The position numbers were made by a program, and so were the translations under genes. From Pirellulaceae bacterium (GTDB lineage Bacteria > Planctomycetota > Planctomycetia > Pirellulales > Pirellulaceae), in contig JAQWSU010000033.1 in assembly GCA_029243025.1 (NCBI GenBank), positions 1 through 64,000 of the forward strand: a stretch of 64,000 nucleotides of DNA, read 5' to 3'. The notes beneath the pieces are model-generated. The model ran no database searches, was not told where the DNA came from, and saw nothing but the letters and a program-made list of their open reading frames with translations. The first letter of the stretch is position 1. Each line of letters starts with the position of its first letter. Positions 1 to 64,000 of this stretch are shown in pieces.

Positions 1-118
1 CGCAGTTTTAATCTCGCAGTTTTAATCTCGCAGTTTTAATCTCGCAGTTTTAATCTCGCAGTTTTAATCTCGCAGTTTTAATCTCGCAGTTTTAATCTCG
101 CAGTTTTAATCTCGCAGT
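1..118. repeat. Perfect 14-bp tandem repeat, 8.4 copies visible
   Basis: The unit CGCAGTTTTAATCT is repeated head to tail without a mismatch eight times (1-112), followed by a partial CGCAGT (113-118). The array probably continues beyond the left edge of the window. It ends directly before the GGAGAG ribosome-binding site (119-124) of the oxidoreductase gene that starts at 131, so it occupies the place where promoter or leader sequence is expected. Each unit holds an AT-rich TTTTAAT core that could resemble a -10 element. There are no spacers, so it is not a CRISPR array. Whether the copy number varies or affects expression is not known. Confidence 0.95.
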
Positions 119-130
119 GGAGAGCTGACA

Positions 131-1465
131 ATGAAAGAAAAGACTACACGACGACACTTTCTGCGTAAGTCAACGGAAACAGCTGCGGTAGCGGCAGCCG
201 TATCCACTTTGGGGGGAGTGCAAACGGCGGCCGCAGCTGAGAAAGAAAAAATAACTCTGGGGATTGTCGGCTGTGGTGGCATCATGGGCCACCATGTGTC
301 AGGACTCGTCTCTCGCAATGAAGATGTCTCCTTCGCTTGGCTGTGCGACGTTGATCCGGGGCAAATGGAGCGAATGTCAGGCAGGGTAGCTGGATTCCAG
401 CCTCAACAGCCAAAGCGAACGTCCCGTTACGAGGATGTGATACGCGATAAGAATGTCGATGCAATCATTATTGCCACGCCCCATCATTGGCATGCGCCGA
501 TTGCATTGGATGCGATGTCAGAAGGCAAAGATGTCTATATCGAGAAACCGATTTCCCACGTTTATAACGAAGGGCATGCCATTATTAAGGCGGCCAAAAA
601 GTATGGGCGCGTCGTTCAACAAGGCAGTCAAATGCGAAGCAGTCCTGTCACGGCCAAAGCTGAAAAGTTGCTGCGTGATGGTGCAATCGGCGAAGTCAAG
701 GTTGCGAAGGCGTGGACCGCAGAAACGCGACAAGTTACCAAGCCGATCGCTGATAGTGAGACGCCTGCTGGTGTTGATTACGATCGATGGCTCGGTCCCG
801 CGCCCAAGCGGCCCTTCAATCGGCACCGTTTTCACGGGTCCTGGCGTATGTATCGAGATTATGGCAATGGTGAAATTGGCGATGATGGAATTCACGATCT
901 TGACATGGCTTGTTGGGGCCTGGGCGTCGATACAGTTCCAAGTCAGATTACGGCACGAGGCAGTCGTATGATGTTACATGGTCACGCCAGCGAATATCCT
1001 GACAACATGGTGGTGTCTTATGAATATCCCGACGGGCGATTGCTCGTCTACGAGAATTATCCCTTTACTGCTTATGGGATACATGGCTTTGACAACGGAA
1101 ATGTATTCTATGGCACCGAGGGTTATATGGTCTTTTCTCGCCGTGGTGCATTTAGTGTGTTCCAAGGCCCCAAGGGAACGCCCGGACCGACCGAAGGCAA
1201 AGAGCTTCGTGGCAAAAAAGGCTATGAAGAGCATATGGCCAACTTCTTGGATTCCGTGCGGACAAGAGATACCAAGACGCGGGCGGCGGCAGAGGTAGCC
1301 CACAACTCTTGTGCCTTGGTGCACTTCGGCGAAATCGCTTTTCGCACCCGCGGTCGCTTAGATTTTGACCATGCTGCACAGCAATTCGTTGACTGTGATG
1401 AGGCCAATAATATGTTGGCCAAGCATTATCGGGAACCTTATGGCTTAAACCAAGTTGTGAGTTAA
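131..1465 (+). CDS. Gfo/Idh/MocA family oxidoreductase, Tat-exported
   Basis: This 444-residue protein belongs to the NAD(P)-dependent sugar dehydrogenase family (Gfo/Idh/MocA). The N-terminus has a twin-arginine signal (RRHFLRKS, residues 7-14) followed by an Ala-rich stretch. The Rossmann dinucleotide motif is GIVGCGGIMG at residues 44-53, the acidic LCDVD end of beta-2 is at 71-75, and the family EKP motif is at 138-140. A DGIHDLD segment in the C-terminal half fits the usual substrate-side region. Planctomycetes encode many exported members, often near polysaccharide genes; the actual substrate cannot be read from sequence. The start at 131 is supported by GGAGAG seven bases upstream. The gene directly follows the 14-bp repeat array and appears to be monocistronic. 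Confidence 0.93.
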   Translation: MKEKTTRRHFLRKSTETAAVAAAVSTLGGVQTAAAAEKEKITLGIVGCGGIMGHHVSGLVSRNEDVSFAWLCDVDPGQMERMSGRVAGFQPQQPKRTSRYEDVIRDKNVDAIIIATPHHWHAPIALDAMSEGKDVYIEKPISHVYNEGHAIIKAAKKYGRVVQQGSQMRSSPVTAKAEKLLRDGAIGEVKVAKAWTAETRQVTKPIADSETPAGVDYDRWLGPAPKRPFNRHRFHGSWRMYRDYGNGEIGDDGIHDLDMACWGLGVDTVPSQITARGSRMMLHGHASEYPDNMVVSYEYPDGRLLVYENYPFTAYGIHGFDNGNVFYGTEGYMVFSRRGAFSVFQGPKGTPGPTEGKELRGKKGYEEHMANFLDSVRTRDTKTRAAAEVAHNSCALVHFGEIAFRTRGRLDFDHAAQQFVDCDEANNMLAKHYREPYGLNQVVS

Positions 1466-1523
1466 CAGGTAGGGGCGATCCTTGAGATGGAGAGCTCACC
1501 GTTGTACACAAATGGGAGTGTTG

Positions 1524-1673
1524 ATGAGCAAAAATATATTGATTCAATTGGGACTGTTCGTTGCCTTATTGGTTGTGCTGAAATTTTTATTTCATTTGCA
1601 TATAGCGATCATTGGTAGCGTCGTCATTACGGTGGTGCTCAGTCTGGTGCTGAGGATGTTTTCCTCACGATAA
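1524..1673 (+). CDS. Small hydrophobic membrane protein (49 aa)
   Basis: I do not recognise this protein. From the ATG at 1524, preceded by GGGAGT at 1514-1519, it encodes 49 residues that are almost wholly hydrophobic: LIQLGLFVALLVVLKFL, then HLHIAIIGSVVITVVLSLVL, ending in RMFSSR. This gives two short transmembrane helices with a histidine-containing turn. An upstream in-frame start at 1482 would add 14 polar residues but has no better ribosome-binding site. It lies 58 bases after the oxidoreductase stop, so co-transcription is possible. Size and composition resemble small planctomycete inner-membrane proteins of unknown role. Confidence 0.6.
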   Translation: MSKNILIQLGLFVALLVVLKFLFHLHIAIIGSVVITVVLSLVLRMFSSR

Positions 1674-1797
1674 AAGGCGCTCACCAGTGAAGGTGAATGC
1701 AGTTCAGCGAGCAGTCCGTTAATTTGCCTGATCGCCATGTGGTCGCCAACATGAGTTTGTCGAGGATGACGAGATCTAGGAAACAAGGAAGTATTTG

Positions 1798-2348
1798 ATG
1801 GCTAGAATGGACGGACTTCAGGATTCGACTGAAGCTCACATTGATCGTGCGTTCGCCCACCAACTCAAGCAGTTCGGGCAACAGCTGAAGCCGTACGAAC
1901 TGTTCGCGAGGTGCCCCTCGATCTTTCGTGGTGTGGTTGGAATGTGGGGGGGGGGCTCGAGAGTGCTGGCTTGGTGAATCACGCACTGGTTGCGCTTGTC
2001 AATCGCCGTGTGGCCGAATTAAATGGCTGCGTCTTCTGACAGGATATCAACGCTGCCATTGGCAGTAAGCTCGGAGTCTCCGAAGCAAAGCTAATCGCCC
2101 TGTCCCAATATGAGTCGAGTGAGCTATTCCAGCAAAACGAAAAACTGGCCTTGGAATACGCCGATCGAATCACACGATCGGATCAGGATGTGAGTGATGA
2201 ATTCTATGATCGTCTTAAGCGGGTTTTCAACGATGACGAGATTGTTGAGCTGACCGCGCATATCGCTTGGGAGAATTTTTCGAGTAAATTCAACCGAGCC
2301 CTCCGTGTTGAATCACAGCAGTTTTGGGAAACAACTCAGTCGTCATAA
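1798..2348 (+). pseudogene. AhpD-like (carboxymuconolactone decarboxylase family) gene with frameshift and TGA at the CxxC motif
   Basis: Two frames together encode an AhpD-like alkylhydroperoxidase of about 183 residues. The first part (ATG 1798, AAGGAAG at 1785-1791) reads as a normal N-terminal helical region up to GVVGMWGG. At a run of ten G (1946-1955) the frame must shift by +1 or -2 to continue as LESAGLVNHALVAL. The continuation then reads RRVAELNGCVF, TGA (2037-2039), QDINAAIG: the stop sits exactly where the second cysteine of the family's C-x-x-C redox motif belongs. From 2040 to 2348 the frame is clean to a normal stop, including EIVELTAHIAWENFSSKFNRA, typical of the family C-terminus. 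It is either a recent pseudogene or an AhpD-like selenoprotein (C-x-x-Sec) with a homopolymer sequencing error. The position normally holding His in AhpD is Asn here. Confidence 0.75.
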
Positions 2349-2409
2349 ACGTCAATGTGGCGAATTTGGCCGCCAGGGCTGAAAGAACTGGAGGCGAATG
2401 TCGCAATAA

Positions 2410-3231
2410 TCAGCTGACGGAATTCTCACAAAGAGTTTCTCGAGCTGCTGAAATTGAAACGTCCTGTCGTTGCCGATCGAGGAAGAAACTGACCTGCTCA
2501 TATCCGCAACCTGCCAGTAAATCGAGGGCCACCAAGAAGCCGTCACCCACACGGGCCGGGATGTGGGCATCGGCGCCAATCACCACGGGGATTTCTCGGT
2601 CTCGCATTGCCTTGAGCATTTCTGGAAAGGGATTCATCTGGCGGATCGTTTTGTTGGCGCCCGACGTGTTCAGCTCCATGGCAATACCGGTGGCGGCAAT
2701 CCGATCCAGAGCACGGCAGATGTCAGACATAATCGCCTGCGGATCCCAGCAACGCTGCGTATGGTTCTTAATCAGATCCGGATGAGAAATGCAGTCGAAT
2801 AACTTCGTTTCCGCCGCCTGGGCTAACAGGGAGAAATAAGTGCGTTGGACCTCGCGCAGATCGTCCTGCCAATAAGTTTCCCGAAACTCGTCAATCTGCG
2901 GATGAACCGACCCGAGCACGTAATGGAAGTCGGCCGAGGCAATCTGCTGCTCGAGCCAGCTTTCGTAGCCCTCAAAGTAGTCGGCCTCAATCCCCAGTCG
3001 CACATCAACATGATCTTGGCAACTTTCGCGGGCACGAGCGACGAGGTCGACATATTCGTCGAATTCTTCCGGTGCCATTCGAACTCGTCGAGAAAATCCA
3101 TCCGGCATCGGGTTGTGACAGGTGACTGTTAAGCCGGACAGTCCCCTTGCTGCTGCAACTTCGGCGTACTCTTCCGGTTCGCCGGATGCATGTTTGCACA
3201 GCGGGGTGTGCGAATGGGTTTCGTAAAGCAT
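2410..3231 (-). CDS. hisK: Histidinol-phosphatase, PHP family (HisJ/HisK type)
   Basis: The product of 273 residues is a PHP-domain phosphoesterase. Metal-binding motifs appear in the expected order: H-x-H in ETHSHTPLC near the N-terminus, CHNP around residue 38, the Glu of LGIEADYF, LGSVHPQ, CISHPDL and the final D-x-H in GADAHIP. The pattern and length match histidinol-phosphatase of the HisJ/HisK class (EC 3.1.3.15), which removes phosphate from L-histidinol phosphate in the penultimate part of histidine synthesis in the cytoplasm. No other his gene is nearby, as is usual where the pathway is scattered. A different PHP phosphoesterase specificity cannot be excluded. The gene converges on the AhpD-like locus with a 61-base gap. 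Confidence 0.85.
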   Translation of the reverse strand: MLYETHSHTPLCKHASGEPEEYAEVAAARGLSGLTVTCHNPMPDGFSRRVRMAPEEFDEYVDLVARARESCQDHVDVRLGIEADYFEGYESWLEQQIASADFHYVLGSVHPQIDEFRETYWQDDLREVQRTYFSLLAQAAETKLFDCISHPDLIKNHTQRCWDPQAIMSDICRALDRIAATGIAMELNTSGANKTIRQMNPFPEMLKAMRDREIPVVIGADAHIPARVGDGFLVALDLLAGCGYEQVSFFLDRQRQDVSISAARETLCENSVS

Positions 3232-3528
3232 GCTTCAATCATAGAGGCAAAACAACTGTCAGGGTAGGTCAAGCCAATACTAATCAGGTTGGTTTGAGGA
3301 TCGATGTAACGTTTGGGAGTTGTTGTTTACGGCGATGATTGGAGGGCTCAACAATCGGTTGCTTTGCTGTGCATTACGGTTTACCGCGGATGTTTTCTTC
3401 CCGCCCGATCTTGCTCTGCCCGCAAATATTGCAAAATGTAAGCGAGTTGACCGCAAAAAAAAAACCGCTCTCAACTTGGACGAACGGGGCTCATCTGTCT
3501 CAATTCGTTGACGTTAACCGAAACAAGG
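3232..3528. other. Intergenic stretch without recognisable gene
   Basis: About 300 bases separate the start of the histidinol phosphatase (minus strand) from the end of the small membrane protein (minus strand). I see no coding pattern, RNA gene or clear terminator, only a run of ten A at 3455-3464. It must contain the histidinol phosphatase promoter. Confidence 0.5.
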
Positions 3529-3771
3529 TCAGCGTCTGCTGAACAGTCTGAAAATCAATAATATCACCACGGCGCCTACCGTTGCTGTGATCAATTGTCC
3601 CAAGACACCACTTTCAAAAATGCCAATGGAACCCAAAAGGTAACCACCGACCACAGCACCGATAATGCCGAGGATGATGTCCGCGATGATGCCAAAACCA
3701 CCGTTGCCAGTCAGCATGCCGGCAAAACAGCCCGCGAGTCCACCAATGATTAAAAACCAGATAATTTCCAT
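3529..3771 (-). CDS. GlsB/YeaQ/YmgE family stress-response membrane protein
   Basis: The protein of 80 residues (MEIIWFLIIGGLAGCFAG...) has three glycine-rich transmembrane segments and ends in FRLFSRR. The pattern G-G-L-A-G, then GGFGIIADIILGIIGAVVGG, then a third helix, is that of the GlsB/YeaQ/YmgE (transglycosylase-associated) family, small inner-membrane proteins linked to general or acid stress; their biochemical role is unknown. The start at 3771 has AAGGAG eight bases upstream, which is better than the upstream in-frame start at 3795. It appears to be a single-gene unit. Confidence 0.88.
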   Translation of the reverse strand: MEIIWFLIIGGLAGCFAGMLTGNGGFGIIADIILGIIGAVVGGYLLGSIGIFESGVLGQLITATVGAVVILLIFRLFSRR

Positions 3772-4311
3772 CGAAATGCTCCTTGCACCCAACACTTTTT
3801 AGTAACTTTACTCTTATCATACCTCTTATTGGGGCGTCTGGCGGCAGGCCGTGGGAAGAGGGCTTGGTTTCTCGGCTGATTCGCGGATAATACGCTCGAT
3901 TTTCTACCGATGGATTGAGCCTCTTCTGCGGAGAGGCTCGACGGCCAGCAGCATTGAACTGTTACGTGGAATCCAGGTCTGGGTAAAGGATGTTCGAATA
4001 ACGCGGGCCCTTCGGGTGGATTTTGGCCCGAGATCGGATCACCTGCAACGATTGTTTTATCTGGGAAAGCGATTCGCGTTTGGTAGGATATAGAGCATCA
4101 GCATAGTGGTTTGATTCGGTTAAGCATCCTTCGGTGCCTGGGTCGATAGAGGTCTTACGCAATCGCAGCGTTGCAATCACCTCATGGTGATGATGAAACG
4201 AACTGCCTGCTGCCTTCCGGCAATGGAAGCAATGCGACCTGCCAACAATCGGACTCAGCTCTTTCATGGCGGAACGGTGTTTCGGGTCTGCGAAACTGGA
4301 GAATCGGTTAC
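3772..4311. other. 540-bp intergenic region
   Basis: Divergent promoter space between the GlsB-like gene (minus) and the lipoprotein gene (plus). Open frames here show no protein-like composition. One perfect inverted repeat, an 8-bp stem GAGCCTCT/AGAGGCTC with a 7-base loop at 3917-3939, is present but lacks a T-tract. Nothing else is recognised. Confidence 0.4.
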
Positions 4312-4809
4312 ATGCGAGTGATCAATCTTTTGGCGGTCATGGCGATGGCGTCATCGATGGGCTGCGGCTCTTCGAGCCAAACGACGGTGGATAGTCAACG
4401 CTACCTATTGAGTGCTGAGCCGACCGGTGCGATTGGAATCATTGCTGCTCGAGAAGACACTGAAGACGGTGATACCCTCGTGATAGTTGGCAGGGTCGGC
4501 GGATCGAAGGATCCTTGGATTGACGGACGCGCGGCCTTCACCTTACTGGATGCAGCGGTAACGGTAGTTGGTGACGGCGAAGATTCGACAGAAAACGAGA
4601 TGTGTCTGGCTGACTGTTGTGCATCGGAACGAATCGCTTGTACGGCGCTTGTAAAAGTCGTGGATGAAGCGGGTGCGTTGGTGCCGATCGACTCGCGGCT
4701 CTTGTTGGGACTCAATGATTCCGATCTTGTCGTTGTAGAAGGGATTGCCAAACGGGATGAGAGTGGGAATTTTGTGATGTTGGCCAACGGGGTCTACGTG
4801 CGCCGCTAA
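4312..4809 (+). CDS. Small lipoprotein, first gene of an exporter operon
   Basis: I do not recognise the family. The ATG at 4312 has GGAGAA at 4298-4303 and gives 165 residues with a lipoprotein signal ending ASSMGC, so Cys18 would be lipidated. The mature part starts with a Ser/Thr-rich tether and continues as an OB-like or beta-rich domain (DTLVIVGRVGGSKDPW, ALVKVVDEAGALVPIDS, DLVVVEGIAKRDESGN). It contains a cysteine cluster, MCLADCCASERIAC, with four cysteines in 13 residues, which could bind metal or form disulphides. It sits 23 bases before the first permease and probably belongs to the same operon, perhaps as an accessory or substrate-binding lipoprotein (inference). Confidence 0.72.
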   Translation: MRVINLLAVMAMASSMGCGSSSQTTVDSQRYLLSAEPTGAIGIIAAREDTEDGDTLVIVGRVGGSKDPWIDGRAAFTLLDAAVTVVGDGEDSTENEMCLADCCASERIACTALVKVVDEAGALVPIDSRLLLGLNDSDLVVVEGIAKRDESGNFVMLANGVYVRR

Positions 4810-4832
4810 CTTTTTGTGTAAGGCATGAACGC

Positions 4833-6002
4833 ATGGTCCAGCGACGCCTTTTGCCTTGGGATTACGGCGTACGAAACCTCTTTCGCCGACCATCGCGTAG
4901 TGGTTTGACTTTGGTTGGCTTGACGATTGTCCTGCTATTGGTCCTCGTGGTGGTTGGATTTATACGCGGTCTGGAAGCTTCGCTGGCGGCGACTGGGAAT
5001 CCCAACGTAGCCTTGGTGTACTCTCTCTCCTCAGCTGAAGACATTGAAAATTCAGCAATTCCTGCGAGGGTCGCAGGGCTGTTGACGGCGAGCGTCCGTG
5101 GCATCGGCCAGAGCTACGGAAGAGATCACGTCTCCCCCGAGCTCTATTTGGGGACGCGCATTACCACCGAAAATATCAGGAAACCCGGGATGGGGCTGGT
5201 CAGAGGCGTGACGATCAACGCGCCCCTGGTGCGGGACCAAGTTCAATTGGTCAAAGGCCACTGGCCGGAAGCTGGTGAGGTGATCGTTGGCCGATTAGTC
5301 CACTCGAAAATTGGCGCTGACCGCGACGACTTAGCAGTGGGTAGATCAATCGAGTTCGACGGAGCGAATTGGACCATCAGTGGTCGCTTTGTCGCGGCAG
5401 GATCCGCTTTCGAAGCGGAAGTGTGGGCCCCACTGGCTCAGTTGCAGACGACGCTTAAACGGCAGGATTTGAGTTTGGTTGCAGTGAGGATGCGCGATTC
5501 GAATGATTTGGCCGACGTTGATCTGTTTTGTCGAGAACGGGTTGATCTGGAGCTTAAATCGGTTGCGGAAAGTGAATATTATGCAGCGTTGCAAACTCAC
5601 TATCGCCCCGTGAGAATGCTAGGCTGGATGGTCGTCGTGTTAATTTCGGGCTCGGGTGTGTTTGCTGGGCTAAATACCATGTATGGTGCCGTCGTCGGAC
5701 GCGTTCGCGAGTTAGCTACCTTACAGGCGATGGGCTTTCGTCGTCGTGCCATTCTCCTGACACTGGTCCAAGAGGCCACGTTGCTGGCCTGTGCCGGAGC
5801 CTTGGCCGCCAGCACCATTGGGCTGGTCTTCATCGACGGACTTGCCGTACGGTTCACGATGGGGGCCTTCATGCTTGAAATCGATAGTTTGGCCATCGCA
5901 ATCGCCTGTGGCGTTGCCTTGTTGCTTGGAATGCTGGGGGCTTTGCCTGCGGCGATCAAAGCCATGAGATTACCTGTCGTGGAAGCCATTCGAGCCGTCT
6001 AA
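4833..6002 (+). CDS. ABC transporter permease, FtsX/MacB type (first of two)
   Basis: This 389-residue protein has the FtsX/MacB permease layout: a cytoplasmic N-terminus with FRRPSRSGLTLVGLT, a first membrane helix at about residues 24-46, a large extracytoplasmic domain to about 260, then three helices. The loop between helices 2 and 3 reads GAVVGRVRELATLQAMGFRRRAIL, the conserved coupling-helix region that contacts the ATPase. The C-terminus ends PAAIKAMRLPVVEAIRAV, typical of the family. With the adaptor, ATPase and second permease downstream it would form a tripartite-like exporter of unknown substrate. It begins 23 bases after the lipoprotein gene. Confidence 0.9.
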   Translation: MVQRRLLPWDYGVRNLFRRPSRSGLTLVGLTIVLLLVLVVVGFIRGLEASLAATGNPNVALVYSLSSAEDIENSAIPARVAGLLTASVRGIGQSYGRDHVSPELYLGTRITTENIRKPGMGLVRGVTINAPLVRDQVQLVKGHWPEAGEVIVGRLVHSKIGADRDDLAVGRSIEFDGANWTISGRFVAAGSAFEAEVWAPLAQLQTTLKRQDLSLVAVRMRDSNDLADVDLFCRERVDLELKSVAESEYYAALQTHYRPVRMLGWMVVVLISGSGVFAGLNTMYGAVVGRVRELATLQAMGFRRRAILLTLVQEATLLACAGALAASTIGLVFIDGLAVRFTMGAFMLEIDSLAIAIACGVALLLGMLGALPAAIKAMRLPVVEAIRAV

Positions 6003-6034
6003 TTGGTAACGAAGGCGATGCAAAGATTTAATTT

Positions 6035-7642
6035 ATGAATGACTCACGGAAGCTTGATTTGAAGCAACTAATCGTCGATCGAAAGGATTCCGACGGAAAG
6101 AAGTTGCTGCGCATCAACCCGACCTGGTGGACGCGATATGTGTTACCTGCGTTGGTCTTGCTTGCGTTCGGAACATTGTTTCTTTGGTCGGCTCGTCATT
6201 CCTTAATGCCCGCCGTTGATGTTTCCATCGTGCCGGTCGTCGTCAGTCGTGTTGAGGTAAAGCAGGAGGGTGCGACCCTTTTTCAAGCTGCTGGGTGGAT
6301 CGAACCTCGCCCCACCCCCGTGATCGTGTCGGCACAGGCATCGGGAGTCATCGATCAAATTCTGGTCGTCGAAGGCCAGCGTGTGACGAAAGATCAAGCC
6401 TTAGCGATGTTGATCGACACCGACGCCAAGTTGGCTGTCTCCGAGGCGATTGCCAATCACGATCTGCAAAAAGCCGAAGTTCTGCGCGCCCAGGCCATTT
6501 TGGTCGCCGCGCAACAGAATCACGCAAATCCACTCGACCTGCGTGCGGATCTGGCAGAAGCTCAAATAATATTAGCCAAAACCGAAACCGAATTAAGTGA
6601 CCTTGGCTTTCAGCTGCAAACGGCAAAGAACAATCGTGATCTGGCAGAGGCTAATTTGGCTGGAAAACGGCAGGCCGGTGATGCAATCTCAGGAAGGGCT
6701 TTGCGCGAAGCGGACGCTCTCTTTTTCTCGGCTCTCGGTAAGTACAACGAACTGGTCGCCCGTCAACCGCGACTCGAAACGCAGTTGAGCTCTGTGCGAG
6801 ATCGCCGCGACGCGCTTGCCGAAAAGCTTTCGTTGAAAACAGAAGAACAACGCAGCTTGGCAATTGCCAACGCCAGTTTGGCAGCCAGTCAAGCACGTTT
6901 GCGACAAAAGAAATTGGCGGTCGAGGCGGCCAACTTGCAACTGGAACGAATGGTCGTCAAATCACCCATTCATGGCTTCGTTCTCAGTCTCGAATCCCGA
7001 CCGGGTGAAAGATTGTCTGGGCTCAATCCTCATTCCGCCCAAGGTTCGAGCGCTGTGGCGAGTCTTTATGATCCGAATAATTTGCAGGTTCGAGTTGACG
7101 TGCGACTTGAGGATGTGCCACAGGTGCAACTTGGGCAACCTGTTTCAATCCAAACCGTAGCGGCCAGTCAGCGGTTTGTTGGAGAGGTGTTAGCAGTCAC
7201 AACGAAGGCCGACATTCAAAAGAACACGCTCCAGGTCAAGATTGCGATTAGCTCACCACCGGAAGTGATCAAACCGGAAATGTTGGCCAAAGTGACATTC
7301 CTTGCGCCGCCCTCCCCCTTCGAAGTGGAAGATCAACTGAGTTCGCCATTACGTGTTTATGTGCCACAACCACTCGTAATCAAGAATGCCGGACAAACGA
7401 GTATTTGGCTTGCGGATATCACCCAACAAGTGGCGGTGCTCAAAAATATCACTTTGGGGAGTCAGGACTTTGGTGGTGCCCTTGTAGAAGTCACCGAAGG
7501 ACTCTCAGCCACGGACAAGCTGATCGTCAACGGCCAGCAAAAGCTGGTAAATGGGAAACGCATTCGGGTGTCATCCGCCAACGCTAATTCGGGTGGTGCG
7601 GTCGCATATCAAGCCCGTGCGACTGCATCGTTAAAAAAGTGA
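6035..7642 (+). CDS. HlyD/MacA-type membrane fusion protein (periplasmic adaptor)
   Basis: The 535-residue product has one transmembrane segment at about residues 37-57 and then the adaptor domains in order. A first lipoyl half-motif ([20 protein letters not shown], about 97-116) is followed by a long coiled coil rich in Ala, Glu, Gln and Leu (about 135-300). The second lipoyl half ([17 protein letters not shown]) and the beta-barrel ([18 protein letters not shown]) follow, then a membrane-proximal domain. Such adaptors link an inner-membrane ABC permease to an outer channel. No outer-membrane factor gene is present in the window. It lies 32 bases after the first permease and 19 bases before the ATPase. 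Confidence 0.92.
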
Positions 7643-7661
7643 TAACGAAAGGGAGTTTTTG

Positions 7662-8369
7662 ATGTCGCTGGTGAATGTGATTAACGTCACCAAAGAGTAC
7701 GCAAATGGCGACGAGGCGATTCGTCCGCTGGACGGAGTTTCGCTTTCGATTGCGAAAGGGGACTTTGCATCTCTCATGGGGGCTAGCGGAAGCGGAAAAA
7801 GCACGCTGCTCAATTTGATCGCCGGTATCGACCAGGCAAACTCAGGTCAGATTATTGTGGAGGGGACAGATATTACCGAATTGTCTCGAGGTGATTTGGC
7901 GGATTGGAGGGCCTCGCACATTGGTTATATCTTTCAGACCCATAACTTGATTCCCGTGTTGACGGCGTATGAAAATATCGAGTTGCCGTTGTTGCTGCTT
8001 TCGATGAGTAACTCGGAACGGAGGAAGCGAGTCGACGTGGCACTCCAGGCCGTGGATCTAACCTCCCGTGCTTCCCATTACCCGCGGCAAATGTCGGGAG
8101 GGCAGGAGCAGCGAGTCGGTATTGCCAGAGCGATTGTCGCCAATCCAACAATCGTGGTTGCCGATGAACCAACTGGAAGTTTGGACGATGAGACCACCGA
8201 GCAAATCCTTGTTTTGCTTGAACGAGTAAACCGTGAGTTGGGTATGACGTTGTTGTTGGTGACCCATGATAGTGAGGCCGGCTCACGTGCAGATCGTCAG
8301 ATACGTCTAGAACGTGGGCGACTCTTCGAAGATGGGAAGCGAACCGTTGTTGGACAGGGAGTGGCTTGA
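7662..8369 (+). CDS. ABC transporter ATP-binding protein (LolD/MacB type)
   Basis: This is a complete ABC ATPase of 235 residues. Walker A is GASGSGKST (40-48), the Q-loop glutamine is Q92 in IFQTHN, the signature is MSGGQEQR (144-151), Walker B is IVVADEP (164-170) followed by the D-loop SLDD, and the switch histidine is H202 in LVTHDSE. The close spacing and the EPTGSLD sequence are those of ATPases that serve FtsX-type permeases (LolD, MacB, DevA). It would power export by the two adjacent permeases. The ATG at 7662 has GGGAG six bases upstream. The stop is separated from the next GTG start by one base, so translational coupling is likely. Confidence 0.95.
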
Positions 8370-8370
8370 C

Positions 8371-9513
8371 GTGTTCCGTTTCACACCCTACCTCATTAAA
8401 GGTCTCTGGCGACATCGCACGCGCACGCTGCTTACGGTCAGCGGTACGGCCGTCGCACTGCTCGTGTTCTGTTTCGTCGGATCCGTTCAACAAGGGTTGA
8501 ATGCACTCACGAAAGGGAGCGAAGCGGGACGCACGTTAGTGGTTTTTCAAGAAAATCGCTTCTGTCCACAAAGCAGTCGGTTACCGCAAGATTACTCCAG
8601 TGAAGTAAAGCGAATCGCGGGTGTCACTGAAGTGATTCCCATTAAAGTGTTCACCAATAATTGCCGAGCAAGCTTAGATGCAATTGTTTTTCAGGGGCTC
8701 GCATCCGAACAACTTCGCCGTTGGCGTGAGTTGGATCTAGTTGCGGGAGATTGGAGCGAATTCGACCGGCACCAGGATGGTGCTGTGGTCGGTCAGGCCG
8801 TCGCTCTCCGTCGCGGATTGTCCGTGGGAGATAAATTTACCATTGGTGAAGTGTCCGTCGTTGTGGCGGGAATCTCTAAATCCAACGTTGCTGCGGAAAA
8901 CAACGTTATCTACACGCACCTCGATTTCTTACAGCGAGCCCGAGGAGAAAATGACACGGGCACCGTGACACAATTCGAAGTGCGGCTTGATGAATCTGCT
9001 GATGCCGAGTTGGCAGCCAAACAAATCGACGTACTTTTTCACAGTGGCCCGATCGCTACCTCCACACGAACCAAAGGCATGTTTCAAGCGGATACCCTGG
9101 CTGACTTGGCCGAGTTAATTGGTTTTGTGCATTGGCTGGGATATGCATGTGTCGGACTTGTGTTGTCATTGGTGGCAACAACGACGGTCATGTCAGTTCA
9201 AGATCGAATTAAAGAACATGCTGTGTTGCAGACTCTTGGGGTACGACCTGCTGGCGTATTTCGATTGATTATTGCCGAAAGCATGCTCATGAGTACTTTG
9301 GGGGGATTGTTCGGTGTGCTGGTGAGCGGGCTCCTGCTAAGCGTCTCGCAAATGTCAGTTGCTGCGGAGGGCGTGACCATCGCTTTCCAGCCATCCATTT
9401 TTCTGGCGACTGAGGGACTCCTGATCGCCGTCGCAGTTGGATTGCTTGCCGGTATTACACCTGCTTGGCAGGCTGCTCATGCAGCAATCGTGCCCGCGTT
9501 ACGTCATACCTAA
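8371..9513 (+). CDS. ABC transporter permease, FtsX/MacB type (second)
   Basis: The product (380 residues from GTG 8371) again has the FtsX layout: FRFTPYLIKGLWRHRTRTLLT, one helix, an extracytoplasmic domain, then three C-terminal helices with the coupling motif SVQDRIKEHAVLQTLGVRPAGVFRL. I chose GTG 8371 because AGGGAG (8356-8361) lies nine bases upstream and the start follows the ATPase stop almost immediately; the next in-frame start upstream, 8314, would overlap the ATPase gene by 56 bases. It is only distantly similar to the first permease, so the pair probably forms a heterodimer. The extracytoplasmic domain holds a Cys pair (NRFCPQSS, TNNCRAS) that could form a disulphide. Confidence 0.9.
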   Translation: MFRFTPYLIKGLWRHRTRTLLTVSGTAVALLVFCFVGSVQQGLNALTKGSEAGRTLVVFQENRFCPQSSRLPQDYSSEVKRIAGVTEVIPIKVFTNNCRASLDAIVFQGLASEQLRRWRELDLVAGDWSEFDRHQDGAVVGQAVALRRGLSVGDKFTIGEVSVVVAGISKSNVAAENNVIYTHLDFLQRARGENDTGTVTQFEVRLDESADAELAAKQIDVLFHSGPIATSTRTKGMFQADTLADLAELIGFVHWLGYACVGLVLSLVATTTVMSVQDRIKEHAVLQTLGVRPAGVFRLIIAESMLMSTLGGLFGVLVSGLLLSVSQMSVAAEGVTIAFQPSIFLATEGLLIAVAVGLLAGITPAWQAAHAAIVPALRHT

Positions 9514-10068
9514 GGTCAGGCCGTTAAGCTTTTCCTTCCGGTACGAACGATCTTCTGACGGACTGTCCCAGCCCAACTCCAGATTCAATGGTTGTAATGC
9601 GTTTGTTCCTCTTCTGTTTTTTGGGAACGGCGAGCATTAGAAAAAGGGCGCTCCTGCACCCTGGCAGAGAGTCATTCACCGCGGTCTCTCCCGGCGAGGA
9701 AACGAGAGGGAATCTCAATCCTCGATGGTGGCAAGACACCCTTGCAGAATCCGCGGCGGGTCGGAGTCTGTTGAGGGGCGAAAGGTGGATTATTCGCCCT
9801 GTCCCAGCCGCCAGGTCAACGAGTGTTCGGCTCGAATAAGCAGTTTTCCATCTTTCCTGTTCAACCTGAAGTTCCAGTGGATTGGCGGTGATGGGAGTTG
9901 TTGTTGGATTTGTACCGTTTGTCCGGAAGCTTCGGCTATTTCAATCGTATTATCCCCTGAATATAACGGGTCCTAGAGTAGCCTAACGTGCTGATATGGT
10001 TTACATTCTCGGAATATTTACATTTTCTTCATATCCCGCCGTGCTCGCTTCGACAGGAGATACAGACT
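9514..10068. other. 555-bp intergenic region
   Basis: Between the second permease and the phosphate cotransporter. Short open frames here (for example 9588-9839) have no recognisable protein pattern. I see no terminator with a T-tract and no RNA gene. It should hold the promoter for the cotransporter. Confidence 0.4.
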
Positions 10069-11751
10069 TTGGAATCGAAAGACCTTTTAAAGCTTGTGTT
10101 TGAACTTGTGGGTGGTCTCGGAATTTTTCTGCTCGGCATGAAATACATGTCGGAGGGCATGCAAACCGTCGCGGGAAAAAGTTTGCGGAAGTTGATCAGC
10201 GCTGTCACGACAAATCGCTTTTTCGCGACGATCGTTGGGGTGATTGTCACTTGCGTGGTTCAATCCAGTTCGATCACGACCGTCATGGTCGTAGGATTTG
10301 TGAACAGTGGCCTCATGGAATTAACCCAGGCCATTGGAGTCATTTTGGGTGCCAATATTGGCACGACGATCACGGGTTGGATCCTAGTGCTTAAGATCGG
10401 CAAATATGGACTTCCCTTGTTGGGATTTGGTGCCTTTGGCTATTTGTTCTCAAAAGGCGATCGCTATCGTTATTGGGCGATGGTTTTTATGGGCGTCGGT
10501 ATGGTCTTCTTTGGTCTTGAGCTAATGAAAGACGCCTGCGGTCTAATCAAAGACATGCCTGAATTCGAATTGTGGTTCCAACGTTTTCAAGCCAACAGTT
10601 ATTTGGGTGTACTCCAATGTGCGCTGGCAGGTTGCATCTTGACGATGATGGTGCAATCCTCTTCCGCCACATTAGGCATTACCATTTCCCTCGCGTTTCA
10701 GGGCATTATCTCCTACGAAACGGCAGCGGCCTTGGTGTTGGGTGAAAATATTGGGACGACGATCACTGCAATCCTGGCTTCTCTTGGCGCAACGACCAAT
10801 GCGCGTCGTGCGGCATATTTCCATGTAATCTTCAACATGATTGGTGTGTTATGGATCACTGCTCTCTTCCAGCCCTACATTGAATTAGTGCAATGGATTG
10901 TTGGTGAGGATGTCAGCAAAGCAGTCATGGTGAATGGTCAAGAGACATTCCCGAATACAACGATGGCGATTGCGGCAACGCACACAATCTTTAATGTTTC
11001 AAACACGTTTTTGTTTTTACCTTTCGTCCCCTTCTTCACTCGTTTGCTGACTCGATTGGTGCCGTCGAAGGAATTCAAGGAGCAACCCCATCTCACGGAT
11101 CTCGATGTACGCATCCTAGAAACACCACCGTTGGCGATCGAACAATCCAGGCGAGAAATAGAAAAAATGGGGGCAAGCTGCGCGGAGATGTTAGATTGGC
11201 TGGCTCAGTTACTGCGAGATGACGATCCTGACCGATCCATGGGAGATCGATTGCAGCAGCGCGAAGACGAATTGGACACAGTGCATGACGAAATTGCCGC
11301 CTTTGTCACCAATCTGCTCTCAGCGAATGTGCCTCATTCGATCGCGGACGAAGGCCGACGACAATTACGCATGGCGGACGAGTATGAATCCGTAAGTGAT
11401 TACGTTGCGAATCTCGACACGTTCGATCGGAAGCTTCGACGTGACGGACATCGCTTTACAGGCGAGCAGCGTGAAGGCCTGATCGCGATAAATGAACAGT
11501 TGATGGAATATCAGGCCAAAATCAACTCAGCACTGACCCAGGATAATCGCAACGTCGTTACGGAGACGGAGTCGTTGTCCAATCGGATCAAGGAAGAAGT
11601 GAAGCAACTGAGAAGGCGACACTTGGATCAAATTTCGTCCGGAGAGATCTCTCCACAGTTGACTGTTGCTTTTCTAGCGGCCCTGAACGCGTATTCGCGA
11701 GTGCGCGACCACATCAGTAACATCGCAGAGGCTGTGTGTGGCGAAAAATAA
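10069..11751 (+). CDS. Na+/phosphate cotransporter family protein with PhoU-like C-terminal domain
   Basis: The protein (560 residues from TTG 10069) is a NptA/YjbB-type sodium-phosphate cotransporter. The two inverted halves each show the QSSS signature (VVQSSSITTVM and MVQSSSATLGI) and a matching GANIGTTIT or GENIGTTIT motif. About nine membrane segments fill the first 360 residues. The C-terminal part from about residue 385 is helical and PhoU-like (MADEYESVSDYVANL...YSRVRDHISNIAEAVCG), as in full-length bacterial members. The TTG start is supported by AGGAGA at 10055-10060; an upstream frame from 9988 would add 27 residues without a good site. A decayed phoU gene follows, so the fused domain may be the only PhoU function left here. 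Confidence 0.92.
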   Translation: MESKDLLKLVFELVGGLGIFLLGMKYMSEGMQTVAGKSLRKLISAVTTNRFFATIVGVIVTCVVQSSSITTVMVVGFVNSGLMELTQAIGVILGANIGTTITGWILVLKIGKYGLPLLGFGAFGYLFSKGDRYRYWAMVFMGVGMVFFGLELMKDACGLIKDMPEFELWFQRFQANSYLGVLQCALAGCILTMMVQSSSATLGITISLAFQGIISYETAAALVLGENIGTTITAILASLGATTNARRAAYFHVIFNMIGVLWITALFQPYIELVQWIVGEDVSKAVMVNGQETFPNTTMAIAATHTIFNVSNTFLFLPFVPFFTRLLTRLVPSKEFKEQPHLTDLDVRILETPPLAIEQSRREIEKMGASCAEMLDWLAQLLRDDDPDRSMGDRLQQREDELDTVHDEIAAFVTNLLSANVPHSIADEGRRQLRMADEYESVSDYVANLDTFDRKLRRDGHRFTGEQREGLIAINEQLMEYQAKINSALTQDNRNVVTETESLSNRIKEEVKQLRRRHLDQISSGEISPQLTVAFLAALNAYSRVRDHISNIAEAVCGEK

Positions 11752-11833
11752 GTACTGCGTCTGGTGAGATCTTTGCCCGACGCAACTCGGCGTGGCTGCT
11801 TGACGCACCTTGTATCGTATTAGGTGGCGCCAC

Positions 11834-12512
11834 GTGAGTACGATCTCGAAGGAAGTTGCGAATCTTCGGTTTTTGATTCTGTCGATTGGCAAATTGGCCG
11901 TCGAAATGGTCGATAAGGCTGTTGAAGCGTGTGATTCGAATCATCGATATGAATTAGTTCTGGAGGTTTTAAAAGCCGAATCTGCTTTAGATCGAATGCA
12001 ACTGGCAATCGATTCGTAGGCCGTTCGCACGCTTACGGTTCATCGTCCCGTGGCCTCTGATTAGCGGTTTATGATCACGGGCTCCCGAATCGTTAGTGAG
12101 CTAGAACGGATTGGCGATCAAGCCAACAATCGCTGCGAGATTCTTCAATTTGCAGCGAGCAAAAACGTATTCGACATGGATGCCTAAGTCGAGCATCGTT
12201 GCGGAAATGTTGTCGGATGCTTGAGAAGCATTTAGCAAGAGTCATGTTTCGCTGGTAAGGGCAACAATCGCCTTAGATGATCTGGTCGATGTGCTGAATG
12301 ATCCGATCACACAGGATCTTCTTAGTGATGAGCGGGTCCGCGATGCGATCGCGGGAGGAAATCGCATCGGCAGAGGGTTTATTCAGATGATTGTTGCGAG
12401 AGCCTTGGAACGAATTGCTGATCACGCAACGAATATCAGTGAAGAGGTTATCTACCTTGTCAAGGGCGAGGATATTCGTCACAACGATAGCGATGCGACA
12501 AAGCCTGATTGA
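11834..12512 (+). pseudogene. phoU: Decayed phoU (phosphate signalling protein) gene
   Basis: No intact frame exists, but conceptual translation matches both PhoU repeats. The first half starts at GTG 11834 (STISKEVANLRFLILSIGKLAVEMV), passes a TAG at 12017, reads VHRPVASD, hits a TAG at 12062 and continues RFMITGSRIVSELERIGDQ, the hallmark of repeat one. After a TAA at 12185 and a frame change, the second half reads SSIVAEMLSDA, TGA (12222), [10 protein letters not shown] and ends [19 protein letters not shown], the hallmark of repeat two. At least three nonsense codons and one frameshift rule out a sequencing slip or a single recoding event. PhoU normally tunes PhoR and Pst phosphate uptake; here it trails a phosphate cotransporter with its own PhoU-like domain. 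Confidence 0.9.
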
Positions 12513-12582
12513 GCCTTTCATGAGGCAGTTTTATCGGGTATCGCTTCGGCGTGATCTTTTTGTCAAAGCGTTACTGGCAAGA

Positions 12583-13392
12583 TCATTTGGGCGGTAGTTG
12601 TAAGTCGGCAGTTGTTAGGCTCACATTCGCACCTTGTTGAGGTACCTTCAAATGCGAGGTCCAGAGAATCGCATTTACAATCGTTTTTCGAAACGCTTCG
12701 ATCTGAAAGTTGCGATAGAAATGACCCAGAGTGGTCCCATAGGAACGACCGCCGTTGGGCCGCTGATACGCCCAACCCACAATCACATCTTCTTCTTTCG
12801 TGGTTACTTGCAGTAGCGGGGTTGCCCCGCGCATGACAGGTTTCAGATAGAACTCATCATGTAATTCATAGTCTTGCCAGCCACGACATATCGGGTGTTT
12901 TGCATCCAGTTGGTTGAGCTGGGACGATTCGGTGCTGAGGCCATAATTGGAAACCCAGAATCCACCAAGATATTCCCCCCAAGGTTTGCCGAGTCGATCG
13001 AGGTTTTTTTCATAAACGGAGGATGCCCAATGGATCGTCACCAAACCGACTCCATCTCGGAGCATCTGATGGACCTCATTCGCCCCAGGACCGTCGAGCA
13101 GGAACTCAGCTCCGGGTGATGAATAGAGCACAATTGTTTTGATGCCCTTCAATCGTTCGGGATCTTGGGGCCACCCCTGAGAAATGACGGTTTCGATTTG
13201 CCCCGTCTTTTGGAGGCATTTTGCCAGCAAGTTGGAGGTGTGCATGTACATGTGGGTGCCATGCGGGTGGTCAGGCTGCTTGCCCACCAGGAGCACTTTT
13301 GCTTTTTCGATTTCTGCCGCTGAAAGTTGATGCGAGAGGATTAGTCCCAGCATGGCTCCAAGAAGGATAAACAGAGAGTTCGAGGATTTCAT
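12583..13392 (-). CDS. ThuA-like domain protein, secreted
   Basis: The product (269 residues from ATG 13392, GGGAGA five bases upstream) has a Sec signal peptide (SLFILLGAMLGLILSHQLSAAE) and a ThuA-like, class I glutamine-amidotransferase-like fold. Visible family features are KVLLVGKQPDHPHGTHMY at the first strand, TIVLYSSPGAEFLL, GVGLVTIHWASS, and the C-terminal GGRSYGTTLGHFYRNFQ. ThuA-like proteins were named from trehalose utilisation in rhizobia, and planctomycetes carry many exported forms whose reaction is unknown. The upstream in-frame start at 13473 lacks a site and would mask the signal peptide. It is divergent from the first PSD1 gene, with 128 bases between. Confidence 0.88.
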   Translation of the reverse strand: MKSSNSLFILLGAMLGLILSHQLSAAEIEKAKVLLVGKQPDHPHGTHMYMHTSNLLAKCLQKTGQIETVISQGWPQDPERLKGIKTIVLYSSPGAEFLLDGPGANEVHQMLRDGVGLVTIHWASSVYEKNLDRLGKPWGEYLGGFWVSNYGLSTESSQLNQLDAKHPICRGWQDYELHDEFYLKPVMRGATPLLQVTTKEEDVIVGWAYQRPNGGRSYGTTLGHFYRNFQIEAFRKTIVNAILWTSHLKVPQQGANVSLTTADLQLPPK

Positions 13393-13520
13393 GAAGTCTC
13401 CCGACACGAGGCTGTGTTGACCGTGTATGCTTACGATGGATGCTGCGACAACTGTTTTGACTACAGAATACAATTCCTAATGGTCAATTTCAATTAGCGG
13501 ACGACCGCTGTTTGGTGATT

Positions 13521-16500
13521 ATGATGCCCGCATTTGATGTCGAAGTTCAAGTTAGTCGCTTTTGGTCGAAAGCGTTGCAATCCGGTCGGATGCTCCGTGC
13601 CCTGAGGGGCAGCGCGTTTGCCCTGCTGGCGATCTTTTCGGGAACGGTCGCAGTCAGAGCCGATACAAATTTCGAGTCGAAAGTTGCCCCCTTGTTGATA
13701 AAACGCTGCGTCGAATGCCATCAGGGTCGCGAGCCGGCGGGAGGGCTGTCATTGACGACTCAGGCGGGATTAAAGAACGGTGGGGATTCAGGTGCTGTTA
13801 TCGACCCCGAGAATGCAGATGAGAGTCACTTGTTACAGCGTGTTGTTGCAGGCGAGATGCCGCCCGAGCAGCAGGGCCGGGCAGAAAAATTGTCGGAGAC
13901 AGAGATACGCATTCTGCAGAATTGGTTGCGCAGCGGTGCCGTCTGGCCAGACGAGCGAGAATTGGATTTCTTCGAACGCACGAATGATCAACGTGCGGGT
14001 CGTGATTGGTGGTCCCTCCAGCCAATTATCAAGCCGCCAGTCCCACAACTGCAAAAACATCCGCAACCCGAAAACCCGATCGACGCTTTTATTTTAGCGC
14101 GGTTGGAAGCAGAAGGTTTTTCACCGGCTCCTTCCGCTGATCGACGAACATTGATTCGGCGTGTCTACTTTGATCTGATCGGATTGCCTCCCTCATTACG
14201 TGAGGTGGACGATTTTCTGGAGGACAATTCTTCGACCGCCTGGGAAAGGTTGGTGGATCGTTTGCTCGCTACGCCACAATACGGTGAGCGCTGGGGGCGG
14301 TATTGGTTAGACCTGGCCCGATATGCCGATACGAGTGGCTATGAACGAGATCAGGAAAAGCTTTTTGCATGGCGTTATCGTGACTGGGTGGTGAACGCCT
14401 TCAACTCGGATATGCCCTACCGGCAATTCATTACCGAGCAGTTGGCGGGTGACGAGATTTCAGAGCGAAATGAGCAATCGGTTATTGCAACCGGATTCTT
14501 GCGGCTTGGCGCGTGGAATGACGAGCCCAATGATCCCGCTGACTATCACTACGAGCGGTTAGAAGATCTGGTGCATACGACGTCGTCTGCGTTTCTAGCA
14601 CTCACTGTTAAATGCGCTCGTTGCCACGCCCATAAGTTCGACGCGATCAAGCAGGAAGATTATTATCGCATGGCCACCGCGTTTTGGCCCGGATTAGAGA
14701 CAGGAGGCAAACGCGAACAGCTCGGTGGGCCAACCGCGGAAATACTCGGTTTTCCCAATGTGCTTGGTTGGACTGATTTGGACGCCCGCCCTGCTCCGTT
14801 ATATCTCTTAAAAGACGGTGAGCGGTTGCAGCCCATGGAAGAAGTTATTCCTGCAACTCTTTCATCGATCCCTTCCTTGGAACGGCATTTTTTACCGCCC
14901 GAATCGACTTCCCGCACGACGGGGCGGCGTCTCCAGCTGGCTCAGTGGATTGCCGATCCGGAACACCCATTAGCGCCACGGGTATTGGTAAACCGTCTCT
15001 GGTTGCACCACTTTGGACAAGCGATTGTACGGACCCCGAATAACTTTGGATTTCTGGCTGATCCCCCCACTCACCCACGGTTGCTGGACTGGCTCGCCGC
15101 AGAATTCGTGGCAAATGGCGGGCGAATGAAGGCCATCCATCGACTTATTCTTACTTCCTCAACTTGGCAGCAATCGAGTCTGCCTCCCAACGCTCGTGAG
15201 CTAGAAAAGCGGGATCCGGCCAATCGGTGGCATGGGCGGGCCAACCGTCGAAGACACGATGCTGAAACCTTGCGAGACTCGTTGCTGGCGTCAAGCGGTG
15301 AACTCGATCTGACTCGTGGGGGGCCAGGGTTCAAACCGACGATAAGTTCGAACGCTCTGGAGGGTCTGTCTCGGAAGTCGAAGGCTTGGCAGGCTTCGGC
15401 ACCGCATGAACAAAAACGTCGCAGTCTCTATCTGTATCTGAAACGAGGACTGTTGCCGCCCATGATGACCACATTTGACCTGTGTGATCCGACTCAATCG
15501 TGCGGTAAACGGGATATCACCACTGTCCCCACTCAGGCATTGGCTTTGCTTAATAATCGTTTTGTGCACGATCGCAGTCAAAACCTGGCATCGCGAATCA
15601 CGAAACAAGCATCCGATGTTGATACCCAGATCGGTCTTGCGTGGACCCACGTCTTGTCCAGAAAACCTTCCGATCACGAATTTAAATTATCACGACGGCA
15701 CTTGTTAACGCAGCAACGGATCTATTCGGTAAGTCACGATCAACAATCAAACAACGACTTGCACTCGCAATTATTGGCGAACGATCTGGTGTTACACCTG
15801 CAGGCCAATCAAGCAAACGTATCGAAGAGTTCAAATTCGCAGGTCGCCAAATGGGAAGATCTCTCAGCAGCGGCTCACCACGCGCACCAAGCTGCTGCGA
15901 ATGCTCAGCCTGTTTTGGTGGAAAATGGATTTGGGAAATATCCGATCGTCAAATTTGACGGAACAAATGATTTCCTCCGCTTGGATGGCCAACTCCTCGA
16001 TTCGACAACCTTCACCATCATCGGTGTGGTCAACGACGAGAAAGATCGAGGGCACCGGGAGATTCTTTCGAATTGGAATGGAGCGAAGGGGAACGCCACG
16101 AGTTCGCTATTCTTGGGACTGACCGAGACAAATACCGTGCGATTCACTGATCGTTTGCCCAATTTCGGTGTAGTCACGGCTCGGCGGGAGCCATTTATTC
16201 TTTCCGCTGTAAGCAGATCGGATGAGGTCGAAATGTTTCAGAACGGCCGCTTGCTCTCCACTGGCCCTGCCTTGAGCGATCGTCGACTCGACACCGCATG
16301 GGTAATCGGACAGCAAGGTAATATTAACGGCGAATTTTGGCAGGGTGGGATCGCTGAGCTGCTTGTTTTTCGGCGAGCGCTCACCTCCTCAGAACGTCGC
16401 CAAATTGAGCGAGGCTTAGCCGAACGCTACCAGCTGCCTTTGACGAACGCCGTTCGGTTCACGGCAAGGAGTCGCGCTGTCGCATCGTTATGTCATGTTT

Positions 16501-16535
16501 TGATGAATTCTAATGAGTTTATCTACATTGACTGA
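13521..16535 (+). CDS. PSCyt1-PSCyt2 (DUF1549)-PSD1 (DUF1553) protein with inserted LamG-like module (cassette 1)
   Basis: A large exported planctomycete cytochrome of 1,004 residues from ATG 13521. After a signal-like segment (about 27-47) comes a cytochrome c domain with the heme motif CVECH at 63-67 (PSCyt1), then DUF1549 beginning ENPIDAFILARLEAEG and ending with a second C-x-x-C-H in KCARCHAHKFD, then DUF1553 with the family block LAPRVLVNRLWLHHFGQAI. A LamG/concanavalin-like module of about 210 residues (LLANDLVLHLQANQAN to ALTSSERRQIERGL) is inserted just before the last DUF1553 block SLCHVLMNSNEFIYID. An internal start at 13590 would give a cleaner signal peptide. The function is unknown; heme motifs imply redox chemistry outside the cytoplasm. 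The DUF1501 partner follows 88 bases later. Confidence 0.9.
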   Translation: MMPAFDVEVQVSRFWSKALQSGRMLRALRGSAFALLAIFSGTVAVRADTNFESKVAPLLIKRCVECHQGREPAGGLSLTTQAGLKNGGDSGAVIDPENADESHLLQRVVAGEMPPEQQGRAEKLSETEIRILQNWLRSGAVWPDERELDFFERTNDQRAGRDWWSLQPIIKPPVPQLQKHPQPENPIDAFILARLEAEGFSPAPSADRRTLIRRVYFDLIGLPPSLREVDDFLEDNSSTAWERLVDRLLATPQYGERWGRYWLDLARYADTSGYERDQEKLFAWRYRDWVVNAFNSDMPYRQFITEQLAGDEISERNEQSVIATGFLRLGAWNDEPNDPADYHYERLEDLVHTTSSAFLALTVKCARCHAHKFDAIKQEDYYRMATAFWPGLETGGKREQLGGPTAEILGFPNVLGWTDLDARPAPLYLLKDGERLQPMEEVIPATLSSIPSLERHFLPPESTSRTTGRRLQLAQWIADPEHPLAPRVLVNRLWLHHFGQAIVRTPNNFGFLADPPTHPRLLDWLAAEFVANGGRMKAIHRLILTSSTWQQSSLPPNARELEKRDPANRWHGRANRRRHDAETLRDSLLASSGELDLTRGGPGFKPTISSNALEGLSRKSKAWQASAPHEQKRRSLYLYLKRGLLPPMMTTFDLCDPTQSCGKRDITTVPTQALALLNNRFVHDRSQNLASRITKQASDVDTQIGLAWTHVLSRKPSDHEFKLSRRHLLTQQRIYSVSHDQQSNNDLHSQLLANDLVLHLQANQANVSKSSNSQVAKWEDLSAAAHHAHQAAANAQPVLVENGFGKYPIVKFDGTNDFLRLDGQLLDSTTFTIIGVVNDEKDRGHREILSNWNGAKGNATSSLFLGLTETNTVRFTDRLPNFGVVTARREPFILSAVSRSDEVEMFQNGRLLSTGPALSDRRLDTAWVIGQQGNINGEFWQGGIAELLVFRRALTSSERRQIERGLAERYQLPLTNAVRFTARSRAVASLCHVLMNSNEFIYID

Positions 16536-16623
16536 TCGAGAACTGATTTTGAATTCCCCAAGCGTTATGTTGATAACTACGGACACCGTTATTCACAACT
16601 AAGAAGTGTGGAAGGCTCCATCG

Positions 16624-18087
16624 ATGAGTCATAAGTCACCTTTTCCCTGTGGACAGTCTCGTCGCGAATTCATTTGGCAGATGGGGAACGGTTTTGCTGG
16701 CCTCGCCCTCGCCGATCTCTTGGCAACGGATGCCAGGTTCGCTCGAACGGCCGAAGGCGAAGACGAAGTGCGACAATTCAATCCGCTTCAAGCAAAACCG
16801 GCTCATTTTGCTCCGCGCGCCAAAGCGTGCATATTTTTGATGATGAACGGAGCTCCCTCGCAGGTAGACACCTTTGACTACAAACCCGAGTTGGAGAAAT
16901 TTGCGGGGAAACAATTGCCGGCCGATAAAAAGTTTATCAATTCAGGTGGGCGTAGAATCGGCTATCTCACGCCGGCGTGGAGAAAGTTCCGACCTGGAGG
17001 TGAAAGTGGTCTGCTGGTGTCTGATTACTTTCCACAGGTTCGGAAGCATGCCGACAAATTATGTGTTTTGAATTCGTGTCACACCGACAGCCATGCCCAC
17101 GGATCGGCACTGGTCGCCATGAATACAGGAAAGACACTCGTCGGGCGGCCGTCGCTGGGAAGTTGGGCCGTTTATGGTTTGGGGAGTGAGAACGAAAATC
17201 TACCCGGCTATGTCGTGATGCTTGATAAACGCGGTGGGCCGATCAGCGGCCAGCCAAACTGGGCCAGCGGTTTTATGCCGGGAACCTATTCTGGCACGTT
17301 GTTTCGGCCCGTGGGGGATCCCATTCTTGATTTGAAAGGTCCCTCGCATGTTTCGGACAGAGTGCAACGCGAACAGCTTGATCTTCTGGCAAAACTCAAT
17401 GAGAAACATTTGGACGAACGCGCTGGCGGACGGGAGTTGGCGTCCCGAATTAATAGTTATGAATTAGCCTATCGGATGCAGTCAGCAACGCCCGAAGCGG
17501 TGGATCTAACGCAGGAAGCCCAAAACACGCTTGATATGTACGGCATTGGCCGAAAGCCTACCGACGAATATGGACGGAATTGTTTGATTGCAAGGCGTCT
17601 CGTAGAACGGGGCGTGCGTTTCATCCAGCTCTATTCAGGCGGTGGCCATCTGGAGGAAACCTGGGACGCCCATGCAGGCATTGAATCGAATCACGGGCAA
17701 CACGCACCTGAGGTCGACCAACCCATTGCCGCATTGCTTGCTGACCTCGAACGTCGTTCGCTGCTTGACGAGACTCTGGTGGTCTGGGGTGGTGAGTTTG
17801 GGCGGATGCCTTTTAGTGAGGGGAAAGGTGCCCCAGGCCGTAATCACAATCCGTATGGATTTTCGATGTGGCTCGCGGGAGGTGGAGTCAAGGGCGGAAT
17901 GAACTACGGCAGCACGGACGAAGTGGGTTTTGAGGCGGTCGAAAATAAAGTGCATCTGCATGATTTACACGCCACGATCCTCCATATCATGGGCCTTGAC
18001 CATGAATTATTGACATGGTTTCATCAAGGGCGGAAGGAAAGTTTGACCGATGTGGGCGGCCGCGTGATTGGTGATATCCTGGTCTGA
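16624..18087 (+). CDS. DUF1501 protein, Tat-exported (cassette 1 partner)
   Basis: The protein (487 residues from ATG 16624) starts with a Tat signal, SRREFIWQMGNGFAGLALADLL. The DUF1501 domain, which has an alkaline-phosphatase/sulfatase-like fold, shows its usual blocks: KACIFLMMNGAPSQVDTFDYK (first metal-site region), SWAVYGLGSENENLPGYV, RRLVERGVRFIQLYSGG, DETLVVWGGEFGRMP and GRNHNPYGFSMWLAGGG, ending in a WFHQGRKESLTDVGG tail. GAAGG at 16609-16613 supports the start. DUF1501 genes in planctomycetes almost always follow a DUF1549/DUF1553 gene; the reaction is not established. It is one of four such pairs in this window. Confidence 0.93.
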   Translation: MSHKSPFPCGQSRREFIWQMGNGFAGLALADLLATDARFARTAEGEDEVRQFNPLQAKPAHFAPRAKACIFLMMNGAPSQVDTFDYKPELEKFAGKQLPADKKFINSGGRRIGYLTPAWRKFRPGGESGLLVSDYFPQVRKHADKLCVLNSCHTDSHAHGSALVAMNTGKTLVGRPSLGSWAVYGLGSENENLPGYVVMLDKRGGPISGQPNWASGFMPGTYSGTLFRPVGDPILDLKGPSHVSDRVQREQLDLLAKLNEKHLDERAGGRELASRINSYELAYRMQSATPEAVDLTQEAQNTLDMYGIGRKPTDEYGRNCLIARRLVERGVRFIQLYSGGGHLEETWDAHAGIESNHGQHAPEVDQPIAALLADLERRSLLDETLVVWGGEFGRMPFSEGKGAPGRNHNPYGFSMWLAGGGVKGGMNYGSTDEVGFEAVENKVHLHDLHATILHIMGLDHELLTWFHQGRKESLTDVGGRVIGDILV

Positions 18088-18181
18088 CTGAGCGATGCGG
18101 GCTGGCAACCGGAAATGCCCGAATAAAAACTGATCTCATTGGACGATTCATTTGACTGAGTTCAAGGCAGAGGAGCGGGTG

Positions 18182-19099
18182 GTGTCCAAATCTGGAGCAT
18201 GTAAAATCCTTTTCGTCCTGGTGATCTTGTTAGGCGGTCGGGTTGCAAATCTATTGCCCGTTGGTCAGGCTTGCGCGGAAGCTGAGAGTCAATTGGAGTT
18301 TGCGGGAGCCAGACAGGAAACCTACAAACAGTTTCCCAATGCCGAGCTGAAACTCTATATCTTCAACCCGAAAGAACATCAGCTAACAGATCGACGCCCT
18401 GCGGCAGTTTTCTTTTTTGGGGGAAGTTGGAACGGTGGCACCCCCAAACAATTCGAGCCCCATTGCCGCTATCTTGCGTCTCGCGGGATGGTCGCGATAA
18501 CAGCCGATTATCGCGTGGCGACTCGGCACGGGACCACGCCATTCGACGCCGTCAAGGATGGTAAATCAGCGGTTCGCTGGATTCGGTCGAACGCAACTCG
18601 CTTGGGGATCGACTCGAAGCGGATCGCTGCGGGGGGTGGTTCAGCCGGAGGACATGTGGCTGCCGCGACGGGAAATATTCGTGGACTTGAAAATCAAAAT
18701 GAGCACTTAGCGATCAGCTCGATCCCCAATGCGCTCCTACTCTTCAATCCGGTGTACGATAATGGTCCAGGTGGATACGGTTATGAACGCGTGAAAGCCG
18801 ACTACCAGCAGATTTCCCCATTTCACAATATCCGCGCGGGCGCTCCACCAACGGTGGTCTTTTTTGGCACCCAAGATGATCTCGTCCCCGTGGTAACCGC
18901 TGTCGAATACGAAAAACGCATGAAAGCTGTCAATAGCCGTTGTGAGACGCATCTCTATGAGAAACAAAAACACGGCTTTTTCAATGAAAACCGCAGCGAT
19001 GGCAAGTATTTCCGAAAAACGGTGATCGAGATGGACCGGTTCCTAAATTCTTTAGGCTGGCTCCAGGGTCCGCCAACGCTGGCACAGCCCCCTGAATGA
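18182..19099 (+). CDS. Secreted alpha/beta hydrolase (esterase, BD-FAE/lipase-like)
   Basis: This 305-residue protein from GTG 18182 (AGGAG at 18171-18175) has a signal peptide (ILFVLVILLGGRVANLL...ACAEA). The esterase motifs are clear: an oxyanion-loop segment FFFGGSWNGG, a nucleophile elbow GGGSAGGHVAA (G-x-S-x-G), an acid-loop Asp in GTQDDLVPV and the catalytic His in KQKHGFF. Members of this group include carbohydrate esterases that remove acetyl or feruloyl groups, which fits the polysaccharide-related neighbours, but the substrate is inferred only. It follows the DUF1501 gene by 94 bases and precedes another esterase by 16 bases. Confidence 0.88.
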   Translation: MSKSGACKILFVLVILLGGRVANLLPVGQACAEAESQLEFAGARQETYKQFPNAELKLYIFNPKEHQLTDRRPAAVFFFGGSWNGGTPKQFEPHCRYLASRGMVAITADYRVATRHGTTPFDAVKDGKSAVRWIRSNATRLGIDSKRIAAGGGSAGGHVAAATGNIRGLENQNEHLAISSIPNALLLFNPVYDNGPGGYGYERVKADYQQISPFHNIRAGAPPTVVFFGTQDDLVPVVTAVEYEKRMKAVNSRCETHLYEKQKHGFFNENRSDGKYFRKTVIEMDRFLNSLGWLQGPPTLAQPPE

Positions 19100-19115
19100 T
19101 TGATGAGAGTTCAAG

Positions 19116-20138
19116 ATGCAGCGACGTCGCTTCTTAAGAAGGTTTGGTCTCGGCAGCCTAGCCGCCTTGGCCCCCGCACCAGCCATCCAATCCAAGGAGA
19201 GAGCGGTGGGTAATATGCCCCCCGAGCAACTGCGACAAGCGCTGGTGAAATGCTTGGGCGGGGCCTGGCCGGTTCCCTGTCCTTTGAATTCAAATACGGC
19301 ACGGATCATTCAGAAGCCCGGGTATCGAATTGAGACGCTCAGTTATGAAGTTGAGCCTGGTGACCGCGTTCCAGCGCTGCTTCTGATTCCCGACGGAGTG
19401 ACCGAACAGTCGCCAGCGATCGCCGTCTGGCATCAGCATGCCGGACAATATCATCTCGGCAAAAGCGAACCAGCCGGATTGGCTGGTAACCCCATGCATC
19501 ATACCGGAGTCGCTCTCGCAAAGGAGGGATACGTTGTTCTTTGTCCTGACACGCTTTGTTTTGAAGAGCGACAAGATCCAACGGGTAAGTTGGACGGTAT
19601 GCGATTTGAGCGTTTCGAGTTTCTTCGTTACGTCGTTGAAGGGAAATCTCTGGCGTGGAAAAATATTCTCGATATGCGTCGAGCCATTGACTTGCTCACA
19701 TCGCGACCCGAGGTCGATGAGAAACGGATTGGTTGTTATGGTCATTCGATGGGATCAACTCACGCATGGTTAGTCGGCCCGCATGAGCCCCGCATCAAGG
19801 CTCTTGTTGGCAACTGTTGTTTGCCGACCTATCAGGGTATTCATGAAAAACGACTTTTGCATTGTTTTCCGAATTTCATTCCCGGATGGATGACCTATGG
19901 TGACACGCCTGAAATCGCAGCGTTGGTTGCGCCGCGTGCTCTCCATTTAAATCTCGGAGAGACCGATTCTGGCAGCCCAATCACCCATGCCAAAGCAGGG
20001 ATTGTTCGCATTCAACAGGCCTATAAACGCCAGAATGCAGTCGGTCAGTTCAGTTTTTTCATCGAACCGGAAACAGGACACGTATTGTCGGAATCAATGT
20101 GGCGGCACACGAAACAGTTTTTTCTGAGAAAGCTCTGA
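19116..20138 (+). CDS. Alpha/beta hydrolase family protein, Tat-type signal
   Basis: The product of 340 residues begins with a twin-arginine-like leader (MQRRRFLRRFGLGSLAALAPA). The hydrolase core contains PAIAVWHQHAGQY (oxyanion region), a nucleophile elbow CYGHSMGSTHAW (G-H-S-M-G), an acid region LNLGETDSGSP and a histidine in PETGHVLSE. The layout resembles the acetyl-xylan-esterase/dienelactone-hydrolase-like abhydrolase group often found in planctomycetes. It probably acts in the periplasm with the preceding esterase; overlap of roles in de-esterifying polysaccharides is inference. Confidence 0.86.
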   Translation: MQRRRFLRRFGLGSLAALAPAPAIQSKERAVGNMPPEQLRQALVKCLGGAWPVPCPLNSNTARIIQKPGYRIETLSYEVEPGDRVPALLLIPDGVTEQSPAIAVWHQHAGQYHLGKSEPAGLAGNPMHHTGVALAKEGYVVLCPDTLCFEERQDPTGKLDGMRFERFEFLRYVVEGKSLAWKNILDMRRAIDLLTSRPEVDEKRIGCYGHSMGSTHAWLVGPHEPRIKALVGNCCLPTYQGIHEKRLLHCFPNFIPGWMTYGDTPEIAALVAPRALHLNLGETDSGSPITHAKAGIVRIQQAYKRQNAVGQFSFFIEPETGHVLSESMWRHTKQFFLRKL

Positions 20139-20224
20139 AGTACGGAAATCGATACTTGGTTTCGATTGGGGTTTCGTGAAATACAATCAGAAAGGTCCAG
20201 TTTTCCTGACGGACCAATGGGTGA

Positions 20225-21157
20225 ATGGCGAAGAGACAAGAACTTGAACGACGTGGCCTTTGGCTGTCTGTTTTAGGCGCATTGCTGATGGCCGCGCTTG
20301 GTATCGGTTTTGCCATCCTAACATCATCTGATGCCGTTCTCTTGGATGGTGTTTTTTCGTTTGTCGGATGTGCGGTTGGATTCGTGTCTTTGAGGGTGGC
20401 GCATCTTATTGCCCGACCCGATGACGAGACGTTCCATTTTGGATATTCGGCGTATGAGCCGATGCTTAACCTGACAAAGGGGCTGCTCATGGGAGTGGTT
20501 TCCCTGTTTGCATTTGTATCGTCGATTACCGTTGCGGTTCATGGTGGGCGAGCTATCGAGGCCGGTTGGGCCACCGTTTATGCGGTATTGGCCGCTCTGG
20601 GGTGCTTCGCAATTGCGGTCGTTCAACGGGTGTTAGCCGCAAGCACTCGATCTCCGTTACTGCAAGTGGATGCCAACAACTGGCTGGTAGATGGCCTGTT
20701 TTCTGCCGCCGTTGCGCTGGCCTTTTTAATCGCGACCATTTTGGAGGGCACGAAGTATGACCGTTGGTTACCCTACGCAGACCCCCTGATTGTAGCCGTT
20801 CTTGTATTGATCAGTTTGCCAGTCCCGATCATGATAATTCGCGACAATTGGAATCAGCTTGTCGGAAAAGCACCCCATCGAAAAATTCAAGATCGAGCCG
20901 ATAAGGTTGTGTCTGCGATACTATCGGATGTCGCCACCGTCGACACAAACATCAGAATGCAACAATGGGGGCGATTAACCTACCTACAGCTCTACGTGAT
21001 TTGTGAACCCGTGATGAATTGCGATCTAAAAGAGTTGGATAAATATCGCGAACAAATTGCAAACGCATTAGCGAAGGAGTTCGATAATCTGGCTTTGGAT
21101 GTTGTGTTCACCCAAGATACCCAGTGGGTAGCTGCCTCGATTGGCATCGAGAAATGA
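20225..21157 (+). CDS. Cation diffusion facilitator family transporter
   Basis: The protein (310 residues) has the six-helix CDF arrangement and a C-terminal cytoplasmic domain of about 90 residues. Helix 2 carries SDAVLLDGVFSFVG with the metal-site aspartates, followed by DETFHFGYSAYEPMLNL, the conserved H-F-G-Y-x-x-x-E-P segment after helix 2. Helix 5 has VDANNWLVDGLFSAAVA with a second aspartate pair. CDF proteins exchange Zn, Fe, Mn or other divalent cations for protons in the inner membrane; the metal cannot be assigned. The start ATG at 20225 comes 86 bases after the esterase gene. The next gene begins only 7 bases after its stop. Confidence 0.85.
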   Translation: MAKRQELERRGLWLSVLGALLMAALGIGFAILTSSDAVLLDGVFSFVGCAVGFVSLRVAHLIARPDDETFHFGYSAYEPMLNLTKGLLMGVVSLFAFVSSITVAVHGGRAIEAGWATVYAVLAALGCFAIAVVQRVLAASTRSPLLQVDANNWLVDGLFSAAVALAFLIATILEGTKYDRWLPYADPLIVAVLVLISLPVPIMIIRDNWNQLVGKAPHRKIQDRADKVVSAILSDVATVDTNIRMQQWGRLTYLQLYVICEPVMNCDLKELDKYREQIANALAKEFDNLALDVVFTQDTQWVAASIGIEK

Positions 21158-21164
21158 CGTGAGA

Positions 21165-22274
21165 ATGATTGAGCCGAAACCAACAAGCCGTAAGATCACC
21201 ATGCCGGGAGAATATTTTCATTCGCCGCAGATTTACGATCGCGAAACACGCCAGATATTTCAAAAACAATGGCTATGTGTTGGGAGAGCGTCGGAGATCT
21301 CGAATTCGGGCGATTTCATTGTTCGCGAGCTGGATGGCGAAAGTGTGATCCTGGTGCGAAATCAGGATGGCCAAATCAATTGCTTTCATAATCTCTGTCG
21401 TCATCGTGGAACCCGACTCAAAGAGGAAGCCTGTGGTGAACTTGGCGAGCGAATCCAGTGCCCTTACCACGCATGGTCCTATGATTTATCCGGAAAACTT
21501 CGGAGCTCGCCCGGCATGAGCCATGTGGTGGGGTTTCATCAATCCGATTATTCGCTCTTTCAGGTGACTACTGCGATTTGGCGAGGTTTTATCTTCATTA
21601 ACTTCGATCTACAAGCCATCCCATTTGAAAGATACTGTGATCCATTTCAATCGCGTTTTGATACCTGGGAGCTTGAAAGGCTCGTTGTAGCGCATCAGAT
21701 AACCTATGACCTGGCTACGAATTGGAAAATTGTCTTTCACAACTACAGCGAATGTTACCACTGTGCAATGGTTCACCCGCAACTAAGTCCCATGACCTCG
21801 GCCGAGACGTGTTCCAACGATTTTGTCAAAGGACCCCTACTGGGAGGCCCAATGGTGTTATCGGATGGCTGTCAGACGCTAAGCATGGGTGGGGAAATCT
21901 GCGGTGACGGCTTTTCCAAGTTGTTGCCAGCCGATCGCAGGCGAGTCTATTTCTACACTTTGTTTCCAAATCTCTTTCTCAGTCCTCATCCCGACTACTT
22001 TTTGACACACAGGATCGAGCGGCGAGCGATTGGTGAAACTCGCGTCACTTGCCAATGGCTTTTACCTCCATCGGTACTAGATCGAACCGACTTTGACCTA
22101 TCAAGGGCAATTGAATTCTGGGATCTCACCAACTGCCAAGATTGGCATCTCTGTGAGTTAACGTACCAAGGTGTCTGCTCGCCTGCCTACCAACCGGGAC
22201 CCTACTCGAGCTTCGAAAGTGTTTTGCCAGCTTTCGACGAACACTACCTTGAAACTTTAAAGAATGAACCGTAA
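21165..22274 (+). CDS. Rieske non-heme iron oxygenase, alpha subunit
   Basis: The 369-residue product is an aromatic-ring-hydroxylating-dioxygenase-type alpha subunit. The Rieske [2Fe-2S] ligands are C78-x-H80 (CRHRG) and C99-x-x-H102 (CPYHAW). The catalytic domain has the mononuclear iron motif in NYSECYHCAMVHP (H199 and H204), and the carboxylate ligand lies in FWDLTNCQDW near residues 320-326. The overall form is closest to the stand-alone group that includes choline, carnitine and glycine-betaine oxygenases rather than to naphthalene-type enzymes; no beta subunit, ferredoxin or reductase gene is adjacent. The ATG at 21165 is preferred over a start at 21141 that overlaps the cation transporter. 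Spacing suggests an operon with that transporter. Confidence 0.9.
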   Translation: MIEPKPTSRKITMPGEYFHSPQIYDRETRQIFQKQWLCVGRASEISNSGDFIVRELDGESVILVRNQDGQINCFHNLCRHRGTRLKEEACGELGERIQCPYHAWSYDLSGKLRSSPGMSHVVGFHQSDYSLFQVTTAIWRGFIFINFDLQAIPFERYCDPFQSRFDTWELERLVVAHQITYDLATNWKIVFHNYSECYHCAMVHPQLSPMTSAETCSNDFVKGPLLGGPMVLSDGCQTLSMGGEICGDGFSKLLPADRRRVYFYTLFPNLFLSPHPDYFLTHRIERRAIGETRVTCQWLLPPSVLDRTDFDLSRAIEFWDLTNCQDWHLCELTYQGVCSPAYQPGPYSSFESVLPAFDEHYLETLKNEP

Positions 22275-22329
22275 CGCTTGTATCAGCCGTTTCGGAACAG
22301 GTCGCCAAAGGTGAATGGTGTTGAGAACA

Positions 22330-23088
22330 CTAAGAGGGGCCGAGTTTGGTTGCCGGCAAGCAAAGCCATTTGGCCGGTTGAACTGTCAGCTTGCTGAGAC
22401 CAAATTGATCGAGAGTTGAAACCGTTTTCTCTTGACCGCCGAGATCCGATGTGGCGTAAACAAGCCAACACAAATTCGGATCAGTGACTCCAAAGTGTTC
22501 ATCATGATGCCATTCCTGAGCGGGCAAGCAAACGAAATCTGGCTTTGCGAAGTCGAACCTTTGAGGACCATCGGCAGAGATAATCTCGACATTCCGTTTT
22601 GTCGCGTTGCTGGTGGTGATTGGATAGGCGACGAATTGGCTCATGCCAGCTGGGTTCTCCGCAGGCGCTCCCTCTGTCAATTGTTGACTAAGCGACAAGA
22701 AGTAGCTTGCTGCACCTACTTCTACACTGATTTCACTTTCCCCGCCATTGGGAGACACGCGAAGGTTGCGTGAGGCCGCCGGAGTTTCGGGAGCCGGTAT
22801 GCGATACCAAGAGAAAATGAGCGCTTCGCCCGAATCGGATTGCGGATTTAATTCGGTGGAAAACCGATCTGGCCCCGAAAGCATGCTTTCATGCCGCTCT
22901 GGATCCAGAAAACTGCTCCACTCTACACCGTGCTTGATCGGCTTTTCCGGGCTCACTGCCGATACGACAAGCGGCCGGGCAGTTGGGAAGACTTTTGTTT
23001 CGGGTTCCCCGGCCATAAACGCAACCATCCCAGCTATGATTCCGATGACGATACAGGCGAGGACCATCAGGACAATTACGATACGCAT
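22330..23088 (-). CDS. Membrane-anchored protein with C-terminal DQFG-type domain (function unknown)
   Basis: I do not recognise a named function. The 252-residue protein has an N-terminal anchor (IVLMVLACIVIGIIAGMVAFM) and an extracytoplasmic part. The last 90 residues read FDFAKPDFVCLPAQEWHH...LCWLVYATSDL...STLDQFGLSKLTVQPAKWLCLPATK, a pattern of alternating L-C-x-P and DQFG motifs seen in uncharacterised extracellular bacterial domains. Three cysteines in this part (two C-L-P, one L-C-W) may be paired or bind a ligand, and several histidines (EWHHDEH) lie nearby. It converges on the Rieske gene and is separated from the fasciclin gene by a hairpin at 23125-23153. Confidence 0.65.
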   Translation of the reverse strand: MRIVIVLMVLACIVIGIIAGMVAFMAGEPETKVFPTARPLVVSAVSPEKPIKHGVEWSSFLDPERHESMLSGPDRFSTELNPQSDSGEALIFSWYRIPAPETPAASRNLRVSPNGGESEISVEVGAASYFLSLSQQLTEGAPAENPAGMSQFVAYPITTSNATKRNVEIISADGPQRFDFAKPDFVCLPAQEWHHDEHFGVTDPNLCWLVYATSDLGGQEKTVSTLDQFGLSKLTVQPAKWLCLPATKLGPS

Positions 23089-23124
23089 GGGAATCTCTGC
23101 TTTCGGGCTGGGCTAAAACGACAC

Positions 23125-23153
23125 AAAGGCTCCGAGATCGACTCGAAGCCTTT
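23125..23153 (-). terminator. Hairpin downstream of the fasciclin gene
   Basis: The minus strand reads AAAGGCTTCGAG, a five-base loop, then CTCGGAGCCTTT, a 12-bp stem with one T-G pair, beginning 27 bases after the fasciclin stop codon. The T-tract after the stem is short and broken (TTTGTGT), so termination may be partial. Confidence 0.55.
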
Positions 23154-23179
23154 GCATAATCCGATATTTCGGTGGGTGA

Positions 23180-23680
23180 CTACGACGACGCTTTGGGAAG
23201 TATAACAGCGTCGATGACGTGAATCACTCCGTTCTTGCATTTGACGTCTGCCTTGACAACCTTCGCATTGTCCACATTCACGGTATCACCGGAGACCTTG
23301 ATGGCCACCTTCGAACCCTGGGCGGTTTTGGCGGACTTAAGTTTCACGACATCCTTGGCCATCACGTTGCCTGGCACGACGTGATACATCAAAATCGCGA
23401 CGAGTTTCTCTTTATTCTCGGGTTTCAGAAGTGCTTCTACAGTGCCTTTAGGCAATTTGGCGAAAGCTTCATCGGTGGGAGCAAAGACCGTGTAAGGTCC
23501 CTTACCGTTGAGAGTCTCGACCAAGCCAGCCGCCTTGGCTGCGGCGACAAGAGTGTTGAATTTGCCTTCGACAGCGTTTTCAACAATGGTCTTATCGCAA
23601 GTTCCGCAACCTGCGAACGCGTCGCTGCTAACGAATAAAGCTGCCATGGAAACCAGCATTACGGTCGTGATCTTCTTCAT
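23180..23680 (-). CDS. Fasciclin (FAS1) domain secreted protein
   Basis: The product of 166 residues has a Sec signal peptide ([16 protein letters not shown]) and a single FAS1 domain. The family boxes are [31 protein letters not shown] (H1 region), [11 protein letters not shown] and, at the end, [13 protein letters not shown] (H2 region). The mature N-terminus begins with G-C-G-T-C, a C-x-x-C pair that single-domain FAS1 proteins often carry. FAS1 domains mediate adhesion or matrix contacts; a catalytic role is not expected. A strong site, GAGGAGA, precedes the ATG. Confidence 0.93.
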
Positions 23681-24021
23681 TTCGACTCTCCTCTACGGTT
23701 TAGGTGTTCCGGGCAGACACTCTGCCTTCGTTGGATACTCAAGCAAGAGTAGGCGGGTGCTGGAAAACGACCAGTCCCCAATCTCGCGTTTCCGCTGTAA
23801 CCGTAGAAGAAAATAGTAATTCACGCCGTTTCAGAATTTTCCACAAATTAGATGCGTTAAATTGGCCGGATTGAGGGTCATAACAAGGTAAGCCTGAGGT
23901 TTGATCGCTCCAGAAATTGAAAGTTTCATGCTCAGGCGCTAAGGTGGTAGGCATTAGAAATGCCAGATCGAGTATGACTGCACCGCGACTGGCGCAATGA
24001 AGAAGGCCTAGGAGCTTCAAG

Positions 24022-25437
24022 ATGCGAACCAAACGCTGCTTAATTCAGGTCTTTGTCGTCTGGACGTTATCTGGAATCGCGCTTCAGGCTGACAAGCGCC
24101 CGAATTTGATCTTCCTCATGACCGATGATCAACGAGCAGACTCGCTTGGATGTATGGGGAATCGTGTCATTCAGACTCCCAATATCGACGCGATGGCCTC
24201 CCATGGCGTTCTGTTTGAAAATGCCTTTGTGACCACGGCAATCTGCATGACAAGTCGCGCTTGCGTGCTGACAGGCCAATATGCTGCACGGCATGGAATT
24301 AGGAGCTTTTCCCAGGAATTATCGCAGGAACAACTTTCAGAAACCTACCTAAGTTGTCTGAAGCAGGCAAATTATCGCACAGGGTTTATTGGTAAATGGG
24401 GGGTCGGTGACCCTCGATCAGCGAATGATTTGCTGGACTACAATCGGGGATTTCCAGGACAAAGTCGTTACTTTCAGGGCGACCTGAAGCAGAAGCAAGG
24501 ACGGCATTTAACCGCCCAGTTGGGTGATCAGGCGATCGATTTTTTGGCAGGCTGCAGCGAGGACGAACCGTTTCATTTATCGGTAAGTTTTAAAGCGCCT
24601 CACTGCCAGGATTCAGACGACATCTATTCGGACCAATTTCCTGCGGATCGGGCGTTTGATAGCCTGTATCGAGATTTGGTCATTCCGCGCCCGCCTGCCG
24701 CGGCGGCCCCGTTCTTTGACCGACTGCCGCCGTTTTTGAAGAATCGTATGAATCGCGATCGTTGGGCCGTTCGGTTTCGGTCACCGGAACGCTACCAAAA
24801 ATCGGTCAAAGATTATTACCGACTTATTTCCGGTGTTGATCGGGTTGTCGGCAGGATTCGACATGAATTAGAACGGCTTGGCTTTGCCGACAACACGGTG
24901 ATTATTTACACATCGGATCACGGTTTTTTCCTTGGGGAGTACGGTTTTGCGGGGAAATGGACGCCTCACGATGTATCGATCCGTATCCCTCTTATTATCC
25001 ATGATCCCCGTTCGCCGGCAGCCGAACGAGGGCAGCGCTACGAGCAGATGGCCTTGTCGATTGATATGGCTCCAACCCTCCTGGATTATGCCCAGATCGA
25101 CGCTCCCGAATCGATGCAAGGCTCAAGTCTTCGTGCTTTGATCGGCAATGACAAGCGGCTCGATTGGCGGCAGAGTTTCTTTTACGAGCATTGGTTTTCA
25201 GCCGGTGGACGAATCGCACCTTGCGAGGGTGTACGAGGCGAGCGTTGGAAGTATGCGCGGTATCTGAAGCTTGGCAAAGAAATCGAAGGCGAGCAGCGTT
25301 GGGAGGAACTTTACGATTTGACGAGTGATCCCGATGAAACGGTGAATCTTGCTCAGGATCCCGCCTTTGCAGATCAACTGAAACGGCAACGAATTAATTG
25401 GCAACAATGGCGTCAAAGCGTCCGGCAAACCCCCTAA
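24022..25437 (+). CDS. Sulfatase (type I arylsulfatase family), secreted
   Basis: The 471-residue protein has a signal peptide and the alkaline-phosphatase-superfamily sulfatase fold. The N-terminal metal block is NLIFLMTDDQRADSLGCMG, the formylglycine signature reads CMTSRACVLTGQYAARHG, and the later blocks are TGFIGKWGVGD and VIIYTSDHGFFLGEYGFAGKW, with D-H at the metal site. The signature has Thr at the usual Pro/Ala position of C-x-P-x-R, a variant that should be checked for maturation. Such enzymes remove sulfate from polysaccharides. AGGAG at 24010-24014 supports the start. It lies 72 bases before the second PSD1 gene, which suggests shared expression. Confidence 0.93.
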   Translation: MRTKRCLIQVFVVWTLSGIALQADKRPNLIFLMTDDQRADSLGCMGNRVIQTPNIDAMASHGVLFENAFVTTAICMTSRACVLTGQYAARHGIRSFSQELSQEQLSETYLSCLKQANYRTGFIGKWGVGDPRSANDLLDYNRGFPGQSRYFQGDLKQKQGRHLTAQLGDQAIDFLAGCSEDEPFHLSVSFKAPHCQDSDDIYSDQFPADRAFDSLYRDLVIPRPPAAAAPFFDRLPPFLKNRMNRDRWAVRFRSPERYQKSVKDYYRLISGVDRVVGRIRHELERLGFADNTVIIYTSDHGFFLGEYGFAGKWTPHDVSIRIPLIIHDPRSPAAERGQRYEQMALSIDMAPTLLDYAQIDAPESMQGSSLRALIGNDKRLDWRQSFFYEHWFSAGGRIAPCEGVRGERWKYARYLKLGKEIEGEQRWEELYDLTSDPDETVNLAQDPAFADQLKRQRINWQQWRQSVRQTP

Positions 25438-25509
25438 ACGGGAACCGCACGGCGGATTGGAGTGATTCCGATGCAGGCGAGGCGGCCCGTAACTGGTAAA
25501 ATACAGTGC

Positions 25510-28392
25510 ATGAGAAAATTTACACAACCAATCTGGCTGAGTAGCTTGTTGTTCTTCTCCTTCGTGTCGACAAATGATGCCAACGAGAAGATCGACTTTG
25601 CGAAATCGATTGCGCCGATCTTTGAGAAACATTGCGTAAGTTGTCACTCGTCGGGTAATCGCAAAGGAGACATCTCCTTAACGACGTCTGGAGATTTGGA
25701 AGAAAACGAATACGTCATTGATGGCGACCCAGATGGAAGCTACCTCATTGAGTTGGTTACTTCCCAGAATGGCGAACCACCCGAAATGCCAAAAAAGGGA
25801 GAGCGACTGCACGAGGATGAAGTGGCGGTTTTACGGCGTTGGGTTTTGGAAGGCGCGGAGTGGCCTGATTCGGTTGTGGTGAAGGAGAAGCCAAGAGCGG
25901 GTGACGACTGGTGGTCTTTGCAATCGATTGCGGTGAAGTCCGAAACGTCGATTGATGATTTGATCGAGCAACGCTTGCGGACAGCTGGGCTCTCTCTCAG
26001 CCCGCCTGCCCCCCGAAAAGCACTTATTCATCGCGCGTATTATGATTTGATTGGTCTGCCGCCGACGCCGGAAGAAGTGCGTGCTTTTGTAGAGGATCCA
26101 AATCCACTCGCCTTTGAGGTGGTGGTGGATCGCCTGCTTGATTCACCGCATTACGGCGAACGGTGGGGCCGCCATTGGCTGGACGTGATTCGATTTGGCG
26201 AAAGCATTGGCTATGAACGAAACGTAATCGTAGATAATTTGTGGCCATTTCGAGATTATGTGATCCGCTCGATTAACCAAGACAAATCGTTTCATCAATT
26301 CATTCGAGAGCACCTCGCTGGCGACGTGATCGGTCCCGGCGACCCGGACGTCGCAATTGGTTCGGCTTTTCTTGTGGCCGGCCCCTACGACGACGTGGGC
26401 AATCAGGACGCTGCCCAGGCAGCGCAAATCCGGGCGAACACTCTTGACGAAATGATCCGAGCCACCAGCGAAGCATTTTTAGGGCTGACAATTGGGTGCG
26501 CTCGCTGCCACGATCACAAATTCGATCCGATCACGCAGCAGGACTATTACGGACTTTATGCGACGTTCGCCGGAATTCGTCATGGGGAGCAGACCCTGGC
26601 AACCCCCGAGGAGATAGTGGCTCGGGAAAGGACGCTAAAACCGCTACTGGATCAAAAACAGGCGGTCGACCAGAACCTGATTGATCACCGTGAGGCGAGA
26701 CTGGCACGGGCAAAATCGCGCCTTGATGAGTTGGAGGCACAATGGACACGCCCCCCCGTCGATCGAACGGGTACGGAAGAGCGGTTCCCACCGGTTGAAG
26801 CCAAGTTTGTCCGGCTGACTTGCGAAGCGCAGGATGTCAAACCGGCAACGGATACCGGTTTTGGCATCGATGAATTTCAAGTCTGGTCCGTCGGAACGAG
26901 TCCTGGCCTTCAAGCGGTTGCTTCCAAAAATGTTGCACTCGCAATGAATGGTGGACAGGCCAGTGGGAAAGCTCGCCCCAATGAAGATTTTCCAGAAGCG
27001 TATAGCGCCCAATTGGCTATCGATGGGAAAAGGGGAGCTCGCTTTATCGCGGCCGATAACAAGCTGACGATCGAACTTGCCGAACCGACCATGATCGATC
27101 GGGTGGTCTTTTCGAACGTTCAATCAAAACAGGACAATAATGGCTGGCGGTTTGCTTTTGTGGCGGACTACCGAATTGAAGTTTCCGGTGATGGTCAAAA
27201 TTGGCAAGAGGTAGCCAACGGGCGTGATCGACAGCCTGTCAATCGAGAGTCACACCTGAATTATCGATTGCTGAAAATGGATCTCACGATAGAGGATCAA
27301 CTCGAACAATCTCGTTTAGAGAATGAGCTTAGAGAAGTTAAGGTCAAGGTTGGACAAGTTCCCAATCTCCCTTCAGTCTGGATGGGTAAACGTGTGGCTG
27401 ACGACGCGAAAGGACCGTTCCACGTGTTCTTGGGGGGAAATCCACAGAAGCGAGGCGAAGAGGTAGTTCCCGCCAGCCTTCAGGTGCTCAGCAACGATAA
27501 AACGGCAGATGAAAAGGGCAATCGTTATCGTCTTCAACCGGATACCCAAGAAGACCAGCGGCGACTTGCGCTCGCTGATTGGCTCGTCGATGTCGACAAT
27601 CCTCTTACCCTGCGTGTGCTGGCAAATCGCGTATGGCAATATCATTTTGGAACGGGCATTGTTGATACACCGAGTGACTTTGGATACATGGGAAGCAAGC
27701 CTTCTCATCCCGAGTTGCTTGATTTCCTCGCCGTCAAATTGCGAGATAACGATTGGCGATTGAAGGATTTACATCGGCTGATTATGAATTCCCGAGTTTA
27801 TCAACAATCGTCCCGTCATCGCACGGAAGCTGCCCAGATTGACGCTTCCACACGGCTCCTCTGGCGATTTCCCCCCCGTCGTCTGTCAGCGGAAGAAATT
27901 CGCGATACGATCCTCCAGGTCAGCGGAAAACTAGATGCGGAACGCGGTGGCCCCGGATTCCGACTCTATCATTACATGCAGGACAACGTCTGCACCTACG
28001 TGCCCCTCGATCAACACGGTCCTGAAACCTATCGACGCGCTGTTTACCATCAAAACGCACGAGCCTCCGTGGTTGATCTGATGACTGATTTTGACCAGCC
28101 GGATTGCACCTTCTCCTCACCAAAACGAGCTGAAACGACAACGCCACTGCAAGCGCTGACCATGCTGAATCATTCTTTTACGATGGATATGGCAAATGCT
28201 TTTGCCAATCGTTTGCGCCGCGACGCAGGTGATAGCCCCAAGGCTCAACTCCAGCGAGCTTTTCAACTTTGTTTTTCACGCGAGCCCGCTGAGGACGAAA
28301 TCGCGCCCTGTCTGCAGATTGTCGAAAACTACGGTTTGCCTGCCATGTGTCGAATCCTTTTAAATACGAGCGAGTTGATTTATGTCCGTTGA
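25510..28392 (+). CDS. PSCyt1-PSCyt2 (DUF1549)-discoidin-like-PSD1 (DUF1553) protein (cassette 2)
   Basis: A 960-residue exported planctomycete cytochrome. The signal peptide (MRKFTQPIWLSSLLFFSF) is followed by the PSCyt1 heme motif CVSCH (42-46). DUF1549 follows, with YYDLIGLPPTPEEVRAF, GRHWLDVIRFGES and the closing CARCHDHKFDPI. The middle region (about 430-600) holds a short coiled coil and a discoidin/F5-8C-like beta-sandwich: FVRLTCEAQDVK, FGIDEFQVWS, AQLAIDGKR, FVADYRIEVSGDGQNWQEVA. DUF1553 then runs from TLRVLANRVWQYHFGTGIV to MCRILLNTSELIYVR. The start at 25510 places the signal peptide at the N-terminus. The stop overlaps the next start by 11 bases, which indicates translational coupling. 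Confidence 0.92.
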   Translation: MRKFTQPIWLSSLLFFSFVSTNDANEKIDFAKSIAPIFEKHCVSCHSSGNRKGDISLTTSGDLEENEYVIDGDPDGSYLIELVTSQNGEPPEMPKKGERLHEDEVAVLRRWVLEGAEWPDSVVVKEKPRAGDDWWSLQSIAVKSETSIDDLIEQRLRTAGLSLSPPAPRKALIHRAYYDLIGLPPTPEEVRAFVEDPNPLAFEVVVDRLLDSPHYGERWGRHWLDVIRFGESIGYERNVIVDNLWPFRDYVIRSINQDKSFHQFIREHLAGDVIGPGDPDVAIGSAFLVAGPYDDVGNQDAAQAAQIRANTLDEMIRATSEAFLGLTIGCARCHDHKFDPITQQDYYGLYATFAGIRHGEQTLATPEEIVARERTLKPLLDQKQAVDQNLIDHREARLARAKSRLDELEAQWTRPPVDRTGTEERFPPVEAKFVRLTCEAQDVKPATDTGFGIDEFQVWSVGTSPGLQAVASKNVALAMNGGQASGKARPNEDFPEAYSAQLAIDGKRGARFIAADNKLTIELAEPTMIDRVVFSNVQSKQDNNGWRFAFVADYRIEVSGDGQNWQEVANGRDRQPVNRESHLNYRLLKMDLTIEDQLEQSRLENELREVKVKVGQVPNLPSVWMGKRVADDAKGPFHVFLGGNPQKRGEEVVPASLQVLSNDKTADEKGNRYRLQPDTQEDQRRLALADWLVDVDNPLTLRVLANRVWQYHFGTGIVDTPSDFGYMGSKPSHPELLDFLAVKLRDNDWRLKDLHRLIMNSRVYQQSSRHRTEAAQIDASTRLLWRFPPRRLSAEEIRDTILQVSGKLDAERGGPGFRLYHYMQDNVCTYVPLDQHGPETYRRAVYHQNARASVVDLMTDFDQPDCTFSSPKRAETTTPLQALTMLNHSFTMDMANAFANRLRRDAGDSPKAQLQRAFQLCFSREPAEDEIAPCLQIVENYGLPAMCRILLNTSELIYVR

Positions 28393-29833
28393 AAGACTTC
28401 GCGATTTGACACGTCGCCACTTTCTGGGTGACTTATCTACGGGGATGGCGGGAATTGCGGTGATGCAACTCCTGGGCGGGACGAGTTCCGCAAGCCAGCC
28501 TGATTGGCAAGCGGGAGTCGGTGGGACTCACCATCCTGCACAAGCCAAACGGGTTCTTCAAATTTTTTGTCCCGGCGCGGCCTCGCATATGGATTTGTGG
28601 GAGCACAAGCCGGAATTGGAAAAGCATCACGGAAAGCCACTTCCCGGTGAAGAAAACATGGTTTCCTTTCAGGGAAAGAACGGAAATCTAATGAAGAGTC
28701 CTTGGCCGTTTCTACCTGCCGGGGAATCTGGAAAGCGGATCACGGCCATGTTGCCCCAGATGGCCCAACATGTCGACGACATTGCTTTCCTACATGCCAT
28801 GCACAGCAAGACCAACACACACGGCCCGGGTTGCGTTTTCATGAATTCGGGCCATCCGACGGAAGGGTTTCCCAGTGCGGGAGCTTGGTTGAGCTACGCT
28901 TTGGGCAGCGAAAATGAAAACCTTCCGACCTTTGTAGCAATCTGTGATAAACGAGGGGAGCCGCCTAACGGGAAGGCCAATTGGTCGAATGGATTTCTAC
29001 CCGCTCGTCATCAGGCAATTATGATGAGTGATCAAAAGCCCATTCGCAACCTCAGTCGGCCTGCAGATATTTCGGCTACAGAGGACGCGGCCTCTCGCCA
29101 GTTGTTGACCCGGCTGAACCAAAGTTTTGCAGATTCGAATCAAGCGGAAAGCGATCTTCAGGCCCGTGTTGCCGCCTACGAATTGGCCGCCAAAATGCAG
29201 TTGTCTGCACCCGAAGTGTCGGATCTAAGTCGAGAATCTTCGCTGACACACCAAATGTACGGGACGATGGACGAAAACCCCCTGAAAGCCGGTTATGCGA
29301 GAAATTGTTTGTTAGCCCGACGATTACTTGAGCGCGATGTGCGGTATGTGAACCTCTACTGCGCCTCCCGTGCATCGGGGGTCGACGGCCTGCTCAATTG
29401 GGACGCTCACAAGACTCTCAAGGCGGATTACGAGCGGCACTGCCCGATTTTCGATCAGCCGACTGCGGCCCTGCTAACGGACCTGAAAAAAAGCGGCCTT
29501 CTCGATGACACCCTTGTTCTTTGGACAACCGAGTTTGGACGTATGCCAACGCATCAAGAGGGAACCGCTGGCCGAGATCATAACCCGGATGGGTTTACCT
29601 GTTGGATGATGGGAGCGGGGGTCAAAGGGGCGGTCAGCTATGGCGCGACGGATGATTTCGGACGTCGCGCAGAAATCAATCCCACCACCGTCTGGGATTT
29701 CTATGCCACCGTGTTACATCTACTCGGATTCGATCACGAAAATTTGACTTGGTATCACAACGGACTGGATCGTCGATTGACCGATGTCCACGGCCAAATC
29801 CTGGAAGCTGTGCTATCCAATCCCATTGGTTAA
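28382..29833 (+). CDS. DUF1501 protein, Tat-exported (cassette 2 partner)
   Basis: This 483-residue protein overlaps the preceding cytochrome gene by 11 bases (ATG within its last codons). It has a Tat-type leader (TRRHFLGDLSTGMAGIAVMQLL) and the DUF1501 blocks: RVLQIFCPGAASHMDLWEHKP, AWLSYALGSENENLPTFVAI, CLLARRLLERDVRYVNLY, LDDTLVLWTTEFGRMP, GRDHNPDGFTCWMMGAG and WYHNGLDRRLTDVHG. The first block has CPGAASH where the other three paralogues in the window have a G-(A/G)-P-S-Q motif, so the putative active-site region differs. Its role is presumably to work with the cytochrome partner in the periplasm (inference from fixed pairing). Confidence 0.93.
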   Translation: MSVERLRDLTRRHFLGDLSTGMAGIAVMQLLGGTSSASQPDWQAGVGGTHHPAQAKRVLQIFCPGAASHMDLWEHKPELEKHHGKPLPGEENMVSFQGKNGNLMKSPWPFLPAGESGKRITAMLPQMAQHVDDIAFLHAMHSKTNTHGPGCVFMNSGHPTEGFPSAGAWLSYALGSENENLPTFVAICDKRGEPPNGKANWSNGFLPARHQAIMMSDQKPIRNLSRPADISATEDAASRQLLTRLNQSFADSNQAESDLQARVAAYELAAKMQLSAPEVSDLSRESSLTHQMYGTMDENPLKAGYARNCLLARRLLERDVRYVNLYCASRASGVDGLLNWDAHKTLKADYERHCPIFDQPTAALLTDLKKSGLLDDTLVLWTTEFGRMPTHQEGTAGRDHNPDGFTCWMMGAGVKGAVSYGATDDFGRRAEINPTTVWDFYATVLHLLGFDHENLTWYHNGLDRRLTDVHGQILEAVLSNPIG

Positions 29834-29882
29834 CGTCTGTAATGTTCCTTCCAGCAATTCGGAAGGTCCAGGAAATGCTCTT

Positions 29883-30716
29883 ATGCTGATCATGCGATTT
29901 TTCCTCACGCTCACGATCTTCCTGCTGGGCAGCGGCCCGAGTTTCTTTTGCCCTGTTGCGCTGAATGCAGCCGAGTCAGGCTGGAAGCTCGTCTGGCAGG
30001 ATGAATTCAATGGGGACGCGCTCGATTATTCGAAGTGGGGAGTGGAGGTCAACGCGTTGGGCGGGGGGAATAACGAGCTGCAATTCTACACGGATCGGCC
30101 AGAAAACGTTCGAGTCGACAACGGTCAGTTAATTCTTGAAGCACGTAAGGACAAATTTAGCACACTTGGGATCACACGCGATTATTCCTCCGCGCGTATC
30201 CGAACCAAACACCGGGGAGAATGGAAATACGCACGCATCGAGGTGAAAGCGAAGCTCCCGCAAGGACGTGGATTACTTCCGGCTATTTGGATGTTACCAA
30301 CAGACCAGAAGTATGGCGGGTGGGCAGCCAGCGGAGAAATCGATATCGCCGAGGTCTTGGGGCACAAAACGGCCGTAGTCCACGGCACCTTGCACTACGG
30401 TGGGAAATGGCCAAAGAACAAACAGTCAGGTGATCATTATCAGCTTGCCACGGGAAACTTTGCGGATGACTTCCATCTATTCGCCCTCGAGTGGGACGAA
30501 GGCGAAATTCGTTGGTATGTGGACGGCGAACATTATCAGACTCAGAAAGCTTGGTTCAGTGACAAGTCGCCCTTTCCTTCCCCATTTGATCAGCGTTTTC
30601 ATCTGATTCTGAATCTGGCGGTTGGTGGCAATTGGCCCGGTCAGCCTGATAAAAAGACCGCCTTTCCCGCCCGCATGTTGGTTGAATACGTGCGAGTCTA
30701 TCAGCGAATTCCCTGA
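29883..30716 (+). CDS. Glycoside hydrolase family 16 (laminarinase-like)
   Basis: A secreted enzyme of 277 residues with an N-terminal signal (MRFFLTLTIFLLGSG). The GH16 catalytic motif is SGEIDIAEVLGH, with the nucleophile and acid/base glutamates in E-I-D-I-A-E. Other family features are WQDEFNGDALDYSKW at the start of the domain, AIWMLPTD, HLFALEWDEGEIRWYVDG and the closing LILNLAVGGNWPG...MLVEYVRVYQ. The motif and domain form fit endo-beta-1,3-glucanases that cut laminarin; kappa-carrageenase or agarase activity is less likely but not excluded. Starts at 29883 or 29892 are both plausible. It lies 49 bases after the DUF1501 gene and may share its transcript. Confidence 0.92.
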   Translation: MLIMRFFLTLTIFLLGSGPSFFCPVALNAAESGWKLVWQDEFNGDALDYSKWGVEVNALGGGNNELQFYTDRPENVRVDNGQLILEARKDKFSTLGITRDYSSARIRTKHRGEWKYARIEVKAKLPQGRGLLPAIWMLPTDQKYGGWAASGEIDIAEVLGHKTAVVHGTLHYGGKWPKNKQSGDHYQLATGNFADDFHLFALEWDEGEIRWYVDGEHYQTQKAWFSDKSPFPSPFDQRFHLILNLAVGGNWPGQPDKKTAFPARMLVEYVRVYQRIP

Positions 30717-31309
30717 CGCGGCGATTTGCGGAAGATGACAAAAAAGCGGGCAGGCGATGCGCACGAAAGCCTGATCCCCGCCTTGCATCGAACCGATTCG
30801 CGAGAAGTCTAACGATTGTTTTGCCAACGCGAGTCCATGTTGCAGACAAGATGGTGGATCGTGAAATCTGGTGCCCTGCAATCGAATAGCGTCTCTAAGT
30901 ATCCCTGTAGTGTGGACTGTCTCTAGCGGCCTAACACAACGAAGCGGCTCGCCGAGAAATTGCACCGTATAATTTCTGCAATCAGGTTTGGTATTCGTTG
31001 TTTAACGACCGCCATTGAGGACGGCGCAAACGCGTCGTGTAAGCTCAGGCTGCGCTTCATGGGTTTCGCTCTCAGCAGAGGAGGAAGTAAAAAACGATAC
31101 TGCAAAAAATCAGTGTGTGATTGATGTCAACACGTACTCGAAATCGTGAGCCAACGTCGCGTTCCTAGAATTGCTGTGCCTGTAAAAGAAAACGACTCGA
31201 GCGGCAAGTTGTTGGGGTGCGAAATTCAAATTGGTAAGATTTTTGCCAGTTATTTTAACTGAGTCCTGCGGAACTTACGCACCGCCATTTGCGTATTTTG
31301 ACCTCTTTG
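30717..31309. other. About 590 bp without recognisable gene
   Basis: Downstream of the GH16 gene. Open frames on both strands (for example 30556-30849 minus) mainly shadow the GH16 gene and show no protein pattern. No RNA gene or clear terminator is seen. The following locus is a pseudogene, so the stretch may be decayed sequence. Confidence 0.4.
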
Positions 31310-31919
31310 ATGAATCCCGCACGAAATTTATCTTTGTTGGTGCTGCTTGCTTTTGCTAGGCAACGTTTTGCCGAACTTCCCGCCACTAGAGGGATCACTC
31401 TTTGACGAGATGCGACTGATCCCGAAACCGTCTTTCAGGATTTAGGTGAAAACATGTCTTTGGCAGAGTGCGAATCGGTATCACGATGGCTGGACAAAAG
31501 CGGAAACGAATATCACGCGAGTCGGGAAGCGGACCTCTTGCAGCCAACCTATCAAACCGATGTCACGAACGGCTTACTCGCTATTCGTTTAGATGGGCAA
31601 GGAAATGACGGGATGATTATTGATGATGGCTTCCTTCTCGAACGCTCATACACCGCATTTATCGTCAGCCAATACGACGAGAAAATAAAAGGTCGAACTC
31701 CGCAGAGTCGTGAAACCAACGGGTTGCATGGCCTGTGAGGAGGTCAATTGGGGCACGACGCGGAATGCTACGGTTGCGGTCCCCCAACCTTCGAGCCTTG
31801 CGCTGGCTTGGCTCCGCATTCTAGCTTCCATTGGCTGTAAGCGTCGACGCAATCGTTACTTGCCCGATTCAGATTGTTTCACGAAAAGGGCTTTCGGTTT
31901 TGCCGAAGGGCCTTTTTAG
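31310..31919 (+). pseudogene. Remnant of a LamG-domain PEP-CTERM protein gene
   Basis: From ATG 31310 the frame encodes a signal-like segment (NLSLLVLLAFA), then a TGA at 31403 and, in the same frame, RDATDPETVFQDLGENM and VSRWLDKSGNEYHASR...LLAIRLDGQGNDGMII. This is the usual start of a planctomycete LamG-like module (LWLDASDP...WLDKSGN...FDG.ND). The frame ends at 31738. In another frame, AVPQPSSLALAWLRILASIGCKRRRNR (PQPSS at 31782-31796) is a degenerate PEP-CTERM sorting tail, which reads on past the expected end to a stop at 31919. So the head and tail of one gene remain, with the middle deleted, one stop codon and at least one frameshift. The terminator at 31884-31917 is still present. 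Confidence 0.82.
31884..31917 (+). terminator. Rho-independent terminator after the LamG/PEP-CTERM remnant
   Basis: AAAAGGGCTTTCGG, a short loop, then CCGAAGGGCCTTTTT forms a stem with one mismatch and one wobble pair, ending in five T. It lies where a terminator for the original gene would be. Confidence 0.75.
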
Positions 31920-32153
31920 TTATCACGTCGCGACTTCATCAGCAAACCAGATACTGACTTGTATCTCCCCCTATTTCCACAGCGATCGTAATCGTTGGGG
32001 GCGGCGTTTCTTGAGGTTTGCGATACTCGGACGCTCCGGATCGGTAGAGAAAGGGATGGTTTTCTTGCAATCTTCACAGGACCCACATGCTGCCTTTATA
32101 CGCATCGATCATGATGCGACAGGTAACAGTAAGGAACTTAATGAGAAGGTTAA

Positions 32154-32582
32154 ATGGATTTATATCGCTATTTCGCGATCGAACACAGAAATGATGCGGT
32201 CATAGCTCGCGCCGTGGATTTCCACCTTGATAGTGCAATTCACATAAATTTCGCGAGACAAGAACTCTTGCAAATCATTGATCGTCTGGAACCCACGACG
32301 TTGGTGATCGACCTGCAAAATGTAAAGCGACTTTCGTCGTCAATGATTGAAGCCCTGTTAGTCGTGCAAGCGAGGGGCACGAAAACGAGCATACGTTTGA
32401 CGATGACAGAGTCGCTTGGGTCCGTTTTTAAAACGTTAAAGCTTGACCGAACCCCCTTCCGCATCTTTGCGTCGAACGACGAAGCAACTGTCAACACATT
32501 TCAGCCGAAGTCGTACTATGACGTCTGCGGTCGACTCTCTCCTCCTGACGAAGAATATGATATGACGCTGCCGGGGCCGTGA
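32154..32582 (+). CDS. STAS-domain-like protein (anti-sigma-factor antagonist type)
   Basis: The 142-residue protein has the STAS pattern: a helix followed by TTLVIDLQNVKRLSSSMIEALLVVQARG, with the central Asp and the Ser-Ser pair where SpoIIAA-type proteins are phosphorylated, then TSIRLTMTESLGSVFKTLKLDR and a final strand FRIFASND. STAS antagonists are usually controlled by a serine kinase of the HATPase type and free a sigma factor or other partner; no kinase, phosphatase or sigma gene is adjacent. GAAGG four to five bases before the ATG supports the start. The last 25 residues (SYYDVCGRLSPPDEEYD) are outside the domain. Confidence 0.7.
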   Translation: MDLYRYFAIEHRNDAVIARAVDFHLDSAIHINFARQELLQIIDRLEPTTLVIDLQNVKRLSSSMIEALLVVQARGTKTSIRLTMTESLGSVFKTLKLDRTPFRIFASNDEATVNTFQPKSYYDVCGRLSPPDEEYDMTLPGP

Positions 32583-32687
32583 GAGTGTTTGCGAAGAGTC
32601 CGTAACTAGGCCCCGAGCGTTGGCCGTGTTCGATCTGCGATGGAAAGTAAGTGCCAAAGTCGCACTTCGGCTTGGAAGGTTCTCCAA

Positions 32688-35600
32688 CTAGGGGGCCTGT
32701 TTCACATCGCCGAACGCCTTTCTCACATAGTCTAACAAATCGGCCATCTGGTCAGCCGTGATTTGTTCGTGCAGGTTAGATGGCATCAATGAAACCTGGG
32801 AGGCACGCATGACATCGATTTCCTTGCGCAAAATGGTTGCCGTTTTGCCTTTGTCCAGCTTCAAAATCACACTCGTAGGAGATTCGGAACCTAACACGCC
32901 CGTGAACGATTTACCCTGATCGGTGATGACGGTGTAGGAAATGTATTCGGAATCAATTTTGCTACTGGGGTCGAGGATATCGACAAGGATGGCCTCATTC
33001 GGCTTATTCAGAACGCTTCCGAGAGAGGGACCGACCGCATATCCTTCATCTCTAAGCTTGTGACAATTAAGGCATGTCTTTTCAAACACGCGACGCCCTT
33101 GCTCAAAACTGCGGTTCCCTTTCCCCAGTACGTCTGAATAGTGTTTGATACGCCCAGCGACGTCGGTATCAACCGTTTTTTCTTCGGCGCTGAGCACCGC
33201 ATGCACGTGTCTCGCCTGGTCCGCAGGAAGACGTTGCAGCAGATTTTGTTGGGAGGCGTTCAGTTCAGTCACGCGAATTCGCCCGTCAATAATTGCTTCG
33301 GCTAGAGCAGGATATCGATTTTCTCTCGCAAGGATTGTTTGGAGGGCATGTTTTTTGATTTCTGGCGTATACTCCTGCCAGCGATCTAGTAGGACGACGC
33401 CAACCTCGGGCGACGCAGATACTCCGATCGCATCGATCGCTGCCTGCTGTAATTGCAGCGACTGGCGGCTGTCCAGCAGGGCTTCACATTGCCGAAGCAA
33501 ATCAAATGGAGCATTCCCCAACAATTTAATTGCCGCAATTCGATCTTCTTCGTTTCCGACGTGTAGTGTCGTTTTCAATGCTTGAGTGAAAGTCTCTCGC
33601 AATGCATCTTTCGGCAACAATCGAACGGCAACGTTGATCGCCAATTGCCGGACCTCGGCATGGTCCGTTTGAATTAAGGACACGAGTGCATCGCGCCGTT
33701 CAGATTGGCCATCGTCTAGCAAATCATCTCCCCAGCGATTCAAGGTGGTTGCGATTCCGCGAAGACAATCAAGCTGTAGTTCGGGATCCACTGTGGGTAA
33801 TCGATTGATCACCTCAGTTAAACGTATCGTGTCGTTACCGCCTACCAGGCTCGCCGCCAACGGAACCACCAGGCTTCGCTCTCCAGCATTCATTTCCTTT
33901 GCATTCAATAAGTCGGACAACATCGGACCGCCCTGCTTGACGGACGCTAAGATTGCCGCATTCATCCAGCGGTCATCCCCATGCTGGTTGGCGAGCTTCA
34001 TGAGGGCGTCATCGGCTCCCGGTTTTCCTGCCAATGCTTGTGCGACTTGAAGTCGGACCGCCGGATCGGGATCGAAAACCAGGCCGTGAAGCCTTGCCAA
34101 CGCGTCAGAGGACAAACGGCGGTTACCGCTTAGCTTAGCTGCATGCCGTCTCACCCGGTGATCCTTGGCCGACAAAAGAACCAAGAGGTCAAGATCGCTA
34201 AGCGAATCCAGCGATGCCAGCAAGTGGGACGCGTGGATCTTGGCAAGCGGAGATGGACTGCTTCGAATGAGCTGCTTCAAGGTTGCGACGACATCAAAGT
34301 CGAAAACGCCGTCCCTTTCAAGCACCAATCGTTGTGCCGTATTTCGCTGCCATCGATTCGGATGTTCCAGCAACGCCACGAGTTGGCTGCGAGGCAGATG
34401 CTGCGGGTCTGGGCCGTCTAGCGACAGTAATGCATGAGAGATCGCGGGGGGAGCATCCAAGGGAAGTAATCGCCAGATCCGTCCTCGGTCGCGTCCCCGA
34501 TCGAGCCCGTATTGTTGTTGCAGAAACCTCGGGATTGCGGAATAGTCCTCGATGATTTCGCGATACATATCGACAATGTAAATCGCTCCGTCCGGACCCG
34601 TGCGGAGATTCATGGGGCGAAACCATTGGTCGGTCGACGCGAGAAACTCTGATTCAGTTTCGTTCGCCGCGCGACGCGCCTGGTAACCAGCACCATCTCG
34701 AGTCAACTCGCTTCGATGAACGATGTTCAAGGATGGCTCACAATAAAAAAAATCGCCTTGGAAATCTCTGGGGAAAAGAGCCGCGTTGTAGATTTCGCCA
34801 CCGCATCCCCCGGTGAAATAATTGCTGTTGGTTTCGCGGTCACCATAAAACTTAATCCACGCGGGATCTTTTCGACGCCGAACACGCCAGGGATGTGGCT
34901 GGCTAATTCGAAAACCGTTGCCATAGTCTGCTGCACTGTGATTCATCGAGGGAGTGGGAACCCACGGATTTCGCGTCAAAGCAGTGTAGTCGAGTGGTAA
35001 CGCATACACCGCAGGCTGCCCACCACTACACGGAAAGCGATCTCCCACGTCGTTGATCGCGAGACCAAAGGTTCCCACACGACCGGTGACCGGCTCAATC
35101 TCCTGCGTGGCAAGGTTGATGCGAAAATCAGAGTTGGAAAGGTCCACCGCTGGAAGAGTTTTTGTTTGCGCTGCGTCAGTAATCGCCTGGGGGCGTTGGA
35201 TGGTGCCGCCATGCCCTCCCGCACCGATATAAATCCAGTTGTCGACTCCACGGCGTGGATTGTTGATGCCTCGTTCCATTTCCCGTTTCTTGAAGCCCGT
35301 ATACAGCGTCTTCCGTATCTCCGGCCGACCATCGCCGTCTCGATCAGCAAAGAAAAGAATCTCGGGAGCTGCAACGACCACGACACCCCCGTAGGCGGGT
35401 ATGACGCCGTAGGCGGGTGGCAAATCATCGGCCCACAGTTGGGCGCTATCCATCCTGCCATCGCCATCCGTATCGGAGAGTACCTTCAACTTACCGTACT
35501 GAAGTTCCTTGGCCCGATCCGCGATCTCGCCTCCTATGAACTCCCAGCGTAGTCGCCTAACTTCCCGGTCTAATTCCCCCGTCTTGTTCAGCTCCGTCAC

Positions 35601-35873
35601 ATCGAGTTCACCCTCCACATTGTAACCATGCAATTCGGTCACAAAGAGACGCCCGTATTCATCAAAAGCAATGCAGGAGGGTTCTTGGATGAGGGGTTCG
35701 CTGGCTACCAATTCGATCCGAAATCCTGCTGGCACACGTATCTGCTTTTGACTTTCGGTTGGCGAAAGGGGCATCGGCGCATCCGTTGCACGCTTGATTT
35801 GCGCAGAACAAATAAGGGGCGAAATGATCAGCGCAATCACCAATGCGACATTCACTAAGAAAAAGGATCGCAT
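32688..35873 (-). CDS. PVC-type membrane-bound dehydrogenase with HEAT repeats and C-terminal cytochrome c
   Basis: The 1,061-residue protein (start ATG 35873) has a signal peptide (MRSFFLVNVALVIALIISPLICSA) and the planctomycete TIGR02604-type beta-propeller dehydrogenase domain: QIRVPAGFRIELVASEPLI, ITFDEYGRLFVTEL-like CIAFDEYGRLFVTEL, DTDGDGRMDSAQLWADDL, GGVVVVAAPEILFFADRDGDGRPE, and NLRTGPDGAIYIVDMYREI. A helical HEAT-repeat region (about 500-880) follows, rich in Leu and Ala pairs. The C-terminus is a cytochrome c domain with heme motif CLNCHKLRDEGYAVGP and a final ADQMADLLDYVRKAF. Such proteins probably oxidise sugars or sugar derivatives in the periplasm; the acceptor and substrate are unknown. 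It is divergently placed from the isomerase gene. Confidence 0.92.
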   Translation of the reverse strand: MRSFFLVNVALVIALIISPLICSAQIKRATDAPMPLSPTESQKQIRVPAGFRIELVASEPLIQEPSCIAFDEYGRLFVTELHGYNVEGELDVTELNKTGELDREVRRLRWEFIGGEIADRAKELQYGKLKVLSDTDGDGRMDSAQLWADDLPPAYGVIPAYGGVVVVAAPEILFFADRDGDGRPEIRKTLYTGFKKREMERGINNPRRGVDNWIYIGAGGHGGTIQRPQAITDAAQTKTLPAVDLSNSDFRINLATQEIEPVTGRVGTFGLAINDVGDRFPCSGGQPAVYALPLDYTALTRNPWVPTPSMNHSAADYGNGFRISQPHPWRVRRRKDPAWIKFYGDRETNSNYFTGGCGGEIYNAALFPRDFQGDFFYCEPSLNIVHRSELTRDGAGYQARRAANETESEFLASTDQWFRPMNLRTGPDGAIYIVDMYREIIEDYSAIPRFLQQQYGLDRGRDRGRIWRLLPLDAPPAISHALLSLDGPDPQHLPRSQLVALLEHPNRWQRNTAQRLVLERDGVFDFDVVATLKQLIRSSPSPLAKIHASHLLASLDSLSDLDLLVLLSAKDHRVRRHAAKLSGNRRLSSDALARLHGLVFDPDPAVRLQVAQALAGKPGADDALMKLANQHGDDRWMNAAILASVKQGGPMLSDLLNAKEMNAGERSLVVPLAASLVGGNDTIRLTEVINRLPTVDPELQLDCLRGIATTLNRWGDDLLDDGQSERRDALVSLIQTDHAEVRQLAINVAVRLLPKDALRETFTQALKTTLHVGNEEDRIAAIKLLGNAPFDLLRQCEALLDSRQSLQLQQAAIDAIGVSASPEVGVVLLDRWQEYTPEIKKHALQTILARENRYPALAEAIIDGRIRVTELNASQQNLLQRLPADQARHVHAVLSAEEKTVDTDVAGRIKHYSDVLGKGNRSFEQGRRVFEKTCLNCHKLRDEGYAVGPSLGSVLNKPNEAILVDILDPSSKIDSEYISYTVITDQGKSFTGVLGSESPTSVILKLDKGKTATILRKEIDVMRASQVSLMPSNLHEQITADQMADLLDYVRKAFGDVKQAP

Positions 35874-36293
35874 GATACGACAACTCCGCGTTGCTAATAA
35901 ATGATTCCGGGATCTAGGAAAGACACAAGATCTCGAGCCCATTATTGTAACATCCTGAATCCGACCGGTCTCCATTCGTGAGATCGTCTATCCGGCGTTA
36001 CGCGGCCGGTTTTCCAAATAAGATGTCAGCGCGAGATCTGCCGTTTACATGTCTCACTTGGACGATCTCAAAATCATTTCTGTGGTTACTGCAGATGCGA
36101 CACAAACCGTTTCAAATTCGCGCAGAGCCTGTCCCGCTTCGTCGAGGTTCGCGGTCCGTCACTCGCTGGTTTTTGCTAGACGAGAACCAGGCCGTAGGTT
36201 AATTTGACCTCAAATCACAGCGCGTTCGATTGAGGAGAATGAAATCTCTCATCAGCCGTGCAGCGACGCCCGCAATGGATCAGGAGAATTATT
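35874..36293. other. 420-bp divergent intergenic region
   Basis: Lies between the dehydrogenase (minus) and the isomerase (plus) and should contain both promoters. No coding pattern, RNA gene or strong repeat is seen. Confidence 0.4.
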
Positions 36294-37313
36294 GTGACCG
36301 ATCAGGACCATGAATCGCGACAGTTAGACTCCCGTTTGCCCCGCCGCGAATTATTGGCGTACGCCGCTTTTGGAAGCGCTGCATGGGTAGCCGGATCGAA
36401 AGCGGGACAGGCAGAACAAACAGGTCCTACGATAAAACGGCCTGTCTATAAGATGAAAAAGTCGATCAATCTTTGGGCGTTTCCCTACCCGGATAAAATG
36501 ACACTGCGACAATGTTTGCAATTGGCGAAAGATGCAGGCTTTGATGGGATTGAACTGAACTACGATTTGGAAAGCGATCTTTCACCTTCCTCTGGAACGA
36601 AGCAATTTCATGCCATCCGCCGACAGGCTGAGGAGATTGGAATCGAAGTCAGTGGTCTGTGTTCGTTCTTATTTTGGCCCTATCCATTGACTAGTAACGA
36701 CCCCGCAGAACGTGCGCGTGGAATCGAACTTGCAGGTAAGATGACGCAGGCAGCCCATGATTTGGGTACAGAAAATCTTTTGGTCGTGCCTGGCGCAGTT
36801 CATATGCCTTGGCGAGAAGACCACGATCCCACGCCGAATGATCTTTGTGACCGAAGAGCGCGGGAAGCGATTGCCAAATTGATTCCCCAAGCGGAACGAC
36901 TGAAGGTCCATCTTAACATGGAAAACATCTTCTTCAATGGATTCCTGATGTCGCCTGGAGAAATGAATGAGTTTGTCGACAGTTTTTCAAGCGATCATGT
37001 TCATGTTCATTTTGACACGGGAAATATTATGCAATATCAATTCCCTGAGCATTGGATACCGATCCTTGATCATCGAATCAAAAACGTTCATCTGAAAGAG
37101 TTCACGAAAAATGGCACTGACAGTTCATTGGAAGCATTTCGACCCCTGTTGGATGGCACCACAAATTGGCCGGCCGTTCTGGAGGCGTTCGACGACATTG
37201 GCTACGAAGGTTATCTGACCTTTGAGTATTTTCATCCTTACCAACACTTTCCTGAAGCGTTGATCTATCAGACAGCTGATTCGCTCGATCGGATGCTAGG
37301 TATCAAAAGTTAG
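36294..37313 (+). CDS. Sugar phosphate isomerase/epimerase family protein (TIM barrel), exported
   Basis: From GTG 36294 (AGGAGA at 36282-36287) the gene encodes 339 residues. The N-terminus has a Tat-like leader (LPRRELLAYAAFGSAAWVAGS), then an AP-endonuclease-2-type TIM barrel: KSINLWAFPYPDKM, CLQLAKDAGFDGIELNYD, EIGIEVSGLCSFLFWPYPL, NLLVVPGAVHMPWREDHD, RLKVHLNMENIFFNG, VHVHFDTGNIM, RIKNVHLKEFTKNG and GYEGYLTFEYFHPY. Candidate metal ligands are Glu (NMENI), Asp (FDTGN), His (VHLKEF) and Glu (TFEYF). Related enzymes include hydroxypyruvate isomerase, xylose isomerase-like and 3-keto-sugar epimerases. An upstream start at 36258 lacks a site. Confidence 0.88.
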   Translation: MTDQDHESRQLDSRLPRRELLAYAAFGSAAWVAGSKAGQAEQTGPTIKRPVYKMKKSINLWAFPYPDKMTLRQCLQLAKDAGFDGIELNYDLESDLSPSSGTKQFHAIRRQAEEIGIEVSGLCSFLFWPYPLTSNDPAERARGIELAGKMTQAAHDLGTENLLVVPGAVHMPWREDHDPTPNDLCDRRAREAIAKLIPQAERLKVHLNMENIFFNGFLMSPGEMNEFVDSFSSDHVHVHFDTGNIMQYQFPEHWIPILDHRIKNVHLKEFTKNGTDSSLEAFRPLLDGTTNWPAVLEAFDDIGYEGYLTFEYFHPYQHFPEALIYQTADSLDRMLGIKS

Positions 37314-37388
37314 GCCGCGCTGAATATTGCCGGGAGATTACAGGATGTGAATCGACGTCAACGGAGGTACTTCCGGCAGTAGGTTTTT

Positions 37389-38354
37389 CTAACGCTTTGA
37401 CTTTTGTTCGAGTAGCCTGTCTGGCTCGTAGAAATCCACCCAATTCCAGCGTTTTATTCGCTTGTGGCTGTAATGGCGTCTTTCCGCAAACATGAGCATT
37501 GCCAACTGCGAACAACCTTCGAGTGGCTCTAAGTCCCCATCCGCAATCGTCGTCGTACGTCCTGCGAAAGACAGGGCACGGAGTCGAGAGAGCTGACGAA
37601 CGGGCTGAAGGGATTCCATCACTCCCACATCATCCAGATTCAGGATTTCAAGTCCGGGTAATTCGCGAATAAAGCTGAAGTCAGACACCTGATTACTCCC
37701 TCGGATAGACAACTAGCGGAGGTGGCGCAGTCGACCAATGCCTTGAAAATCTTCGATCTGCCGGCAGTTTAGAAGCTCAAGTCTTTCAAGTTTGTCTAAT
37801 TCAAGAATCGGTTCGATCGACCTGATGGGTGAATTACCTAAGGTAAGCTTTTGGAGGTCCCGCAATCCCGCAAGATTTGCGATGCCAAATCGGTCCATCT
37901 TGTCGAAGTAAGCATGGCGGAGATTGTGACATTCGAGAATGCTTGACGCTCCAGGCCACCAGGAAATAAAACAGGAATGCAACGAGTTGAGAGCTGAGAA
38001 ATCGATGTGACGCTCGGCGTGGGTGCTGATTCTTAACTTCTCCAGCTTCAAAAGACTTTCAAGGGGTGACAGATCGGTCCCTGATGGAGCAGGCGTAACC
38101 AAGTCGAGTAAACGCAACCACGGTAGGCCCCGCAAGAATTGATAATCTTGATCGACCCATCCTCGCGCAGAGTTCAGATAAAGTCCCTCAACATGATGGT
38201 CTCGCATGAATCGAAGAACATCATCCGTCCATGGTCCGGAAAGCATAAGCCCCTCAAGGTCGTCCGCCATATCACGGTCGAGTGGATTTTCGGACAGAGG
38301 ATACGGATTGGTCACTAAGTGAGACTTCACGATCGAGTCATCATCTGGTTTCAA
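37389..38354 (-). pseudogene. Leucine-rich-repeat protein gene interrupted by an in-frame TAG
   Basis: One continuous frame of about 320 codons on the minus strand is split by a single TAG at 37715-37713. Before it the repeats read LPWLRLLDLVTPAPSGTDLSPLESLLKLEKLRIS, LRDLQKLTLGNSPIRSIEP, LDKLERLELLNCRQIEDFQGIGRLRHLR; after it LSIRGSNQVSDFSFIREL, LPGLEILNLDDVGVMESLQP, LSRLRALSFAG. The repeat period continues across the stop, which falls at a repeat position normally held by a variable residue. The N-terminal product alone would be 213 residues, so a truncated protein could still be made. The start is TTG 38354, overlapping the stop of a small upstream frame. LRR proteins of this type occur as orphans or as immunity-like partners; no partner is proven here. 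Confidence 0.72.
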
Positions 38355-38533
38355 ATTGCGTCAACGTCTGTTTCTTTGTTAAAGTTTTCCACAATCGCAC
38401 GTTTCGCTTTTATTGCACGATCGTGTGACCAAGAATCCGCGGCTAATGCAATTTCCTGCTTGGGATCGATTACGGTCCGTTCTCGGCCATGCTTGAAGCC
38501 GCAGGCGAAATCGTCATGCTCACAAAGTGGCAT
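38351..38533 (-). CDS. Small hypothetical protein upstream of the LRR gene (60 aa)
   Basis: I do not recognise it. The frame starts at ATG 38533, directly after an in-frame TAA, and encodes a polar, soluble 60-residue protein (CEHDDFACGFKHGRERTVID...SHDRAIKAKRAIVENFNKE). Its TGA overlaps the TTG of the LRR gene by four bases, which is how coupled genes are often arranged. No clear ribosome-binding site is seen. Composition is more protein-like than that of the overlapping plus-strand frame. It could be the C-terminal remains of a larger gene. Confidence 0.35.
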   Translation of the reverse strand: MPLCEHDDFACGFKHGRERTVIDPKQEIALAADSWSHDRAIKAKRAIVENFNKETDVDAI

Positions 38534-38726
38534 CGCGTTTTATCGTCAGGTGGCAGTGATGGAAACGGCATCAGTCTCGGTTTCCTTTTGCCTTACACGC
38601 CCAGCGAGAGAAGATAAACCGCATGCGCCTTCACAACAAGCGACTTTTATTTGTGATACTTAGATCCTCCTGGTAGCATCAGGTGAGGCAGGGAGAAGAG
38701 AACTCAACCATAAAAGGATTGTCCTG

Positions 38727-39266
38727 ATGCGCATCCTGTTCTTGACGCTGATTTTGTTGGGATTGTCAACGGATCCGGCTTCGGCTCAAACCCTCCGTTT
38801 CCGACAGAACAACACGGCGTTACCACAATTTGGAGGCTACGCCCCAGGTGCTGGGGCAACGATTACGATATCACCGCAGCTTCCCCTCACCTTACGACAA
38901 GGCAGTTCGAGCCGTGCGTTGCCTCAGTTTGGTGGGTTCGTACCAGGATCCGGTGCACGGTTGAGCTTCCCTGGTGCTTCGGCCGCTGGGCAACGGGCAC
39001 AACAAAGAGCGATACAAAATAATCAAGCAGTCGCACAAGCTCGTCAGCGAGAGGAGGAGGCGAAAGCTTTTGAGAGGCAAGCGGTGCGCGATCAACGCCG
39101 AGAGCGCGCAGCAATCGGTCTGCTGCGAAAAGCGAAATTAGCTGAGCGAAAAGGCAATCGCAAATTGGCCGCCAAATATTATTATCGGGCATTGCGCCGC
39201 GACTCGGCGATCGTCAATCCAATTGCACAGAAAGGTTTAAATCAACTCGGGGCCAACCCCAAGTAA
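38727..39266 (+). CDS. Secreted protein with ALPQFGG repeats and a charged helical tail
   Basis: I do not recognise the family. The 179-residue protein has a clear signal peptide (MRILFLTLILLGLSTDPASA). The mature part contains an imperfect duplication, ALPQFGGYAPGAGATITI and ALPQFGGFVPGSGARLSF, spaced by about 31 residues. A long charged segment follows (QARQREEEAKAFERQAVRDQRRERAAIG), likely helical, ending in a TPR-like helix pair (LLRKAKLAERKGNRKLAAKYYYRALRRD). AAAGGA lies upstream of the ATG. A role in cell envelope structure or secretion is only a guess. Confidence 0.72.
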   Translation: MRILFLTLILLGLSTDPASAQTLRFRQNNTALPQFGGYAPGAGATITISPQLPLTLRQGSSSRALPQFGGFVPGSGARLSFPGASAAGQRAQQRAIQNNQAVAQARQREEEAKAFERQAVRDQRRERAAIGLLRKAKLAERKGNRKLAAKYYYRALRRDSAIVNPIAQKGLNQLGANPK

Positions 39267-39426
39267 CTGCCGGTTCTATTGGGTAATCTCCAAGCGGCTT
39301 TTCACTCGCTCGATTCGAAGACGGGGGGCCTGGAGGTCGTATCGACTCGTGGGACCTGCGATCGGCGATGATGGCTTGCTGACTGATGCACTACTGAGTT
39401 GGCATCAGGCGAACGATGTTAACTTT

Positions 39427-40308
39427 TCAGTTTCCGTCCGTCGGTTTGGCGTAACCTTGTGTCACGAGCCAATGGCCGCCATGTTTTGGCCAGGTCGAAA
39501 TTTGCGAATTCGCCACATCACGCAATCCATAGCCATGCCCGCCGTTCCCGTAAACGTGCAATTCGGCCGGAATGCTGTGGCGTTTCAAACTCGCATAAAA
39601 GAGTACAGCACCCAGCGAGGAAGAATTGTCATCATGGGTATGTACAAGAAACGTAGGTGGGCAGTTTGCGGGCGGCCCCACTTCTTGAATCAGTTGATCG
39701 CGCTCACCATCGTAAATATTCCAGGGGTAAATCAGCATGGCAAAATCTGGGCGATGCGATGTTTGATCGATATCGTCGATGGGATCGTAGGCCAATTGGC
39801 CCTGATCGCCGAGTAATCGAGCAGCAACTTGTCCCCCTGCAGAGAATCCCACGAGGCCAATTCGGTCAGGCTTAAGCCCCCAATCGCGGGCGTTATGTCG
39901 CACGAGCGAGAGCAGGCGTTGGGCATCTTGCAGTGGCTCAACCCAACCGGTCTGTGCCGGTCCGGTTGTCGTACGGTAGCTTAATACGAAGGCAGAGATA
40001 CCGTGTTTGTTCAGCCATTTTGCGGCCTCGGAACCTTCCTTGTCAGGAACGACTTTACCGAATCCGCCCCCCGGAAGAATGACCACACCGGTTCCATTAG
40101 GTTGAGGAGCGAGGTGAACTGAGTAAGTAGGGCGCGTAATCTTCACCACGCGTGTCACTGGAGGGATTTCACGTTTGCGAAACGGAAGTAATTCTCCGGT
40201 AGATTTCGTCGTTTCTCCAGGTGCCAACCCCGGCCAGACATCTCGCCTTTCAGCTGCGCTTAATGTCGTAGCACCGAAGGCAATCAGCAGAATAAGGGTT
40301 CGATACAT
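39427..40308 (-). CDS. Secreted alpha/beta hydrolase (carbohydrate-esterase-like)
   Basis: The product of 293 residues has a signal peptide (MYRTLILLIAFGATTLSAAE) and a BD-FAE/esterase-type hydrolase domain. Motifs are GTGVVILPGGGFGKVV (oxyanion loop), RIGLVGFSAGGQVAARL (nucleophile elbow G-F-S-A-G), an acid-region HTHDDNSSS and the catalytic His in GNGGHGYGL. It resembles acetyl-xylan-esterase-like enzymes next to other polysaccharide genes. It follows the third DUF1501 gene by 17 bases on the same strand, so the three genes from 44.9 to 39.4 kb form a likely operon. Confidence 0.9.
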   Translation of the reverse strand: MYRTLILLIAFGATTLSAAERRDVWPGLAPGETTKSTGELLPFRKREIPPVTRVVKITRPTYSVHLAPQPNGTGVVILPGGGFGKVVPDKEGSEAAKWLNKHGISAFVLSYRTTTGPAQTGWVEPLQDAQRLLSLVRHNARDWGLKPDRIGLVGFSAGGQVAARLLGDQGQLAYDPIDDIDQTSHRPDFAMLIYPWNIYDGERDQLIQEVGPPANCPPTFLVHTHDDNSSSLGAVLFYASLKRHSIPAELHVYGNGGHGYGLRDVANSQISTWPKHGGHWLVTQGYAKPTDGN

Positions 40309-40325
40309 AGTTCAGCTACTTTCGG

Positions 40326-41795
40326 TTAGCGAATGATCGGATGGACGACTTTTGATTCTTCCACACCCGTTAGGCGAAAATCAAGTCCTTGAAATCGGTA
40401 ACTGAACTTCTCATGATCGACACCCAGTAAATGGAGAATTGTCGCGTGCAGATCACGCACCTGTACGGGATTTTCCGCGACATTGTAGCTGAATTCGTCG
40501 GTCGCCCCATACGTTATACCTGATTCAATTCCGCCGCCAGCAAGCCAGATTGTAAAGCAGCGAGGGTGGTGGTCGCGGCCACCCTCAGGGCTGTCCCACT
40601 TGCCCTGCCCCGCCACACCTCGTCCGAATTCGCCACCCCAAATTACCAACGTGTCATCGAGGAGTCCTCGGCGTTTGAGGTCGGTTACTAAGGCCGCACT
40701 GGCTTGATCCGTGTCGCGGCAACGTGCCACACACCACGAGCTCAATCGACTGTGGTGATCCCAATCTGGATGGAACAACTGCACAAAGCGTACGCCGCGT
40801 TCGATGAGGCGGCGGGCTTGAATGCAGTTCGCGGCGTAACTGCCAGGTCGCCGTGAGTCTTGGCCATACAGGTCGAATGTCTCTTCCGTTTCATCGCTTA
40901 AATCATTCAACTCGGGAATGCTGGTTTGCATTCGCCACGCCATCTCATACTGACGAATTCGAGTTTCGATCTCCGGGTCACCTGTGTGATTTGCCCGTAA
41001 TTGGTTGAGTTCTGCAATCCCATCTAGCATTCCACGCCGAACGGACCGAGGTAATCCGTCCGGATCGCGAAGATAAAGAACGGGATCCTTGGAATTCCTC
41101 AGCTTGACGCCCTGGAATCGCGAAGGCAAGAAACCGCTTCCCCAATAGTGGTCGTAGAGCGGTTGATCACTGGGCCGTTTCATTTTTGATATCAACACTA
41201 AATAATCCGGCAAATTGTTATTCTCACTACCCAGGCCGTAACTCGTCCATGCTCCCAAACTGGGGCGCCCGGGGATCTCGTGGCCGGTGAGGAATTTTGT
41301 CATTGCCGGAGCATGGTTAATTTGATCGGTCACCATCGACTTGACGAAACACAAATCATCAGCGACTCTCGCATGATGAGGCAGCCATTCACCGATCGTA
41401 GCACCACTTGCTCCGTATTGTCGGAAGCGGGTTCGCGCTGGCATGACGAGCTGTTTTTGGTTAGCGGTCATGGTAGTCAGCCGCTGTCCCTGCCGAACAC
41501 TGTCGGGAAGTTCCTTGCCAGCCCACTTTTCTAAGCCCGATTTGTAATCGAAAAGTTCAATCTGCGAGGGTCCACCGGATTGAGTCAAGAAAATGACGTT
41601 TTTTGCGCGTGGAGGATGATGCAATACGGATCCTGCCGCCAGCGGACCGGCCGATGCTGTTTGCGTGTCGATTTCCAATAACCCCAAAGCCAACGCGCCG
41701 AGGCCGAGCCCCGAACAGCGCGACAGGAATTGTCGCCGAGCCAACCGCGTTTTATCGACATGGGGCTGCTGCTGCGTCCCGGCAGGGTCATTCAT
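40326..41795 (-). CDS. DUF1501 protein, Tat-exported (cassette 3 partner)
   Basis: The protein (489 residues from ATG 41795) has a Tat leader, LARRQFLSRCSGLGLGALALGLL. DUF1501 blocks are [95 protein letters not shown] and FRFQGLDFRL-like YRFQGLDFRLTGVEES. The start overlaps the stop of the cytochrome gene as ATGAATGA, which indicates translational coupling; a start at 41813 would overlap further and has no better site. The sequence is closer to the cassette 4 partner than to those of cassettes 1 and 2. Confidence 0.93.
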   Translation of the reverse strand: MNDPAGTQQQPHVDKTRLARRQFLSRCSGLGLGALALGLLEIDTQTASAGPLAAGSVLHHPPRAKNVIFLTQSGGPSQIELFDYKSGLEKWAGKELPDSVRQGQRLTTMTANQKQLVMPARTRFRQYGASGATIGEWLPHHARVADDLCFVKSMVTDQINHAPAMTKFLTGHEIPGRPSLGAWTSYGLGSENNNLPDYLVLISKMKRPSDQPLYDHYWGSGFLPSRFQGVKLRNSKDPVLYLRDPDGLPRSVRRGMLDGIAELNQLRANHTGDPEIETRIRQYEMAWRMQTSIPELNDLSDETEETFDLYGQDSRRPGSYAANCIQARRLIERGVRFVQLFHPDWDHHSRLSSWCVARCRDTDQASAALVTDLKRRGLLDDTLVIWGGEFGRGVAGQGKWDSPEGGRDHHPRCFTIWLAGGGIESGITYGATDEFSYNVAENPVQVRDLHATILHLLGVDHEKFSYRFQGLDFRLTGVEESKVVHPIIR

Positions 41796-44700
41796 GGGTG
41801 ATGGCCTCGTCAAGATTGAACACTAGGCTAGTCAACACGGTGTAAGCCGAAAGCTCGGAAGGCATGTTGGTCGTTTGCTGTTCTGGCTGGCCAAACTGCA
41901 GGAATCGCTTCGCCTCTTCCGGTTCCGCCCGGTAGAACTCAATCGCACTCGACAGCTCTCGCGTCAGAATCTGTTCCTCGTTATCAGTGGGTTTCCGCGA
42001 AACGATCGTAGTAAAGATAAAAGCAACGCGACTCTCGGTGTCGGGCTGTGTGAGCAATGCGGTTCTCGCTAACGCGCGAGAAGCCTCCAGGATGCTCAAA
42101 TCATTCAGCAGTGTTAAAGCATGCAGCGGAGTATTTGTTCGTCGTGGTCGGACCTCACACACACGTCGTTGTGAGCTGTCAAAAAGAAAGGTGGGCGCCG
42201 CCGACCGTCGCCAAAAGGCGTAAAGTGATCGCCGGTGCTGAGCCACACCCTGACTCGGCTGATAGCGGAAACGGCCCATGAACATTTCCGCCCACACACC
42301 ATCCGGTTGGTAGGGCATCACCGGGGGACCGCCCAACACCGGATTAAGCAATCCACTTGATTGCAACGCCGCATCACGGATCATCCAACTTGGCAAACGG
42401 TACCTCGTCGCGCGGCCTAATAACTTATTTTGCGGATCAAGCTCAAGCAGTTCCGGCGTCACATGACTGCTCTGGCAGTAGGTGTCACTGGTGACAATGA
42501 GCCGTAAGATATGCTGCAAATCCCAATCGTGGTCCATTAGCTCGACGGCAAGCCAGTCGAGCAGTTGGGGATGCGTGGGCAACTCGCCCTGCAATCCAAA
42601 GTCCTCCGGGGTTCGGACGATTCCCGCACCAAAGCAAAGCTGCCAGAGCTGATTTACAACGACCCGAGCGGTAAGCGGATTGTCACGTGATACCAGCCAA
42701 TGGGCCAGATCGAGTCGGGTCTGCTCTTCTTCCTGAGGCCAGGGCAAAACTGAAGCCAAGACTTGAGGCCGAACCTTATCACCTTTTTGATCCCACACCC
42801 CCCTTTCCAGGACGTGTGTTGATCGAGGGCTATCTCGTTCGGCAAGTACCATAACATTCAGCTCCTTGGCAGCGTGCTGAAAGTTCGACAATTGATTACG
42901 AGCCCGATCAAGGCTCGATTTCGCAAGCTGGTAACCACGGTGATCCGTCAGGAATTGTTCAAATAATCGAGCTCGCAACCCATCTGAGATCGAAGTTGGC
43001 TTCGCGACTGTTTTCGCCAATTCCTGCAACGGCATGGGGGACAATGACCGCACCGCGTTGCCGGGCTGATCGGTGACCGCAAGGCGGAATCTGCCAATAT
43101 TGGCATCTCCACGCGTGGAACGGTGGAGCATGACAAAAATCAATTCTTCGTCGGCTTGAAGGAGCAACGGATCAGCTAAGGCGAATACGGCCACATGCGA
43201 CTGTTGAGCGTCATGAGTCTCCGTTGTCCACCCGTTGCGTGGGTCGTCGTCTAACGTATCTCTAACGTTTCCGTAATTTCGACCTTTGGCCGTCTTTTCC
43301 ACATCGGCGACCGCAAAAGCCAGTTCCACATCTCTGATCTGAGATTGTCCTTTCATTCGGACTTGCAATTTGACATCGGTGAGAACAAATTCACCTGTCA
43401 CGCCGCGTGATAGCTTGCCTTCGGTATGCGATTCGTGCGGCAAAACTTCCAGTCTAATTCCTGTGACTCGAGCGAGCGTCGTTGGTGCAATGATTCGATA
43501 GTCATCCTGTCGCGGGTTCGGACCACGAACTTGAATCACTCCATTGTCTTCCTGGGTTAGCACCGATCCTTCCGTCGATTCCTGAAGGCGAGGATCCAGA
43601 ATGGTCCATGGTTGGAAACCCGAGGTCACCTGTTCGCATTGTTTGACGAGCCAAGGTGAGAATTCACGCCGGGCCTGTTCTTTCGTCCGTTCTTCAACGG
43701 CTGTTCTGCGCTGCACAAGTTGCTGAGCATCGTCAATCATGCGTTGCGCGTGGGGTGACTTGTATTTCAGATACGGCTTCGCGCCGCCACCTGCCTTGCC
43801 ATCCTCATCGATACTGTTAAAAAAACCAGTCAGGCTGTAATAGTCGTTTTGTGAAATGGGGTCAAACTTATGTGCGTGGCATTGGCTGCAACCTAAGGTG
43901 AGCCCCAGCCAAACAGAACCGGTTGTGTTAACACGATCGCGTACGTAATCGACGCGAGATTCCTCCGGATCGCGACCGCCCTCGCCATTGGTCATGTGGT
44001 TTCGGTGAAAGCAAGTGGCTAATTGTTGCTCTGCCGTCGAATCAGGTAGTAAATCGCCGGCAAATTGCTCAATCGTGAATTGATCGAACGGAAGATTCTC
44101 GTTGAACGACTGGATCACCCAATCGCGCCACGGCCAGTTAGTCCGAGTTGAATCGGCTTGGTAACCATCGGTATCGGAGTATCGTGCCGCATCGAGCCAC
44201 CACATTGCCATCCGCTCCCCGAAGTGCGGTGATTTGAGTAGCCGTTCGATATGTTCCTGATAGGTCTGAGCAGATGAATCGTGCCGCGATGCGTTGAGTT
44301 CTTTGAGGCCAGGAGGCAAACCGATCAGATCAAAAGAGGCTCTCCGATAAAGCGTCTCGTTGGGTGCTCGCTCCGAAAGAGACAGCCCTTCTTTTGAAAG
44401 TCGTGCAACGACAAACGAGTCAATTGGGTGGGCTTCCTCATTCGGCAAGTTGGGACGCCGGGGTTTTTCGAATGCCCAATGCCGTCCCCAAGTGGCGCCT
44501 TCCGCAATCCACTTTCTGAGGGTAGCGATTTCACCCTCCGAAAGTGGTTTGCGATTTGAATCAGGAGGTGGCATCTGAAGGTCGGGATCGCTGCTTGTCA
44601 CGCGCGATATCATTTCACTTGCTTCAGGATCCGAGGGAACAATCGCCGCAAGTTCGATGGCTGATTCGGCCTGATCAAGCCGAAGATCGGACTGACGTTG

Positions 44701-44901
44701 CGTTTCGTCTGGTCCGTGACAATGAAAGCAACGGTCCGAAAGAACGGGGAGCACGTCACGGCTGAAATCGATCTGCTCTTCTGCTGACGTGTTGGTCATC
44801 AGTCCGAGCACAGCCAAGAGTGGGACAATTCGGCGATAAGCTGAAATACACATGAGCAAGCAGGTGCGGCGACAGGTGGGTATTGAGGAAAGAAACGTCA
44901 T
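41788..44901 (-). CDS. PSCyt1-PSCyt2 (DUF1549)-beta-sandwich-PSD1 (DUF1553) protein (cassette 3)
   Basis: This 1,037-residue exported cytochrome has a hydrophobic leader (RRIVPLLAVLGLMTNTSAEE), the PSCyt1 heme motif CFHCH (58-62), DUF1549 (HPIDSFVVARLSKEG, SFDLIGLPPGLKELNA, MWWLDAARYSDTDGYQ, closing CSQCHAHKFDPI) and, at about 480-640, an inserted beta-rich module (IRLEVLPHESHTEGKLSRG, VKLQVRMKGQSQIRDVELAF, HVAVFALADPLLLQADEELIFVMLH, NIGRFRLAVTDQPG). DUF1553 follows with TARVVVNQLWQLCFGAGIVRT, TRYRLPSWMIRDAALQSSGLL and a final AYTVLTSLVFNLDEAITHE. An internal start at 44853 (MCISAYRR) gives a more standard signal peptide. The module has no obvious similarity to those of cassettes 1 and 2 beyond the fold type. 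Confidence 0.9.
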   Translation of the reverse strand: MTFLSSIPTCRRTCLLMCISAYRRIVPLLAVLGLMTNTSAEEQIDFSRDVLPVLSDRCFHCHGPDETQRQSDLRLDQAESAIELAAIVPSDPEASEMISRVTSSDPDLQMPPPDSNRKPLSEGEIATLRKWIAEGATWGRHWAFEKPRRPNLPNEEAHPIDSFVVARLSKEGLSLSERAPNETLYRRASFDLIGLPPGLKELNASRHDSSAQTYQEHIERLLKSPHFGERMAMWWLDAARYSDTDGYQADSTRTNWPWRDWVIQSFNENLPFDQFTIEQFAGDLLPDSTAEQQLATCFHRNHMTNGEGGRDPEESRVDYVRDRVNTTGSVWLGLTLGCSQCHAHKFDPISQNDYYSLTGFFNSIDEDGKAGGGAKPYLKYKSPHAQRMIDDAQQLVQRRTAVEERTKEQARREFSPWLVKQCEQVTSGFQPWTILDPRLQESTEGSVLTQEDNGVIQVRGPNPRQDDYRIIAPTTLARVTGIRLEVLPHESHTEGKLSRGVTGEFVLTDVKLQVRMKGQSQIRDVELAFAVADVEKTAKGRNYGNVRDTLDDDPRNGWTTETHDAQQSHVAVFALADPLLLQADEELIFVMLHRSTRGDANIGRFRLAVTDQPGNAVRSLSPMPLQELAKTVAKPTSISDGLRARLFEQFLTDHRGYQLAKSSLDRARNQLSNFQHAAKELNVMVLAERDSPRSTHVLERGVWDQKGDKVRPQVLASVLPWPQEEEQTRLDLAHWLVSRDNPLTARVVVNQLWQLCFGAGIVRTPEDFGLQGELPTHPQLLDWLAVELMDHDWDLQHILRLIVTSDTYCQSSHVTPELLELDPQNKLLGRATRYRLPSWMIRDAALQSSGLLNPVLGGPPVMPYQPDGVWAEMFMGRFRYQPSQGVAQHRRSLYAFWRRSAAPTFLFDSSQRRVCEVRPRRTNTPLHALTLLNDLSILEASRALARTALLTQPDTESRVAFIFTTIVSRKPTDNEEQILTRELSSAIEFYRAEPEEAKRFLQFGQPEQQTTNMPSELSAYTVLTSLVFNLDEAITHE

Positions 44902-45229
44902 TCATCGATGGAATTCACAGTTGCCCCGAAAAAGACAACCGTGATTGCCACACTACAACCCTAATCGAAACGGGCGTCCAAGTCATGCACCAACCGACCC
45001 CAGATTGGTACAATTTGACCACAGGCGGGGTAAGCCACTTTCTGCCTGCGGCTTTCGCTTCGCGTGGCGAACCATTCGATGCTATTTGGGGGAGAGATCG
45101 GCAGCGACGGCCCTCGGAGCTAATCTGGGCACTCACTCGACGGGAAGTTGTGACGAGATCTGACCGAACAGCAACTTCGCCCAGAATTCCGACCGATGCT
45201 TTCTGGGCGTGGAAACAGGCTTGAAAGAT
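44902..45229. other. Intergenic region between cassette 3 and the PEP-CTERM gene
   Basis: A plus-strand open frame at 44883-45224 has an unlikely composition and no ribosome-binding site, so I do not call it. The region should hold the promoter of the cassette 3 operon (minus strand). Confidence 0.4.
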
Positions 45230-45265
45230 AAAAAGCCTTCTTCCCAGAACCGGAAAGAAGGCTTT
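45230..45265 (-). terminator. Rho-independent terminator of the PEP-CTERM gene
   Basis: On the minus strand AAAGCCTTCTT, a 12-base loop and AAGAAGGCTTTTT form an 11-bp perfect stem ending in a T-tract, about 40 bases after the stop of the PEP-CTERM gene. Confidence 0.88.
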
Positions 45266-45303
45266 GTCTCGCAACCATTGAGGTCAACCAAGTCGCCCTG
45301 TCG

Positions 45304-46413
45304 TTATTTGCGATTTCGCGTCAGGGCAATCAGGCCGATCAGCAAAAGCACCAAGGAGGACGGTTCGGGAATAGCGACGGCCGGATTGGGCCCGCCTGGT
45401 CGCTCTCCGGCGTTATAGCCCGCGTTACCAAACGCTGTGACCAAATCACCCGAGTCAAACGTTTGGTCGCCATCCCAATCGCCTTGCTTCCAAGTTGCGG
45501 CTTCACCCGTTTCGTATTTTGCAAACGAAAATACGGTGACCAAGTCCGAACTGTTGAAAAGACCATCCAAATTGGCATCGCCCATCCAGGTGTTCTTAAA
45601 ATCATTTACCCAAACAACTCGGTCGGCTGTGTTTACAACACCGTCTTTATTGGCGTCGTAGCTCAGGTCCTGATTCACGATGCCTACAGAGGCCTGTAAG
45701 TCGAGATCACCTTCATCCAAGAAACCGTTGCTATTGTAGTCGCCCACTTTTCCAACCGGACCATCGGGAATCCGGAATGCGATTTCACCTAATCCGACAC
45801 GATCACCACCTGGGCCCCATCCGTTTTCGCCGGATCCGTCGCCTGGATCATCGAAGTAGTTGTCCGTGACCGTCATTTGGACATAGCGAGCCGTCACTTG
45901 TTGATCGAATTCAAAGCTACGGCGCTCAATCGCCAGGAATTCGTCGAACTCTTCGACGAGGAACGATGGGTTGTAGGTAATACCCGAGCCAAAACCACCA
46001 GTGCCTTCGGCGCTGGTGGCGAACAGTAACTCGAATTCTCGCGTCCCATTTGTGTTTCCGTCTTCGTAGCCCCAAGTGCTAATCTCATCAAGTAGGACGT
46101 CAGCACCTAAATCGAGTTGAATTACGGGCATCCCTACGCAATCAATGTAGTCGGCTGGATAACCACAATCTGCCGTCGTGACCCAATTCCCTTCGGCGCC
46201 CGAGCCGATTTTGTCATAGGGCTCTTCTTCTTCAAAACCATAACCGGGGCCTTGGATGAGATTAGATGCCGGCCAGTACTCGCCGCCAATATCATCGGGA
46301 TAGAAAACTTCGACAGACTCGAATTCGTCTGGGAACTCGTAAAATTCGTCAGCGAAGGCCTGCGACGTGCAGAAAGCACATAAAACACAAAACATCGTTA
46401 GGTGACGTATCAC
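45304..46413 (-). CDS. PEP-CTERM sorting-domain protein with dockerin/EF-hand-like repeats
   Basis: The product (369 residues from GTG 46413) has a signal peptide (MFCVLCAFCTSQAFA), an acidic discoidin-like domain (YWPASNLIQGPGYGFEE, VIQLDLGADVLLDEISTWG, ARYVQMTVTDNYF) and four calcium-binding-like repeats: GDYNSNGFLDEGDLD, YDANKDGVVNTADR, GDANLDGLFNSSDL and GDWDGDQTFDSGDL. It ends with a canonical PEP-CTERM tail, IPEPSSLVLLLIGLIALTRNRK. PEP-CTERM proteins are processed by an exosortase and often reach the surface or the exopolysaccharide layer. The GTG start is supported by AAGGAG seven bases upstream, itself preceded by a run of nine C on the coding strand. The longer frame to 46509 would bury the signal peptide. 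Confidence 0.9.
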   Translation of the reverse strand: MIRHLTMFCVLCAFCTSQAFADEFYEFPDEFESVEVFYPDDIGGEYWPASNLIQGPGYGFEEEEPYDKIGSGAEGNWVTTADCGYPADYIDCVGMPVIQLDLGADVLLDEISTWGYEDGNTNGTREFELLFATSAEGTGGFGSGITYNPSFLVEEFDEFLAIERRSFEFDQQVTARYVQMTVTDNYFDDPGDGSGENGWGPGGDRVGLGEIAFRIPDGPVGKVGDYNSNGFLDEGDLDLQASVGIVNQDLSYDANKDGVVNTADRVVWVNDFKNTWMGDANLDGLFNSSDLVTVFSFAKYETGEAATWKQGDWDGDQTFDSGDLVTAFGNAGYNAGERPGGPNPAVAIPEPSSLVLLLIGLIALTRNRK

Positions 46414-46607
46414 TGGCAAACTCCTTGGGGGGGGGATTATTTCTGGATAACTCCCTACTTTGCCGGTTTTTCTTGATTTGTCAATTCGCAAAGTGAAGAC
46501 GGCCATCAAAAACGATCAAAAAGGGATTTGCGTCGGCGGGCAGCCTGGCGGTGTAAAGTATCTGAAACGAGAAAACGCCTGGCATTCTTGCGTTCCATCG
46601 CTTTCCG

Positions 46608-49600
46608 CTAATCGACAACATCAGCGTTTAACATCGGATGGGCTAGCCGCTGGTAGTGCGATTCATGAGCAGAAACGGGATGGGTCGATCGCCTTCCATC
46701 CGGCCAGCAAATTTGAACTTGGCTCGGACGTTGGCTCCAATAGAGTCGCGATGGAAGTTGTGTGAGATAGCCTTCGCCCGCTCCGACAACCCGCATGGCG
46801 AGCGCGCCGTCCTCGTAGATCGCAGTGACATGCGCTCCGATACCATCTTCATTGCCGCGAGGTCCAAGTAATTGAAGCACATAGGGTGACTTTGAGCTGG
46901 GCGGCGATTGTGCAAAACAGCGGGGTGAACCGTCATTGAGGGTCACGACCAGATCTTGCCAACCATCGTGATTGATATCGACTGCTGCCGCGGCCTTAGC
47001 GTCCTCTGGAATCACAATTCCGCTCTGATCAGGCCAGACGCTCGTGTATCCCTCGGTTGATTGAAATTCCAGAAGTGTTCCAACGGCACCATTCATACGT
47101 CCCGTTTCTCGTTGGGGACTGTAGAAGTTTTGAGCAACAAACAAACTGGGATAGGACTTCCCGGTTTCCAGGAATACGGCGCCAAACGCCGGCGCAGTTT
47201 GGGCCATTGGAGGAAGTGAACGCGTTTCGAAATGACCATCGCCGTCATTCAACAAAAGGCAACTCGCCAGCACTGTCACCTTCAATTGGAGTGCGTCATC
47301 AAGGTTCGTTTGTGAATAAATGTCCTCAAGCGTCGCACTCGCGAAGCTATGGTAGGAGTCGAACCGCTCGCGAAGAACCGGCATGGCATTACTCGAACAG
47401 CTACGACCGCGAATTGGCAGAAGTGCCGAATCCGTGGACTTGGCCTCTACGATCCGTGTTTTACCGCTTCCATCAAAGTCATGAAAGAAGATCATTTGGG
47501 GATGATCTGGCGAGGGGTGGTACTTCGTGTTATGTCCGAAATTGCTGGCAATTAGATCCAGGTCACCATCCGCGTCAACGTCAGAGACGGCCAAGCCGTT
47601 CCACCAGCCCAGTAAGTTGGCCAAGCCAGCCTCCTGGCTATGATCTTGGAGCGTCCCCTGCTGGTTTAAGTACAACTGTATCGGGCCGTATTCGCTCGCT
47701 GTGATCAAGTCACACCAACCATCTGAATTCACGTCACACCAAAGAGCCGAGGTAACCATTCCAGCCTCGAGTAAGTCGGCACACCGTTGCTGTGTTTCGT
47801 CTTGAAATTTCCCCTGATGATTGACGAGCAGTCGGCTGGGAGAGCTCAAAGGATATTGCCCGGGCAACACGCGACTACCAACGAATAAGTCCAGATCACC
47901 GTCACGGTCAAAGTCATTCGCAGTGACAGGCCCACCACTCTCACGTAGGTCTGGCAAACGGTCGTTCGCCAATTTCCAGACGACCGTGTTGTCAGCGGCC
48001 AGCCCTTGGTTGAGATAAAGCCGATCCCTTAACCGTTCGTCTTGCTGGCCCGCCTCAACACCTCCGCTGACCACAAAGAGGTCTCGGTCACCATCCGCAT
48101 CGACATCGATGAATAGGCACCCCATATCTTCAGCGGCCGCATCCGCCGCAAAGATGCGTGTGTCGGGCGCCGTAAAGCCGCCTGCCCCATCAGCAAGCAG
48201 CAATTGTCCCGACTGCCCGGCTGCTCCACCCAAGAACAGATCGACAAGGTCGTCACCATTCACGTCCGCCCAGGCCATTCCAGGCCCCAACTGGGAGAGT
48301 TTGTTGGGTAGCAGCGGTTGCTGGACATAATCATCAAAGGGACGCTCGACGTGTTGAGCTTTTGCCAAGGTATCACTCTGTTCAGAAAATGCATCCGCTT
48401 GATCGTTCCTAGCAAGGGGTTCGCCTTGGGGAGAATCCTCTTCGACCACGGTAATCAACTGATTGGCGGCAACATCGGTAAGCGTCTGCACCGATCCGCT
48501 CGGCCATTGGATGGTGATTTCGGGAACGACCTCTTGCGCACCAAGTCCGAAATAGACGTAAGGGTCGTTGGACGACATGTATCCGTTGTGGGGATTGAAC
48601 CATCGCATCTGTCGACCGCACCGGATGACTGCACCATATCCTTGGGAATTACTTTGACGACCTCGAAGAGCTAGTTTCAAGCGATTTGCCGACGCGGGTG
48701 ACCCATTACGATAGACGGAAGGCATCGCGTCGAAATTATTCACAATCAGATCAAGGTCGCCATCGTTGTCCAAGTCTCCAAAAGCCGCTCCAAAACTGAT
48801 CCCCAATAAATCAACACCCCACTCTTTGGAAACGTTCTTGAATTTGACTTGATCTCGCTCGCTGGATTGATTGCGGAACGCGAGATTCTTTTCTTTCAGG
48901 ATCGGCGCTTTGTACCAAGCAAGAGGATCTTTTCTTCCTGATTGTTTGAGCCTTAAATTAAAATCACTATCGAGATAATCCCGTGTGAAGCCGTTGGTCA
49001 TGAAGGCATCTTCAAACCCATCATTGTCCAAGTCGGCCAGTTTCACCGACCAAGTCCAATCAGAATTTGCCAGCCCTGCCGCTTGGGCGATCTCGAGAAA
49101 GCGATTTGTCCCGGTGTTCAAAAAGAGCGCATTTCGCATGTGCTGACGCGGCTCGGTCCAATCCAGGAACCATGCAAGGGCATCCATGTTCCCCATCGAC
49201 ATTTTTTGCCGGTAATGCGATGTACCCGCCATATCAGTCGCGAGCAAGTCCAAGCGGCCATCACGATTGATATCAGCAAAGGCTGCTCCCATGGTAAACC
49301 AAGGGGTGCTTGGCAACGCCGACTGCGTGTTGTCAGTAAAGGTGCCATCCCCGTTATTTAAATAGAACCGATCGGGGTCAGTAAAATCATTGGCCACATA
49401 CAAATCGGGCCAGCCGTCGCTGTTTGCGTCCCACCAAGTGACATCCAAGCCGTGATAGTATCCGGCAAGCTTCGCCGATCGGGAGACGTCGGCAAAACGC
49501 AACGCCCCTGTCTCCTTCAACAAATTCTTAAACAGATGGTCCGCTTGGCCTGCCTTGAAAAACTTCTGCTCACCAGTTGGAAGCGTGAGGACACCCACCT

Positions 49601-50348
49601 CCTCAAGATAGTCGGGCGCCACACGGTAATTACCACGTCTGCCCAAATACTTGACCTCTTTCTCTGTTTTAGGCTCGATGCGATTTGTCGTGAGATATCC
49701 ATCCAGATCGCCGTCATTGTCGAAATCAGCCCAAGCCATTTTCACGCTCGCTCCGCGAAAATCGAGACCGATTTGTTTTGCAACTTCGCGAAACTTCCCC
49801 GATCCTTCATTAAGAAATACGAGGTTAGGTGACTGATAGCTGCAAACTACCAAATCCAAACGATGGTCCTGATTTAAATCCACCCAAGCAGCTCCAGTGG
49901 TCCAGTGATCCTCACAAGATAGACCTGCTGATTGCGTACTGTTTTCGAATTTAAAATCACCCAAGTTTCGGTACAACTGCAAGCCACCATGCGGACGTGT
50001 CAGCAAGACGTCAGTCAGGCCATCACCGTCATAGTCACCCATGCAAACACCGCCGCCTGTAAAACCGGTTTTCAATAACAATTGCTCATAGCGACTGCTT
50101 GGTTTCCACTCATGGCGAAAATCGATTCCTAAGGACGCCGCATCCAAACTTTCCATCAGCTTTTGGGGTGCCGATGCAGCAGGCGTCATGAGGCGGCTGG
50201 CAGAGGTGAGGGGATCGGGTGCGGGGCTAGATTCACGCTGACATCCAAATGCCAACAATACCAGTGACACCCATGCCACCCGAAAGGTGCTAGGCGTGAT
50301 CGTCCCAGACCTATAGAAGTCAGGCAGAACCGAATGAATTGAATTCAT
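46608..50348 (-). CDS. FG-GAP/VCBS repeat and ASPIC/UnbV domain lipoprotein
   Basis: A 1,246-residue lipoprotein from ATG 50348. The leader ends LVLLAFGC, so Cys36 would be lipidated. The mature protein contains at least 13 FG-GAP/VCBS repeats with D-x-D-x-D-G calcium loops, for example GDYDGDGLTDVLL, DFDNDGDLDGYL, DINRDGRLDLLA, DLDNDGDLDLIV, DVDADGDRDLFV and DINHDGWQDLVV. They are arranged as two beta-propeller-like sets, each followed by an ASPIC/UnbV domain (KLALRGRQSNSQGYGAVI...ITIQWPSGSVQTL and LLGPRGNEDGIGAHV...VQICWPDGRRS). This is a common large planctomycete/Bacteroidetes surface protein of unknown ligand. It lies between a PEP-CTERM gene and a PEP-CTERM fragment on the same strand. 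Confidence 0.92.
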   Translation of the reverse strand: MNSIHSVLPDFYRSGTITPSTFRVAWVSLVLLAFGCQRESSPAPDPLTSASRLMTPAASAPQKLMESLDAASLGIDFRHEWKPSSRYEQLLLKTGFTGGGVCMGDYDGDGLTDVLLTRPHGGLQLYRNLGDFKFENSTQSAGLSCEDHWTTGAAWVDLNQDHRLDLVVCSYQSPNLVFLNEGSGKFREVAKQIGLDFRGASVKMAWADFDNDGDLDGYLTTNRIEPKTEKEVKYLGRRGNYRVAPDYLEEVGVLTLPTGEQKFFKAGQADHLFKNLLKETGALRFADVSRSAKLAGYYHGLDVTWWDANSDGWPDLYVANDFTDPDRFYLNNGDGTFTDNTQSALPSTPWFTMGAAFADINRDGRLDLLATDMAGTSHYRQKMSMGNMDALAWFLDWTEPRQHMRNALFLNTGTNRFLEIAQAAGLANSDWTWSVKLADLDNDGFEDAFMTNGFTRDYLDSDFNLRLKQSGRKDPLAWYKAPILKEKNLAFRNQSSERDQVKFKNVSKEWGVDLLGISFGAAFGDLDNDGDLDLIVNNFDAMPSVYRNGSPASANRLKLALRGRQSNSQGYGAVIRCGRQMRWFNPHNGYMSSNDPYVYFGLGAQEVVPEITIQWPSGSVQTLTDVAANQLITVVEEDSPQGEPLARNDQADAFSEQSDTLAKAQHVERPFDDYVQQPLLPNKLSQLGPGMAWADVNGDDLVDLFLGGAAGQSGQLLLADGAGGFTAPDTRIFAADAAAEDMGCLFIDVDADGDRDLFVVSGGVEAGQQDERLRDRLYLNQGLAADNTVVWKLANDRLPDLRESGGPVTANDFDRDGDLDLFVGSRVLPGQYPLSSPSRLLVNHQGKFQDETQQRCADLLEAGMVTSALWCDVNSDGWCDLITASEYGPIQLYLNQQGTLQDHSQEAGLANLLGWWNGLAVSDVDADGDLDLIASNFGHNTKYHPSPDHPQMIFFHDFDGSGKTRIVEAKSTDSALLPIRGRSCSSNAMPVLRERFDSYHSFASATLEDIYSQTNLDDALQLKVTVLASCLLLNDGDGHFETRSLPPMAQTAPAFGAVFLETGKSYPSLFVAQNFYSPQRETGRMNGAVGTLLEFQSTEGYTSVWPDQSGIVIPEDAKAAAAVDINHDGWQDLVVTLNDGSPRCFAQSPPSSKSPYVLQLLGPRGNEDGIGAHVTAIYEDGALAMRVVGAGEGYLTQLPSRLYWSQRPSQVQICWPDGRRSTHPVSAHESHYQRLAHPMLNADVVD

Positions 50349-50485
50349 AACGAAAACAGCAGGCAGGACGCGAGCCAAAACGGGCGACGAACGACGGATC
50401 AGCACCCATTGTAACCGCTGAATTGATTCCGGGGAGAAAGTCCCGTCGATCCCCGTGGAAAGGAGAATTAGCTTGGCGAATGAAT

Positions 50486-50516
50486 AAAAAAGGGCAAGCC
50501 GTTTCCTGGCTTGCCC
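50486..50516 (-). terminator. Rho-independent terminator after the PEP-CTERM fragment
   Basis: On the minus strand GGGCAAGCC, a 7-base loop and GGCTTGCCC form a perfect 9-bp stem followed by TTTTTT. It closes the truncated PEP-CTERM gene and separates it from the lipoprotein gene. Confidence 0.9.
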
Positions 50517-50544
50517 TGAATACTCACCTCTTTTCGCTAGATTC

Positions 50545-50748
50545 TTATTTACGGCGACGCAAACCAAGTAAGCCGACGACCGCCGTGATCAACAACAAGA
50601 CGGAACTCGGTTCGGGTACCACCTGGAAAGCAATTTCACCCAAACCAACACGATCGCCACCCGGCGCCCCTCCGGCACTGCCATCGCCAGGAGCTACAAA
50701 GAAATTGTCTTCGGCCACAAATTCAACGTAAACGGAATTCAATGTCAA
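50545..50748 (-). pseudogene. 5'-truncated PEP-CTERM protein gene
   Basis: Only the C-terminus of a PEP-CTERM protein is present: SVYVEFVAEDNFFVAPGDGS, PGGDRVGLGEIAFQ and the sorting tail VPEPSSVLLLITAVVGLLGLRRRK. The block GGDRVGLGEIAF is identical to the one in the intact gene at 45.3-46.4 kb, where it is preceded by the matching YVQMTVTDNYFDDPGDGS. Upstream the frame reaches a TAG after about 14 further codons without an ATG, a signal peptide or the discoidin head. Only weak TTG starts exist. The gene has therefore lost its 5' part, probably by a deletion or recombination after duplication, while its terminator is intact. Confidence 0.8.
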
Positions 50749-51088
50749 TCTGCGAAGCCTGGGGAAGCCGGGGCTTTCCGGTCCCTATATTCAAAGAGCT
50801 TATCAACCGACTTTGCCTCCGCGCAACGGCTAAGATCGAGGAGTATCCGCTCCTGAATGCAGCAGATCGTCGCTTGGACCGGATTTCGTATTCCGAATAA
50901 TCGAATTCAAGGCTAAAACATCTGGACTTTTAAATTCACGGCTAAATTCACCGCCCAGAGCCTTATTTCGGATCAACTCAAGGCAGGTGAGGCCGAGACG
51001 ACCTCTTTCGGAGGCGGTAGACGATTGGGAGCGTTTGCGGTGGGTGTAGAACGTCTAAGATTCTTTGCGGAATAAACCGGGGCTCGTG
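50749..51088. other. 340-bp intergenic region
   Basis: Between the truncated PEP-CTERM gene (minus) and the nucleotide kinase gene (plus). No coding or RNA pattern is visible; lost 5' sequence of the PEP-CTERM gene is not found here. Confidence 0.4.
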
Positions 51089-52300
51089 ATGGACGACGAC
51101 AACAAGAAACTTCAAGCAACTCCGCAATCGAGCGAGAAGCTAGAAGTAAAGGATGCACAGGTGATTTTCGCCAGTGTCTGGAATGAACTTGAGACCGAAT
51201 TCGGCCACGAAAATCTGCGATTTTCGAAAGAACTGATTCTGCTCGGAGGAGCTCCTGGAGCGGGAAAAGGCACGAATACCGGTTTCATTATGAAAGCGCG
51301 TGATCTGACCTGCGAGCCGATCGTGGTGAGTTCCCTGCTAAACAGTCCGGAGGCGAAGCAGATCAAAGAAACGGGGGGAATGGTCGGTGATCGAGAGGTC
51401 GTTCGACTCGTGTTCAAGCAACTCTTAGACGAAGATTACCGTGACGGTTGCGTTCTCGATGGTTTTCCACGGACGAGAGTTCAAGTCGAATGTTTGAAAC
51501 TGTTGGTTCAGAAGATGAATCAGCTCTACCGAGAATATTATGATACGACTTTGGCGATCAACTTTCGCAAACCAACGATTCACGTCATGGTCTTGTTCGT
51601 TGACGAACAAACCAGCGTGGAACGTCAGCTGAAACGCGGACGAGAGGTCGCCAAATGGAATTTGAGAGCTGACGGAGAAGGTCTTCCACTGCGAGAGGAG
51701 CGGGCCACCGATCAAAGCCCAGACGCAGCCCGTCAACGCTATCGAGTCTTCAAAGAAAAGACATGGGAAGCATTACAGTCGCTGCGTGCCGTTTATCACT
51801 ATCACTTCGTGAATGCTCAAGGCACGATTGAAGACGTTGAGCGGAATATCCGCAAGGAACTTGATTATCAATCGACGTTAGAGCTCGACCCGCGTACCTA
51901 TGATGCGGTCCGGCGACTTCCCCTAGCCTCAGATCTGGTAATGCATGCGAGACAAGAACTTGTCAAGCGCATGGATGGTTATGAGCTTGAGAATCGAAAA
52001 CTGTTTCACCGCGTTATACAACTCATCGAAGATCGATTTATGCCGATCGTGAAACGCCACGCCATACCAGGCATGGCGATCGTAAACTCAGAAGACAATC
52101 TGCTGCAAAATCCTCTCGCGTTGACGATGGTTATCGACATTTTCGCAGAACGAGGATATCGCGCTGTGGCAAATGTCAATTACGATGAAGTCCCAGAACA
52201 CCTGGATCTGCAGACAGGAAGGATCACCTGTTCCAGTAAAAAGGTCTACCGATTCCAAATTCGTTTTGCCGGTTCAGAAATTCGCCGTGGTGGGGCCTGA
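51089..52300 (+). CDS. Adenylate-kinase-like nucleoside monophosphate kinase with C-terminal extension
   Basis: The protein (403 residues from ATG 51089) begins with a polar 45-residue segment and then the adenylate kinase P-loop ILLGGAPGAGKGTNTGFIM. GCVLDGFPRTRVQVECL is the conserved D-G-F-P-R-T block, and VMVLFVDEQTSVERQLKRGRE corresponds to the region before the LID. A short LID (LREERATDQSPDAARQRYRVFKEK) lacks the zinc cysteines. From about residue 235 an extension of some 170 residues (LDPRTYDAVRRLPLASDLV...PGMAIVNSEDNLLQNPLA...YRFQIRFAGSEIRRGG) has no family I know. Normal adenylate kinases end near residue 220. Substrate could be AMP or another nucleotide; the extension may be regulatory. 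Confidence 0.8.
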   Translation: MDDDNKKLQATPQSSEKLEVKDAQVIFASVWNELETEFGHENLRFSKELILLGGAPGAGKGTNTGFIMKARDLTCEPIVVSSLLNSPEAKQIKETGGMVGDREVVRLVFKQLLDEDYRDGCVLDGFPRTRVQVECLKLLVQKMNQLYREYYDTTLAINFRKPTIHVMVLFVDEQTSVERQLKRGREVAKWNLRADGEGLPLREERATDQSPDAARQRYRVFKEKTWEALQSLRAVYHYHFVNAQGTIEDVERNIRKELDYQSTLELDPRTYDAVRRLPLASDLVMHARQELVKRMDGYELENRKLFHRVIQLIEDRFMPIVKRHAIPGMAIVNSEDNLLQNPLALTMVIDIFAERGYRAVANVNYDEVPEHLDLQTGRITCSSKKVYRFQIRFAGSEIRRGGA

Positions 52301-52792
52301 TTCGGGGGGGCGTGGGTTTCGAAATCCACAGCCCAAGACTCGACGTGTCCGACCTCCGATCGGAAGATCGCCCAAAGCTGTCGCGCCATGCCACGGTTGA
52401 TTACAGTCTCGAACTCGCGGAAACCGACGTGTCCCGGTTTCTCCCAATCGGACCCACTTGTTGAGCGTTCGAATCCGCCGATTGGTCTGACTTCATTCTA
52501 GAGATTTTGACATGGGGGCTGCAGCGACACTTGTCATGTCGAGCGTCGAATACCTCGTCACGATTCCCTTTTATGCACAACCTGACGTGACGTCAGCAGC
52601 AGGGCTCTGAGTTTAGGTGGTTCAATCTGGCGGAAAGAGCCGAAGAAACGTCCAGAGAACTCCTTTGAGTAAGGTTGTCATTTGCTCTAATTTGTGTCAT
52701 TCTCTCAACAGCGTAAACGCAGCTTTTGGCACCGACGATCTTCGCAGCGCAAAGGTAATGAGAAGGCCGACTTACAGTTTAGAAAGTTCCTG
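52301..52792. other. 490-bp intergenic region
   Basis: Upstream of the glycosyltransferase. The in-frame extension of that gene back to 52694 is basic and not protein-like, so I treat it as non-coding. No RNA gene or terminator is clear. Confidence 0.4.
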
Positions 52793-54034
52793 ATGCGAGT
52801 TTTGTTTTTTACTCATTATTTCCCCCCTGAAGGAAATGCCCCCGCATCGCGAACTCTTGAAAACTGCCGGCGCTGGGTGTCCCAAGGCCATCAAGTCACC
52901 GTTGTGACATGCACACCAAATAGCCCAACCGGCATCCCCTATTCAGGCTATGAAAATCGGCTTTTTCAGCGTGAAGAGATTGAGGGGATCGAGGTTTGTC
53001 GTGTTTGGACCTACTTGGCCGCCAACAAAGGAGTCTTTCACCGCACGACCAGTTTCATCTCTTTCATGCTAAGTGCGATCATTTATTCGTTGTGGCGACG
53101 CCGACCTGATGTGATTATCGCCACCTCGCCACAGTTTTTTTGCGGCTGGGCTGGGGTGGTCGTAAGTTGGCTGAAATGGCGTCCCCTGATCCTCGAAATT
53201 CGGGACATTTGGCCCGAGTCGATTTCCGCCGTGGGCGCCATGAGAAATCGGTTTGTGCTAGGGATTTTGGAGCTCCTAGAAAAATGGATGTACGCGGCCG
53301 CCACACACATCGTGACCGTAGGAAAGGGTTACCGACAAAAGCTGCTGGAACGCAATGTACCGGCCAACAAAATCTCTATTGTGACCAACGGCGCAGATAC
53401 AGAATTCTTTCGTCCGTTGCCGCCCGATGAGGCAGTACGCCAGGAATATGGATTACACGACAAATTCGTTTGTGCTTCCATCGGGACCCTTGGCCTCAGC
53501 TCGGGCCTGCAAATTGTGCCCAAAGCAGCCCAAATCCTCCACCAACGGAACCGAAACGATATTGTGTTCATGTTGGTTGGTGACGGAGCGATTGGCGACG
53601 AGCTAAAACAAATGGTCGGCCACATGGGCCTGAAGAATGTCATCTTTACGGGGCGCCAAAATAAAAATCGCGTCCCGGCTTTTCTCTCCATTTCCGACGT
53701 TTGTCTTGCGCATCTACAACGACGTGAACTCTTCCAAACTGTCATTCCTTCGAAGATTTTTGAGGCGATGGCAATGGCAAAACCGATTCTGTTGGGCGTG
53801 GAGGGCTTGGCCGCGGAACTTGTTGAGCGGGCAGGTGCTGGTGTTTGCTTTGAACCAGATAATGCCGAACAGTTGGCCGACATTCTGGAGCAACTTTTGG
53901 ACGATCCCGCTCGACTCAAACAATACGCTGCAGCCGGTGAATCTTATGTGCGTGAGCACTTTAATTGGGACAATCTGTCTCGTGAGTACTTGGAAATTGT
54001 CGAAGACATATTGAGACCTGGAAAGAATCGATAA
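52793..54034 (+). CDS. Glycosyltransferase family 4 (WbuB-like)
   Basis: The 413-residue protein has the two-domain GT-B fold of GT4 enzymes. The N-terminus MRVLFFTHYFPPEGNAPA is the typical WbuB/WcaI-like start, with GHQVTVVTCTPNSPTG, PDVIIATSPQFFCGW and LILEIRDIWPESISAVG following. The C-terminal domain has KISIVTNGADTEFFRP, FVCASIGTLGLSSGLQIV and the donor-binding E-x7-E region in VIPSKIFEAMAMAKPILLG. WbuB transfers N-acetyl-L-fucosamine in E. coli O26; the sugar here is unknown. It may act with the methyltransferase that starts 268 bases downstream in cell-surface polysaccharide synthesis. An ATG 33 codons upstream has an unlikely N-terminus. Confidence 0.92.
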   Translation: MRVLFFTHYFPPEGNAPASRTLENCRRWVSQGHQVTVVTCTPNSPTGIPYSGYENRLFQREEIEGIEVCRVWTYLAANKGVFHRTTSFISFMLSAIIYSLWRRRPDVIIATSPQFFCGWAGVVVSWLKWRPLILEIRDIWPESISAVGAMRNRFVLGILELLEKWMYAAATHIVTVGKGYRQKLLERNVPANKISIVTNGADTEFFRPLPPDEAVRQEYGLHDKFVCASIGTLGLSSGLQIVPKAAQILHQRNRNDIVFMLVGDGAIGDELKQMVGHMGLKNVIFTGRQNKNRVPAFLSISDVCLAHLQRRELFQTVIPSKIFEAMAMAKPILLGVEGLAAELVERAGAGVCFEPDNAEQLADILEQLLDDPARLKQYAAAGESYVREHFNWDNLSREYLEIVEDILRPGKNR

Positions 54035-54302
54035 AAACGGTTGGACGAGAGCAAACCCTCACGTTGCGACGATCAAGACGGTTGGTCACCCAACAATTGC
54101 TCCTCCATTCGGCCTGTGCTACCATTGTGCGGCGCTGGCGAAAGAGTAAAGTCCTAGCTTGGCTCAATTCTGCCTGAGTTTCTTGGATTGCCTGTTGGTC
54201 GAATGGCCGTACCAACGCACGTGGTCTGGCGAACGCCCAGTGCAAAACCCATAATGTTTGTATCAAGAAACCTCTTTTCTCGAGTCGCTAACTGTTGTCA
54301 CT

Positions 54303-55034
54303 ATGAGCTCGCTTGTCCGCTGGATCGATCGCACTTTTTATTCCGACTACGAGTCCAAGTGGGACGAGAAGTTATTACGCGACTGCATGCTCAAAGTGCT
54401 CACACCCGAGAGTCGACTTCTCGACTTGGGGGCGGGACGCGGCGCTCTTCCTCAAACCAACTACAAGGATCATTGTGCATTTGTTGCGGGTGTGGACCCC
54501 GACCCGGCCGTTTTGACCAATCCGCACCTGCACGACGCAAAGGTCCAGGAGGCTCCCGACTATCTGATCCCCTACCCGGACGAGTCTTTCAACGTAGTGG
54601 TCAGTAATTCGGTCATCGAGCATATCCGAGATCCAAATGCCTTTTTCGCAGAAGTGAATCGGGTTCTCACGCCGGGCGGTATCTTCGTCGCGAAAACACC
54701 CAACCTGTTTCATTACATGCCGACCGTAGCCCGATTTACCCCTCACTGGTTCCACGCGTTCTACAACAAACTGCGTGGCCGCGAAGAGGAAGATACTTTC
54801 CCGACAACCTATCCCTGCAATGGCAAAGGCAAGGTTGCAAAAACGGCAAAAGCCTCGGGATTCGATGTTGTAAAAATTGATATTATCGAGGGAAGGCCAG
54901 AGTACATGCGGCTGACCGCGGCAACCTATTTCTGTGGCCTTGCCTATGAACGTTTCGTCAATCTATCACCGATCTTCGAGTCGTTTCGCATTGTCATGAT
55001 TTTTCACGTGCGGAAGATCGGACCACCGTCATAG
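54303..55034 (+). CDS. Class I SAM-dependent methyltransferase
   Basis: This 243-residue protein has the class I methyltransferase motifs: LTPESRLLDLGAGRGALPQ (motif I), FVAGVDPDPAVL (acidic loop binding the ribose of SAM), FNVVVSNSVIEHIRDP (motif around strand 4) and VLTPGGIFVAKTPN. The V-I-E-H-I pattern matches the methyltransferase type 11 group that acts on lipids, quinones or sugars. Next to a GT4 enzyme it may modify a glycan. The C-terminal part has a longer insertion with FHAFYNKLRGREEEDTFPTTY. The ATG at 54303 is preferred to a frame from 54258. Confidence 0.88.
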   Translation: MSSLVRWIDRTFYSDYESKWDEKLLRDCMLKVLTPESRLLDLGAGRGALPQTNYKDHCAFVAGVDPDPAVLTNPHLHDAKVQEAPDYLIPYPDESFNVVVSNSVIEHIRDPNAFFAEVNRVLTPGGIFVAKTPNLFHYMPTVARFTPHWFHAFYNKLRGREEEDTFPTTYPCNGKGKVAKTAKASGFDVVKIDIIEGRPEYMRLTAATYFCGLAYERFVNLSPIFESFRIVMIFHVRKIGPPS

Positions 55035-55245
55035 AACCCGTTGGTTCACCGTAGTTCAACGATCGGCCATCAATCCTGAGTAGTTGTCAAGATTCGTTCC
55101 GAAGCCCGGACGAGGATTTCCAAAAAGCGACCTTTACACGTTGCCGACTTGAGGGGCTGTGCTTTTGGCATCGCTTACTACTCTTGCGTAGTTCATGAAA
55201 CAAAACGGATTTTGCAATGCTCACCACGCAAGAGACGCCGCCCAA

Positions 55246-56340
55246 ATGAAAAAGTCATCCGACCAACTTACAACACTCATTATTTTCGCTCTACTCACCC
55301 TGCCCTCCTCCGGCTAAGGCCTGTACCGGGATCGTCCTGAAGAGTGCGGATGAGGTTACAGTAGCCGCTCAGACGATGGAATTTGGTTTCGACATTCGTT
55401 CGAAACTTGCCTTGGTTCCAGCGGGAACCCAGATTGCGACGCTCGCCTCGATGAAAAAGAAAGCGGTTTCACGTATGAAGCTAAGTAGGGTTTTGCCGGC
55501 GCCAACTGTTTCGACAGGCCGATCGTGATCGACGGCATCAGTGAGAAAGGGCTTTACTTCGGCGGCTTTTATTTTACGGGTGCGGCAGTCTTGGGAAAAG
55601 TAAACGCTGACAACCGAGACCGTGCCGTCTCGAGTGATGAGCTAGGCAATTGGATCCTTTCTCAATTCGCGACCGTCGAAGAAGTAAAAAACTCACTTCG
55701 GCAAATCGAAGTTATGGGCACTTATATCAAGAAATTCAGGGCGTCGCCCCCTTGCATCACGCCGTTTTCGATTCCTCAGGCGGGTCGATTGTCATTGAGT
55801 ACACTGAATCGGGGCTTACCATCCATGAAAACACAGTCAATGCTATCGCTAACAACCCAACTTACGACTGGCAGATTACGAACCTGCGGAATTACGTGGG
55901 CCTGCGTCCCATCAATCGAGATTTGGTGACGGTCGCTCGTCAAACCCTCCGTCCCTTTGGCCAGGGAACAGGCCTATTTAGCCTAACCTGGTGACTACTC
56001 CTCTCCGTCACGTTTTGTTCGTGCCGTCGCCTTTGCGAATGGCTCTTTGCCCAGCAAGACAGCCGACGACACGGTGTTCAAAGCTTTTCATATTTTAAAC
56101 AGCTTCGACATTCCCAAGGGCGTCGTGCGTGAATCCGAAAATCCAGACCTTACCGACGACACTATTTGGACATCTGCGAGTGACACACGAAATGCGGTCT
56201 ACTATTACAAAACGTACTTGGGACAAGCCGTCGAGTGCGTCCGAGTACGTGCGGCGGTAAAAGGGCTGAAAGCTCCGTTTACTTTGTCCATGGACAATTC
56301 GTTTCTCGTGCGGGACCGCACCTCCGAGGTGAGAAAGTAG
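55246..56340 (+). pseudogene. Choloylglycine hydrolase / linear amide C-N hydrolase gene, multiply frameshifted
   Basis: Fragments in three frames together encode a complete Ntn-hydrolase of about 360 residues. A signal peptide (MKKSSDQLTTLIIFALLTLPSS) starts at 55246. After a frame change comes AKACTGIVLKSADEVTVAAQTMEFGFD, with the catalytic N-terminal Cys codon at 55322-55324. Next are GFAGANCFDRPIVIDGISEKGLYFGGFYF, ELGNWILSQFATVEEVKNSL, then in another frame GVAPLHHAVFDSSGGSIVIEYTESGL and NNPTYDWQITNLRNYVGL, and finally AFHILNSFDIPKGVVRES...IWTSASD...YYYKTYLG. At least four frame changes and a TAG (55486) interrupt it. The family cleaves bile-salt amides, penicillin V or acyl-homoserine lactones; here it is no longer functional. 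Confidence 0.9.
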
Positions 56341-56431
56341 CGTGGCATCGTCGGCGCCAATACGACGACCACGGTACGAGGCAGCGGCAACAAGCAACGT
56401 TTGGTTGCTGACCTCCGCCAAGATGTTTCGT

Positions 56432-57514
56432 TCAATCCGAAAAACTTACCTGCTCGCGACCTCGGATTGTGGCTGCTGCTCGCCATACATCAAGTTCAAC
56501 ATCGTCGGTAACTGTCCGAACGGCGCCGTCGAGCATCGCAACTTGAACAAGTCCAACGTGGTGGCTCCGTGACGTGACAATGGCGTACGAGGGCGATCCG
56601 TTTCGCCCGTTTTTTCCTTCCTGCCAAGAGTTGAAGTCGACATCGAGGATCTTTTCACCGTCGTCATAACGGACGAATGAATTTGGGGTCAGCGTCGCGG
56701 TGAAACCCGTGTGGTGAACGCGACCGTCTGGCCATTCAGTATGTCCCGTCGATTTGAATTGGGCACCGCTTGCGGCGATCTGGGCCGCTTCTTCCGCATT
56801 TATTGGGATCTCTGTCGAGGAAGGTCCACCGTTTCGTAAATATGGCTGCCAGGCCTTTACTTCGGCCGTCATCATCGTTTTGCTCGTACCATCACGCACT
56901 TTCGCCAGGCGAAGGCGGCTGTTGGGATAAAACGGCCCATTGCCACTTTTACCAGTTTTTGGGTCGTAGACGAACCAGGTGCCGAAATTGAAGCCGTAAC
57001 TCGTTGGGAAAAGACGGACTTTGCCTTTGCCAGGATCTCGCAATCGATCTGCCCCCGGATCCGACGGACATTGATAACTCGGAATCCGCAGCGAATCGAT
57101 CGCCCCTTGGAAATCCCAGGCCGACTCCAAGTCAACAAGTCGGTAGAGATTCGCTTCCTCCAAATAAGGCAAGATACGTCCATGGACGCCCCACGAAACA
57201 TTGTTACCCGTTTCCGTCGCTTCCACGTTCACGACGGCGCTGGGAGGTAACGAACGTCTGGCAGACTCGTAGTTCAAGACACCCAAAGCGAGTTGCCGAA
57301 TATTGTTTTTGCATTGAACTCTTCTGGCGGCTTCTCTCGCAGAGTTGACCGCAGGGAGCAACAACATAATCAGAATGCTAATAATCGCAATCACAACGAG
57401 CAGTTCAATGAGTGTGAATGCCTGTTGACGTACCTTATCGGTTGTCGGGGCGAATGGGGAATCAACCTGGCTGCTGAACTCTTGCGTCTCCCCAGAACTC
57501 GTGGGTGTAAACAT
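56432..57514 (-). CDS. DUF1559 protein with type IV prepilin-like N-terminus
   Basis: The 360-residue protein is a planctomycete DUF1559 (H-x9-D-G) family member. After a 31-residue polar leader comes the class III prepilin-like helix AFTLIELLVVIAIISILIMLLLPAVNSAREAARRVQC, with the cleavable A-F junction and the conserved Glu at position +5. The DUF1559 domain follows (NNIRQLALGVLNYESARRSLPPSA...) and ends with SRSHHVGLVQVAMLDGAVRTVTDDV, the region of the H-x9-D-G motif. These proteins are thought to form pseudopili or envelope structures and occur in many copies per genome. The leader is longer than usual. The gene converges on the choloylglycine hydrolase pseudogene. Confidence 0.92.
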   Translation of the reverse strand: MFTPTSSGETQEFSSQVDSPFAPTTDKVRQQAFTLIELLVVIAIISILIMLLLPAVNSAREAARRVQCKNNIRQLALGVLNYESARRSLPPSAVVNVEATETGNNVSWGVHGRILPYLEEANLYRLVDLESAWDFQGAIDSLRIPSYQCPSDPGADRLRDPGKGKVRLFPTSYGFNFGTWFVYDPKTGKSGNGPFYPNSRLRLAKVRDGTSKTMMTAEVKAWQPYLRNGGPSSTEIPINAEEAAQIAASGAQFKSTGHTEWPDGRVHHTGFTATLTPNSFVRYDDGEKILDVDFNSWQEGKNGRNGSPSYAIVTSRSHHVGLVQVAMLDGAVRTVTDDVELDVWRAAATIRGREQVSFSD

Positions 57515-57582
57515 AATCGAACCTCTATCTCGTAATCGAAGTATTTTCTGCGATGCTTAATAAATTTCTGATTTCTCTTCAG

Positions 57583-58803
57583 TTAACGCTTCGTTTGACT
57601 CACAATCTGTCCATCGATGACAACACCAACACAGTGGGAATCGTATTCGAATGGGTCGCCGTCAAATAGCGAGACATCCCCGTCTTTACCAATTTCGAGT
57701 GACCCAACTCGCTTATCAATACCAAGCAATTTTGCGGGGACAATGGTGATTGAATCCAAGGCTTGTTGAAACGACAACCCATTTGCCGCCGCCATCGCCG
57801 CCTCGAACAAAACCACGCGAGTTTTTGGTACGTAGGCTTCGTATCCAGCTTGCATGGACACGGAAATCCCCGCATCCACAAGCTTGGCGGCTGTTTCGAA
57901 ACTGAAATTTTCCAGTTCTCCATTAGGTCTCACCATGGTCGGATGAATAATCACCGGCGTGCCGGCTGCCTTGATTTCCTCAATGAGCAAATAGGACTCC
58001 GCTGCTCCATCCAACCACAAACGCAAATCAAATTCCTTGGCCAGTCGCAATGCATTGTTAATATCTTGCGCTTTGTGGGCGGTCACCAACAATGGCAATT
58101 CCTGCGAAAGTACTTTCGCCAACGCCTCGCGTCGCAAATCGCGTGGAGGTGTTTCTTCTTTTTCTCCCCGACCACTTTGTTGTTGGGCATATTCCTGTGC
58201 TTTAATCAGTTCGGCTCGCAACATGGCAATCATCTTGCCCCGCGTGCCTGGCGATTTGCCACCCGCTTTTCTGGCGTTGCCTGTCAAGGTCACCGCGACC
58301 GCCGTGGATTCCGTCAACATTGCATCATCCACGGTATTTCCAGTCGTCTTCGCCACAAACGTTTGCCCCGAAATTAATTCACCGGGTGCGTGTCCGGTAT
58401 GGATGGTGGTGACGCCGAAGCTTCTCACCCAAGCGATCAGCTCTTCGTGAGCATTGTAGGCATCAATCGCTCGCAATTCCGGTTGAATCGGTGTCGAATG
58501 TTCCAATTGATCTTGATCATGTTTGTAATTGAGAATCCCCGATAATCCCACGGTACTGTGGGCGTCGATTAGTCCCGGCGTGACCACTTTGGCGGTAAGA
58601 ATTGGGTAGCCTTCCGGAACATTGACTTCAGCGGCTTTGCCGATTGTTGATATTTTCCCCTTTTGAATGATGATCATTCCATCGAGGATGGGTGCGCCGG
58701 ATGACGTGTAGATTGTTTCACCTTGAATTGCAACCTGCGCTTGCGTCGCACTGACTACGCTATACGAGGCTATCAGGCAGATTACATGAAGCAGTATTTT
58801 CAT
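57583..58803 (-). CDS. Amidohydrolase-family protein lacking metal ligands (probable non-catalytic partner)
   Basis: The 406-residue protein has a signal peptide (MKILLHVICLIASYSVVSATQA) and the composite beta-sandwich plus TIM-barrel form of amidohydrolases, with GKISTIGKAAEV and the closing VGSLEIGKDGDVSLFDGDPF. The metal-binding H-x-H is reduced to D80-A-H82-S-T84 (AHST), the strand corresponding to LHHVSE reads LDGAAE, and the place of the partner's HTDDP reads QAGYEA. All three sites are intact in the gene directly upstream, with which it overlaps by four bases (ATGA). I infer a structural or regulatory partner rather than an active hydrolase. The shared insertion containing PPRDLRRE supports a tandem duplication. 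Confidence 0.85.
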   Translation of the reverse strand: MKILLHVICLIASYSVVSATQAQVAIQGETIYTSSGAPILDGMIIIQKGKISTIGKAAEVNVPEGYPILTAKVVTPGLIDAHSTVGLSGILNYKHDQDQLEHSTPIQPELRAIDAYNAHEELIAWVRSFGVTTIHTGHAPGELISGQTFVAKTTGNTVDDAMLTESTAVAVTLTGNARKAGGKSPGTRGKMIAMLRAELIKAQEYAQQQSGRGEKEETPPRDLRREALAKVLSQELPLLVTAHKAQDINNALRLAKEFDLRLWLDGAAESYLLIEEIKAAGTPVIIHPTMVRPNGELENFSFETAAKLVDAGISVSMQAGYEAYVPKTRVVLFEAAMAAANGLSFQQALDSITIVPAKLLGIDKRVGSLEIGKDGDVSLFDGDPFEYDSHCVGVVIDGQIVSQTKR

Positions 58804-60122
58804 TTCCCAGATCCTTGATTAGCCTGATCAAAGCAACAGAAATAGGGAGTTTGGTCGTGTCCCGCACCGTATCCTCCCACGGCATAGAGACGGTCTTGGG
58901 GATCCGATCGGTCGAAAACCCGAACTCCCTCCACCCACGTCTCCTGAACTTTGGAATAGATGCTCAAGGGGTCACCATCCAACAGCATGAAGTCGGCATC
59001 TTTGCCGGGTGCGAGCGTGCCAATTCGGTCCTGTAGATCCAACATTTCGGCACCTGCAAGGGTTACCCCCGCCAACGCTGCCTTTCGTGACATACCCGCT
59101 CGCACGGCCAGCGCTGCGCTTCGCAAAAAATATCGGGAGTCCAAAATCGGATCATCTGTGTGGAAGGCCGTTCGCACCCCAGCCTCTTCCAAGATTCTTC
59201 CCGTTTCAAATTTGAGATACCGAGCCTCCAACTTACCTCCGGGTGAATCAATCATGATCATCGAACAGGGGACGTTAGCGGCTGCGATTTCATCCGCCAC
59301 TTTCCAGCCTTCGCTAACGTGATGCAGGACAACTCGAAAACCAAATTCACGTGAGAGCCTGAGCACGGTGATAATGTCATCATGGCGATGCGTGTGATGG
59401 TGAACGATTCTTTTGCCTTGCATTGCTTCAATCAAGGATTCTAGATGCAAATCACGAGGAGGCATTTCCCCCGGATCCTCCTTAGCATCGATGATTTTCC
59501 GATGGTATTCGCGTGCTTTGATGTACTGTTCCCGTACGAGGAATGCGGACTTCCCGCGAGACCCAGGAAAAGGAGCGTCCCGCATCGAGTTGGTGCCATT
59601 GGCCATCTTGAGACCGCCAAGCGGCCGATTCGCCTCATCTCGGTAAAGAAGATCCTCGATTCTTGTTGGTCCCTTCCCCCCAAACCGCAACTTGACGTAA
59701 ACCGTCTGTCCACTGCTCAGATGACCGGAACCTGGCATGATGTTTAAACTGGTCAGCCCCCCTGCCAAGGCGCGTTTAAAGCCTGAATCTCGCACGTTAA
59801 GCGAATCGAGCACCCGAACACCGGGTTGAATGGGGCCACTACCGTCGGCAGCGTACGGGCCACCGATATGGCTGTGTGTGCAAATCAGACCCGGCATAAT
59901 CACCTTGCCGGTCGCATCGATTTGTTCCGTTTCCTCCGGCAACTCTACGGCGTCTTGAGGGCCGACAGCCAGGATTGTGTCGCCATCGATCAAAAGGGTA
60001 CCGCATTCGATCGGCTCACCTTCAATGGGAATGATCCGGGCACCAAGAAAGGCTTTCGGGTGCTCCGCGCTCTCGGCGGATAGAGCGATCAGCAAGACGC
60101 CAAGAAAGCAAAATATCTTCAT
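58800..60122 (-). CDS. Secreted amidohydrolase (metal motifs intact)
   Basis: From ATG 60122 (GGAG six bases upstream) the gene encodes 440 residues with a signal peptide (MKIFCFLGVLLIALSAESAEH). It shows the amidohydrolase layout: GDTILAVGPQDAVE in the sandwich domain, then VIMPGLICTHSHIGGP with H83-x-H85, KRIVHHHTHRHDDI, FRVVLHHVSEGWKVA, and AFHTDDPILDSRYF with the catalytic-site Asp, closing with IGTLAPGKDADFMLLDGDP. The family includes imidazolonepropionase, dihydroorotase-like and peptide-cleaving enzymes; substrate is unknown, but export suggests a peptide or amide taken from outside. An upstream start at 60188 lacks a site. The next gene overlaps its stop. Confidence 0.9.
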   Translation of the reverse strand: MKIFCFLGVLLIALSAESAEHPKAFLGARIIPIEGEPIECGTLLIDGDTILAVGPQDAVELPEETEQIDATGKVIMPGLICTHSHIGGPYAADGSGPIQPGVRVLDSLNVRDSGFKRALAGGLTSLNIMPGSGHLSSGQTVYVKLRFGGKGPTRIEDLLYRDEANRPLGGLKMANGTNSMRDAPFPGSRGKSAFLVREQYIKAREYHRKIIDAKEDPGEMPPRDLHLESLIEAMQGKRIVHHHTHRHDDIITVLRLSREFGFRVVLHHVSEGWKVADEIAAANVPCSMIMIDSPGGKLEARYLKFETGRILEEAGVRTAFHTDDPILDSRYFLRSAALAVRAGMSRKAALAGVTLAGAEMLDLQDRIGTLAPGKDADFMLLDGDPLSIYSKVQETWVEGVRVFDRSDPQDRLYAVGGYGAGHDQTPYFCCFDQANQGSGK

Positions 60123-60547
60123 CAAATACTCCGTACAAAAAGATCTCCCATCTCTTTCGATTCGAGACAGGAGCGGGTGGATTGACATTCAAAACATCGG
60201 ACGGGAGCGTTCAATTCGAGCCTACTTTCATTCTGTCCGGATGCGTTCCGCCACTCGGCGTAAACATTGCAGAATATCTGGCATTCCCATTAATTAATGC
60301 ATTGAGTCACAAGGCAAGTACGTTCCTCGTTATTCGAACGTTGAAACCATGGAGATGCCAACAATCCATACGGCAGATCTGATCAGGTTCGGTTGTTCGA
60401 GTTGATGGGAGGTTGTCGCCTGAGTGGCAAAGTCGCCGTCCAGTCCAAACGTGTCAGGCGGCCTATTCATTCTACCATGAACGCGTATCCAGCGACGAAA
60501 CGGAGTTTCGATGCGAGGCAGCTTCCGTGTCATTTAGATGACCGTGA
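60123..60547. other. 425-bp intergenic region
   Basis: Between the amidohydrolase start (minus) and the end of the fourth DUF1501 gene (minus). It should contain the amidohydrolase operon promoter. Open frames on the plus strand are short and not protein-like; no RNA gene is seen. Confidence 0.4.
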
Positions 60548-62008
60548 TCAAGCCAGCAAATCGCTGATAACGTTTCCATGCACATCGGTGAGACGGAAAT
60601 CACGCCCTTGATGGCGATAGGTAAGCCGTTCATGATCGATCCCCAAGCGATTGAGGATGGTTGCGTTCAGATCATGTATGTGAACTGGTTTATCAATTAC
60701 GTTATAGCTGAAATCGTCCGTTTCCCCGTAGACGATTCCAGGTCGGATTCCCCCACCTGCCATCCACTTGGTGTAGCAGCGAGGATGGTGATCCCGACCG
60801 TAGTTAGTTTTCGAAAGATTGCCCTGACAATAGATTGTCCTGCCAAATTCCCCGCCCCAGATGACCAGGGTATCGTCGAGCATCCCGCGCTGTTTCAAGT
60901 CTTGCAGTAGTGCGGCACATGGCTGGTCGATAATGCCACATTGGCGTCGAATGTCTTTGGGGAGGTTGCCGTGTTGATCCCATTGGCGAATAAAGACTTG
61001 GGTGAAACGCACGTTTCGCTCGGCAAGTCTCCTGGCTAAGAGACAGTTAGCGGCGAAGGTACCTGGCTTTGTGACTTCAGGCCCGTACATGTCCAGAACA
61101 TGCTGAGATTCATCTGATATGTCCGTCAGTTCGGGAACCGACGTCTGCATGCGGTAGGCCATTTCATATTGAGCAATACGCGATTGAATTTCAGGATCGC
61201 CTACTTCGTTGTAGCGTTCCTGATTCAATTTGGCCAACTGATCCAGCATTCGCCTTCGCATCGCCGGGCTCATCCCATCGGGGTTGGAGAGGTAGAGCAC
61301 GGGATCGCCATTTGATCGCAAGCTAATCCCTTGATACCGGGTTGATAGAAAGCCGGCGCCCCACAATCGCGCGTAGAGGGCTTGGCCACCGAAGCCACCA
61401 TTAACTGTCGAATGCAAGACCACAAAAGCGGGCAAATTCTCATTCATGCTGCCGAGGCCGTAGGAAAGCCACGCTCCAGTCGACGGGCGGCCCGGCAGTT
61501 GGCTACCGGTTTGAATGTAAGTAATGGCCGGGTCGTGATTGATCGCTTCGGTATTGACGGTCTTAATCACCGCCAGCTCATCGATCATCCCAGCTGTATG
61601 CGGCAACAACTCACTAATCCACGTTCCCTGCTCACCGTATTGTTGGAACTTGAAGCTCGAGGGCGCAATGGGAAATCGCTTTTGGCCCGAGGTCATCGTA
61701 GTGATTCGCTGTCCGTTGCGCACCGAATCTGGTAGATCTTTGTCGAACCATTCATTCATTTTCGGCTTGTAATCCCACATATCAAGTTGGGATGGCGCAC
61801 CGGACATGAATAAATAGATAACTCGTTTCGCGCGAGGTGCAAAATGCGGAACATCGGCCAATCCGGCTGCAGCATTTGGCGACGATGTATTGGCAAACAG
61901 GCTCGGATTCACAAGCGAAGCGAGGGCCGCCGTACCAATCCCGGTGGCAGTTCGACCGAAAAAATGCCGTCTGGTCTCAACAAGCGCTGATTCACGCAAA
62001 GGGTTCAT
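60548..62008 (-). CDS. DUF1501 protein, Tat-exported (cassette 4 partner)
   Basis: A 486-residue DUF1501 protein with a Tat-type leader ([23 protein letters not shown]). Blocks in order are [105 protein letters not shown] and [18 protein letters not shown]. It shares [13 protein letters not shown]-type and [12 protein letters not shown]-type segments with the cassette 3 partner, so these two are close paralogues. It starts 9 bases after the cytochrome gene stop on the minus strand. Confidence 0.94.
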
Positions 62009-62017
62009 TGAGTCATC

Positions 62018-64000
62018 CTAGGCTTTGGTGACAGATTCGTTTAGGTTCATCAGCAAGTGGGTAATCATCGTCCACGCACTGATTTCCACAGCATCAAGGG
62101 ATTCGTTCGGGCTCGACTCGCCGACGCTAATCAAACGCTTCGCTGCCTCCGAATCCGCGGAGAATTCCCGTTGGTATTCCGCAAGTAGACGCAGTAACGA
62201 TGCTTTCTCCGTCACGTTCGGACGGCGAGATGTTACGGCGCGAAAAGCAAACACAATTCGATCTTCGTCACTAAGCCCACCTTCGGTGACGACGCGCTCG
62301 GCAAGCTTGCGTGCTGCTTCAACAAATTGCACGTCGTTCATGAGCACCAAAGCCTGAAGTGGCGTATTGGTTCGAGCTCGACGAACTTGGCAGGTTTCGC
62401 GATCCGGAGCGTCAAAGGTGGTCATAGAAGGTGGGGGCGACGTACGTTTCCAAAACGTGTACATACTGCGACGATAGAGGTTTGAGCCTGCATCTTGTTT
62501 AAAGACCGATGTGTTACTTCCACCGAATCCGACCGGCTTCCACAAGCCAGCGGGCTGATACGGTCGCACGCTTTTTCCACCAATCGTATCTACCAACAGA
62601 CCGCTAATTGCCAGAGCCTGGTCACGAATGACTTCCGCATCGAGGCGGAAACGTGGACCTCGGGCAAGCAACCGGTTGTCTGGATCTTGACTGAGATTTT
62701 TTGCGGTAACATGCGACGACTGGCGATAGGTGCCCGACATTACAATTTGTTTCACAAAGCGTTTCACATTCCACTGGGATTCGATGAAATCAATTGCCAG
62801 CCAATCCAGCAACTCGGGATGAGACGGTTGTTCGCCCTGGACCCCAAAATCCTCGGAAGTCTTGACTAAACCGATCCCGAAAAACTGCTGCCAAAAACGA
62901 TTTACCGTGACTCGGGCCGTCAACGGATGCTCGGAACTGACTAGCCATTGGGACAATCCAAGCCGATTGGCGGGCCAACTAGCGTCGATCGGCGCCATCC
63001 ACTCAGGTAGTCGTGAGTCAACCTCATCTCGCTTGAGCGTGTATTCACCTCGTTCGAGTACATGTGCCTGCCGCGGTTCCTTCCGCTCCTCCATCACGAG
63101 GGTGGCCGGAATGGCCTTTTCCAGTTCAGACAGTTCCTGTGTCAGATTCTGCCTCTGTTGATGCGGCTCTTGAAATGGAATTCGCGTCTTTGGATTAATC
63201 TCGGATAAAAAATATTGCCGTAGTTGTTTTTGCTGATTCGCATCTCGTTCATCCGACTTGACCTCCAAAATCTTTTGAATGGCGTCAGGTAGCGATGGAT
63301 ATTTTGTGCGTTGCCGAAACTGTTCCCACACGATTTGCGATTCGAGTAATTCTTCGGACGGCGGGGAAACGGCTACGACACCCGCTTGGTCCCAGTGAAC
63401 CGTTCCCTTGAACTGGGCAAAAGACCAACCATTTAGCTCCGCTCCATCCCCAAGCCCCACCGCGCCGGCCGGCACTTCCAAGCGAACCCATTTACCGACC
63501 TCAGGCAAATCACCTGCTCGGTAATTACTCGGCCCTTTCTTGCCTGCGTTGTGTCCCTTATCTGCCCCCCAGTAAGCTCGATGATCCCAAGAGCCATCGT
63601 TGAACTGCAACTGCACCGTCTCGGGTGGATTTTCAGCATCAAGATAGACGTAGGCGAACAATCGGTCGTATCCCCCAATCTGCAGAGGCTTTGCCGCCTT
63701 TGTGAAAAATTGCTGGCTTAGTCCATCTGCAGTCCTTACAGTCGACTTTTCACCACGCAAAACAGGGTGTTCCGCGGACGATACAAACTGCCAAGGCTTC
63801 TCTCCATCTCCTCCGGCCTCAGCTCCCTCTGGCAACTTGTCGTCAAACCAAGTGACTTCCACTTCGGTGAGCGAACGGAGAGTTGCATCGATCATCGAGT
63901 CGTTGTAATTCACCGCCTGATGCAAGCCTTCCAACTGTTGATTCACTGCGTCAAGTTGTTCCTTAAGCACAGTCTTTCGGCGCGACTGCAATAAGCTCGG
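62018..64000 (-). CDS. PSD1 (DUF1549/DUF1553) protein, C-terminal part (cassette 4, cut by window end)
   Basis: The frame is open to the right edge, so only the last 660 residues are visible; the cytochrome and DUF1549 parts must lie beyond it. The visible part begins with a coiled-coil-like stretch ([19 protein letters not shown]), then a beta-sandwich-like module of about 170 residues with [62 protein letters not shown] and [23 protein letters not shown]1553 follows with [60 protein letters not shown] and a final [19 protein letters not shown]. It is closest in the window to cassette 3 but has a different central module. The DUF1501 partner follows directly. Confidence 0.93.

Follow-up and report, generated by a model that had tools for sequence, protein, structure and literature searches.

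A CxxU selenoprotein gene of the AhpD-like/CMD family, probably being lost, in a Pirellulaceae genome

Does a TGA codon at the redox site of an AhpD-like gene stand for selenocysteine, and does the gene that carries it still give a working protein? These questions are raised by positions 1798-2348 of the window, the whole 64,000-nucleotide stretch analysed here (contig C33:1-64000 of a Pirellulaceae genome of 8.35 Mb in 60 contigs), where an AhpD-like/CMD gene with an in-frame TGA is found on the plus strand. Reading the sequence places a Shine-Dalgarno-like AAGGAAG (1785-1791) 6 nt upstream of the ATG at 1798, from which 59 codons, translating as the N-terminal half of the protein (MARMDGL...GMW) and an out-of-frame continuation, extend to a TGA stop at 1975-1977. 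The frame changes at a run of 10 G (1946-1955), as seen from the frames themselves and from comparison with relatives, and the C-terminal part, assigned by translation and alignment, occupies 1956-2348. Within this second frame the codons at 2028-2051 are TGC-GTC-TTC-TGA-CAG-GAT-ATC-AAC, with 2025-2051 translating as G-C-V-F-TGA-Q-D-I-N, which puts the TGA (2037-2039) at the second position of the C-x-x-C motif; 102 open codons follow it before TAA at 2346-2348. A preliminary description, made from the sequence alone, had proposed a selenoprotein on the grounds that TGA replaces the second CxxC cysteine and is followed by a clean, conserved-looking frame of 102 codons, and both observations hold, the protein after the TGA being conserved among homologues.

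The joined protein can be aligned from residue 1 both with its same-genus homologue and with the NCBIfam model NF053654, 'YciW-related (seleno)protein', which it matches over model positions 1-178 of 179. The match is nearly full length but its score of 238 bits falls short of the curated cut-off of 310, a value that was reached nowhere among the 392, 154 and 5 genomes searched. Against PF02627 it scores 29.5 bits, above the curated cut-off of 23, and the C-terminal frame alone scores 27.9 bits; the whole-genome PF02627 scan did not list the gene, the only locus reported being a CMD gene on contig C59. CMD/AhpD-like proteins of known structure with a CxxC motif (PDB chains 2ijc, 2o4d, 7xw1 and 2gmy) are similar in sequence, with E-values from 4e-14 to 1e-13, but the window gene has TGA in place of the second cysteine codon. 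By these matches the gene is one for a CMD/AhpD-like (YciW-related) redox protein with the predicted active-site motif C-x-x-U.

CxxU proteins with a PF02627 domain are already known, having been published in 2005 and 2008 (PMC1088965, PMC2398784), and the gene described here is a further case, with a lesion. The parts of these papers available to us describe a CMD domain-containing selenoprotein from the Sargasso Sea with a CXXU motif (4 sequences; PMC1088965) and the AhpD-like 2 selenoproteins, assigned to pfam02627 and likewise CxxU (70 sequences in GOS; PMC2398784); a CMD-like CxxU entry appears again in the accessible text of PMC13188914, and planctomycete selenoproteins have, from what is available of PMC4807772, also been published. 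A literature search on YciW and selenoproteins gave a single review (PMC9312934). The AhpD-like 2 and Sargasso Sea proteins share with the window gene the PF02627 domain, the C-x-x-U motif and a downstream SECIS-like hairpin. As far as their descriptions in those parts go, the window gene is set apart from them in being planctomycete-like, in having its frame broken upstream and in lacking the guanine of the hairpin loop.

For TGA to be read as selenocysteine the genome needs the corresponding machinery, and selA, selB, selC and selD, for which the preliminary description had advised a search, are all present. The selA gene (570 bits) adjoins selB (365 bits against a cut-off of 242), and the tRNA-Sec scores 64.7 bits against a gathering score of 47, with ARAGORN giving the anticodon as TCA (tRNA-Sec(UCA)). 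Two of the genes found have a single in-frame TGA of their own, namely selD (352 bits), where it lies in a CAGU motif, and a SelW-like Rdx gene (65.4 bits). On the contig carrying selA and selB (10120-11562 and 11618-13549 of locus L043, G000:C2:228000-247000, minus strand), selC is found about 29 kb away at G000:C2:270140-270235 and the SelW-like gene lies between them at C2:258050-258256; selD is on contig C60. Neither the window nor the selAB region has an Rfam match at gathering scores, and ARAGORN found no tRNA within the latter. Among 24 genomes with the TGA form, this one included, 20 have selA above cut-off, the other four (G067, G045, G517 and G669) being 76-87% complete. A selA above cut-off is also present in 10 of 20 genomes whose matches were all of the cysteine form, G029 and G030 passing only just, so having selA is not by itself a predictor of the TGA form.

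The preliminary description had also called for an alignment of homologues, and this reveals the exchange expected of a selenocysteine site. In the tblastn alignment 37 of 114 homologous loci have TGA at the site and the remaining 77 have TGC or TGT; no other codon occurs, and neither TAA nor TAG is found in any of the 114. A further locus had been entered, L082, which has no alignment over the site, though its translation reads CDYU. Six of the 114 are copies fetched twice, which leaves 108 distinct rows (33 TGA and 75 Cys), and the addition of four TGA rows (L205-L208) gives 37 TGA of 112 rows; the hairpin count and covariation test below took in the 33. Further TGA matches without a locus of their own are second copies in G243, G427, G517 and G471, and in the region from which L061 derives (G243:C13:12495-13675) two TGA copies of the family lie side by side, one of which is the row counted for L061. 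The named TGA loci are recorded under Planctomycetes groups, Chloroflexi, Bryobacterales, Deltaproteobacteria, Alphaproteobacteria, Bacillota and one unplaced bacterium, all of them metagenome bins whose phylum labels may therefore be wrong.

A quick tree of the 37 TGA and 75 Cys rows with the site masked, made with no bootstrap and carrying a long-branch warning, needs 5 state changes against a mean of 31.2 when the states are shuffled, and it pairs the window gene with L014 (SH-aLRT 93) inside a cluster of 14 TGA rows that has a support of 88. Near the site, Asp is found at +2 in 36 of the 37 TGA forms, and at +4 there is Asn in the window gene and in 21 of the 37, compared with His in 39 of the 75 Cys forms. 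A survey of 241 genomes of the same family gave a match in 101, the closest being L014 (62% identical), L015 of the same genus (54%) and L016 (34%), each of which has TGA at the site; taken over the joined protein, identity to L014 is about 60%. The records of the nearest homologues are named Planctomycetales and Planctomycetaceae bacterium, and the sequence of one, L087 (SP176, Planctomycetaceae bacterium), is that of L015. In the same-genus genome the locus is orthologous, with genes for a Gfo/Idh/MocA oxidoreductase (79%), a small hydrophobic protein (58%), the AhpD-like protein and a PHP-domain protein (74%), and there the AhpD-like gene is unbroken and has the TGA.

Twelve nucleotides past the TGA is a hairpin, GCTGCC-ATT-GGCAGT (2052-2066), which the preliminary description had noted as lying at a distance compatible with a bacterial SECIS while lacking the expected loop G. 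Its stem is of 6 bp, its loop of 3 nt (AUU, 2058-2060), its spacing 18 nt and its energy -7.5 kcal/mol for the hairpin alone. All four values are within the limits of the bacterial SECIS model as set out in the available text of PMC13188914 (apical loop 3-9 nt, stem 4-16 bp, spacing 16-37 nt, energy at most -7.5), so the distance is indeed compatible. The model also asks for a G at one of the two positions that open the loop, though according to the same text a subset of elements breaks it, and here the hairpin fails, whether the loop is taken as AUU or, with the last pair opened, as CAUUG.

When the rows are put in register on the TGA, this hairpin retains 5 or more of its 6 pairs in 26 of the 33 TGA rows and in 1 of the 75 Cys rows, and when the helix is slid by -9 to +24 at most 5 of the 33 TGA rows keep it; seven of the 33 do not keep the hairpin in this position. 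The covariation score over the alignment of the 33 rows is 0.305 compared with 0.125 in shuffled alignments, and 19 cells are changed on both sides of a pair compared with 7.1, neither value being equalled in any of 500 shuffles. The columns that covary are 18-28 (U-A, G-C and C-G) and 16-30 (G-C, G-U, U-A and A-U). Two other measures gave no clear excess: 3 pairs were changed on both sides against 2.6 in shuffles, and the number of pair types was equally high in 59 of the 500. Judged by pairing conservation, covariation and folding energy, the hairpin at 2052-2066 is the predicted SECIS of the CxxU family.

The presence of the machinery, the exchange of Cys and TGA codons at the site and the covarying hairpin together make it almost certain that the TGA at 2037-2039 is a selenocysteine codon by descent. 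The preliminary description had left room for a chance nonsense mutation of the Cys codon in a decaying AhpD-like gene, with no selenocysteine involved. The gene does carry a frameshift, as such decay would suggest, but 36 other distinct homologues, from several phyla by their records, have TGA at the very same codon, stop codons of the other two kinds are absent from the site, the hairpin covaries and the Sec machinery is complete; it is contradicted directly by the same-genus orthologue, which occupies the corresponding locus and has the TGA. We therefore reject chance nonsense, which is now the least likely of the explanations considered here, on the exclusivity of TGA and Cys at the site and the conservation and covariation of the hairpin.

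In AhpD the redox cysteine attacks and is resolved by the first cysteine, and the protein has a proton relay. In working relatives of the window gene SelB with Sec-tRNA would presumably read the UGA through by using the downstream hairpin as SECIS, placing selenocysteine at the second position of C-x-x-C, so that a selenol would stand in for the second cysteine of AhpD relatives. To judge from its family the product is probably a thiol/selenol peroxidase or reductase. By analogy with AhpD the selenocysteine would attack a peroxide or disulfide and the first cysteine would resolve, and the proton relay may differ in the TGA forms given their residues at +2 and +4.

Whether the gene at this locus still makes such a protein is more doubtful. 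The half beginning at ATG 1798 does not share the frame of the CxxU half, so there is no single frame interrupted by the TGA alone and, because of the frameshift, the gene as assembled cannot yield the full protein. The preliminary description did not mention this break. The corresponding codons are TGG-GAT-GGA-CTT in L014 and TGG-GTC-GGT-CTC in L015, with no G run in either. The preliminary description had counted close relatives with an intact Cys codon, and further decay confined to this strain, as evidence against selenocysteine; the close relatives in fact carry TGA, but the further decay, the frame break, is indeed confined to this genome. A selenoprotein gene it thus is in all likelihood, as proposed, and it is the working product in this strain that is in doubt, with both the frame broken and the loop G gone. 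The frame beyond the TGA is not only open: over 95 codons compared with L014, L015, L056 and L205, pN is 0.18-0.29 and pS 0.69-0.85. Since these codons have stayed open and conserved in protein, any loss must be recent.

In lacking the loop G the window hairpin genuinely departs from its family. Of the 26 TGA rows that keep the hairpin, 24 have G as the first of three loop bases, the exceptions being the window (ATT) and L057 (ATC), and in this genome selD and the SelW-like gene have hairpins with the loops GGT and GTC. When any hairpin was allowed that had a stem of at least 5 bp, spacing of 16-37 nt, a G within the first two bases of the loop and an energy of at most -5 kcal/mol (a threshold of our own), 36 of the 37 TGA rows and 15 of the 75 Cys rows had one, the window being the sole TGA row to fail; requiring a stem of at least 6 bp gave 31 of 37 and 8 of 75. 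A second hairpin, TCGGA-GTC-TCCGA (2071-2083), does satisfy the loop-G rule, with a loop GUC at a spacing of 36, but it is weak: its energy is -4.1 kcal/mol, and hairpins as good arose in 183 of 2000 codon shuffles. Neither L014 nor L015 has a counterpart of it among its best hairpins.

The frame break and the lost loop guanine lead us to think that the selenoprotein gene has probably been inactivated recently, or come under relaxed selection, in this genome; granted that the codon is selenocysteine by descent, the gene is quite likely inactive in this strain. The main rival to recent loss is an assembly error at the G run. The same gene would then be intact and functional, the run length being an assembly or sequencing error and SelB either tolerating the A-U-U loop or using the second hairpin. 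A homopolymer such as the 10 G of this assembly is a classic site of consensus error, and the frame is open and conserved on either side of it. The A-first loop of L057, which stands in an open frame with TGA, suggests that A may be tolerated there, and the conserved hairpin of the window is as stable as the rule asks. This explanation is nevertheless the less likely one, since the missing guanine is an independent sign of relaxation and the assembly does not as a rule interrupt genes at G runs. Seven window genes with a same-genus homologue 65-89% identical, in a comparison covering a portion of a single contig from the only genome of that genus, each form one unbroken frame, one of them running into the window end, and the earlier view that other genes here are plainly decayed finds no support in these seven. 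Of 55 other runs of 9-13 G or C in the genome, judged by an ORF heuristic, 26 lie within ORFs of at least 200 aa, including seven runs of 10 or 11, and on this ground we reject homopolymer error as a genome-wide habit. The remaining 29 do not, and seven odd-looking runs of the 55, read by eye, include no clear broken gene. At L148, L156 and L177 a gene ends just beyond the run, and at L161, L198 and L202 one begins near it. The 26 runs and the seven unbroken genes make a general assembly fault unlikely, though this one run may be in error, and the frame break at the G run is presumably real. The window has just one further homopolymer of this length, a run of 10 A at 3455-3464.

A real break might instead be a switch, in which the frames are joined in some molecules or cells because the ribosome or polymerase slips by -1 or because the tract length is phase-variable. 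The tract is just where the frame breaks, and shifting by -1 there leads into the CxxU frame, but the tract is absent from the two nearest homologues, and compared with them such a shift would add one glycine, so we consider this very improbable. An on/off switched selenoenzyme of this kind would have to be recoded twice, at points about 80 nt from each other, by slippage or phase variation at G10 and by UGA readthrough with an A-first-loop SECIS, and its prospects are slimmer still. No literature on phase variation of selenoprotein genes was found by title or abstract start.

Under the favoured explanation, recent loss or relaxation, SECIS and gene would seem to be going together while the genome retains its Sec machinery, and at least two other TGA selenoprotein genes, selD and the SelW-like gene, persist. 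Annotation pipelines can truncate selenoprotein genes at TGA; here a correct selenocysteine call was made from raw sequence. The set of 37 TGA and 75 Cys homologues, in which the hairpin is nearly confined to the TGA genes, would be suited to benchmarking bacterial SECIS predictors and to the naming of such genes. Within this set L057 (G588; 1738-1782) passes the loop-G rule only through an overlapping hairpin with a loop G, and may be a natural test of SECIS loop tolerance. In six other TGA homologues, L069, L072, L074 and L077 (from one family of the phylum), L065 and L093, the best hairpin is displaced by as much as 9 nt, yet the loops CGTGA, CGGGA, GGT and CGTG retain G at their start; the SECIS has apparently migrated within the coding sequence.
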